Positions 1 to 32,356 of a stretch of 32,356 bases of DNA are shown piece after piece. Below the pieces are notes generated by a model. That model did no database searches. It worked only from the letters and a program-made list of their open reading frames with translations, and had not been told where the DNA came from. The stretch's first letter is position 1. Each line of letters starts with the position of its first letter. The translations under genes were made by a program, and so were the position numbers. The DNA is from a virus: the IMG/VR virus record IMGVR_UViG_3300009376_000058, positions 1 to 32,356 of that record. One strand, 5' to 3'.

Positions 1-2133
1 TACCCAATGGAACCAATGGATGATGGAACCTTTCCCGGTTTAGAAGCTTTAAACGATGAAGCTTTATTAGGTAATGAGGATTCAACCTATGATGCAAATG
101 GGTACCTTCAGGACTGGAGAGTTCCATTGATGGATGGTTATACTGGTGATGGTGAGTTTGACTATACTGGTGTCCCTCTTAATCCTGATAATCAAATATT
201 GGGTGAAGAGAGTGCAGCATTTGATGAAAATATTCAACACCCAATGGAACCAATGGATGATGGTCCATTTGATTATCCATCTACATTAGATACTAGTTAC
301 CCATATGTTCCAAGTGATGACTATACTAATGAATGGGATGAATTGACTGAGGATGAACAATTAGCTGTTCTAGAAGTTGAAAAGGCTCAGGAATGGAGAG
401 ATAATAATCCAGAACTTGCTGAAGAGTATGATGCGGAAATTCTAGCTAGTCAAAAACTAGCTGATGAAAAAGCTGATGAGGAATGGGTTGCAGCAAATCC
501 AGATCTTGCAGCATTAGAAGAAGAAATTAGTATGGAAAGAAACATGGCTACAAGGCATCCAGAAGAAGACTTATTCGCTGGAGATAATCTCCAACTTGAC
601 AAAGATTCTCTTATATATGATGAAATGGTAACTGAAATTGCAGATACTAAAGATGCTTTCATGCAACTTAATAAGGTAGACCCTAAAATTACAGAAGAGG
701 TTGGAAATATAGCAGATGAATTAAACGAAGATGGTGACCAAGAGAAGGCTGAGTTTAAATTATCAGGAATCTTTGATTGGCTGAAGGACATCTTTGGAGT
801 CGATGATAAGTCTCTTCTTAGAGCTTTTGTCAAATATGTTGGTGGAAGACTATTTGGTCTCTCCTCTGGTAAAGCAGCGGCTTTCGCTTGGAAAGGTATT
901 GAACAAGATATGGCTACTGAGGCTGCCAAGGGTGCAGATGCTAGAGAGTATGCAGATAATATGGCTGAGTATGATAGGATGTATGATGATGCATTAGAAA
1001 GAGGAGATGAAGAAGAAGCTAGAAGAATACTTCAGAAGATGAACTCATTGTCTGGTGTTGAAAAATCTGATGCTGAGAAGTTTGATGATAATATAAGTTA
1101 TCTGAATAAGAAGTACGATGAAGCTGAGGAAGCTAAAGATACAGTTAAAATGGCTCAGATTGCAAAACAACTTAAGAAAATGGAAGCAGCTGGCATTAGT
1201 GGTACTAAAGCCGATACTTGGATGGGGTCTGCTGGGATGTATGATAAAAACGGTACATATGTTGTTAAACAAGCTATGCAAGTTGATGGTGAAGGTATAA
1301 AAATATATGATGAATCAGACAATACATTTAAATTACCATCTGAACTTGGTTATAGGGATGCAATTAGAACCCCAAGTAGTGATAAAGGTACTGAGAGATA
1401 TGCAACAGACCAAAGGGTAATAACAGACCCTGCAGAATTTGGAAGATACTCTACTGAGATACCAAACGCTATTAGTGTCTCACCTAAAGGTGTTCCAAAA
1501 TTTGAGGAAGGCAGTGGTGATCTCAATAAGGCAGCCAGTTTCTCTCATACAGCTGTTAAGTCGTTTATGCAAATGGAAGACATTTTATCCCACAGTGATG
1601 CAGTTAGACAAGAGATATTTAGTTTACAAGCAGAGTTTAGAAAATCTATTGCAGACATGCCTTCCGATAGTGCTATGAAGGGTCTTTTAGGTAAATTTGC
1701 TAAGAGAGGTATGAGTCCTGCTGCTAAACTTTGGTTTAATGAGATGAATACTCTTGTTACTTCTAAGTTAAGAAGAGAAACAGGAGCTGCTTACAATCAA
1801 GATGAATTAATTACTACAATGAATTTCTTCCCTAATGCTACTGATTACCCTGCAAACTTTGATGAGTTAGATAGAACAGGTAAGATAAACGCTCTTAATT
1901 TTGTTAATCTAAGAATGCAGCAAGCTGGTAATTGGATCCTTACTAATGCTCAAGGTTTACAAGCTTACGATTATCTAGAAGGTTTAAAAGGTAACTTGTT
2001 TAGACCTGATGATGACTGGTTAAAATTAAACAAAGAAATGTTAGAGTTCTTAGACGCTCAATACAATCCACAGATAAGTGCTTCAACTGTTGAATTAATA
2101 CCAATTGAAGTTTCTCAAACACCAAAAACATAA
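1..2133 (+). CDS. Large acidic virion protein, 5' end cut by window
   Basis: The frame is open through base 1 (codons for Tyr-Pro precede the first visible Met), so the gene starts outside the window. The visible part is about 710 residues. The first 200 residues are very acidic and repeat the motif PMEPMDDG at the left edge and again near base 240, with a related LMDGYTGDG between. Around bases 760-900 is a less charged, Gly/Ala-rich stretch with WLKDIFGVDD; bases 950-1200 are Lys/Glu-rich and probably helical or coiled-coil. I recognise no family. Size, position before another large Gly/Ala-rich protein and the 11-base gap to it fit an internal or ejected virion protein, like the T7 gp14-gp15-gp16 order. 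The functional call is inference from position. Confidence 0.6.
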   Translation, partial: YPMEPMDDGTFPGLEALNDEALLGNEDSTYDANGYLQDWRVPLMDGYTGDGEFDYTGVPLNPDNQILGEESAAFDENIQHPMEPMDDGPFDYPSTLDTSYPYVPSDDYTNEWDELTEDEQLAVLEVEKAQEWRDNNPELAEEYDAEILASQKLADEKADEEWVAANPDLAALEEEISMERNMATRHPEEDLFAGDNLQLDKDSLIYDEMVTEIADTKDAFMQLNKVDPKITEEVGNIADELNEDGDQEKAEFKLSGIFDWLKDIFGVDDKSLLRAFVKYVGGRLFGLSSGKAAAFAWKGIEQDMATEAAKGADAREYADNMAEYDRMYDDALERGDEEEARRILQKMNSLSGVEKSDAEKFDDNISYLNKKYDEAEEAKDTVKMAQIAKQLKKMEAAGISGTKADTWMGSAGMYDKNGTYVVKQAMQVDGEGIKIYDESDNTFKLPSELGYRDAIRTPSSDKGTERYATDQRVITDPAEFGRYSTEIPNAISVSPKGVPKFEEGSGDLNKAASFSHTAVKSFMQMEDILSHSDAVRQEIFSLQAEFRKSIADMPSDSAMKGLLGKFAKRGMSPAAKLWFNEMNTLVTSKLRRETGAAYNQDELITTMNFFPNATDYPANFDELDRTGKINALNFVNLRMQQAGNWILTNAQGLQAYDYLEGLKGNLFRPDDDWLKLNKEMLEFLDAQYNPQISASTVELIPIEVSQTPKT

Positions 2134-2144
2134 TAGGAGATTCA

Positions 2145-4706
2145 ATGGAATATACAAGAAGTCAACTAGAAGCTGCACTTGTTACAGCAAGAAAAGATCC
2201 TATTAAATATGCTGAAAACATAAAAGAGCTAGAAAGACTAATCGCCAATGGTGTGTTTAAACCAGAGGTCAATGGGTCTACATTGTCTACAGGGTCTATA
2301 GGGGACTCAGAGTCAGGTAGCCTTATCTTTGATGAACTTAATAAAGACGAATCTTACAACCAAGCTTTACGGAAATTTTACAGTGGTAAAATGGGAACTA
2401 TAGATACAATAAGTGGTGCTAAAGGTTTTCGTGATGCCTTAACCTTGTCAGACCATCAAAATATTGATAGAGATTCTCAAGGTAACATTACAATGTCTAA
2501 TGAGGAATTAAAAGAGAAAAGTTTTGAGTTGTTTAATAGTGCATTTCTCAATGAAGTAAGCTTGGCTAGATTTGCAAATGAAATAAACTTAATGTCTCAA
2601 GAGGAACGAGATAATCTAGCGATACTCTATGATGTCTGGGAGAGGACTAAGATTACTGGAGAAGGTTCTAGACCATTATGGGAGCAAGTAAAGGATGCTG
2701 GTAATATATTAACTGCTCCAAGTACTTACGTTGGTGGGGCGTTTATAAGGGCTGGATTAGCTCCTGCTACTAGATTAGCTTTTAGTGCTGCCATGAAAAA
2801 GATGTTAAAAGTTGGTGCAAAAGGTTTAAATACGGCTGAAACAGCAGTTATTAAAGAGGGGGCTAAGGCAATGTCCCATAGGATGGGAGTACTTGGTGCT
2901 GGATATGCAGGTGGGTTTGACGTAGGACACCAGACTGGTGTTGAAATGCAAATAGACCCAGAGCAAGATTTTAGTTATGGAAGGGCAGCAGCTATGACAG
3001 GAGCAGGATATGTAGCTGGTCGATTCTTACCTAAGGCTTTAAGAGGATTAGGTAAAGTTGTAAGAGCCCCTGCAACTTTAGTAAATAAACCAGCTTGGGG
3101 GATAGGGTCTACTGTAACTCACCCCTTAGCTTCAACTGGATCAGGTTTTGTAAAAACTTTTGGAGGAGGACCAGCAGCTAGAGTTCATGTTGCAACAGAG
3201 GGTAAAGAATATCTTGGTTCACAGGCAGATGAGATCTGGAATAAGATGGATGTAGATGCCCATGGTGATCATCTTAGAAATAAAGTAGTAGAAGCATCTA
3301 CAAAGGCTTTTAGTAACTTTAAAGAAGCTTTCAGAAGTCTTGGTGACCTTGATATAAGATTCCCAGCTACTGGAGTAGATAAACCGGGACTGGTCCCAAA
3401 ATATCCAGATCCGTTTGCTAATAAAACTTTCACTAAAACTTTAGATGAATCAGAGAACTCCATTTATCGTTTAATTGACCACATTACTGGAAAAGAAGCA
3501 GGTGTTCCCGGTTGGGGCGGCTTAAATGAAATTCGGTTTCTATTAAAAAGAGGGGATATAACACCTACAGAGGCTTTAAGGAAAATAAGATCTAAAGTCG
3601 GTTCTATGGTAAAGAATGATAAATATAAAGATGGGCAATTTAAAGATACTTTTAAAAGATTATGGTTCGAAGCTAGAGATGTAATGTCTGATGCTGCTAG
3701 AAGAACCCCTGTAAGAGACGCTTCAGGTAATATAACTGGTAATAAAAAACAAGCATTTGATGTAATAGATAGTGCATATGGGGACTTTATTGAAGTAAAT
3801 AATCATAAACATATACAGACTTTAATGAGCAAAGATGGCTCTGACGCATTAAATTTAATAAAACAAATTGGATCTCAGGCTAAAAACAACTTTGGAAAAT
3901 TAAGAGAGCATGAAAAAAGAATAGGAGAAATGGCTCGATTTTCTGGTACTAGGGTTAATGATGTTATAGATGACACCGGTAGAGTTATAAAACCCGGAGA
4001 GGTAATGCCAAACCAAGATTTAATATTAGCAGCTGAAGATGCTATGAGGTCAGCGACTGGGCATCAAATGTTTCAGAATCCTACTGGTTCAGGTTTAAAA
4101 TCATATTTAAATACTAAACAAGGTAGAAAAGCCCTTAAAAGAATGTTTCCAGAACAGGAACATAATATTGATAGGTTTTCAAAAATTTTAAAAAATGCAG
4201 CGGATAAAACTTCTATGGGTATGTATGCTATGAGAGTTTTAACGGGTGCTTTTATCGGTTTCGGTTCTGCAGGTACGGGTATTGCCGGAGGTAGTCTTGC
4301 TGGTCTTAGTATTGTAATTATTGATAAACTTCTAAAATCACCTTGGTACGGTAAACAGGCGGCAAAGGTATTTTCAAGAGATAAAACAAAGAGTGCTCTT
4401 GAATCGTTTAGACTAGTAAAGATGCTTCAAAAAAGAGGATATACTAGTGAACAGGCAAATATGGTATTGGAGACTATGCTTGGAGCTACAGTGTGGTCTT
4501 ATTTCCTAGCAGATGAAGATAGAAGGAGAAGTGTATTTGGTGCACCTTCTAAGGTAGCTGATTCTTTTGTTGGAGATATTATTTTAAGAAACAGACTTTC
4601 TAAAAGAGCTCTTGCTGGTATTCAAGATTTTGGAAGAATTGCAAAAGAGGATGTATTCCAACCAGTATTCGACACAGTAACAGATCAGCTAATTTCTGAA
4701 CAATAG
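2145..4706 (+). CDS. Putative internal (ejected) virion protein, 853 aa
   Basis: The start follows TAGGAG five bases before the ATG. The protein has two Ala/Gly-rich weakly hydrophobic zones: about residues 185-310 (many small residues, amphipathic) and about 695-730 (a Gly-rich hydrophobic run that could cross a membrane), with a basic, charged middle. This pattern, its size and its place as the middle of three large genes match ejected proteins of podoviruses such as T7 gp15, but I see no motif that proves homology. Seen: composition and order. Inferred: role in the ejection core or trans-envelope channel. It is followed after eight bases by the RNA polymerase-like gene. Confidence 0.55.
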   Translation: MEYTRSQLEAALVTARKDPIKYAENIKELERLIANGVFKPEVNGSTLSTGSIGDSESGSLIFDELNKDESYNQALRKFYSGKMGTIDTISGAKGFRDALTLSDHQNIDRDSQGNITMSNEELKEKSFELFNSAFLNEVSLARFANEINLMSQEERDNLAILYDVWERTKITGEGSRPLWEQVKDAGNILTAPSTYVGGAFIRAGLAPATRLAFSAAMKKMLKVGAKGLNTAETAVIKEGAKAMSHRMGVLGAGYAGGFDVGHQTGVEMQIDPEQDFSYGRAAAMTGAGYVAGRFLPKALRGLGKVVRAPATLVNKPAWGIGSTVTHPLASTGSGFVKTFGGGPAARVHVATEGKEYLGSQADEIWNKMDVDAHGDHLRNKVVEASTKAFSNFKEAFRSLGDLDIRFPATGVDKPGLVPKYPDPFANKTFTKTLDESENSIYRLIDHITGKEAGVPGWGGLNEIRFLLKRGDITPTEALRKIRSKVGSMVKNDKYKDGQFKDTFKRLWFEARDVMSDAARRTPVRDASGNITGNKKQAFDVIDSAYGDFIEVNNHKHIQTLMSKDGSDALNLIKQIGSQAKNNFGKLREHEKRIGEMARFSGTRVNDVIDDTGRVIKPGEVMPNQDLILAAEDAMRSATGHQMFQNPTGSGLKSYLNTKQGRKALKRMFPEQEHNIDRFSKILKNAADKTSMGMYAMRVLTGAFIGFGSAGTGIAGGSLAGLSIVIIDKLLKSPWYGKQAAKVFSRDKTKSALESFRLVKMLQKRGYTSEQANMVLETMLGATVWSYFLADEDRRRSVFGAPSKVADSFVGDIILRNRLSKRALAGIQDFGRIAKEDVFQPVFDTVTDQLISEQ

Positions 4707-4714
4707 GAGTAAAT

Positions 4715-7700
4715 ATGTCAGTTGCAGGATTTACAAACGCTTTAGCTAGAAGTATAACTAGAAGACTCTCAAGGGCTATTGCTAATAAAGATATGGTTGA
4801 AGTCAAACAACTGGTAAAGATTCTTTCAGACTCGAAAAAGTTACAAGATGATGTTATAAAAATAAATGAAAAATATCAGGGTTCTCAACTAGACATAGAT
4901 AAAGAGATAGATATCAAGTACCCAGACGTAGATGGGACTTATAGTGGACGACAGGTTGTAGAAGCATTAAAGAAGATGGGCACCGATACAGAAGGGAGCA
5001 CTCCCGGTAAGAACGCTGAAACTGGGGGTTTTGAACCACATACTTTAAAAGAAATTGGTGACCATAATATTTTTACTCCAGAAATAATATCTATATCTAA
5101 ACTTGCTAGGAACGACCCTTTCAGTGATAGCTGGCATAATCAACCTCTTAGACCATTACCTGATGGAGCCCCTGAGGCAACTGTACCGCCCATTGTGGAC
5201 AGTAATGGTGTACTTAGGGATGGTCACAATAGAGTAAATCAAGCTGCGTTGGATTTCGCTCAAGGTAGGGGGGATGGTACAGTATCCATATTGCGTGGAA
5301 GTTCAGTGTTCAAAGAAAATGCCAATGAGGTTGTTCTAGATAGAGTTGGTTCTTTTGTGACAAATCTAAAGAGGAAAGTTGCTTTGGATTTTGGTGGAAC
5401 AATGGATGAAGCTACTGGTATAGTTACTAAAATAGCAAAACTTAAAACAGAATATAAAGGAACTGAACATACAGAAGAATTGTCTTCTTTTGCAGCAGCT
5501 TTACATAAAGGGACTAATAAGAGTAACCCTGACATTCTAAATGATGAACTTTATGTTGGGTTTGCGATGGATGTTCTAAGGGCTGCTAGAGACAATAAGG
5601 GAGGTGCCCCCGGTAAGAAATTAAAAGAATTAGACCCTGAAGGTAGAGAGAGAGTAGTCTCTGCTAAAATTAATAATGAATTAGCTAAAGATGTAGGTCT
5701 AGCGGCAGATGCTAGAATGACAAGTGCAGGGGGTACACCTTTGAAGCCTAATGAGATAAGACATTTAGGTGCGATGCTTTTAGAATTTGGAAGAGGAAAC
5801 TTTGGAGAAAACATTGCTATTGGTAAAGAAGCTATTAAACCTACAGGTCCTGTCAGCAGACCCAGTCTTCTTAAAGAATATAAAGGTCATGTAGAGACAA
5901 AGCCGGGTCAATATAAAGATAAAAAAATTACCACTACTTCTGATTTCTTTGACCATTGGGTTAAGAGGACAGGACATAATGGACGAGAGTGGTTAAATCT
6001 ATATCCAAACAGAAGGTCATTGAAAGCACCCAGTCCAAAATATCATGGTCCTTGGGTAACAGATGCTGAAGGTAATATTATAAAAGCCCCAACAGGTGTA
6101 GAAATTACAGGATACCTAGCAGGAGGTAAGGGAAATACCAGCCTGACAAAATTTGGTGTAGAGGCTATAAATATACTTGGTAAACAAAAAATAGGGGTAG
6201 ATTTAAATAAGTTTGAATATTGGAGACATTTAGGTGCTGGTGGTAAATTAAAGGATACTGGATTGGATAAAACATCACTAGAGATTGCACTACAAAAAGC
6301 ACAATTATCTGCTGAAGACCAAGTATATCTAACAAGATATTGGGATGACCTTAGGCTTCTTAAAAAGGAATTTATGGATGAGGAGGATGCACTTAGACTT
6401 ACAGATGGTAAAGGTAAGCCCAAACTTACTCCATTGGAAAGACAGAATTTTAAAGGTTTAAGACCATCGTTGAACAAAAAATGGTGGCACAAGGATCCAA
6501 AAACAGGGGAAATATCTGGTTCGAAGGTAGATCTTCAAAACTCTGTAGGTCCTTATGTTTCTGATGATAAAGTATTTCTAGACCTTATACAGAATGTACA
6601 TTTTGCTGCAGGTGAGATTAGACCTTTGCAGACTGTTCAAAGGGCTAGGTTTAACAGGATTCGTGAAGAAGTGAATGAAAGACTTAAGTTAGATCCTAAT
6701 GGTGAAGTCTATGTACCATATATGCTTGACTATAGAACTAGAGTCTACCCTATCGATAAGAGTGGTGCAAACCACCTAACCGGGGGTACTGCTAGGTTTA
6801 TGTGGGCATTTCCAAAATCACAAGCAAAACCCATTGTTTATAATGATGAAGCTTTTCATGTTCTTGTAGATGACTTGTTGAGATTTGAGACTAAGCCAAT
6901 TACACAAACCTTAGTTCGTTCTGGGGAGGAACTTGGGATGGCTCAAACAGCAAAGGCGAAAGAAGCTTTGAGTGCTAGTAAAGAATTAAGAGAGACTATA
7001 AGATATGGTCTTGATAAACTCCATAGTAATGATTTACAAAGATGGAAGTATTGGAAAATTACCGAGAAGGAATATCTAAGAAGAGGTAATGAGCTTTTAG
7101 ACTTTACTGAGAAATCACTAGATAAAGCTCTTACTATCGCCAAACGTCAAGAACTATGGGACTCCTATAATCCTAAATGGCTAAAGGGGATAAAAGACCA
7201 AGGTGAATATTTATCAGCCTTGACAGAGATAGCTCGTGTGGAAAGAGCTTTTCGTAGAGCTAAAGAGAATCCAATTAGTACTTCTGATTCTCAAAATAAA
7301 CTTCTTATGGATATGGTACACATACCATCTAAAGCTCGTGAGATAAATCGCTTACAAGCAGCTGGTGCTCATATGAGTACTTCTCCAATAGAGTTGGATG
7401 CTTCTGCCTCAGGCTCTCAACACTTGTATGCCCAATATAGAAATATAGAAGGTCTAAAGCAAGTAAATGTATTTTCAAAAAGATCCCCTAGAGAACTTCT
7501 AACTACTAAAGAAATAAAAATGTTGGAAGAGGGTGTAGATAATAATTCTATTGCTAAAGACTTATATACAAATACCGCTGGTGGTTATACAACAAAACTT
7601 AGAGCTAGGTTGGATGACCTCTCTGTCACAGATCCAAAATTGGCAAAAATATATAATGACCTTACTAATCAATATGTACAAGTTGGGAGAAGTACTTCTA

Positions 7701-8743
7701 AACCTATAGTTATGAAAGTACCATATGGGGCTGGAGAGAAGAGGCTTGAGATAACTTTACAGAGTCTCCTTGGGGACAAAGAAAGATTGCAGATATTAAG
7801 AGATTACAATGGTAAAGTCGATAATGTGACTACACTCCCTGATGAGTTTATGGACTTCCACTGGAGATCTATGTGGTCTGCTCTAAAGGAATCTTTAGAT
7901 ACACAATTTGAGTTTAGGAGATTTAGTTCTGTTCTTATGGGGGTGTACAATGAAGCACCATTATCAGGTACTCCTAGAAAAGCACTTTTAGTAAAATCAC
8001 CTTCTGGTCATCAAACTGATTTTACAATATATGCAACTCAGTTTGAAGTATCACGGGAAAGAGTAAAGGTAAATTTACTTCCAGATTTTCCTCAAATTAA
8101 ACAATCAAAAGGTTTAACTAAAAGTGGGAAAAAGAAAGAAGCTTATGCGAAAAAAGACATTACATTAACAAGTGAAATTCCAATTGCACCTACTGATCCA
8201 TTGGCTATAAGAATGGCATCAACACCAGCGGCTATTAGAAAAGGGATTAGTTCTGCGGATTTAGGAGTGTGGGCAGTAGAGAATAAAATGGTACACGAAG
8301 AACCATTTGTAACTGACTCTATGAAGAGTATGGCTTCAGCTTTATCCCCTAATGCAGTTCATATGGTAGATGCTGGGTATTTAACTAAATTAGTTATTGC
8401 ACTAAACGAGGCAGGGGTACCTGTATATGTAGTTCATGATGCTTTCTTTATCATGGCTCCAGATGTTAGAAAGACTAAAGAGATAGCTGGTAAAGTATTC
8501 ATTGAAATGCATAATGGTTATAATCTAAGGAAAGAGTTGATAGAAGGAGTAGCAAAAGCAACTGGTATACCATTCAATGAAGTCGTAGAAAGAGTAAACG
8601 AGAGAATGCTTAATCCAAATAAAAGGGAGATAGCTAGAGGTATTAAATCTTATAAAGATGGTGCATTGGGTACAAAAACTGAGGGTGATTTAAAACCCCC
8701 AGCAGGTTATAGTAGTTTAAATGAAGTATTAATGGGAGGCTAA
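4715..8743 (+). CDS. Large single-subunit RNA polymerase in the virion block (candidate virion RNAP), 1342 aa
   Basis: The C-terminal 700 or so residues carry the single-subunit (T7/N4 type) RNA polymerase motifs in order. DYRTRVYP at residues 672-679 corresponds to T7 DFRGRVYA. Motif A is LDASASGSQH with catalytic Asp895. Motif B is KPIVMKVPYG with Lys996, Tyr1004 and Gly1005, equivalent to T7 K631, Y639 and G640. Motif C is VVHDAF with His1241 and Asp1242. All catalytic residues are present, so the enzyme is probably active. It is far longer than T7 RNAP (883 aa): about 400 N-terminal residues are extra and include a ParB-like stretch ending DGHNR (169-173). It sits third in a row of large virion-type genes, where T7 has gp16 (1318 aa). 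That suggests a polymerase packaged and ejected with the DNA, as N4 gp50 is; this role is inference. Start: TAGGAG six bases before ATG. Confidence 0.88.
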   Translation: MSVAGFTNALARSITRRLSRAIANKDMVEVKQLVKILSDSKKLQDDVIKINEKYQGSQLDIDKEIDIKYPDVDGTYSGRQVVEALKKMGTDTEGSTPGKNAETGGFEPHTLKEIGDHNIFTPEIISISKLARNDPFSDSWHNQPLRPLPDGAPEATVPPIVDSNGVLRDGHNRVNQAALDFAQGRGDGTVSILRGSSVFKENANEVVLDRVGSFVTNLKRKVALDFGGTMDEATGIVTKIAKLKTEYKGTEHTEELSSFAAALHKGTNKSNPDILNDELYVGFAMDVLRAARDNKGGAPGKKLKELDPEGRERVVSAKINNELAKDVGLAADARMTSAGGTPLKPNEIRHLGAMLLEFGRGNFGENIAIGKEAIKPTGPVSRPSLLKEYKGHVETKPGQYKDKKITTTSDFFDHWVKRTGHNGREWLNLYPNRRSLKAPSPKYHGPWVTDAEGNIIKAPTGVEITGYLAGGKGNTSLTKFGVEAINILGKQKIGVDLNKFEYWRHLGAGGKLKDTGLDKTSLEIALQKAQLSAEDQVYLTRYWDDLRLLKKEFMDEEDALRLTDGKGKPKLTPLERQNFKGLRPSLNKKWWHKDPKTGEISGSKVDLQNSVGPYVSDDKVFLDLIQNVHFAAGEIRPLQTVQRARFNRIREEVNERLKLDPNGEVYVPYMLDYRTRVYPIDKSGANHLTGGTARFMWAFPKSQAKPIVYNDEAFHVLVDDLLRFETKPITQTLVRSGEELGMAQTAKAKEALSASKELRETIRYGLDKLHSNDLQRWKYWKITEKEYLRRGNELLDFTEKSLDKALTIAKRQELWDSYNPKWLKGIKDQGEYLSALTEIARVERAFRRAKENPISTSDSQNKLLMDMVHIPSKAREINRLQAAGAHMSTSPIELDASASGSQHLYAQYRNIEGLKQVNVFSKRSPRELLTTKEIKMLEEGVDNNSIAKDLYTNTAGGYTTKLRARLDDLSVTDPKLAKIYNDLTNQYVQVGRSTSKPIVMKVPYGAGEKRLEITLQSLLGDKERLQILRDYNGKVDNVTTLPDEFMDFHWRSMWSALKESLDTQFEFRRFSSVLMGVYNEAPLSGTPRKALLVKSPSGHQTDFTIYATQFEVSRERVKVNLLPDFPQIKQSKGLTKSGKKKEAYAKKDITLTSEIPIAPTDPLAIRMASTPAAIRKGISSADLGVWAVENKMVHEEPFVTDSMKSMASALSPNAVHMVDAGYLTKLVIALNEAGVPVYVVHDAFFIMAPDVRKTKEIAGKVFIEMHNGYNLRKELIEGVAKATGIPFNEVVERVNERMLNPNKREIARGIKSYKDGALGTKTEGDLKPPAGYSSLNEVLMGG

Positions 8744-8744
8744 A

Positions 8745-8978
8745 ATGCCATATAAAGATCATAATATACTGTCCCATATGGGCATAACAGACTTGGAGCT
8801 TTTAAGAGAGCATGGTGGTCCAGAGAAATATGCAGGGACAAATAAGTGTAATACTTGGATGATTAACAACGAGTATAAAGAAAATCTTAAGGCAGGGACA
8901 CCTGTTAAAGAATGTAATGCTTTAAGAAATCAGGCACAACAGACTTTAGCTGATATCCGAAGAGCTAGAGGCTACTAA
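8745..8978 (+). CDS. Small protein of unknown function, 77 aa
   Basis: It starts one base after the polymerase stop, with GGGAGG just before, so it is probably translationally coupled. The protein is hydrophilic, with two Cys residues (NKCN, KECN) and a basic C-terminus, and has no membrane segment or signal peptide. It is the last gene of the plus-strand block; a two-way terminator follows. No family recognised. Its place directly behind the polymerase suggests a late or virion-related gene, no more than that. Confidence 0.65.
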   Translation: MPYKDHNILSHMGITDLELLREHGGPEKYAGTNKCNTWMINNEYKENLKAGTPVKECNALRNQAQQTLADIRRARGY

Positions 8979-8984
8979 GCTCAA

Positions 8985-9041
8985 GCGAAAAAAAAGGTCA
9001 CAAAAAGACATTAATTGTCCAATTTGTGACCTTAATTTTTC
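8985..9041. terminator. Two-way intrinsic terminator between convergent gene blocks
   Basis: A perfect 11-bp inverted repeat (8994-9004 with 9023-9033, arm AAGGTCACAAA) encloses a smaller one (GACA...TGTC, 9007-9018). It is flanked by eight A on the left and an AT-rich run with five T on the right, so transcripts from either side meet a GC-containing hairpin then a U-rich tract. It lies exactly between the ends of the plus-strand and minus-strand genes. Confidence 0.88.
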
Positions 9042-9256
9042 TACGACTTGTCGTCAGTTACAATTTCAAGAGGTTTATCCTCTTTCTTTTCCTCTGAAGG
9101 GAAAGGACCATTCTTGGCTTCTATTAGGAAACCTAGAAGATTTCTAAGTTCTTTCTCTTCTAAAGGGATATCTTCTATCTCATAGATAGTAGTATTAACA
9201 ACTGGCGAACTAACATCAGTTGTCTGTATCGTTACCTTCGCCATTATTTCTTCCAT
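9041..9256 (-). CDS. Small acidic protein, 71 aa, last gene of the minus block
   Basis: It overlaps the end of the endonuclease I gene by 41 bases and ends at the convergent terminator. The ATG follows GAGAGG; a second in-frame Met five codons on (MAKVTIQ) has its own GGAAG and could be the real start. The first half is beta-rich (Val/Thr/Ile), the rest is acidic with a Lys/Glu/Asp tail ending VTDDKS. No family recognised and no membrane segment. Confidence 0.6.
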   Translation of the reverse strand: MEEIMAKVTIQTTDVSSPVVNTTIYEIEDIPLEEKELRNLLGFLIEAKNGPFPSEEKKEDKPLEIVTDDKS

Positions 9257-9665
9257 AATTACCTCTCTTTAAAATTTTAGTTATAGTACTCTCCGTAAAC
9301 CATCTAAAACCATTCTTAGATGCCCACTCACCATGTGTACGTCTAGTCCCATCTTTTCTAACTTTTGCCCTTGGCATAGGTGTTTTGTAGTTATAAAAGA
9401 GGAAAACCAATTCAGTACCAAATGGTAGAGCATCCCTTATAAAGAGATACTTACGAGCCTCAGCAGAGTCTACGAATCTACCTTTAGCCTCAACCAAAAT
9501 ATCACCTATCTTGAAATCTGGGTGATAATGATGATCAACAGTATATGGTATTTTCTCAGGATGATATTCACAAGACGATAGAATGCCGTCCCTTAGCTCA
9601 CCCTCCCATTTAGAATCTGCTTTTCTTATCTTATTTTTCCAGCTGTTATTAGGTTTATATCCCAT
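9216..9665 (-). CDS. T7 gp3-like endonuclease I (Holliday junction resolvase), 149 aa
   Basis: Resolves branched DNA and, in T7, also breaks down host DNA. It is the same length as T7 endonuclease I (149 aa). The PD-(D/E)xK core is clear: HPDF with Asp50, then VEAKGR with Glu59 and Lys61, matching T7 D55, E65 and K67, followed by the family-like FVDSAEARKYLFI helix and a HGEWASKNGF segment near the C-terminus. Glu21 or Glu23 could fill the role of T7 E20. It is placed at the downstream end of the replication/metabolism operon, three bases after the Zn protein gene. Confidence 0.93.
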   Translation of the reverse strand: MGYKPNNSWKNKIRKADSKWEGELRDGILSSCEYHPEKIPYTVDHHYHPDFKIGDILVEAKGRFVDSAEARKYLFIRDALPFGTELVFLFYNYKTPMPRAKVRKDGTRRTHGEWASKNGFRWFTESTITKILKRGNYGRNNGEGNDTDN

Positions 9666-9668
9666 AGT

Positions 9669-9884
9669 CTACCCATTCCTTTCATAGTAGTCGTCATCTA
9701 TTCCTAGATGCTGTGACACCATGTCTACTAAAGAGGAGTAGCACCATTCACAAAAAGTAACAGGGCATATACCAAAATATCCTTGAACTCCTCCTGCTTC
9801 TTCATCGTACTCACTACCACATATTGAACACTCATCTTTTGGTGTAAAAGCCTTCTCTATATCACTTTTTGATAAATTAGACAT
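9669..9884 (-). CDS. Small Cys-rich, probable zinc-binding protein, 71 aa
   Basis: The start is the ATG after AGGAGGTTT (MSNLSKSD); an upstream in-frame extension lacks a binding site and overlaps the preceding small gene. Four Cys occur as CSIC near residue 25 and CEWC near residue 50 (with another Cys close by), a CxxC...CxxC layout typical of small zinc ribbons. The C-terminus is acidic. Role unknown; a DNA- or protein-binding adaptor is possible. Confidence 0.72.
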   Translation of the reverse strand: MSNLSKSDIEKAFTPKDECSICGSEYDEEAGGVQGYFGICPVTFCEWCYSSLVDMVSQHLGIDDDYYERNG

Positions 9885-9891
9885 AAACCTC

Positions 9892-10020
9892 CTATTTTCT
9901 CCAATCACTTTTCCAAAGTGGTCTTGATTTCTTTTTATTTAATCTCCTGTAGAGTTCGGCAGTCCTATCTTTCTTAATAAGACCACCGGGCTCTTTTTTT
10001 TCAGGAGCCTTACGCTCCAC
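9892..10020 (-). CDS. Small basic protein, 42 aa, GTG start
   Basis: This short frame is open from a GTG overlapping the 3' end of the preceding membrane-protein gene to a TAG eight bases before the next start. It is rich in Lys and Arg (motifs LIKKDRTAELYRRLNKKK and PLWKSDWRK) with no hydrophobic segment. It exactly fills the gap between two well-supported genes, which is the main support. An adjacent in-frame GTG is an alternative start. A nucleic-acid-binding role would fit the charge but is not shown. Confidence 0.5.
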   Translation of the reverse strand: MERKAPEKKEPGGLIKKDRTAELYRRLNKKKSRPLWKSDWRK

Positions 10021-10123
10021 CACCAATCCATCCAAATAGCAAAGCTAGAACGACTATGCCCAAAAAGATAGTTAATGATTTATTTTCTAACACTTTTTTT
10101 GCTAGGTCTGTTAATTGGTCCAT
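10010..10123 (-). CDS. Single-span membrane mini-protein, 37 aa
   Basis: ATG preceded by AGGGG with seven-base spacing and only ten bases after the holin-like gene. About 18 N-terminal polar residues (MDQLTDLAKKVLENKS) lead into one hydrophobic segment of about 17 residues ending GWIGGGA. Close linkage to the holin-like gene suggests a lysis or membrane role, such as a second holin or antiholin; no homology claimed. Confidence 0.6.
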   Translation of the reverse strand: MDQLTDLAKKVLENKSLTIFLGIVVLALLFGWIGGGA

Positions 10124-10133
10124 GTATATACCC

Positions 10134-10376
10134 CTACTTAGATAGTTCACTCGTTATATCTTTATCTAGTAGTTTCCAGATAATACCTGCCGCAATTAAA
10201 CCTGCCAACCCAGCGTTGCCGAGAGTCCAAACTATATTCAGTATAGATGCAATAACATCCCCAGTAAGGAATGCTACCTTACTACCGAAAATAATTTGAA
10301 GCACAATAGACAAACTGATTAGTTTGATTCCAACATCAATCGCACCATCAGCTGCGTTTTTGATTTTCTCTAACAT
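10134..10376 (-). CDS. Holin-like small membrane protein, 80 aa
   Basis: AGGAG precedes the ATG. The protein has a short charged N-terminus (MLEKIKNAADG), two hydrophobic segments at about residues 17-35 and 40-68 joined by a short turn, and a charged C-terminus (LLDKDITSELSK). Length, two spans and charged ends fit a class II holin, which permeabilises the inner membrane at lysis. The neighbours (a membrane mini-protein and, beyond the HNH gene, a lipoprotein) agree. No endolysin is seen in the window, so the lysis role is inferred. Confidence 0.6.
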   Translation of the reverse strand: MLEKIKNAADGAIDVGIKLISLSIVLQIIFGSKVAFLTGDVIASILNIVWTLGNAGLAGLIAAGIIWKLLDKDITSELSK

Positions 10377-10400
10377 TTATAACTCCTATATTGTTAAAAA

Positions 10401-10808
10401 TTAAGTAATATGCCTCTTTGCATAGTACATGAGACCTGATATTTTCTCAGGACTCTCCATGAGAAGTCCAAGTGCGGTATTACAATGATGACACAATAGA
10501 CCCCTGACCTTACCAGTTTCATGACAATGGTCAACATACAACTTATGATCATCGTCTAAACCATACTGGCAATTCTCATTGGCACAAGTACCCCCTTGTT
10601 CCTCACTAATTTTTTCTTTTTCCTCAACAGAAAGGTTGTACCTCCACTTATCCATATAGCCGGGATTAGATTCTTTCCAATTCTTGTTTAGTTCACTTCT
10701 ACAAGATTTGCAAATCCTATTAGGATTTTCTACCTGACCCTTGCTAAACTGGGAGGAGTCCTTTAACTCCTCACACTTCTTACACTCTATATTATTAGAA
10801 TTCTCCAA
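10401..10808 (-). CDS. Endonuclease VII-type HNH nuclease, 135 aa
   Basis: The C-terminal half has the recombination endonuclease VII/HNH signature: CANENC, then LYVDHCHETGKVRGLLCHHCN, with HNH-type His and Cys pairs for zinc, then a helix and YYAKRH. The N-terminal half adds CKKC and ICKSC, a second Cys pair set. The start is TTG, overlapping the last codons of the lipoprotein gene. Related proteins in phages are either junction resolvases or free-standing homing endonucleases; since an endonuclease I is already encoded, a homing nuclease inserted among lysis genes is the likelier reading. Confidence 0.85.
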   Translation of the reverse strand: MENSNNIECKKCEELKDSSQFSKGQVENPNRICKSCRSELNKNWKESNPGYMDKWRYNLSVEEKEKISEEQGGTCANENCQYGLDDDHKLYVDHCHETGKVRGLLCHHCNTALGLLMESPEKISGLMYYAKRHIT

Positions 10809-10956
10809 CTTCCCACCCCACGCACATTTCCGAATCCTCTGGTGAACAAGATAATTGTTGATTTCTCATCTCCTCTATCTTAGTTTCAAACTGAGTACAC
10901 CCTGTTAGTAGGGTTACTATGAGTTGTAATACAATTATTACTGCTACTGTTTTCAT
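10795..10956 (-). CDS. Small lipoprotein, possible o-spanin (Rz1-like), 53 aa
   Basis: The ATG overlaps the reductase stop as ATGA, so translation is probably coupled. The first 20 residues form a lipoprotein signal: Lys2, a hydrophobic core (VAVIIVLQLIVTL) and the lipobox LLTGC with Cys20 as the lipidated residue. The mature part is about 33 residues and has two further Cys. Size and lipobox fit a small outer-membrane lipoprotein such as an Rz1 o-spanin next to a holin-like gene, but no i-spanin partner was found. It was found by reading the 145-base gap between neighbours. Confidence 0.7.
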   Translation of the reverse strand: MKTVAVIIVLQLIVTLLTGCTQFETKIEEMRNQQLSCSPEDSEMCVGWEVGEF

Positions 10957-12929
10957 TCTATTTCCCTTTCTTCTTCAGTTAAATCTACCATTTCGCACAC
11001 ACTCCCAGTACATGCCATAGTTTTCATACTTATTGTAGTGTCTGAGAGTTCATATTCTTCTATCCTAGACCAGTTTACAGACTCAGGCATGGCAGAAAGA
11101 GCCTCAAGATAGACTTCCTCTGTACAGTCCTCATATGGAGCCTGTTGATAACTATGGTCTGAGTGTGGTAGGAAGCTTACACCACTCACTTCATTAAAAT
11201 GTTTGTACACCCAAGCCCCTACTTCCATCCACTCGTGTTCTTTCACATTCACTGTTATACTTGGCTTGTGCTCGCAGTAGTACCTTTGATAGGTAAGCCA
11301 TAGCTCTAATTGTTCTATTGCTGTCCTATCATTTCTCAATATTGAACCCTCCGGTGCCTTCATTGGGAATGTAAATACTTCCACACTATCAGGTTTCATA
11401 ATATCAGGTTCACAGGGTACACCCTCATCTTTCATTAGCTGTGCTATAGGGTCTTTAACATCTGCCCTTACTCTGCGTAAATAGAAATCATTATGTCTGG
11501 TATGAATACCTGACGCTGAATCCACAAGTTGAGATACAGTACCACTGGGTTTTATTGCTGTGATTGCTGTAGATTGGTTTATTCCTAATGATTCTGACCA
11601 CTCCTTATTAATCTTAATTGTCTCTTTCTTTAATTTAATAAGAAAGTCTGGTAAGCTTAACCTCCCACTAATCAATTCTGATGAACCTCTTCTATTATTA
11701 CTACCATTCATAAGTTCATTATCCATAATACCAGTAAGTGAGACACCTAAGAGTGCCTCTTCTTCTGTATTAATAGTCCATTTCTTTCTAAGTCTTCTGA
11801 GATTTGTTAGCGATGCTTGAAATGTACCAAGTATAGTAGCTAATCTCACTTTCCTTAGTATATCCTTCTGTGTATCAGTGGCTCTAATCACAACCTCAGT
11901 AAGATTGCAGAACTGCCCATCTCGAAGTATAATCTCTGAACACGGGTTACATCCAAACTGGTGATTAGGATCTCTTCTTCCAGACTTCTCTACTTGTTTA
12001 ATAGCGGCTTCTCGATTGAAGATGCCACGCTCACCAGATTTTGACTCATATAGTGACAGCCACTCTTTCATAAAGATACCCATATCAGGTTTCTCTGTAT
12101 AGCATACACTGTTGTTCGCTAGTGCCATTTCTGGTGTATCTATCCACCATTGTCCAGTCTTAGCATTACGCATACGCTCATCAGTTAGATTAGATAAACT
12201 AATAAGTGCTGAACGTCTAACCCCACCGACCACAACTATTTCTGCAACCTTTGCCATAAGCCTATGGCATTCATAAGATGTTAATTTACGACCCACTGCA
12301 TCCTTAAACATTTGCACAGTAAACATAAATAAGTCAATAAGTGGTTCAGGACCACTGGCTCTACCTCCAAATGTATTAAGTCTAGCACCCTTTGGTCTTA
12401 CCTTTGATGTATCCCACAATGGTGCCTCACCGTTGTATAAGAATATAATTAATTTCCTAAATGCAGATTGCCAACCCTCTTTAGAGTCTCGAACAACAAT
12501 AGTGTCCTCTACATCAGATATCTCTTCCGGGACCTCTGGTAGTTTATTGACATGTTGACGCTCTACCGAGAAACCAACACCTGTACCATGCATAAGTATA
12601 TATAAACATTCATCAAATGCTTTAGGATGGTCTACACTGAGGTAAGCACAGTTATACCCTGCTATATTGTTATCTTTTAAGGCTTCACCTGCTGTCATTA
12701 ATGCTCTCATACTAGGCATAACCTCAAGGTCCAAAACCGCATTTTCCAGTATTTTTCTAGTCTTAGGGGTTAGTGTTGCATTAGTATTTTCTTTTAAATG
12801 CTCTTCCATGAAGTCAAAGTATCGAGCAACAGTTTCTTCCCAAGTCTCTCTTCTCTTCTCTTCTGGTAACCACCTAGCATATCTACTAAGGGCTATAAAA
12901 TTCTGGTAGTCATTCGGTAATGTCTTCAA
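10953..12929 (-). CDS. nrdJ: Class II (adenosylcobalamin-dependent) ribonucleotide reductase, monomeric type, 658 aa
   Basis: Makes deoxyribonucleotides from ribonucleotides for phage DNA synthesis using coenzyme B12. Family signatures: MPSMRALMTAGEA and NCAYLS with Cys94 early; GTGVGFSVER; the active-site finger loop NPCSEI with Cys330 and Glu332; AIKPSGTVSQLVDS; and the C-terminal redox pair CTGSVC, Cys640 and Cys645. The pattern resembles the monomeric Lactobacillus-type triphosphate reductase (739 aa) but is about 80 residues shorter. The start is TTG behind GAGGAG, inside the 3' end of a 46-codon gene. It lies between DNA polymerase and the lysis-type genes. No thioredoxin or second subunit is nearby, consistent with class II. 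Confidence 0.93.
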   Translation of the reverse strand: MKTLPNDYQNFIALSRYARWLPEEKRRETWEETVARYFDFMEEHLKENTNATLTPKTRKILENAVLDLEVMPSMRALMTAGEALKDNNIAGYNCAYLSVDHPKAFDECLYILMHGTGVGFSVERQHVNKLPEVPEEISDVEDTIVVRDSKEGWQSAFRKLIIFLYNGEAPLWDTSKVRPKGARLNTFGGRASGPEPLIDLFMFTVQMFKDAVGRKLTSYECHRLMAKVAEIVVVGGVRRSALISLSNLTDERMRNAKTGQWWIDTPEMALANNSVCYTEKPDMGIFMKEWLSLYESKSGERGIFNREAAIKQVEKSGRRDPNHQFGCNPCSEIILRDGQFCNLTEVVIRATDTQKDILRKVRLATILGTFQASLTNLRRLRKKWTINTEEEALLGVSLTGIMDNELMNGSNNRRGSSELISGRLSLPDFLIKLKKETIKINKEWSESLGINQSTAITAIKPSGTVSQLVDSASGIHTRHNDFYLRRVRADVKDPIAQLMKDEGVPCEPDIMKPDSVEVFTFPMKAPEGSILRNDRTAIEQLELWLTYQRYYCEHKPSITVNVKEHEWMEVGAWVYKHFNEVSGVSFLPHSDHSYQQAPYEDCTEEVYLEALSAMPESVNWSRIEEYELSDTTISMKTMACTGSVCEMVDLTEEEREIE

Positions 12930-13050
12930 GATAATCTCCTCGCTTTTTTTGTTCTTTCTTTTTATTAAGTATTACTTTAGTATGCCATAACCTATCATAT
13001 CTTAATGCATACTTTAGTTTGTTTATCACAGGATGCTTTTTAGTCTTCAT
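12910..13050 (-). CDS. Small basic protein, 46 aa
   Basis: Open from an ATG overlapping the end of the 85-residue gene to a TGA inside the start of the reductase gene, so it bridges the two. It is rich in Lys, with a Tyr/Arg middle (LKYALRYDRLW) and a NKKKEQKKRGDY stretch. The binding site is weak (AGAGATGA). It is supported by position and by filling an otherwise 110-base gap; no function recognised. Confidence 0.45.
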   Translation of the reverse strand: MKTKKHPVINKLKYALRYDRLWHTKVILNKKKEQKKRGDYLEDITE

Positions 13051-13297
13051 CATTCATCTCTGATAGTAGACCTAATTCCTTAAGCCTATTAAAATATCTT
13101 TTGTGAACATCCGAATACATTCTAAAACCTTCGTAGTATTCAGGGTCTTCTTCAATCAAACTGTGGAACTTTGATAACGCTTCAGCTAACTGCATAACAT
13201 CATTCCCCTTTTCATTTTCCTCTGCTAGACTGTCCTGTATACAAGACTTTAAAAGTCTATTTTCAGTCCGTAACAGTTCATAGTTAATGGATGTCAT
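13040..13297 (-). CDS. Small probably helical protein, 85 aa
   Basis: Starts 14 bases inside the end of the DNA polymerase gene, with GGAGAG upstream. The sequence is charged with regular Leu spacing (LLRTENRLLKS, LAEALSKFHSLIEED), suggesting alpha-helix or coiled coil, and an acidic C-terminus. No family recognised. Coupling to the polymerase gene suggests co-expression only. Confidence 0.7.
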   Translation of the reverse strand: MTSINYELLRTENRLLKSCIQDSLAEENEKGNDVMQLAEALSKFHSLIEEDPEYYEGFRMYSDVHKRYFNRLKELGLLSEMNDED

Positions 13298-15236
13298 ACC
13301 AAGTCTCTCCTATTTTTGAGTTCCCATTCATTGGGCATTTAAAGCCAAGTCTCTCACCTGCAATTGTCGCAGATCTCTCTAGTATCTTGGCAAGTTTATT
13401 TGCATCATCTTTACTGCATTCAAAGTTCTGCTCATCGTGCATAATGGCTAATAGTTTACAATCTATATTGTTCTTCCTAATAAGACTATCAGATACAATA
13501 GCCCACTCCTTTGCTAAAATTGCCTCATTACCTTGTAGTAGATAATTGAGTAATTTATGTTCAGAGTCTACTTGAATCCTTCTTCCATCTTGAGCAATTA
13601 TAAATTTACTTCCAGACCTAGTGAATTCAGATATCAATCTATTCTGAAGTTCTCTCAAAAGAGGGAATCTTTTTAAAAACTTAGTCTTAAGAACAGCCCC
13701 TTCTTTTGATTTACCTCCAATGATAGACCCAAGTTTTGCCGCACTTGCACCGAATAGAAATCCATATATGAAAGTTTTAGCCTGACTTCTGTTTTTCAAT
13801 CCCACGGCTTTCTGATTAACAGTATGCACATCAGTGCCATCCTCTTCTCTACCAGTGGTAACAATGTCAACATAATCAGGGTCTTCCATAGCAGATGCCA
13901 GTAGTCTCAACTGGGCTGACGCTAAGTCACAACCTACTAGTACTTTACCCTTAGGTGCTATAAAGAGACTTCTCATCTCTTTACCGAACACGGCTTTTGC
14001 ACCGGGAACATTAACTAGGTTCCTGTGAGACATTCTTCCAGTAGCAGTCCCTAAAGTAAATGGGACACATTCTAACCTATCATCATCTCTACAGACACCT
14101 AACCAACCTTTAGATTTGTTTTTCTGATTCTGTAGTGTGTTTCTTCTATGTTGATATATAGCGTGAAGTGCTATATCTTGACCAAGGTCACCCTTGATGG
14201 ATGCATATGAGTCCTCTGTTAGTTTAGCAGAAGTTCTAATCACGCTCCCATCTTCAGTCCTTTTAGTGTTCCATTCAGTTGGCTTCCAACCATTTTTGAA
14301 CAAAAGTTTCTTAACCTCTGCAGTCTGAGTTAGCTTTGCAGGAGTAATATCAACTCTACAGTATGGTCCATTTATGACCAAACCTTTCTTATTATTTATC
14401 AAGTCTATACATTCATAGCCATCAAACCAATTCTTTATGTGTTGGTGCAGTTCTCCTTTCTTAGTCCATTTAGGGACTATTGGTTTTCTTAACTGCTTAC
14501 CACCAACCAAATCTTTTTCATAATCCACACCCTCGGTCTTCATTATCTTGTTACACTCTTCATTAGTAACCCAGAAATCAGGGCATTTTAAAATAGGTGG
14601 CATCAGAGGCTCAATCTTATCTCTAAGTTTGTCAATCTCTTCAGTTAAAAATGTTAAATGCTTATCAGCGAGATCTTTATCTACCAACCACCCATTCTTA
14701 ATCTGTTTTGCACTTATCTTAGCTATTTTGAATTCCCGGTTAAGGACATCTTTAGATATACCAGATTTTTTAAACTCATTAAGAAGAGCATGAAAAACCC
14801 TGACATTGATTAAAACATCCTGCTCACATCTTCCAAGCATAGAGGATTCAAATTGTAACCATTGGTTCTGTGAAGGTTTTAGAACACCAAAGTGTTCACC
14901 CCACATTTCCAAACCATGCCTACCTCTGTACCTACCTAGACATCTGTTGAAATTTAATAATTGACTCATTAGAAAAGTATCAATGAGTCTTGCATCAGTC
15001 TTAAAATTAAAGAGTTTTTCTAAAAGAGGTATGTCGTACATAATGATATTGTGACCTATCAATTCATCAGCTTTAGCTATATATTTAAGACCCTCAGATA
15101 TAGAGGGGCAGTTAGAATCATTATCTGAAAAAGTAACTGAAGTCTTATTCATTATATCGTAAGTAGAAATACACCATGCTTTAGTAGCTTCATTGACAAA
15201 ACCGTTTGACTCTACATCAAAAACTATTTTTCTCAT
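13284..15236 (-). CDS. T7 gp5-like family A DNA polymerase with 3'-5' exonuclease, 650 aa
   Basis: Replicates the phage genome. The exonuclease domain comes first: Exo I VFDVESNG with Asp7 and Glu9 (T7 D5/E7), Exo II IGHNIIMYD, and a GRCEQDVLINV Exo III-like segment. The polymerase domain follows: motif A VGCDLASAQLR with Asp437, motif B RSQAKTFIYGFLFG, motif C IMHDEQ with Asp601. Length is close to T7 (704 aa). Proofreading residues are intact. It lies ten bases after the primase-helicase gene, the T7 order reversed by strand only. A processivity partner is not identifiable; T7 uses host thioredoxin. Confidence 0.96.
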   Translation of the reverse strand: MRKIVFDVESNGFVNEATKAWCISTYDIMNKTSVTFSDNDSNCPSISEGLKYIAKADELIGHNIIMYDIPLLEKLFNFKTDARLIDTFLMSQLLNFNRCLGRYRGRHGLEMWGEHFGVLKPSQNQWLQFESSMLGRCEQDVLINVRVFHALLNEFKKSGISKDVLNREFKIAKISAKQIKNGWLVDKDLADKHLTFLTEEIDKLRDKIEPLMPPILKCPDFWVTNEECNKIMKTEGVDYEKDLVGGKQLRKPIVPKWTKKGELHQHIKNWFDGYECIDLINNKKGLVINGPYCRVDITPAKLTQTAEVKKLLFKNGWKPTEWNTKRTEDGSVIRTSAKLTEDSYASIKGDLGQDIALHAIYQHRRNTLQNQKNKSKGWLGVCRDDDRLECVPFTLGTATGRMSHRNLVNVPGAKAVFGKEMRSLFIAPKGKVLVGCDLASAQLRLLASAMEDPDYVDIVTTGREEDGTDVHTVNQKAVGLKNRSQAKTFIYGFLFGASAAKLGSIIGGKSKEGAVLKTKFLKRFPLLRELQNRLISEFTRSGSKFIIAQDGRRIQVDSEHKLLNYLLQGNEAILAKEWAIVSDSLIRKNNIDCKLLAIMHDEQNFECSKDDANKLAKILERSATIAGERLGFKCPMNGNSKIGETWYDIH

Positions 15237-15245
15237 ACCCTACTC

Positions 15246-16925
15246 CTATTCAAACTCCGAGGGAGTACTGTATAGGCGACCTGTGACATTATCATATCTG
15301 GCATTTCCTGCAGGTCCCGTATGTCCCGTAAACCTGTTCTTCAATACTGATATGCTAACTCTCTGCCTCTCAGCCTCGTCCTCCGAGTACTTATTTCTAG
15401 AAAATCCTATAATTTGAAAAGCTATCTGCTTCAAACTTCCAGAGCCTTTCAGCGAATCTTCAGTTATAAAAGCACCCTCTTCAAAAGTTTTACCCCCACT
15501 TGTCTTCCTTAAATGAGAGACCACTCCAATCCAAACATTGTGCTTTTTACATAACTTTAAAAGGTCTGACATTGCTTTATCCATAGCCTCATTTACATTG
15601 CCGTCAACCTCACTAACTGCTATAGTTATGTGGTCTAGGAATATAAATTTACAACCGGATGCCGCCATAAATTCTATCTTATCCATAAGGGATGAATCAC
15701 TTACTGACCCCTGATGGTCTAACAATAAGAGACGACCTGTACCAGCCACCTCTTTCCAAGCATTTAAGCCTTCTTCCCCTGAGCGGTCAAATATGACATC
15801 TGGGAGGTTTATTCTCTTATCTAGGTGTACCCCTACTATCCCATCTAAAGTCTCCCGTATGGACTCCTCAAGGGACACTACGCCAATTTGGTAGTCAGTG
15901 GTCATTATTAAATGGTAAATATCTTCCTTAACGAAGGTAGATTTGCCAGAACCAGTACCTGCTGTGAAAATAGTAAGTTCACCAGTCCTACGACCAAAAG
16001 TCATCTTATTTACATTAGCAAAACAATCAGGGTATGGGACAGAATCCTCTCTTCTATCCTCATTGAATAACTCCCAAGTATCTGCAGAATTAACAATACC
16101 TGCAGGGGAGTACATCTCTGCATTCCATATTGATTTCTCTAGTTCATAAGTCTTACCTGCAACTAGATAATCAGAGGGGTCTTTACCATATCTTCCTAAA
16201 ACCCCAATCTTAGCTTTTCCTGTTCTAACTAATCTAGCACAAGATTTTGCACCATCTAATCCTGCTTCATCGTGGTCAAATAAAAATACGACCTCATCAA
16301 AAGAATTTAGGTAAGCTAGATTTGAAACAACTTGTTTATGTGCCCCTTGGGCTCCGTTGATAATTGAAACAGCCGCCCACTCTTGACCTTTATCTTTCCA
16401 AACTTGTTGGATAGACATTGCATCTAGGGCACCTTCTGTAACAACAATTCTTTTACAAGAACCGGGGGCGAATTTAGATTGTCCGAAGAATTCATCTTTA
16501 TTCTTAACAGACCCTATGGCAAGAAACTTTTTATCTCTAAGATCTCTTCTCTCGTAACCAACTATCTTGCCTCTGCTGGTTATAGGATAATAGTGATACC
16601 TAATGGTCTTACCGTCATCCTCTGAATATCCGATTCTAACATCGTAAAGTTCAGATATCTCTTTTTTAATTTTGCGTTCACGAAACCCTCTAATTGGGTA
16701 GTCTTTTATGTCATCAACGCTTTCCATAGACACATGAAATTCTTTAGGTGTAGGTTTTAACTCCTGACCTTTTTCCATATAAATTCCTGTATCTTCACAT
16801 CCGAAACAGAAATAGGTCATCTTGTCACCATTGTCGTACACGGCTTTATTATCCCTAGAACCACAGGCTTCACAAGATTCATGCCTAATGAATACACCCT
16901 CTTGGGTATTTTCTTTATTCTTCAT
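15246..16925 (-). CDS. T7 gp4-like primase-helicase, 559 aa
   Basis: Unwinds DNA and primes lagging-strand synthesis. A zinc-binding domain has Cys18, Cys21, Cys40 and Cys43 (T7 C17, C20, C36, C39). The TOPRIM primase core shows VVTEGALDAMS and FLFDHDEAG. The RecA/DnaB-type helicase has Walker A GTGSGKST with Lys328 and Walker B IFLDHITI, then LKGSGSLKQIAFQIIGFSRN and LKNRFTGHTG near the C-terminus. Length matches T7 gp4A (566 aa). The long acidic tail T7 uses to contact the polymerase is missing: this protein ends only a few residues after the core (YSTPSEFE). Confidence 0.96.
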   Translation of the reverse strand: MKNKENTQEGVFIRHESCEACGSRDNKAVYDNGDKMTYFCFGCEDTGIYMEKGQELKPTPKEFHVSMESVDDIKDYPIRGFRERKIKKEISELYDVRIGYSEDDGKTIRYHYYPITSRGKIVGYERRDLRDKKFLAIGSVKNKDEFFGQSKFAPGSCKRIVVTEGALDAMSIQQVWKDKGQEWAAVSIINGAQGAHKQVVSNLAYLNSFDEVVFLFDHDEAGLDGAKSCARLVRTGKAKIGVLGRYGKDPSDYLVAGKTYELEKSIWNAEMYSPAGIVNSADTWELFNEDRREDSVPYPDCFANVNKMTFGRRTGELTIFTAGTGSGKSTFVKEDIYHLIMTTDYQIGVVSLEESIRETLDGIVGVHLDKRINLPDVIFDRSGEEGLNAWKEVAGTGRLLLLDHQGSVSDSSLMDKIEFMAASGCKFIFLDHITIAVSEVDGNVNEAMDKAMSDLLKLCKKHNVWIGVVSHLRKTSGGKTFEEGAFITEDSLKGSGSLKQIAFQIIGFSRNKYSEDEAERQRVSISVLKNRFTGHTGPAGNARYDNVTGRLYSTPSEFE

Positions 16926-17004
16926 TTCTCCTCCGTAGAAAAATAAATGAGAGGACTACGCTTTCACGGTTAGGTAGTTTTAGCCCGAACCTCTCTTAAA
17001 TCAC
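16926..17004 (-). other. 79-base intergenic segment with nested hairpin
   Basis: Most of this gap between SSB and primase-helicase can fold: GAGAGG near 16990 pairs with CCTCTC near 16950, and inside it CTAC pairs with GTAG. There is no T-run, so it is not a standard terminator. The primase-helicase ribosome site GGAGGAG lies at its downstream end. It could be a translational control hairpin, a processing site or a promoter region; function unknown. Confidence 0.4.
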
Positions 17005-17538
17005 TTAGTAGTCACCATCCTCTTCAAAATCTAAATCGACATCTTCCTTCTTATTAAATTCTGAACCAGACTCCAAGTCACCAAACTCTGAACCTGCAGG
17101 ATCTGATTTCTCGTAAGGTATAAGATTAGTAACAAGAACATTCTTAAGGCTCATAGACCTTCCTTTATTGCCCTTGAATTCCCAATCATAGGTATCGAAA
17201 GAAATAGTACCAATAGAACCATTACCTACAATAACACCAGTTAACGGTTTAATAGTACCCTTCTCTGTTCTTGTGAAAACACCGGGAGGCATTAAATCCT
17301 TACCTGCAGATGTTTTCGCATTTTGCTTAAATGTGACTTTATACTGTCCAGTCTCATTACCATCTGCATCCTCTACAGGTCGCAAAGTTCTAATGAAACC
17401 ATTCTTCTTGAACTTCTCTGCTATTTTCTTATCAACATAAGCTGTAACAGACCATTGAAGTTTTTCGAAGTTTTCTTGTGGATTACTGGGGTCTAAGAAA
17501 CACCAGTTTAATTCCACATTCTCAACTAAATTAGCCAT
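17005..17538 (-). CDS. T7 gp2.5-like single-stranded DNA-binding protein, 177 aa
   Basis: Coats single-stranded DNA at the fork and recruits other replication proteins. Support: size (T7 gp2.5 is 232 aa), basic beta-rich body, place between exonuclease and primase-helicase, and a strongly acidic C-terminal tail (KKEDVDLDFEEDGDY). In T7 the last residue is an aromatic Phe needed for function; here it is Tyr, keeping an aromatic end. The start overlaps the exonuclease stop region by eight bases, with GGAGGAA upstream. Confidence 0.85.
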   Translation of the reverse strand: MANLVENVELNWCFLDPSNPQENFEKLQWSVTAYVDKKIAEKFKKNGFIRTLRPVEDADGNETGQYKVTFKQNAKTSAGKDLMPPGVFTRTEKGTIKPLTGVIVGNGSIGTISFDTYDWEFKGNKGRSMSLKNVLVTNLIPYEKSDPAGSEFGDLESGSEFNKKEDVDLDFEEDGDY

Positions 17539-18418
17539 TGGTTTCCTCCTTCTTGTCTAATTCATTTTCGAAAAGAGGTAAGTCCCACATCTCACCGACA
17601 TTGTGTCGTATCCAAAGTAGTCTACCCATTTCTAACATAATATCATTACAGTCATCTCCGTAAGAGTCCTTGTAATAATCCCTAATGATATTCCAAGTAG
17701 TTTGGATATCATCATAGTCGCCTAAGATTTTTTTCGCTTTAACAGGACCAATCTTAGGAACACCCTGTATATTATCAACTGGGTCACCTGCTAACATTTG
17801 GTATTGAAAATGTCTTATACCATCGTATTCAGTGACATAGCTTGATTCTTCTCTCTTGAAATCATACTTTGCACCCGGAACAGTCCATAAATCTTTATCT
17901 ATGGTGCAAATGATTGTGTTGTCCTTGTCATTGGTCTGAGCGATAGCTAATGTATCGTCAGCTTCTTCATCTTCAGATACCAATGCACCAAGTTCTTCTA
18001 TAAGATAATCTCTAACCTTTTGGTAATAGAATGGTTTATATCCTTTCCTATTACCTTTATATGGTTTTGTAACTGCAATATCTTTTCTGAAGTTAGTGTG
18101 TCCTGACAAATGCAGTTCGTACTCGTCAGCTTTTGTCTTCTTAACTAGACTCTTTATAAAGTCTGTTATAAATTCAACACATTCTGACCAAGGCTCAATA
18201 ATTATCTTTCCAGAAACTACACTATATGGAGACTCTTCAGTCTCAGAAGCTTGTAATTTCCAAAGGGTGTTTATATCCTCTAACCCATTTTGTGCATGTC
18301 GCTTACTGTCATACTCTTGTAAAACCTCACCATCCTTATCTATAACATTATAGTAATTGGTTTGGCAATGGTTTGCTGACCAGTAAACAATAATATCAGC
18401 ATCTATTAAAGCTTTCAT
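17531..18418 (-). CDS. T7 gp6-like 5'-3' exonuclease (flap nuclease family), 295 aa
   Basis: Removes RNA primers and degrades DNA from 5' ends. The FEN/5'-3' exonuclease layout is clear: LIDADIIVY at the N-terminus, EDEEADDTLA with clustered acidic metal ligands near residue 150, then TIDKDLW, and MLAGDPVDNIQGVPKIGPVKAKKIL, the acidic pair plus helix-hairpin-helix-like DNA-binding segment. T7 gp6 is 300 aa. The start overlaps the preceding 45-codon gene as ATGA. Confidence 0.93.
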   Translation of the reverse strand: MKALIDADIIVYWSANHCQTNYYNVIDKDGEVLQEYDSKRHAQNGLEDINTLWKLQASETEESPYSVVSGKIIIEPWSECVEFITDFIKSLVKKTKADEYELHLSGHTNFRKDIAVTKPYKGNRKGYKPFYYQKVRDYLIEELGALVSEDEEADDTLAIAQTNDKDNTIICTIDKDLWTVPGAKYDFKREESSYVTEYDGIRHFQYQMLAGDPVDNIQGVPKIGPVKAKKILGDYDDIQTTWNIIRDYYKDSYGDDCNDIMLEMGRLLWIRHNVGEMWDLPLFENELDKKEETNG

Positions 18419-18552
18419 TCTTCCTCCTCTACATATTTTTCTAATTCATCCATGCTTTCAAAATCAATAGAGTAAGTTCTCTCACCTACTTTACCATCCG
18501 ACAGTTGAAATTCTTTTTCCCCTGTTTCAAGTACAGCCTCTATAATTATCAT
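18415..18552 (-). CDS. Small acidic protein, 45 aa
   Basis: Joined by ATGA overlaps to both the DUF3310-type gene upstream and the exonuclease downstream, which strongly supports it being translated. The sequence begins MIIIEAVLETGEKEF and ends in a run of Glu; it looks like a short beta strand pair plus acidic helix. TTTCCTCC on the plus strand gives a GGAGGAAA binding site. No family recognised. Confidence 0.75.
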   Translation of the reverse strand: MIIIEAVLETGEKEFQLSDGKVGERTYSIDFESMDELEKYVEEEE

Positions 18553-18791
18553 GTTTCCTCCTTTGATTGCTTTTGCCTTTCAAATATAACTTTCTCAATA
18601 TAAAATATTGCCTTTTGAAGGTCTTGTATTGGATTGCCCTTTTTGTCAAATCTGATAAGATATTTAAAAGCACTCCCTATTGCAAAAGCCTCTAGACCAT
18701 TGAGGTCTTTAGTAGTATCCTCAATAATGTCTAGGGCTTCTATTTTTCCCGAAGTGTAATGTTTTGGATTATTTACTTCATCGTTCTTCAT
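18549..18791 (-). CDS. DUF3310-type phage protein, 80 aa
   Basis: The family pattern is clear: NNPKHYTSGKIEALDIIE, then FAIGSAFKYLIRFDKKGN, then DLQKAIFYIEKV. DUF3310 proteins are common in phage replication modules, sometimes labelled nucleotide kinase-like; their biochemical role is not settled. The start overlaps the end of the acidic 62-residue gene by 14 bases; the stop overlaps the next start as ATGA. Confidence 0.88.
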   Translation of the reverse strand: MKNDEVNNPKHYTSGKIEALDIIEDTTKDLNGLEAFAIGSAFKYLIRFDKKGNPIQDLQKAIFYIEKVIFERQKQSKEET

Positions 18792-18966
18792 CCTCTTCCT
18801 CCGTCTCTAAATCATCAGGATCAAACGCATCGGCATTTTCATTAAAATACCAAGTATCATCCTCTTCATCTGGGTCAGCCATAAAATGAATTAATTTATC
18901 TATTGCCTCAGGGTCTCCGGGCGATAACCCATACATTTCACATAATTCTGTAAATTCACTTGACAT
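18778..18966 (-). CDS. Small very acidic protein, 62 aa
   Basis: Net strongly negative: Asp/Glu blocks DPDEEDD and LETEEEDEER, with a helical N-terminus (MSSEFTELCEMYG). It follows the RNA polymerase gene after a 35-base gap and has AGGAGAACAGGA before the ATG. Such acidic phage mini-proteins often mimic DNA or bind host enzymes, but nothing here proves that. No family recognised. Confidence 0.75.
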   Translation of the reverse strand: MSSEFTELCEMYGLSPGDPEAIDKLIHFMADPDEEDDTWYFNENADAFDPDDLETEEEDEER

Positions 18967-19001
18967 TCCTGTTCTCCTATCCTCTATAAGATGTCATATA
19001 A

Positions 19002-21230
19002 TTAAGAGATAATATACTTGGATTCCGAAATTTCATCCATTTGTAAATCACCATAGTCAATTTCATCTTCAAGACCAAAAGCTTCTATTGTAGATCCAAG
19101 CTGGTCTTTTTCAAATATCTCTTGAAAAACCTCCTTAAATACATTAAGAAGTAGTTCTAAGTTATCTGCACTTACTGAAAACTGGTCATGAATCATCATA
19201 AAGTTGATTGCACCGAGTTCTGCTAGTCTACAGATAACTAAAGTTAATAGAGATGCATCTTGAGAATGTACAAAATTAGCACTTATGCCCCTCTCATGGT
19301 CAGTCTTTCTAGCCTCATCAAGAAAAACCTGATAACTCAATTTCACAGGTCTACTCCCAAACATACAATTTACTCTTTTAATAGAAGTTTTTGCATAATT
19401 CTGGAAAGCAGTAAATCCTGTGGCTGTCTTCCAAGTAATCATTGGCTTGTTACCACTATTCTCTAGATATACACAGACACCTCTTTTCAAAAGGTCTTTA
19501 GCTTGTGTTTGTCTAGGGAATGCCAACCTAACACCATCAAAAATGGCAGTACCTATGTAGGCAGAATCATCATATGTCATCTCTGACAATATATCATAAC
19601 CGTGGTCACGCCTATCTTCGAAGGTTTGGTCTTGTATACAACCTCTACCAGCATCGTAGTAGTAAGACATTGTTGGTCTTTTGCAAAGTTTCCTCCAAGC
19701 CTTATCACCTAAATCTTCAAAACTCTTATAAGAGAAACCACCATCAAGAACAGATCTCGCTATAACCATGTATGCGTCTCCAATTTCTTTACTTGGATGG
19801 TTTACCACATTTGTCTCTTCAGCACCTGTCCTATCCCTAGTCATAGCGGATAAGATTTGTAGCCCAGAATTGGTTGCATCTAGACCTATAGGTAAATGAC
19901 AAACATAGTCATCCCTACCCATCTCTTCCAACTTCTTCCACTCTAAGATAGCAGATATTAATTGAAACTTGGTCTTCTTATCGCCACTGAATTGTCTTAA
20001 CCACTTAGAATTCAGAGGGTCTTCAGATGCCTCTAGTATCTCTGGCATCCAAACATAAGTCCAGAGGACTCTATCATCCATAGATATCTTGTCCTCACCT
20101 GCACAATTTGCTGTATGTATTGCCAAAGCCCTTTCGACTTCTTCAGTCCAATACACTCCGTGATTAAACATCAATAATCCTTTCGCTAAATCTGAGCCTG
20201 TAGGTTCAAAGTAATTAACAATTGGATAAAATCTACCTCTGCTGTCTAATTGAAAATCGTAATGAAAAGCCTTATCAATCATTAGAGTAGCCATATCCAT
20301 AACCCTGTCAAATTCATATCTCTTGGAAGATGCTCTTACTATATCCAAAGCATCTGATGATTTATCCTTCATCCATCCAGAGGCTTTTCTCTTCTTGTAA
20401 GTATTACTTCTACCGTCTATCTGGGCAACTGTTAGACCTTTCTTTAAGAGTTGGTGACTGACATTAGCCAGATACCACTTCTTTGCTTGTCTCCCTACAA
20501 ATTCTGATGTTCTTTTGAAACTCAGAAGACTCTTGAGGGACTTGCTTACTTCCTCACTATCTACAGCTTTAGGTATATAGGGGTGGTCGTCCTTGTCAAA
20601 CTCCTTGACAATTTCCAACAACTCCTCATTCACTGTAAATGATGTTGACCCATAAGAGTTCAAAGCATCGTATACTTTTGGCATCCTCTTATACAGGTAT
20701 TTTTTACTTAATTCTGGTGGCATCTTCTTGACTATTGGCACACCATTCTTGTATGGATGTGTCCAACCCTTGTACTCCTCTAGGGGTAAGTCGATTGGCG
20801 ACACCTGTTTTATTTCTTGAAAATAACGAAAAAGTAAATTTCGCTCATCTTTAAAATCTAATCTATTCAATTTCATAACACCTTGAGACTCTGTCACCAC
20901 TTGTGTGTAACCAAGAGACCCTAAGGAACCTAAGGCTTCTACTCCTGCTGAGATCATAGTAGCCTCTGCTTTCTGTGAAGTCCCCGATTTTAAATTGAAT
21001 TGAGTATGCACATTCATTCTAGAAGCCAATGCTGATGCTGTCGATGTCAACGCTGTACCTTTCGACAACGCACTAATTGTAAAATCTAGAATATCTTCTG
21101 CTATTGTTCTTACACTGTCTGCACCGAGTAAAACTTTCTTAAATGCAGACTGCCGTCCCTTGCTTATCGTTTGGGACATATGATTTAATTGTGACGAGAT
21201 TTGTAATAATAGTAGTTCCCTCTTATCCAT
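19002..21230 (-). CDS. T7-type single-subunit RNA polymerase, 742 aa
   Basis: Transcribes phage genes from phage promoters. Core motifs in order: QLDSRGRFYP with Asp329 (T7 DFRGR); GLLMFNHG and HTANCAGEDK; motif A GLDATNSGLQ with Asp451 (T7 D537); motif B KRPTMSYYYD with Lys517 and Tyr525 (T7 K631, Y639); NFVHSQDASLL; motif C MIHDQF with His681 and Asp682 (T7 D812). Two oddities: the residue after the motif B Tyr is Asp526, where T7 has Gly640, and the N-terminus is about 140 residues shorter than T7 RNAP (883 aa), so the promoter-binding and specificity elements should differ. It follows the ClpX gene after 13 bases and precedes the replication genes, as T7 gene 1 does. It is clearly different from the second polymerase at 4715-8743. 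Confidence 0.96.
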   Translation of the reverse strand: MDKRELLLLQISSQLNHMSQTISKGRQSAFKKVLLGADSVRTIAEDILDFTISALSKGTALTSTASALASRMNVHTQFNLKSGTSQKAEATMISAGVEALGSLGSLGYTQVVTESQGVMKLNRLDFKDERNLLFRYFQEIKQVSPIDLPLEEYKGWTHPYKNGVPIVKKMPPELSKKYLYKRMPKVYDALNSYGSTSFTVNEELLEIVKEFDKDDHPYIPKAVDSEEVSKSLKSLLSFKRTSEFVGRQAKKWYLANVSHQLLKKGLTVAQIDGRSNTYKKRKASGWMKDKSSDALDIVRASSKRYEFDRVMDMATLMIDKAFHYDFQLDSRGRFYPIVNYFEPTGSDLAKGLLMFNHGVYWTEEVERALAIHTANCAGEDKISMDDRVLWTYVWMPEILEASEDPLNSKWLRQFSGDKKTKFQLISAILEWKKLEEMGRDDYVCHLPIGLDATNSGLQILSAMTRDRTGAEETNVVNHPSKEIGDAYMVIARSVLDGGFSYKSFEDLGDKAWRKLCKRPTMSYYYDAGRGCIQDQTFEDRRDHGYDILSEMTYDDSAYIGTAIFDGVRLAFPRQTQAKDLLKRGVCVYLENSGNKPMITWKTATGFTAFQNYAKTSIKRVNCMFGSRPVKLSYQVFLDEARKTDHERGISANFVHSQDASLLTLVICRLAELGAINFMMIHDQFSVSADNLELLLNVFKEVFQEIFEKDQLGSTIEAFGLEDEIDYGDLQMDEISESKYIIS

Positions 21231-21243
21231 AAAACCTCCGTTT

Positions 21244-22578
21244 TTATAAAGTTAAGTTAATAACATCTTCTTTAGTTATTGTGAAATCAGTTATCAAATC
21301 GTCAGAAGGCGACTCAAACATAATTTCTCTAGAAAGGTGTTCGAATATTCCGTGCAAACCTCTCGCACCTGTATTTTCTAATATAGAACTCCTTGCAATT
21401 TCTTGTAACGCACTTTTTGTAATTTTAAATTCGACCCCATCCTCTGCAAATAAATGCTTGTATTGGCTTACCAAGTTGTTGTTAATTTTCGACATAATAT
21501 CTATTAGGTTTGATTCAGTAAGGGGATTTAACGAGACCCTAGTTGGTAATCTACTCAACAATTCAGGAATTATACCAAATTTTTCAAAATCCTCGTGGGC
21601 GACTTTTCTATATATTTCATCCTTGCTCAATTTGTCTTGGTTGCCACTTAGGAAACCCATACTGTCACCTCTTTCTCTTGAAATTACTATTTCCTCAATT
21701 TCAGTAAAAGCACCTGCAACAATAAAAAGAACATCTGTAGTATCAAATATATAACTTTTCTTCTTAACACCATTCTTATAACCTGCACCTACTCTGAACT
21801 CACCACCTTCGATAAATTTTAGAAGTGCCTGTTGTACACCCTCACCACTCGGATCTCTTCCTTTAACTCCTGTAGACTTATTAGAACAAATCTTGTCTAT
21901 TTCATCAATAATAACGACTCCACACTGTGCCTTATCTAAATTTCCTTTGGCTTTCTGTACAAGTGAGTCCAATATGTCCTCTACATCGCCCCCAACATAC
22001 CCTGCTTGGGTTAAACTGTTTGCATCTGCAACAACGAATGGCAAATTCAATTTCTTTGCTAATAATGAAGTTATGAAGGTTTTACCAACACCTGTCCCTC
22101 CTACAAGAAGTATGTTGTTTTTGTTAATTTCTATACCTTCTCTCTTCAATTTAATTCTTTTAAAATGGTTATACATTGCAACTGATAAAGTTTTCTTTGC
22201 CTCTGTTTGACCTACTGCATTTTCCTCTAGATAATTAAATAGGGTCTTTGGTGTCGTTTCTTCTATCTCTTTACCACTGACACCCTTTGCTTTTATAATT
22301 GAACCATCGGGTTTAACAGCATATCCAACATCATTGTCTTCAAAATAAGAATCTACCACATCTAGTGACTCTATGTAATCTTGTTCTTTCTTTAAATCTT
22401 CATAAAGGATTTTTCCTTTATTGACATAATTGATAAAAAGTTTAGGTGAGGCAGGTGCCACTACTGTCTGCAAACAAACCTCACATACAACTTTTTTATA
22501 ATACTCAATAAGTCTAAATATATCCTTATCTGACTTACCTCCTGTGCAAATTGCACAAATACAGTCTTTATTTTCCAT
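21244..22578 (-). CDS. clpX: Phage-encoded ClpX-type AAA+ unfoldase, 444 aa
   Basis: Unfolds substrates and, in bacteria, feeds them to ClpP. Full domain set: an N-terminal zinc-binding domain with two Cys pairs (CAIC, CEVC); Walker A GGTGVGKT; pore loop 1 in AGYVGGDVED; Walker B VVIIDEIDKI; SGEGVQQALLKFIEGG as in bacterial ClpX; an SMGF tripeptide where the ClpP-docking IGF loop lies; sensor-2 GARGLHGIFEH. E. coli ClpX is 424 aa. The pore RKH motif region reads KKKS instead, hinting at changed substrate choice. I start at MENKDC, six codons inside the longest frame, because AAGGA lies five bases before it. No ClpP is in the window. It is coupled to the HEXXH protein gene by a short overlap. 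Confidence 0.94.
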   Translation of the reverse strand: MENKDCICAICTGGKSDKDIFRLIEYYKKVVCEVCLQTVVAPASPKLFINYVNKGKILYEDLKKEQDYIESLDVVDSYFEDNDVGYAVKPDGSIIKAKGVSGKEIEETTPKTLFNYLEENAVGQTEAKKTLSVAMYNHFKRIKLKREGIEINKNNILLVGGTGVGKTFITSLLAKKLNLPFVVADANSLTQAGYVGGDVEDILDSLVQKAKGNLDKAQCGVVIIDEIDKICSNKSTGVKGRDPSGEGVQQALLKFIEGGEFRVGAGYKNGVKKKSYIFDTTDVLFIVAGAFTEIEEIVISRERGDSMGFLSGNQDKLSKDEIYRKVAHEDFEKFGIIPELLSRLPTRVSLNPLTESNLIDIMSKINNNLVSQYKHLFAEDGVEFKITKSALQEIARSSILENTGARGLHGIFEHLSREIMFESPSDDLITDFTITKEDVINLTL

Positions 22579-23203
22579 TATGTTCCTTTTCATCATCCCA
22601 ACCTAATATTTTCATACCTTCAACTATTGCATTAAAACATTCTGCTTTAGTTAGGTCTTCTGTATTAGATGTCATATAATTCAAAGGGTAATCCAAACCT
22701 GTCTCTATCTTGTAGAAATGTAAAAGTTTTCTCACTTCGTCACTGTCTTTTCCGAACATATCTATATACATCTCTACTGTTTTAGAACTACCCTCCGAAC
22801 TTTCTCTAACTTCTAACGGAACATCTGCTCTTCCATATGCTTCAATTTCCAAATCATCGGAAAAGTAAGTATGCTCGTCAGAGTGGAGACTGGGTGAGAA
22901 ATCATTTCTCAAATCTTGCTCAATGTGAATTCCTTCGTGTCTTAAAACTTTAACCAATTCACTGTTAAACCAGTCATAACTTTTATCATTAAAATCAAAG
23001 ACTTCCGAGTCATTAAAACTAGAGATAAGTGTTATACAAACTTCACCAGAGTTGTCATCATAACTACCAGAGACACTAACTTCCCCTTTCGGGTAGTGAT
23101 CTAAATAGTTATGATTCACCTCAACATCAATATCTTTAAATATAACTTGGATTGTCCTTCTGCAAATCCTTTCTACCATTGCAATTAATTTAGGTATTGT
23201 CAT
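22568..23203 (-). CDS. Putative zinc metallopeptidase with HEXXH motif, 211 aa
   Basis: Residues VLRHEGIHIEQ contain HEGIH, the HEXXH zinc-ligand and catalytic motif of zincins; about 25 residues on, DDLEIEAYGRAD provides an acidic segment that could give the third ligand. The N-terminal third is beta-rich (EVSVSGSYDDNSGEVCITL), as before the active-site helix in many small metallopeptidases. No signal peptide, so it probably acts in the cytoplasm. The stop lies just inside the ClpX start region, suggesting joint expression. Enzyme class is read from the motif; substrate unknown. It could also be a degenerate zincin with a structural role. Confidence 0.7.
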   Translation of the reverse strand: MTIPKLIAMVERICRRTIQVIFKDIDVEVNHNYLDHYPKGEVSVSGSYDDNSGEVCITLISSFNDSEVFDFNDKSYDWFNSELVKVLRHEGIHIEQDLRNDFSPSLHSDEHTYFSDDLEIEAYGRADVPLEVRESSEGSSKTVEMYIDMFGKDSDEVRKLLHFYKIETGLDYPLNYMTSNTEDLTKAECFNAIVEGMKILGWDDEKEHNGK

Positions 23204-23447
23204 TTTTAGACTCCCTTAAACATTTGTTTTTATTGAACTCATACCAACCACTTTTTTCTAAATAATCCACTGCATCATCTAAAGCATTTCTAAAGTGCTT
23301 GGTTCTGTATTCACTTGGACAGTCCTCGTCAGCGTGTACACTTAACCACGCTAAGAGACCACAAACCTTGTCCAATTCTTCTGCTGACTTCTGCTCATTT
23401 TCATAGTAAGCATCTACCATTCTATTCCAAAAAGGTTTTTTATTCAT
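23190..23447 (-). CDS. Small hypothetical protein, 85 aa
   Basis: I choose the ATG at MNKKPFWNR, which follows AGGAGATGTCTA; the upstream ATG lies within the binding site itself. The protein is charged and probably helical, with two Trp-containing turns and three Cys. The end overlaps the metallopeptidase start by 14 bases. No family recognised. Confidence 0.7.
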   Translation of the reverse strand: MNKKPFWNRMVDAYYENEQKSAEELDKVCGLLAWLSVHADEDCPSEYRTKHFRNALDDAVDYLEKSGWYEFNKNKCLRESKNDNT

Positions 23448-23625
23448 TAGACATCTCCTCTTGTTCATTTTCCCTAAGAAACTCTAGAACTTCTCTAGCC
23501 AGTAGTTTTCTACCTTTATGCTCTAAAGTATAATTTCTTGTTTCTCTACCCATCCAATCATAAAGAATGTCTAATACTTCACCATCGGACAGTAGTTCTT
23601 CACCTAACTTATTTTTAATGTTCAT
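23440..23625 (-). CDS. Small hypothetical protein, 61 aa
   Basis: The start MNIKNKLGEE follows GAGGAGTGGTAGG, one base after the stop of the previous gene. The longer in-frame version has a hydrophobic N-terminus, but that is only the antisense-frame shadow of the upstream gene. Helical and charged, with ARDVL-like helices; ends EEMSNE. Confidence 0.7.
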   Translation of the reverse strand: MNIKNKLGEELLSDGEVLDILYDWMGRETRNYTLEHKGRKLLAREVLEFLRENEQEEMSNE

Positions 23626-23626
23626 C

Positions 23627-23869
23627 CTACCACTCCTCAAATTTTGCGATTTGCCTAAGTAAAGCCTTAGCACAATCGGAACGACCAACATGAATATCAT
23701 CAGTCCCATCAGTTAATACCTCATCACCATTTATAACAGGTTCGTTATGTTCAATCTCGCCCTCTAACCAATCAATAATTTGGTTACGGACAGAAACTTG
23801 ATAACTTAACGCACTTCTCAGAGAATCTATCTCTCTGTCCAATTGTTTTATTAAGTGTTTATCATTCAT
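23627..23869 (-). CDS. Small hypothetical protein, 80 aa
   Basis: Start taken at MNDKHLIK, which follows GGGGAT; the six-codon longer form lies in the end of the upstream gene. The N-terminal half looks helical (LDREIDSLRSALSYQV), the middle is acidic, and the C-terminus (CAKALLRQIAKFEEW) is an amphipathic helix. No family recognised. Confidence 0.7.
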   Translation of the reverse strand: MNDKHLIKQLDREIDSLRSALSYQVSVRNQIIDWLEGEIEHNEPVINGDEVLTDGTDDIHVGRSDCAKALLRQIAKFEEW

Positions 23870-24149
23870 ACAATATCCCCAGTTCAATTAATGTTTTAAA
23901 TCTGGTCTCAGATAGATTTTGAATCCCATCGATACCAACTAGACGAGTATCAAACCACCACATACTAACATCCTCTTCATAGTTATCTTCATAGACATCA
24001 TAACCAAGTTCGGTCATGATTTCCACATCCAATTCATATTCAGTTTTATTAGGATTATCGTAGTAATCAGATGTCGTCATACTACGCATATAGTGATAAG
24101 AGAAATACTCCTGTTCACCGCTCTGCTCTTTCAAAGTTATTAATATCAT
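23862..24149 (-). CDS. Small acidic hypothetical protein, 95 aa
   Basis: Starts within the end of the 61-residue gene, with GGAGAAGAG upstream. Rich in Tyr, Asp and Glu (YYDNPNKTEYELD, YEDNYEEDVSMWW); no membrane segment. The short overlap with the next gene supports expression from one message. No family recognised. Confidence 0.7.
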   Translation of the reverse strand: MILITLKEQSGEQEYFSYHYMRSMTTSDYYDNPNKTEYELDVEIMTELGYDVYEDNYEEDVSMWWFDTRLVGIDGIQNLSETRFKTLIELGILYE

Positions 24150-24300
24150 TTATCTCTTCTCCATCAATATCTGTGTCAACGATTTCTACATCATGTTCCT
24201 TGAAAAACTCCTCAAGTGTTACATCAGAATTTTTCAACCAATTTATATGCCAGTGTTCACCATAGCAATAAATAATAAATTTCTTATCATATACTCTCAT
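24115..24300 (-). CDS. Small hypothetical protein, 61 aa
   Basis: Three close in-frame ATGs are possible; the one at MRVYDKKF has AGGA at five-base spacing. Begins with a basic, aromatic beta-like half (KFIIYCYGEHWHINW) and ends acidic (VDTDIDGEEIND). It overlaps genes on both sides by 14-35 bases. No family recognised. Confidence 0.65.
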   Translation of the reverse strand: MRVYDKKFIIYCYGEHWHINWLKNSDVTLEEFFKEHDVEIVDTDIDGEEINDINNFERAER

Positions 24301-24535
24301 CATATTCCTCATCGGTTATCTCCTCAATTCTATCAAAACGAGAATCACTCCAGTCCTCCCGAAGTCTTCTCCATTCCCCGTGACCTTCATCTTTCAACTC
24401 ATCGGCTTCTGCACGGTCTCTAGCAATAACAGTAACTTCTTCTATAACTTCACCGTAATCCAAATAAATATATTTATACTGTGGACTGCGTTTGTACACA
24501 TCTTCCAATTTTTTCAGTTTTTTCTGATCCATCAT
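24287..24535 (-). CDS. Small charged hypothetical protein, 82 aa
   Basis: TAGGAG precedes two adjacent ATGs. The sequence has a basic N-terminus (KKLKKLEDVYKRS), a beta-like middle (YIYLDYGEVIEEVTVIA), an Asp/Glu/Arg-rich helix and an acidic end. No Cys and no membrane segment. No family recognised. Confidence 0.7.
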   Translation of the reverse strand: MMDQKKLKKLEDVYKRSPQYKYIYLDYGEVIEEVTVIARDRAEADELKDEGHGEWRRLREDWSDSRFDRIEEITDEEYDESI

Positions 24536-24546
24536 TTACTCCTATT

Positions 24547-24816
24547 CTACCATGTTCTATGTTTTTCTCTGACGGTTTCCCAACCATCGTATTCATCAAT
24601 GTACCATTCAGCATCATCAGGTATTTCAACTATTATTAAGTTTGCACATCTACCACTGGCTTTCTTACCTAATGCTTCAACCACTTCTACCAATCTAGGG
24701 TTTTCTCTATGGTTTTCAAACTCAAATCCATAGCCATCCCAAGGCAAGTCTAAGTATTTATATGCTTCTTCTGATAAGGCGTAACCGCCATAACAATTGT
24801 TCCTTACTACTTTCAT
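24547..24816 (-). CDS. Conserved-looking phage hypothetical protein, 89 aa
   Basis: The layout NNCYGGYALSEEAYKYL at the start, VEVVEALGKKASG in the middle and VEIPDDAEWYIDEYDG...EKHRTW at the end resembles a short protein I know from many phage genomes, annotated there only as hypothetical. Function unknown. The gap to the previous gene is about 30 bases. Confidence 0.78.
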   Translation of the reverse strand: MKVVRNNCYGGYALSEEAYKYLDLPWDGYGFEFENHRENPRLVEVVEALGKKASGRCANLIIVEIPDDAEWYIDEYDGWETVREKHRTW

Positions 24817-24847
24817 AATTTATTCCTTCATTTCTTGTGCCATCATT

Positions 24848-25162
24848 TCATTTACTCATATAGTCATTAATATTTTGTAAAACTTGCGAATCATCATATA
24901 GGTCTTTTAAAACTTGAATGAGTTCACCGTGGGAAAACCTATCTCTCCCACTGTCACCCACTACGGTCTCATATATTTCTTCCAATTGTTCCTCAAGTGC
25001 CATCTCTTTGTAAGCATCAGCACTATGGTGACCATCCACCTCCTCAACTAGAACATTATCCACCCAATCTCCATATCTATCATAGACATCCATTGAATCG
25101 GGCATATCAACACTGGAGTCCACAGTGGTTCCGTGTATCTTGTAACTTTTATCTTTTGCCAT
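24848..25162 (-). CDS. Acidic hypothetical protein, 104 aa
   Basis: First gene after the structured gene-free stretch: AAGAGGAGATATTA precedes the ATG, directly after the 25177-25205 terminator hairpin, so it needs its own promoter or read-through. Acidic with Ser/Asp-rich N-terminus (TTVDSSVDMPDSMDVYD), a VDGHHSADAY segment and helical C-terminus. No family recognised. Confidence 0.72.
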   Translation of the reverse strand: MAKDKSYKIHGTTVDSSVDMPDSMDVYDRYGDWVDNVLVEEVDGHHSADAYKEMALEEQLEEIYETVVGDSGRDRFSHGELIQVLKDLYDDSQVLQNINDYMSK

Positions 25163-25176
25163 TAATATCTCCTCTT

Positions 25177-25205
25177 AAAAAAAAGTGGGGGGAATCGAAC
25201 CCCCC
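25177..25205 (-). terminator. Intrinsic terminator with T-arm-like hairpin
   Basis: Six G-C pairs (25200-25205 with 25187-25192) around loop TTCGATT, then AC and eight T on the minus strand at 25177-25184. It closes the gene-free stretch just before the 24848-25162 gene. Confidence 0.8.
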
Positions 25206-25705
25206 TATGGGAAATTCTTCCCATATCACCAAGAAGAGGGTCTTGCACCCTCCAGCAGAGAAATTCTCTCTGCCCCCTTCGGTTAAATTCGGTGGGCAGT
25301 TATTTTCGAAAAATATAATCATGCTTTCTAGAGAATTGCTGTGAAACAAAGCCTATAGATTTTAACGGATAGACTCATAGGTTACCGAATTCTTCTTTGT
25401 TAGCATTCCTCATTTATCTGTTTCATATATTCCTCAAGCATCCCCTTTTTTGTTAATCATCTCATGGTGTGAAAAGGAAAGGATACCCAGCCTTGAAGTA
25501 CATTAGTTAACTGTCGTGTATACAACTACTTGTCATCTTTACTATTTATCTCGTGCGAGACCGAGTAAAGACCTTTTGTAATGCCCACTAGTGTAGATAG
25601 CATTACTCTTGGCGAAGTTCTCCAACCCATTCGTCAGTTTCAACTTCCTTCGTAAATCAATAATAGCCCATACTAAGACAGACTACTATTGAACCCCATA
25701 TGAAC
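25177..25705 (-). ncRNA. Candidate structured noncoding RNA, about 530 bases
   Basis: No gene of useful length lies here on either strand. On the minus strand the stretch folds into many local helices: 25683-25692 with 25657-25666 (the G-U pair works only on this strand), 25578-25584 with 25600-25606, 25537-25543 with 25564-25570 enclosing TCTC/GAGA, 25255-25261 with 25267-25273, 25236-25241 with 25247-25252, 25206-25213 with 25218-25225, and a final GC hairpin plus eight T. The final hairpin has loop TTCGATT, the tRNA T-loop pattern, and the hairpin before it could be a long variable arm, but a full tRNA or tmRNA cannot be completed. Ends and function unknown. Confidence 0.55.
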
Positions 25706-25993
25706 CTAGGATACGAGTTTGGGTGCCAAGTTTTTTACTTCTTTCAGATGTTTCGTTACATCTAAAAGGGTCAAGTACCCAAGAACATCATCAGTAATTG
25801 GTGTGTCGTATATAATTTTGCCATCCTTGTTGAGAACTGCCAATTCATATAAACCACTTTTACCACCATAACTAACACTGTTCTTAATGACACTTGCACC
25901 ATAACCGTTAGGGAACTGATATTTGGCGAAAATACCGCCGTGCCAATCTGTTCCCTCTTCTACAATATATTTTTTTAATATTTCTACTTTCAT
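25706..25993 (-). CDS. Small hypothetical protein, 95 aa
   Basis: ATG preceded by AAGGAATTAGAGTC. Beta-rich, with a Gly-rich segment (WHGGIFAKYQFPNGYGASV, SYGGKSGLY) then VLNKDGKIIYDTP and a helical C-terminus. No Cys, no membrane segment. Last gene before the structured gene-free stretch. No family recognised. Confidence 0.75.
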   Translation of the reverse strand: MKVEILKKYIVEEGTDWHGGIFAKYQFPNGYGASVIKNSVSYGGKSGLYELAVLNKDGKIIYDTPITDDVLGYLTLLDVTKHLKEVKNLAPKLVS

Positions 25994-26005
25994 GACTCTA
26001 ATTCC

Positions 26006-26104
26006 TTAAACAATTAAATAATCTACTACATATACAAGTAGCCAAATGAGGAAAATTAAGACAACTAGGGTTGATAAAATTTCCCAATAATCACTCTTCT
26101 TCAT
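26006..26104 (-). CDS. Single-span membrane mini-protein, 32 aa
   Basis: AGGGGG lies six bases before the ATG, within the end of the preceding gene. A short polar start (MKKSDYWE) is followed by about 22 hydrophobic residues (ILSTLVVLIFLIWLLVYVV) and a short end. Exactly fills the gap between two genes. Probably an inner-membrane peptide; function unknown. Confidence 0.65.
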   Translation of the reverse strand: MKKSDYWEILSTLVVLIFLIWLLVYVVDYLIV

Positions 26105-26327
26105 TAGTAACCCCCTCGTCATAATCTGTTTGGCTACACCAAACCCTTACTAGACTTTTATGGGGCATCAGAGGATTGGTCGGAATCCATTGAATTACAT
26201 AATTGGATTCCGAACTATCAAGTCTATTTACCAACATTTTAAAAGAGTCCATTTGGACTGAACAATCTCTATCGAAAGTCCGATAACATATATTATTAAA
26301 CATTTCTCTTATATCATCTGTCCTCAT
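26091..26327 (-). CDS. Small hypothetical protein, 78 aa
   Basis: GGAGG precedes the ATG, which overlaps the previous stop (ATGA). N-terminal helix (DDIREMFNNICY), a beta-like middle with VIQWIPTNPL and a VRVWCSQ strand, acidic end. No family recognised. Confidence 0.72.
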   Translation of the reverse strand: MRTDDIREMFNNICYRTFDRDCSVQMDSFKMLVNRLDSSESNYVIQWIPTNPLMPHKSLVRVWCSQTDYDEGVTNEEE

Positions 26328-26638
26328 GAAACCTCCAATTCAATAGTATTTTTCACCAAGGATGAAATATCATGAAGTTCGTTCCAACCGTTTTCATAAA
26401 ATACATCTACATGATTCATAGATAGAATCATTGCAACATCATCTCTAGAGAGAGGTTTCAATTCATGTTTGAATATTCTTGTACCATCTCGTTTTGATTT
26501 CACTGCTTCATCTTTGGTCGCATAATATTTGCTAAAGAATAGGTCTACTACTATTGATTCAGAATCGGGATGTGATTCTTTAAATAAATAAAAATCACTT
26601 TTGTCGTCACCTTTATTAGTTAATTCATAAATAATCAT
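26324..26638 (-). CDS. Small hypothetical protein, 104 aa
   Basis: AGGAGATGAA before the ATG; ATGA-type overlaps at both ends. Beta-rich N-terminus (MIIYELTNKGDDKSDFYLF), a segment FSKYYATKDEAVKSKRDGT that looks like a strand-helix, acidic C-terminal helix. No family recognised. Confidence 0.72.
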   Translation of the reverse strand: MIIYELTNKGDDKSDFYLFKESHPDSESIVVDLFFSKYYATKDEAVKSKRDGTRIFKHELKPLSRDDVAMILSMNHVDVFYENGWNELHDISSLVKNTIELEVS

Positions 26639-26820
26639 TTCATCTCCTCCATATCAGCCCAATCTCTAACATAATTAAGATGAACACTGAAGTCAGCATT
26701 GCAACCAGTACAATGCCAAATTTCATTCTCCCAATCTTCATATGCTATATATTCCAAATCAGATTTACACTTAGGGCAAATTTCATCATCTCTTCCATAA
26801 TAAGCATTATCCTTAGTCAC
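26635..26820 (-). CDS. Small zinc-ribbon protein, 61 aa, GTG start
   Basis: Two Cys pairs, CPKC and CTGC, 20-odd residues apart, form a classic zinc ribbon; the rest is acidic and aromatic. The start is GTG after GGAGGGCAGA, overlapping the previous stop. Likely a protein- or nucleic-acid-binding adaptor; function unknown. Confidence 0.75.
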   Translation of the reverse strand: MTKDNAYYGRDDEICPKCKSDLEYIAYEDWENEIWHCTGCNADFSVHLNYVRDWADMEEMK

Positions 26821-27086
26821 TCTGCCCTCCCACTGTTACTTAGAACAGCATCATAGGTGTAGCAACTATCTTTGGCTCTCTTGAAACCTAAACCTCTAAA
26901 TAAGACCCATTGGAAATTATCTATCTTGTTTATGTCACTTAGATATAAATCCTGTATTTCCATCATTGTTCTTAAGGCACTATTTAAATCATTGTAGCCA
27001 TTAAGCAATCTAATATAAGATTCCATAGACATAGTTAATTTAACTTTGTCATTCTTTAAATAACTAACCTTTGTTTCATCAATCAT
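26817..27086 (-). CDS. Small hypothetical protein, 89 aa
   Basis: Start at MIDETKVSY after AGGAGGAAACATT; the longer in-frame form reads through the intergenic hairpin and is rejected. Predicted mostly helical (MESYIRLLNGYNDLNSAL), with one Cys. No family recognised. Confidence 0.72.
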   Translation of the reverse strand: MIDETKVSYLKNDKVKLTMSMESYIRLLNGYNDLNSALRTMMEIQDLYLSDINKIDNFQWVLFRGLGFKRAKDSCYTYDAVLSNSGRAE

Positions 27087-27106
27087 AATGTTTCCTCCTG
27101 TACTAG

Positions 27107-27155
27107 ATGTCATAAAATAAATAAGATATAACACACCTGTCTGATGTGCTATATT
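27107..27155 (-). terminator. Intergenic hairpin after the 27156-27422 gene
   Basis: On the minus strand ATAGCACA (27152-27145) pairs with TGTGTTAT (27135-27128) through one G-U pair, around a nine-base loop, then TCTTATTTATTTT. It is a weak AT-rich terminator or processing hairpin. The G-U pair is a C-A mismatch on the plus strand, so the minus strand is the folded one. Confidence 0.5.
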
Positions 27156-27422
27156 TTATTGATTTTTTCTTTGTTCCAAAACCCAGTTCTCTCGCTCTTG
27201 GACTTTCTCAAGGTCACTCTGTGTTAGTTCAAAGAAATAGAGACCACACATAGTTTGGTCAAACTCACCGTTGTCGAAATTCTCTTCATACTCATTCCAA
27301 CCCCACTCAGTTCCTATCTCTCGTTCAAACCAGTAACCGAAGTCAGTCTTTTCAGCAAAAGTCAAGAGGGTACTTAAAGTAACCTCATCGTGTCTGAATT
27401 CGAAATCTTCCCAGTAACTCAT
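27156..27422 (-). CDS. Small acidic hypothetical protein, 88 aa
   Basis: GGAGTAAAA precedes the ATG. Rich in Glu, Phe, Trp and Tyr (YWEDFEFRHDEVTL, GTEWGWNEYEENFDNG), ending in a basic helix (VQERENWVLEQRKNQ). No Zn motif or membrane segment. No family recognised. Confidence 0.73.
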   Translation of the reverse strand: MSYWEDFEFRHDEVTLSTLLTFAEKTDFGYWFEREIGTEWGWNEYEENFDNGEFDQTMCGLYFFELTQSDLEKVQERENWVLEQRKNQ

Positions 27423-27424
27423 TT

Positions 27425-27604
27425 TTACTCCTTAAATGGATTTAAATGTTTCTCTTGAAGTAGAAAAGTTCCTACATCAAACTTACAAGTATAGACTTTC
27501 TCACCACTATGAGCCTTATCGATACTTTCAATTTTTCCGATAGTATCGTAGACAATGCCGAGATCATCCCTTGCTATAATTAAATCACCTACTTTATATA
27601 CCAT
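27425..27604 (-). CDS. Small beta-rich protein, possibly SH3-like, 59 aa
   Basis: Fills the gap between two genes; AAGGAGAGTGA precedes the ATG. MVYKVGDLIIARDD, then TIGKIESID and VYTCKFDVGTF suggest a five-strand SH3/KOW-like barrel that opens with a VGD turn, but this is pattern reading, not homology. Ends HLNPFKE. Confidence 0.68.
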   Translation of the reverse strand: MVYKVGDLIIARDDLGIVYDTIGKIESIDKAHSGEKVYTCKFDVGTFLLQEKHLNPFKE

Positions 27605-27618
27605 TCACTCTCCTTATA

Positions 27619-27659
27619 AATAATAAGTAAAAACCCATCCGTAGATGGGCTTTGATTTA
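27619..27659 (-). repeat. Early-region intergenic hairpin element, copy 1
   Basis: Read on the minus strand: AATCAAAGCCCATC, loop TACG, GATGGGTTTTTACTTATTA. A six-pair stem with a cUACGg (UNCG-type) tetraloop and five T follows the stop of the 27660-27854 gene directly. Identical hairpin to the copies at 29884 and 30853. It looks like an intrinsic terminator within a repeated cassette border. Confidence 0.85.
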
Positions 27660-27854
27660 CTATCTAATTTTTCTAAACGCAGTACAGCCATCAATCTTAT
27701 TGGCGTATACACACGCTGTTTCCAAATCTACATCATCGAGCATGACCAACCCAGTATTATCTGCTACATAATACCGTTCATCCTCAGAATCTACGATTTG
27801 CATGGCATGGTCTATTGCCCTATGCCAACTTTTTAAAAACTCATTCTCAGTCAC
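27660..27854 (-). CDS. Small hypothetical protein, 64 aa, GTG start
   Basis: GTG start after GGAGGTAGAT. Helical N-terminus (ENEFLKSWHRAIDHAMQIV), acidic middle (DSEDERYYVADN), then VDLETACVYANKI. The stop abuts hairpin element copy 1. No family recognised. Confidence 0.7.
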   Translation of the reverse strand: MTENEFLKSWHRAIDHAMQIVDSEDERYYVADNTGLVMLDDVDLETACVYANKIDGCTAFRKIR

Positions 27855-27865
27855 ATCTACCTCCT

Positions 27866-28147
27866 TTAATCTAAGATTATTGGTCTCATCAATTTCATTA
27901 TCTGATACTTAATATTCCAAGTGAGTTCATATTGAACTCCCTCGACCTTAATATCTGAATTAGCCAAGCATTTCGCTTTAGTAGAATACTTTTTGAGAAA
28001 TATTTCTCTTGCTTCCTTGAGATTACTTGCTTCAGTCTTTTTTATTGAGCCAAGTAAATCACCATTGACCCCACTGAAATTAACTTTCCATACGGTCTGT
28101 TGGTCTCTCAAGGTTACTGACTTAACAGGTGGGTAGAATTTTTTCAT
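27866..28147 (-). CDS. Small basic hypothetical protein, 93 aa
   Basis: ATGA overlap with the preceding gene. Beta-rich first half (VKSVTLRDQQTVWKVNFSGVNGD), then a Lys-rich helix (KEAREIFLKKYSTKAK) and another strand pair. Net basic, unlike most neighbours. No family recognised. Confidence 0.72.
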   Translation of the reverse strand: MKKFYPPVKSVTLRDQQTVWKVNFSGVNGDLLGSIKKTEASNLKEAREIFLKKYSTKAKCLANSDIKVEGVQYELTWNIKYQIMKLMRPIILD

Positions 28148-28566
28148 TGTTCTACCCCATGTTCTTTCATTAACTTCTCATACTTTTCATCGGGACTCAA
28201 ATAGATATCAGAGAAATATTCAGATTTAACTAATATCTCTTTGGCTTCTTCAACAGTACATTCAATAAATTCTCCTGTCTTGGTGTAGTAACCACCATCA
28301 CATTCAACTTCACTAGCCAAGTCTTCCCAGTCAGTCCAGTAAATGTAATCAGAATCACCATGCTCTTTCCACTCTGTCATGGCATCATTGAAGTTATCGT
28401 CACCGACAACTTTACGACAGCATTTTTCTGAACATGCTGTGTACCCATCGGATACCAAATAACCTGTGTTCATACCCGACCCACAGCCATCACATTTTCT
28501 GGCAAAGAAGTTAAACTTATTTGGATTACCAAATTCCGATTGAAACAAATCTATAACATCCGTCAT
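28144..28566 (-). CDS. Zinc-binding hypothetical protein, 140 aa
   Basis: AGGAGGTCTT precedes the ATG, with ATGA overlaps at both ends. Near residue 25 CDGCGSGMNTGYLV and then CSEKCC form a treble-clef-like four-Cys zinc site often seen in small phage proteins. The rest is acidic with several Trp and a C-terminal helix (LSPDEKYEKLMKEH). No enzyme motif; function unknown. Confidence 0.78.
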   Translation of the reverse strand: MTDVIDLFQSEFGNPNKFNFFARKCDGCGSGMNTGYLVSDGYTACSEKCCRKVVGDDNFNDAMTEWKEHGDSDYIYWTDWEDLASEVECDGGYYTKTGEFIECTVEEAKEILVKSEYFSDIYLSPDEKYEKLMKEHGVEQ

Positions 28567-28742
28567 AAGACCTCCTGCTCAACTTGAACTTCAAATCCAA
28601 TCTTCTTGATTTCTTGAATTTCACCTTTGTTAAAAGTTTTCTTACCCATCAGTTTTGCAACTGATAGAGCGAGACTATTAACAGGGTAAATTAACCTATT
28701 ACCATAAACATTTCTAATTTTTATTAAGAATATATCTTTCAT
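28563..28742 (-). CDS. Small conserved-looking phage protein, 59 aa
   Basis: Fills the gap after hairpin element copy 2, with AGGAGGAATAAGTT upstream and an ATGA overlap downstream. The pattern VYGNRLIYPVNSLALSVAKL, GKKTFNKGEI and KKIGFEVQV is like a short hypothetical protein I know from tailed phages; its role is unknown. Confidence 0.72.
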   Translation of the reverse strand: MKDIFLIKIRNVYGNRLIYPVNSLALSVAKLMGKKTFNKGEIQEIKKIGFEVQVEQEVL

Positions 28743-28760
28743 AACTTATTCCTCCTATAA

Positions 28761-28801
28761 ATAATAAGTAAAAACCCACTTCAGCAGTGGGCTTTGATTT
28801 A
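28761..28801 (-). repeat. Early-region intergenic hairpin element, copy 2
   Basis: Minus strand: AAATCAAAGCCCACT, loop GCTGA, AGTGGGTTTTTACTTATTAT. Flanks match the other copies; the stem is a different sequence that keeps pairing, so structure rather than sequence is kept. Directly follows the 28802-29047 stop. Confidence 0.83.
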
Positions 28802-29047
28802 TTATTTCAAATTGTTGCCGTGTTCTACCTCAGCAACTGGATTTCTAGAATTAATCATGATGTCTCTGACAATCTCTCTGTCTAGACTGTCACCATCAAA
28901 AGGTAACTCACAATTTAACTCTCTGATTTTTGTTGCTAGTCTGATTTCAGCCATAGTAACACCACCAGTAGACGGGAAGAATTCTTCACCGTAAAGACTG
29001 TCGTCACCTTGACCATAGAAATCATATACATATTCTTCAAAAGTCAT
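28802..29047 (-). CDS. Small acidic hypothetical protein, 81 aa
   Basis: GAGGTGAAATT precedes the ATG. Acidic N-terminus (MTFEEYVYDFYGQGDDSLYG), then a helical TMAEIRLATKIRELN and a DGDSLDREIVRDIM segment. Lies just after the structured stretch 29048-29539. No family recognised. Confidence 0.72.
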   Translation of the reverse strand: MTFEEYVYDFYGQGDDSLYGEEFFPSTGGVTMAEIRLATKIRELNCELPFDGDSLDREIVRDIMINSRNPVAEVEHGNNLK

Positions 29048-29539
29048 AATTTCACCTCATAATTAATATGTAAAAGCCTACCCCTAAAAGTAGACTTTTA
29101 TATATTGACTATTTCATAACTAGTCTCCAAAAGTTAAAGAGGAGGAAGTCTACCTTGATTGTCTTAGAGAAGAATCTCTAAATCAAAGTAGACAGTATTT
29201 TTAAGGTCGTCCTCCAACGACCAGTATAGATTTTTAAAACCATTTATTCAACTTGAAATTTGTGTCTTCCAAATTGACAATTTATAAATGTAATTTGCAT
29301 TCACATTATATTATTGTAGGTTATTGGCATTAATCATGGATACGAACCGTCTTTTACCGAGGACTCTTAGCATCACAATCAGTCGACACATTGTGATACC
29401 GATTTTGCTAGTCTGTGGTAAATGCATAGTTGATTCAGCATGTTGCATTTATTTCTATACCTCCCTTACACAAAGGGTATTCGAGTAACTGCATTTTCGT
29501 GGGTCGCACTCGGCAACCCACTTGTAAAATATCAGCCCC
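29048..29539 (-). ncRNA. Candidate structured noncoding RNA, about 490 bases
   Basis: No gene is visible. On the minus strand helices are: 29521-29513 with 29507-29499 (nine pairs, one G-U) around loop CGAGT, which can also pair with ACTCG at 29486-29482 to make a pseudoknot; 29450-29444 with 29426-29420; 29397-29390 with 29379-29372; 29222-29217 with 29210-29205; and 29193-29181 with 29160-29148 (13 pairs with one U-G) enclosing TAGAGA/TCTCTA. Both wobble pairs become C-A mismatches on the plus strand. CAGACTAGC (29415-29407) with GCTAAGAGTC downstream around the 29390s hairpin recalls the P7-P8 core of group I introns, but P4-P6 was not found. Confidence 0.55.
29061..29106 (-). repeat. Divergent copy of the intergenic hairpin element, copy 3
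   Basis: Minus strand AAAAGTCTAC, loop TTTTAGGG, GTAGGCTTTTACATATTAATT. Same place (before a gene's ribosome site) and same overall form as the other copies, but stem and flanks have drifted. Confidence 0.6.
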
Positions 29540-29812
29540 CTATCTCATACATCGAGGAACAAAGGTCTCATCCATAAGTTTTGTTTCTCTAGAAATATGT
29601 GAATTAATTCCAGAAACATCGTGGGCTAAGTCTTCATCACTACCATCAAGCAATCTTTGTAAATCACTTTCTGATAAAGGTGAGTAACCCAGAGATATAA
29701 GAATATCAATTTTCTCTGGAACATATCCGAGGTCAAGGCTCTTGAATAAATCAAAATACCTATCTGCTATTTTTATGTGCAAATCATTAAAGGTGGTTTT
29801 CCTATAAGTCAT
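29540..29812 (-). CDS. Hypothetical protein behind a repeated promoter-like element, 90 aa
   Basis: Start at MTYRKTTFND, preceded by AGAGAGGAAGTGAT; the longer in-frame form would run through the 22-base repeat and is rejected. Charged, with helices LHIKIADRYFDLFKSLDLG and SESDLQRLLDGSDEDLAHD. The 22-base repeat ends 22 bases before this start. No family recognised. Confidence 0.72.
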   Translation of the reverse strand: MTYRKTTFNDLHIKIADRYFDLFKSLDLGYVPEKIDILISLGYSPLSESDLQRLLDGSDEDLAHDVSGINSHISRETKLMDETFVPRCMR

Positions 29813-29834
29813 ATCACTTCCTCTCTTGCAGTTT

Positions 29835-29856
29835 AAAACTGGTTGTATTACATAGT
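29835..29856 (-). promoter_or_regulatory. 22-base repeated promoter-like element, copy A
   Basis: Minus strand ACTATGTAATACAACCAG then TTTT. An exact copy is at 32335-32356, and both lie 21-22 bases before a start codon. TAATACAAC resembles the first half of the T7 promoter (TAATACGAC). After copy A comes the dyad CAGTTT-T-AAACTG. A phage promoter is the best guess; which polymerase would use it is unknown. Confidence 0.55.
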
Positions 29857-29858
29857 TG

Positions 29859-29867
29859 CCCCCCCCC
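29859..29867. repeat. Nine-base C tract (G on the minus strand)
   Basis: A run of nine C in an otherwise AT-rich intergenic segment, two bases upstream (in transcription sense) of repeat copy A. Such tracts can slip in replication and change promoter spacing. Confidence 0.9.
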
Positions 29868-29883
29868 ACAAAGTGAGGCTCTA

Positions 29884-29928
29884 AATAACAAGTAAAAACC
29901 CATCCGTAGATGGGCTTTGATTTATTAT
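29884..29928 (-). repeat. Early-region intergenic hairpin element, copy 4
   Basis: Same CCCATC-TACG-GATGGG hairpin and TTTTTACTTGTTATT tail as copies 1 and 6, just after the 35-residue membrane-protein gene. The following segment to 29812 holds the C tract and the 22-base promoter-like repeat, so here termination is followed by a new promoter candidate. Confidence 0.85.
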
Positions 29929-29931
29929 TTA

Positions 29932-30039
29932 TTAATAAAATGGTGGAAGTCCAACTCTCGAAAACTCATTGAGAATTAGAGCGACTGCCACAAAGAATAA
30001 TAGAGTCCCAAAGAATGATAACCATAAAATTAATTTCAT
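29932..30039 (-). CDS. Single-span membrane mini-protein, 35 aa
   Basis: ATGA overlap with the upstream gene. Almost entirely hydrophobic for the first 24 residues (MKLILWLSFFGTLLFFVAVA then LIL), ending NEFSRVGLPPFY. Probably an inner-membrane peptide. The uncharged start could also act as a signal-like segment. Function unknown. Confidence 0.65.
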   Translation of the reverse strand: MKLILWLSFFGTLLFFVAVALILNEFSRVGLPPFY

Positions 30040-30254
30040 GATTCACCCTCTGCGACATCATCATCATCTTCACCATTCGCCCAACAATCATATAATTTTT
30101 CAAGGTGTTCATTGTAGGTCTGATGAAAACAACCATACCAAATTATCAAATGGTATTTCGCATCATCATTTTCTACCTTTTCAATGATTTCTGCCAATTT
30201 TTCAAAACCCTCAGTTATATCTTTGAAAGGTTGAAACAATGGTACTTTTTTCAT
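30036..30254 (-). CDS. Small acidic hypothetical protein, 72 aa
   Basis: GCGAGGAGTAAGA before the ATG, the same ribosome-site border seen after other hairpin elements. Helical (FEKLAEIIEKVENDD) with an acidic tail (NGEDDDDVAEGES). No family recognised. Confidence 0.72.
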   Translation of the reverse strand: MKKVPLFQPFKDITEGFEKLAEIIEKVENDDAKYHLIIWYGCFHQTYNEHLEKLYDCWANGEDDDDVAEGES

Positions 30255-30270
30255 TTCTTACTCCTCGCAT

Positions 30271-30314
30271 AATAACAAGTAAAAACCCACTTTTCAGTGG
30301 GCTTTGATTTATTA
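30271..30314 (-). repeat. Early-region intergenic hairpin element, copy 5
   Basis: Minus strand CCCACT, loop GAAA (a GNRA tetraloop), AGTGGG, then TTTTTACTTGTTATTATGCGAGGAG running into the next ribosome site. Stem differs from copies 1, 4 and 6 but pairs perfectly. Confidence 0.86.
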
Positions 30315-30617
30315 TTAACACAAAATATGTTGACCACTTTCAGTGGTGTAATTAAATGGAAATTCAAGTTCTGTTGCTAATTGTATTCCCTCATCGATTG
30401 CGTCTTCCTCCGATGAACAAGCCCATTCGAGAATGTCACCATTTGGAAAGAATCCACAAGGAATAAAACTTTCATGTTCCTTGCTGTATTCTATCTGCTG
30501 TACTGACCAACCTTTAACAGGCTGATGCACAGTTAGAAAAGTTTCCCTTTCACTAAAATCGATTCCCGCACTTTCACGAAAATCTCTTATCATTTTAATT
30601 TCAGAATTTTCCATCAT
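30315..30617 (-). CDS. Small hypothetical protein, 100 aa
   Basis: Starts in an ATGA overlap (two adjacent ATGs). The N-terminal helix (EIKMIRDFRESAGIDFSERE) is followed by WSVQQIEYS and a GFFPNGDILEWACSSEEDAIDEG segment resembling a small beta-alpha fold. No family recognised. Confidence 0.72.
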   Translation of the reverse strand: MMENSEIKMIRDFRESAGIDFSERETFLTVHQPVKGWSVQQIEYSKEHESFIPCGFFPNGDILEWACSSEEDAIDEGIQLATELEFPFNYTTESGQHILC

Positions 30618-30838
30618 GATTCACCCCGTTGGCATGAGACATAATTTCTAGTATTTTGATGCTTGAAATAATCTCTACCCTCTTTGGAATACATATACAT
30701 AAAGTAGAGCATTTCGAATCTATCGAATAAGCCCTTGCTTAATGCATTGTCAAAACAACCTCTTGGATTTTCATCCACGAATATCTTGGTTTTGTCTTCG
30801 CTTGTATCTCTTACAGCGAATTCATCTATATTTGACAT
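30614..30838 (-). CDS. Small hypothetical protein, 74 aa
   Basis: GCGAGGATAGAAA before the ATG. A polar first half (AVRDTSEDKTKIFVDENPRG) and an aromatic/Met-rich helix (RFEMLYFMYMYSKEGRDYF), with a basic C-terminus. No family recognised. Confidence 0.72.
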   Translation of the reverse strand: MSNIDEFAVRDTSEDKTKIFVDENPRGCFDNALSKGLFDRFEMLYFMYMYSKEGRDYFKHQNTRNYVSCQRGES

Positions 30839-30852
30839 TTTCTATCCTCGCT

Positions 30853-30902
30853 TAATAACAAGTAAAAACCCATCCGTAGATGGGCTTTGATTTATTATCA
30901 AT
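30853..30902 (-). repeat. Early-region intergenic hairpin element, copy 6
   Basis: Identical CCCATC-TACG-GATGGG hairpin with TTTTTACTTGTTATTAAGCGAGGA downstream. It starts right after the 30903-31247 stop codon. Confidence 0.87.
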
Positions 30903-31247
30903 CTATGTGACCAATTCAAAATCTTGGTCAGTTAAAAGCCACTCTTGGTTATCTTCATCTATCAAGATGTCACCAGTTGATATTGAAGCACCCTTAAAAG
31001 TTCGCTCACCGATGTTACCCTCTTGGTAAGCATTCCATAAAGAATAGCCATTGATATAGCCCTCGCAAACTTCGTACCATTCGTTACGATTTTTTACAAG
31101 GTCTATAAGTTTTGAAACACCTAAATCTTTTTGGAAAACACCACTTTTTATTTTCATATAATCGTCAAATTCAACACTTGCACGATTATCGAAATTTGGT
31201 ATTAAATCCCAATCGATTTGTTTCACTTTATATTTAACTCTAGACAT
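30903..31247 (-). CDS. Hypothetical protein, 114 aa
   Basis: GCGAGGACTAAAAA before the ATG. Basic N-terminus (MSRVKYKVKQIDWDLIPN), a helical middle (VSKLIDLVKNRNEWYEVCEGYING) and a beta-like C-terminus (ISTGDILIDEDNQEWLLTDQDF). Lies between hairpin elements 6 and 7 as a self-contained cassette. No family recognised. Confidence 0.75.
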   Translation of the reverse strand: MSRVKYKVKQIDWDLIPNFDNRASVEFDDYMKIKSGVFQKDLGVSKLIDLVKNRNEWYEVCEGYINGYSLWNAYQEGNIGERTFKGASISTGDILIDEDNQEWLLTDQDFELVT

Positions 31248-31262
31248 TTTTTAGTCCTCGCT

Positions 31263-31336
31263 TAATAACAAGTAAAAACCTGTTTTCGTCCCCGAATTTA
31301 ATCTAGGATTTATAGAAAACAGGCTTTGATTTATTA
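31263..31336 (-). repeat. Early-region hairpin element, copy 7, with long apical insert
   Basis: Flanks match the family (ATCAAAGCCTG... and ...CAGGTTTTTACTTGTTATTAAGCGAGGA). The nine-pair stem CCTGTTTTC/GAAAACAGG is capped by about 27 bases instead of 4-6, including a small AATC/GATT dyad. The insert may be a relic of a larger element or a second small fold. Confidence 0.83.
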
Positions 31337-31567
31337 TCAATCAAGCAAAATCATATAGGCTTGTGAATTCTTTTTCATAAACCAGTATCTTGCATCATCA
31401 AAATATGTATATATTTTGGTTATCTCGCAACCCTTAATATAATCATAAACGGCAACTTCTACTGGGTCTAATGTTACTTCAGCACCCGAAAATGGATTGC
31501 GAATAACTTCGCTTTCCTTTCCTATAGAAAGTTCTTTCATTATTTCTAGCCATTTTTTCTTTGACAT
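31337..31567 (-). CDS. Conserved-looking phage hypothetical protein, 76 aa
   Basis: GCGAGGGCTAAAAA before the ATG. The pattern NPFSGAEVTLDPVEVAVYDYIKG followed by DDARYWFMKKNSQAYMILLD is one I know from short hypothetical proteins of several tailed phages. Function unknown. Bounded by hairpin elements on both sides. Confidence 0.77.
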   Translation of the reverse strand: MSKKKWLEIMKELSIGKESEVIRNPFSGAEVTLDPVEVAVYDYIKGCEITKIYTYFDDARYWFMKKNSQAYMILLD

Positions 31568-31582
31568 TTTTTAGCCCTCGCA

Positions 31583-31629
31583 TAATAACAAGTAAAAACC
31601 CACTCATTACAGTGGGCTTTGATTTATTA
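31583..31629 (-). repeat. Early-region intergenic hairpin element, copy 8
   Basis: Minus strand CCCACT, six-base loop GTAATG, AGTGGG, TTTTTACTTGTTATTATGCGAGGG. It follows the 31630-32313 stop and runs into the next ribosome site. Confidence 0.85.
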
Positions 31630-32313
31630 TTAAATAGTAGCAATTGCAATACGATTAAATGCGTTAATTTTGCCAACTGTACCATGTACAAGTGTAACAA
31701 TATTTTTTGCATTCGGATGATTATGTAAACCATCACACAAGCGACAATCTCGACATTGGATGTTATCAGTCGTATTCGGACAAATAATTTCACCCTTTAA
31801 AGGTGTATTATCTGAACTAACACGATAACAACGCCAACCATCAAGAGTCGCATTTTCGTACTCTTCGGCTGTATCAACTGAAGCCATTAAATACTGCTTA
31901 TAATCGCTGTATTTTTTATCGCTCCACTGGTGAGTATAACCCGTATAGCCTTTCGAATTTTCTGCAATAAATTGCATTAATTCAATAGGAATCAATACAG
32001 GCTCACCGTACGCCCCAAACCTAACATACTTATGTTTTAATTGATATTTAAGTACATCATAGTCTAAAGGCTGATATAAGCCGTTCTTATATGCTTTATA
32101 AACTGATAAAGGTGCTTGACCCTGATTTACATAACAGGTCTCACCCTTATGCTTACAATCAAAACATATAATTGAATTACTACCGTTTTTAACGGCTGTG
32201 ACTGGGTCAAATTCTTTATTAATTATCCAAACTTGACACATGTCCCCCGTTTTATTATTTAATGATTTAAAGGTGATAATAATCACGAATAAATCAGTCT
32301 CGAATAATATCAT
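31630..32313 (-). CDS. Cys-rich phage protein of a widespread uncharacterised family, 227 aa
   Basis: The start at MILFETDLF follows GGAGAGTATCAAA and lies 21 bases after the 22-base repeat. Recognisable blocks: NNKTGDMCQVWI, CFDCKHKGETCYVNQGQAPLSVYKAY, VRFGAYGEPVLIP, GYTGYTHQW, LMASVDTAEE, GWRCYRVS, and a C-terminal Cys cluster CRDCRLCDG. The two Cys clusters could bind zinc or an Fe-S cluster. I know this layout from many phage genomes as a protein of unknown function. It is the first gene of the visible minus block and may be one of the earliest expressed. Confidence 0.8.
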   Translation of the reverse strand: MILFETDLFVIIITFKSLNNKTGDMCQVWIINKEFDPVTAVKNGSNSIICFDCKHKGETCYVNQGQAPLSVYKAYKNGLYQPLDYDVLKYQLKHKYVRFGAYGEPVLIPIELMQFIAENSKGYTGYTHQWSDKKYSDYKQYLMASVDTAEEYENATLDGWRCYRVSSDNTPLKGEIICPNTTDNIQCRDCRLCDGLHNHPNAKNIVTLVHGTVGKINAFNRIAIATI

Positions 32314-32334
32314 TTTGATACTCTCCAATAAATA

Positions 32335-32356
32335 AAAACTGGTTGTATTACATAGT
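32335..32356 (-). promoter_or_regulatory. 22-base repeated promoter-like element, copy B (at window edge)
   Basis: Exact copy of 29835-29856, cut by the window end so it may be longer. It lies 21 bases before the start of the 31630-32313 gene, the same spacing as copy A. Confidence 0.55.

Follow-up and report, generated by a model that had tools for sequence, protein, structure and literature searches.

The window, by which we mean the whole stretch of DNA analysed here, is a linear record of 32,356 bp in which plus-strand genes occupy positions 1-8978 and minus-strand genes lie from 9216 on; the two gene blocks are convergent. In order, the plus-strand genes encode proteins of 710 aa or more (this first gene is truncated by the start of the contig), 853, 1342 and 77 aa. 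On the minus strand are found two endonucleases, a ribonucleotide reductase, a family A DNA polymerase, a primase-helicase, a gp2.5-type single-strand binding protein, an exonuclease, a 742-aa RNA polymerase, an AAA ATPase and many small genes. The features on which the following account is built are (L042 being a related IMG/VR locus described below):

1..2133, plus strand: cysteine-free protein of 710 aa or more, incomplete at the contig start (878 aa in L042), proposed ejection protein (L042 homologue; no cysteine)
2145..4706, plus strand: cysteine-free protein of 853 aa, proposed ejection protein (58% identical to the syntenic L042 gene; no cysteine)
4715..8743, plus strand: single-subunit RNA polymerase of 1342 aa without cysteine, proposed ejected virion polymerase (Pfam/PHROG, hhalign, fold, cysteine count)
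8745..8978, plus strand: conserved protein of 77-82 aa after the polymerase (present in 11/11 loci examined)
8994..9033, no strand assigned: conserved two-way terminator between the late and early blocks, 11-bp stem with A and T runs (9/9 loci checked)
19002..21230, minus strand: ordinary cytoplasmic RNA polymerase of the T7/N4-RNAPII type, 742 aa, 7 Cys (PHROG 414 at 4.6e-113, hhalign, cysteine count)

Convergent gene blocks are likewise present in N4 and the Zobellviridae, and the nearest relative of the DNA polymerase of this phage is from the Zobellviridae. A preliminary description had called the virus a T7-like phage, an assignment that we take as tentative at most: a T7-type polymerase is present as in Autographiviridae, but the blocks are convergent, not mostly on one strand (the annotated genes of T7 all lie on one strand). 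Head and tail genes lie outside the fragment, so that the name 'late block' for the plus-strand genes rests on gene order and composition; beyond the contig of L042, no contig was found that extends this block upstream into head genes. The window contains no Rfam families, and sigma-70 promoter matches occur at chance level. Several small elements of the minus strand may be recorded here. Near the junction of the blocks (9909-10952) two tiny membrane-type proteins and a lipoprotein-like protein have the look of lysis genes, albeit on the early strand. The 79-nt gap before the primase-helicase (16926-17004) holds a folded-looking GAGAGG...CCTCTC followed by a T-rich stretch; it has no Rfam match and is possibly a cis-regulatory RNA. 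Finally, GGGGGGTTCGATTCCCCCC at 25189-25205 resembles a tRNA T-arm, although ARAGORN reports no tRNA.

The frame at 4715..8743 is open for 1342 aa from an ATG, and its product matches Pfam RNA_pol (5.7e-17) and PHROG 414 RNA polymerase (4.9e-22), values that rule out chance. The core motifs of the enzyme are located as follows:

6734..6748, plus strand: DxxGR-type motif, here DYRTR, residues 674-678 (family alignment, hhalign)
7397..7399, plus strand: catalytic Asp895 of motif A, in LDASASGSQ (alignment with T7)
7688..7726, plus strand: R992, K996 and Y1004 of motif B, in GRSTSKPIVMKVPYG (alignment with T7)
8435..8440, plus strand: H1241 and D1242 of motif C, in VVHDAFF (alignment with T7)

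In hhalign, D895, R992, K996, Y1004 and D1242 align on D537, R627, K631, Y639 and D812 of T7 RNA polymerase. The motif A Asp, the motif B Arg, Lys and Tyr and the motif C His-Asp are invariant in every family member that covers them, and the DxxGR block reads DSRTR, DTRTR or DYRGR in other members. When a profile of eight family members was compared with one of 11 T7-like polymerases, the two aligned over 401 columns with 99.4% probability (E 4e-21). Judged from its sequence, the 1342-aa protein thus belongs to the single-subunit RNA polymerases and retains every catalytic residue; the preliminary description, which had reported a complete enzyme of this type, was correct in the reading frame, the coordinates and the positions of Asp895, Lys996, Tyr1004 and Asp1242.

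Structure prediction agrees with this identification. An AF2 model of residues 330-1342 has a mean pLDDT of 50, with core blocks at 70-87, and the cupped-hand polymerase fold is matched by this predicted model. Its top 50 Foldseek matches in the PDB are all T7 or mitochondrial polymerases (best 1.3e-9). In VIA-align the model was superposed on T7 RNA polymerase (1cez) with Z 15.5 (rmsd 8.8, 426 aligned residues) and on N4 mini-vRNAP with a lower Z of 9.1 (rmsd 10.3, 405 aligned). For the N-terminal 460 residues no usable model was obtained (pLDDT 38.5); residues 156-180 may bear a likeness to ParB-like domains. The enzyme shares its fold, motifs A, B and C and the DxxGR block with T7 RNA polymerase and the mitochondrial polymerases, but differs from T7 RNA polymerase in about 450 extra residues, the lack of cysteine, its late-block position and its placement in a separate long-branch clade.

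The second polymerase of the phage, which had likewise been pointed out beforehand, is real and is encoded on the minus strand; against the T7-like profile it reaches E 1.7e-59 (hhalign). We also considered that the 1342-aa enzyme might be a recent copy of this 742-aa enzyme, and rejected the idea, as the two are similar only around motif C.

Relatives of the 1342-aa polymerase were found in IMG/VR: two contigs have an identical overlap (L001, L002), and ten loci (L042-L051) carry diverged relatives with 34-50% identity. The L042 contig has a full-length relative preceded by homologues of both upstream genes (878 and 828 aa), and its blocks converge as in the window. A scan of 50,697 phage records turned up no full-length relative, and isolated phages gave only weak partial polymerase matches; prokaryote genomes gave no relatives. 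In the polymerase tree, which supports the family clade only and not its deep placement, the family stands apart on a long branch as a clade supported at 100/100. The two polymerases of the phage evolve at different rates. When the window is compared with the contig of L018/L046, for example, identity is 87% for the ordinary polymerase and 50% for the 1342-aa polymerase. For the latter, dN/dS stays under 1 in all pairs whose dS is usable (close pairs about 0.3-0.6), while that of the ordinary polymerase is about 0.05 (window with L020). The ratio below 1 implies that the 1342-aa gene is mostly under purifying selection; it is kept by selection and changes faster than the ordinary one. This faster divergence is what would be expected if a dead polymerase had been retained solely as a structural ejection protein, but the catalytic residues of motifs A, B and C are kept in every member covering them and dN/dS stays below 1, which makes such a fate most improbable.

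The 1342-aa gene is the last large gene of its block and the third of three adjacent big genes. Neither upstream protein has database relatives in Pfam or PHROG or detectable homology to known ejection proteins, and the 853-aa protein has no match among the 50,697 phage records. The location of the polymerase in a 'virion-protein block', as it had been described, was the describer's own deduction, since these two proteins lack database relatives and head and tail genes are not visible; the cysteine-free content of the upstream proteins supports it. The GGAGG ribosome site of the downstream gene (8745..8978) is made by the last two codons of the polymerase. For this reason we discarded the invariant C-terminal Gly-Gly of the polymerase as a packaging or processing signal: its codons form the ribosome site of the next conserved gene. 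The hairpin at 8994-9033 shows a paired A-T/G-C change, and the same hairpin is formed in all nine loci checked.

Absence of cysteine, together with large size and helix content, has been used to argue for a virion polymerase in Stenotrophomonas phage StenR_269, and proteins of Zobellviridae are likewise without cysteine (PMC10747016). None of the 11 family sequences examined, 7,095 aa in all, contains a cysteine, and the two upstream proteins are cysteine-free in the window as well as in their L042 counterparts. The other listed genes of the window contain 1.8% Cys (77 of 4,267 aa), a rate that predicts about 24 cysteines in 1342 residues. Schitoviridae virion polymerase stretches are cysteine-free in 8/8 cases (13,033 aa), as are the whole of N4 gp50, T7 gp15 and gp16, N4 gp51 and the internal proteins of CRP-403 and ParMal1, whereas each of the 12 cytoplasmic phage polymerases tested has 8-14 Cys. 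In this sample the absence of cysteine separated known packaged from cytoplasmic polymerases without exception. More generally, 15 of 87 ORFs of at least 400 aa in nine reference phages lack cysteine, and these encode mostly internal or ejection-region proteins and one portal, with no known cytoplasmic enzyme among them. Cysteine absence is a correlate of ejection and not its mechanism; as evidence for packaging the counts are indirect, though strong. The trait suggests itself as a cheap test for ejected proteins.

These counts bear on the leading alternative, namely that the 1342-aa enzyme, like the 742-aa one, stays in the cytoplasm: its gene would simply be situated in the late operon, and the unpackaged product would transcribe late genes. 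Two single-subunit polymerases can indeed occur in one phage with no sign of packaging, as in Alteromonas phage H4/4, whose enzymes have 708 and 796 aa (L079 921-3047 and L076 1220-3610, both Cys-rich). However, those enzymes contain 14 and 10 Cys and all 12 cytoplasmic polymerases contain cysteine, as opposed to none in 11/11 family members; the 1342-aa gene, moreover, lies directly behind two large cysteine-free proteins, and its product is far above the 708-936 aa of these cytoplasmic enzymes. We regard a purely cytoplasmic role as unlikely.

The closest parallel is provided by N4, in which gp50 is an ejection protein analogous to T7 gp16 and is expelled last; the same recent structural study regards the large virion polymerase as confined to the N4 family (PMC12633501). 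Ejected polymerases of the single-subunit kind are therefore already known, and the merging of ejection and early transcription in one gene, which the preliminary description expected of a gp16-position polymerase, is not in itself new. As in N4, a single-subunit polymerase ends the late block and faces the early block, the order of three genes resembles that of gp50-gp51-gp52 with cysteine-free neighbours (the ejection role of which is here putative), a second polymerase lies in the early block, and cysteine is absent, there from the packaged polymerase. There are differences as well: N4 gp50 is about 3500 aa long and includes a large C-terminal domain, while in the 1342-aa protein polymerase similarity reaches residue 1281; no profile similarity is detectable (hhalign 1.6% against a profile of eight vRNAPs); and the window phage has T7-like core motifs in this polymerase and a DNA polymerase nearest to Zobellviridae. 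The enzyme had been called very different from the N4 polymerase, with which these values agree.

Could the protein nevertheless have come from the N4 (Schitoviridae) virion polymerases by shortening and divergence? The shared block layout, the lack of cysteine, the YGxG in motif B as in N4, the structural match to mini-vRNAP and one weak match to PHROG 2206 virion RNA polymerase (L047, E 0.005) would fit such an origin. Set against them are the profile probability of 1.6% for Schitoviridae vRNAP as opposed to 99% for T7-like polymerases, the T7 and mitochondrial enzymes as top fold matches, and the missing giant C-terminal domain, and we consider this descent very unlikely.

Other large phage proteins offer likeness of position rather than of sequence. 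T7 gp16 (1318 aa, 30595-34551) is similar in size, is the last in a run of large cysteine-free proteins and itself has no Cys; it differs in being annotated with an endolysin domain and not as a polymerase. Homology of the 1342-aa protein to gp16 was not detected (hhalign probability 3.5%; no lysozyme-type Pfam match). The earlier remark that the gene lies where T7 has gp16 is hence apt for position, the third of three large cysteine-free proteins, but does not extend to sequence. The putative vRNAP of StenR_269 and the large internal proteins of Zobellviridae are also large, cysteine-free and found at the corresponding place in a similar block layout, and the case for a polymerase in StenR_269 was made from size, helix content and the absence of Cys (PMC10747016). 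The Zobellviridae proteins of 1.208.B and CVT22 (1532 and 1573 aa; L036 12378-16976 and L037 12719-17440) are Cys-free. They were examined as hidden relatives and rejected, having no polymerase motif or profile match.

Taken as a whole, the 1342-aa protein probably represents a new clade of polymerases that are ejected and act early. It is read as an ejected protein because of its lack of cysteine, its position at the end of the block, the conserved three-gene order and the terminator as in the N4 cassette; packaging in the virion is accordingly probable from genomic evidence. Counting against it are the two neighbours, in which no homology to known ejection proteins is detectable, and the missing large C-terminal domain: encapsidation of N4 vRNAP reportedly requires such a domain (unpublished data, PMC4496689). 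Under the preferred reading, the polymerase would be made late, packaged with the two other large cysteine-free proteins and passed through a short tail as the third of the ejection proteins; it would fold in the host envelope or cytoplasm. The folded enzyme could then transcribe early genes before host or phage enzymes act, after which the ordinary polymerase (19002-21230) would serve middle or late genes. The novelty lies in a clade for which no profile relation to N4 vRNAP could be detected, an enzyme 2.6 times smaller and built on a T7-like core, and a Zobellviridae-nearest DNA polymerase. If the reading is true, a second clade of ejected polymerases would mean either that such enzymes had several origins or that they go back further than assumed; it would also provide a compact model for the passage of a polymerase through a phage tail and its refolding. 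The more specific scenario, in which packaging arose independently outside Schitoviridae when a small phage with a short tail took on a T7-like polymerase as third ejection protein, with a hairpin promoter for this enzyme in front of every early gene, seems to us rather doubtful.

Candidates for such promoters lie in the early region, where a 46-nt imperfect inverted repeat AATAATAAATCAAAGCC...GGTTTTTACTTGTTATT occurs in seven copies, only between 27.6 and 31.6 kb and on the early strand:

31584..31630, minus strand: early intergenic hairpin, copy 1 (repeat scan, stem pairing)
31264..31338, minus strand: early intergenic hairpin, copy 2, with a different stem and a long loop (stem pairing)
30854..30898, minus strand: early intergenic hairpin, copy 3 (repeat scan, stem pairing)
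30271..30315, minus strand: early intergenic hairpin, copy 4 (repeat scan, stem pairing)
29884..29928, minus strand: early intergenic hairpin, copy 5 (repeat scan, stem pairing)
28760..28806, minus strand: early intergenic hairpin, copy 6 (repeat scan, stem pairing)
27619..27663, minus strand: early intergenic hairpin, copy 7 (repeat scan, stem pairing)

The hairpins end 29-32 nt before a start codon. Their core pattern was found at 12 sites, where 0.22 are expected (those on the plus strand being the opposite arms of these repeats). The 10-bp stem is intact in 70/70 pair cells, with four of its pairs varying in both arms, a count taken from copies in one genome that may be recent duplicates. 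In other phages the hairpin was met only in a same-species contig and as chance matches.

A hairpin followed by a T run has the look of an intrinsic terminator. N4 itself has a hairpin plus T6 at 8023 with the same anatomy as the elements of the window, and this hairpin differs from the two promoter-type hairpins that our scan found in N4 (557 before gp2, 4546 before gp15). The early promoters of N4, which consist of a hairpin, then T's, then the start (PMC4496689), are similar in anatomy to the elements of the window. The role of plain terminators is made less likely by the distance of only about 30 nt from the T run to the start codon and by sigma-70 sites being at chance level. By a rough weighting set by judgement, the early hairpins may well be terminators, might, more tentatively, be promoters of the 1342-aa polymerase, and with lower probability are RNase III sites or something else.

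Two further observations concern the same region. An exact 22-nt repeat, AAAACTGGTTGTATTACATAGT, occurs at 29835-29856 inside the early region and at 32335-32356; the latter copy forms the last bases of the contig, and the assembly may therefore have broken at the repeat. Two hairpins with different stems (29071-29100 and 27126-27154, minus strand) stand at the same place before early genes and may be diverged copies of the seven-copy element.
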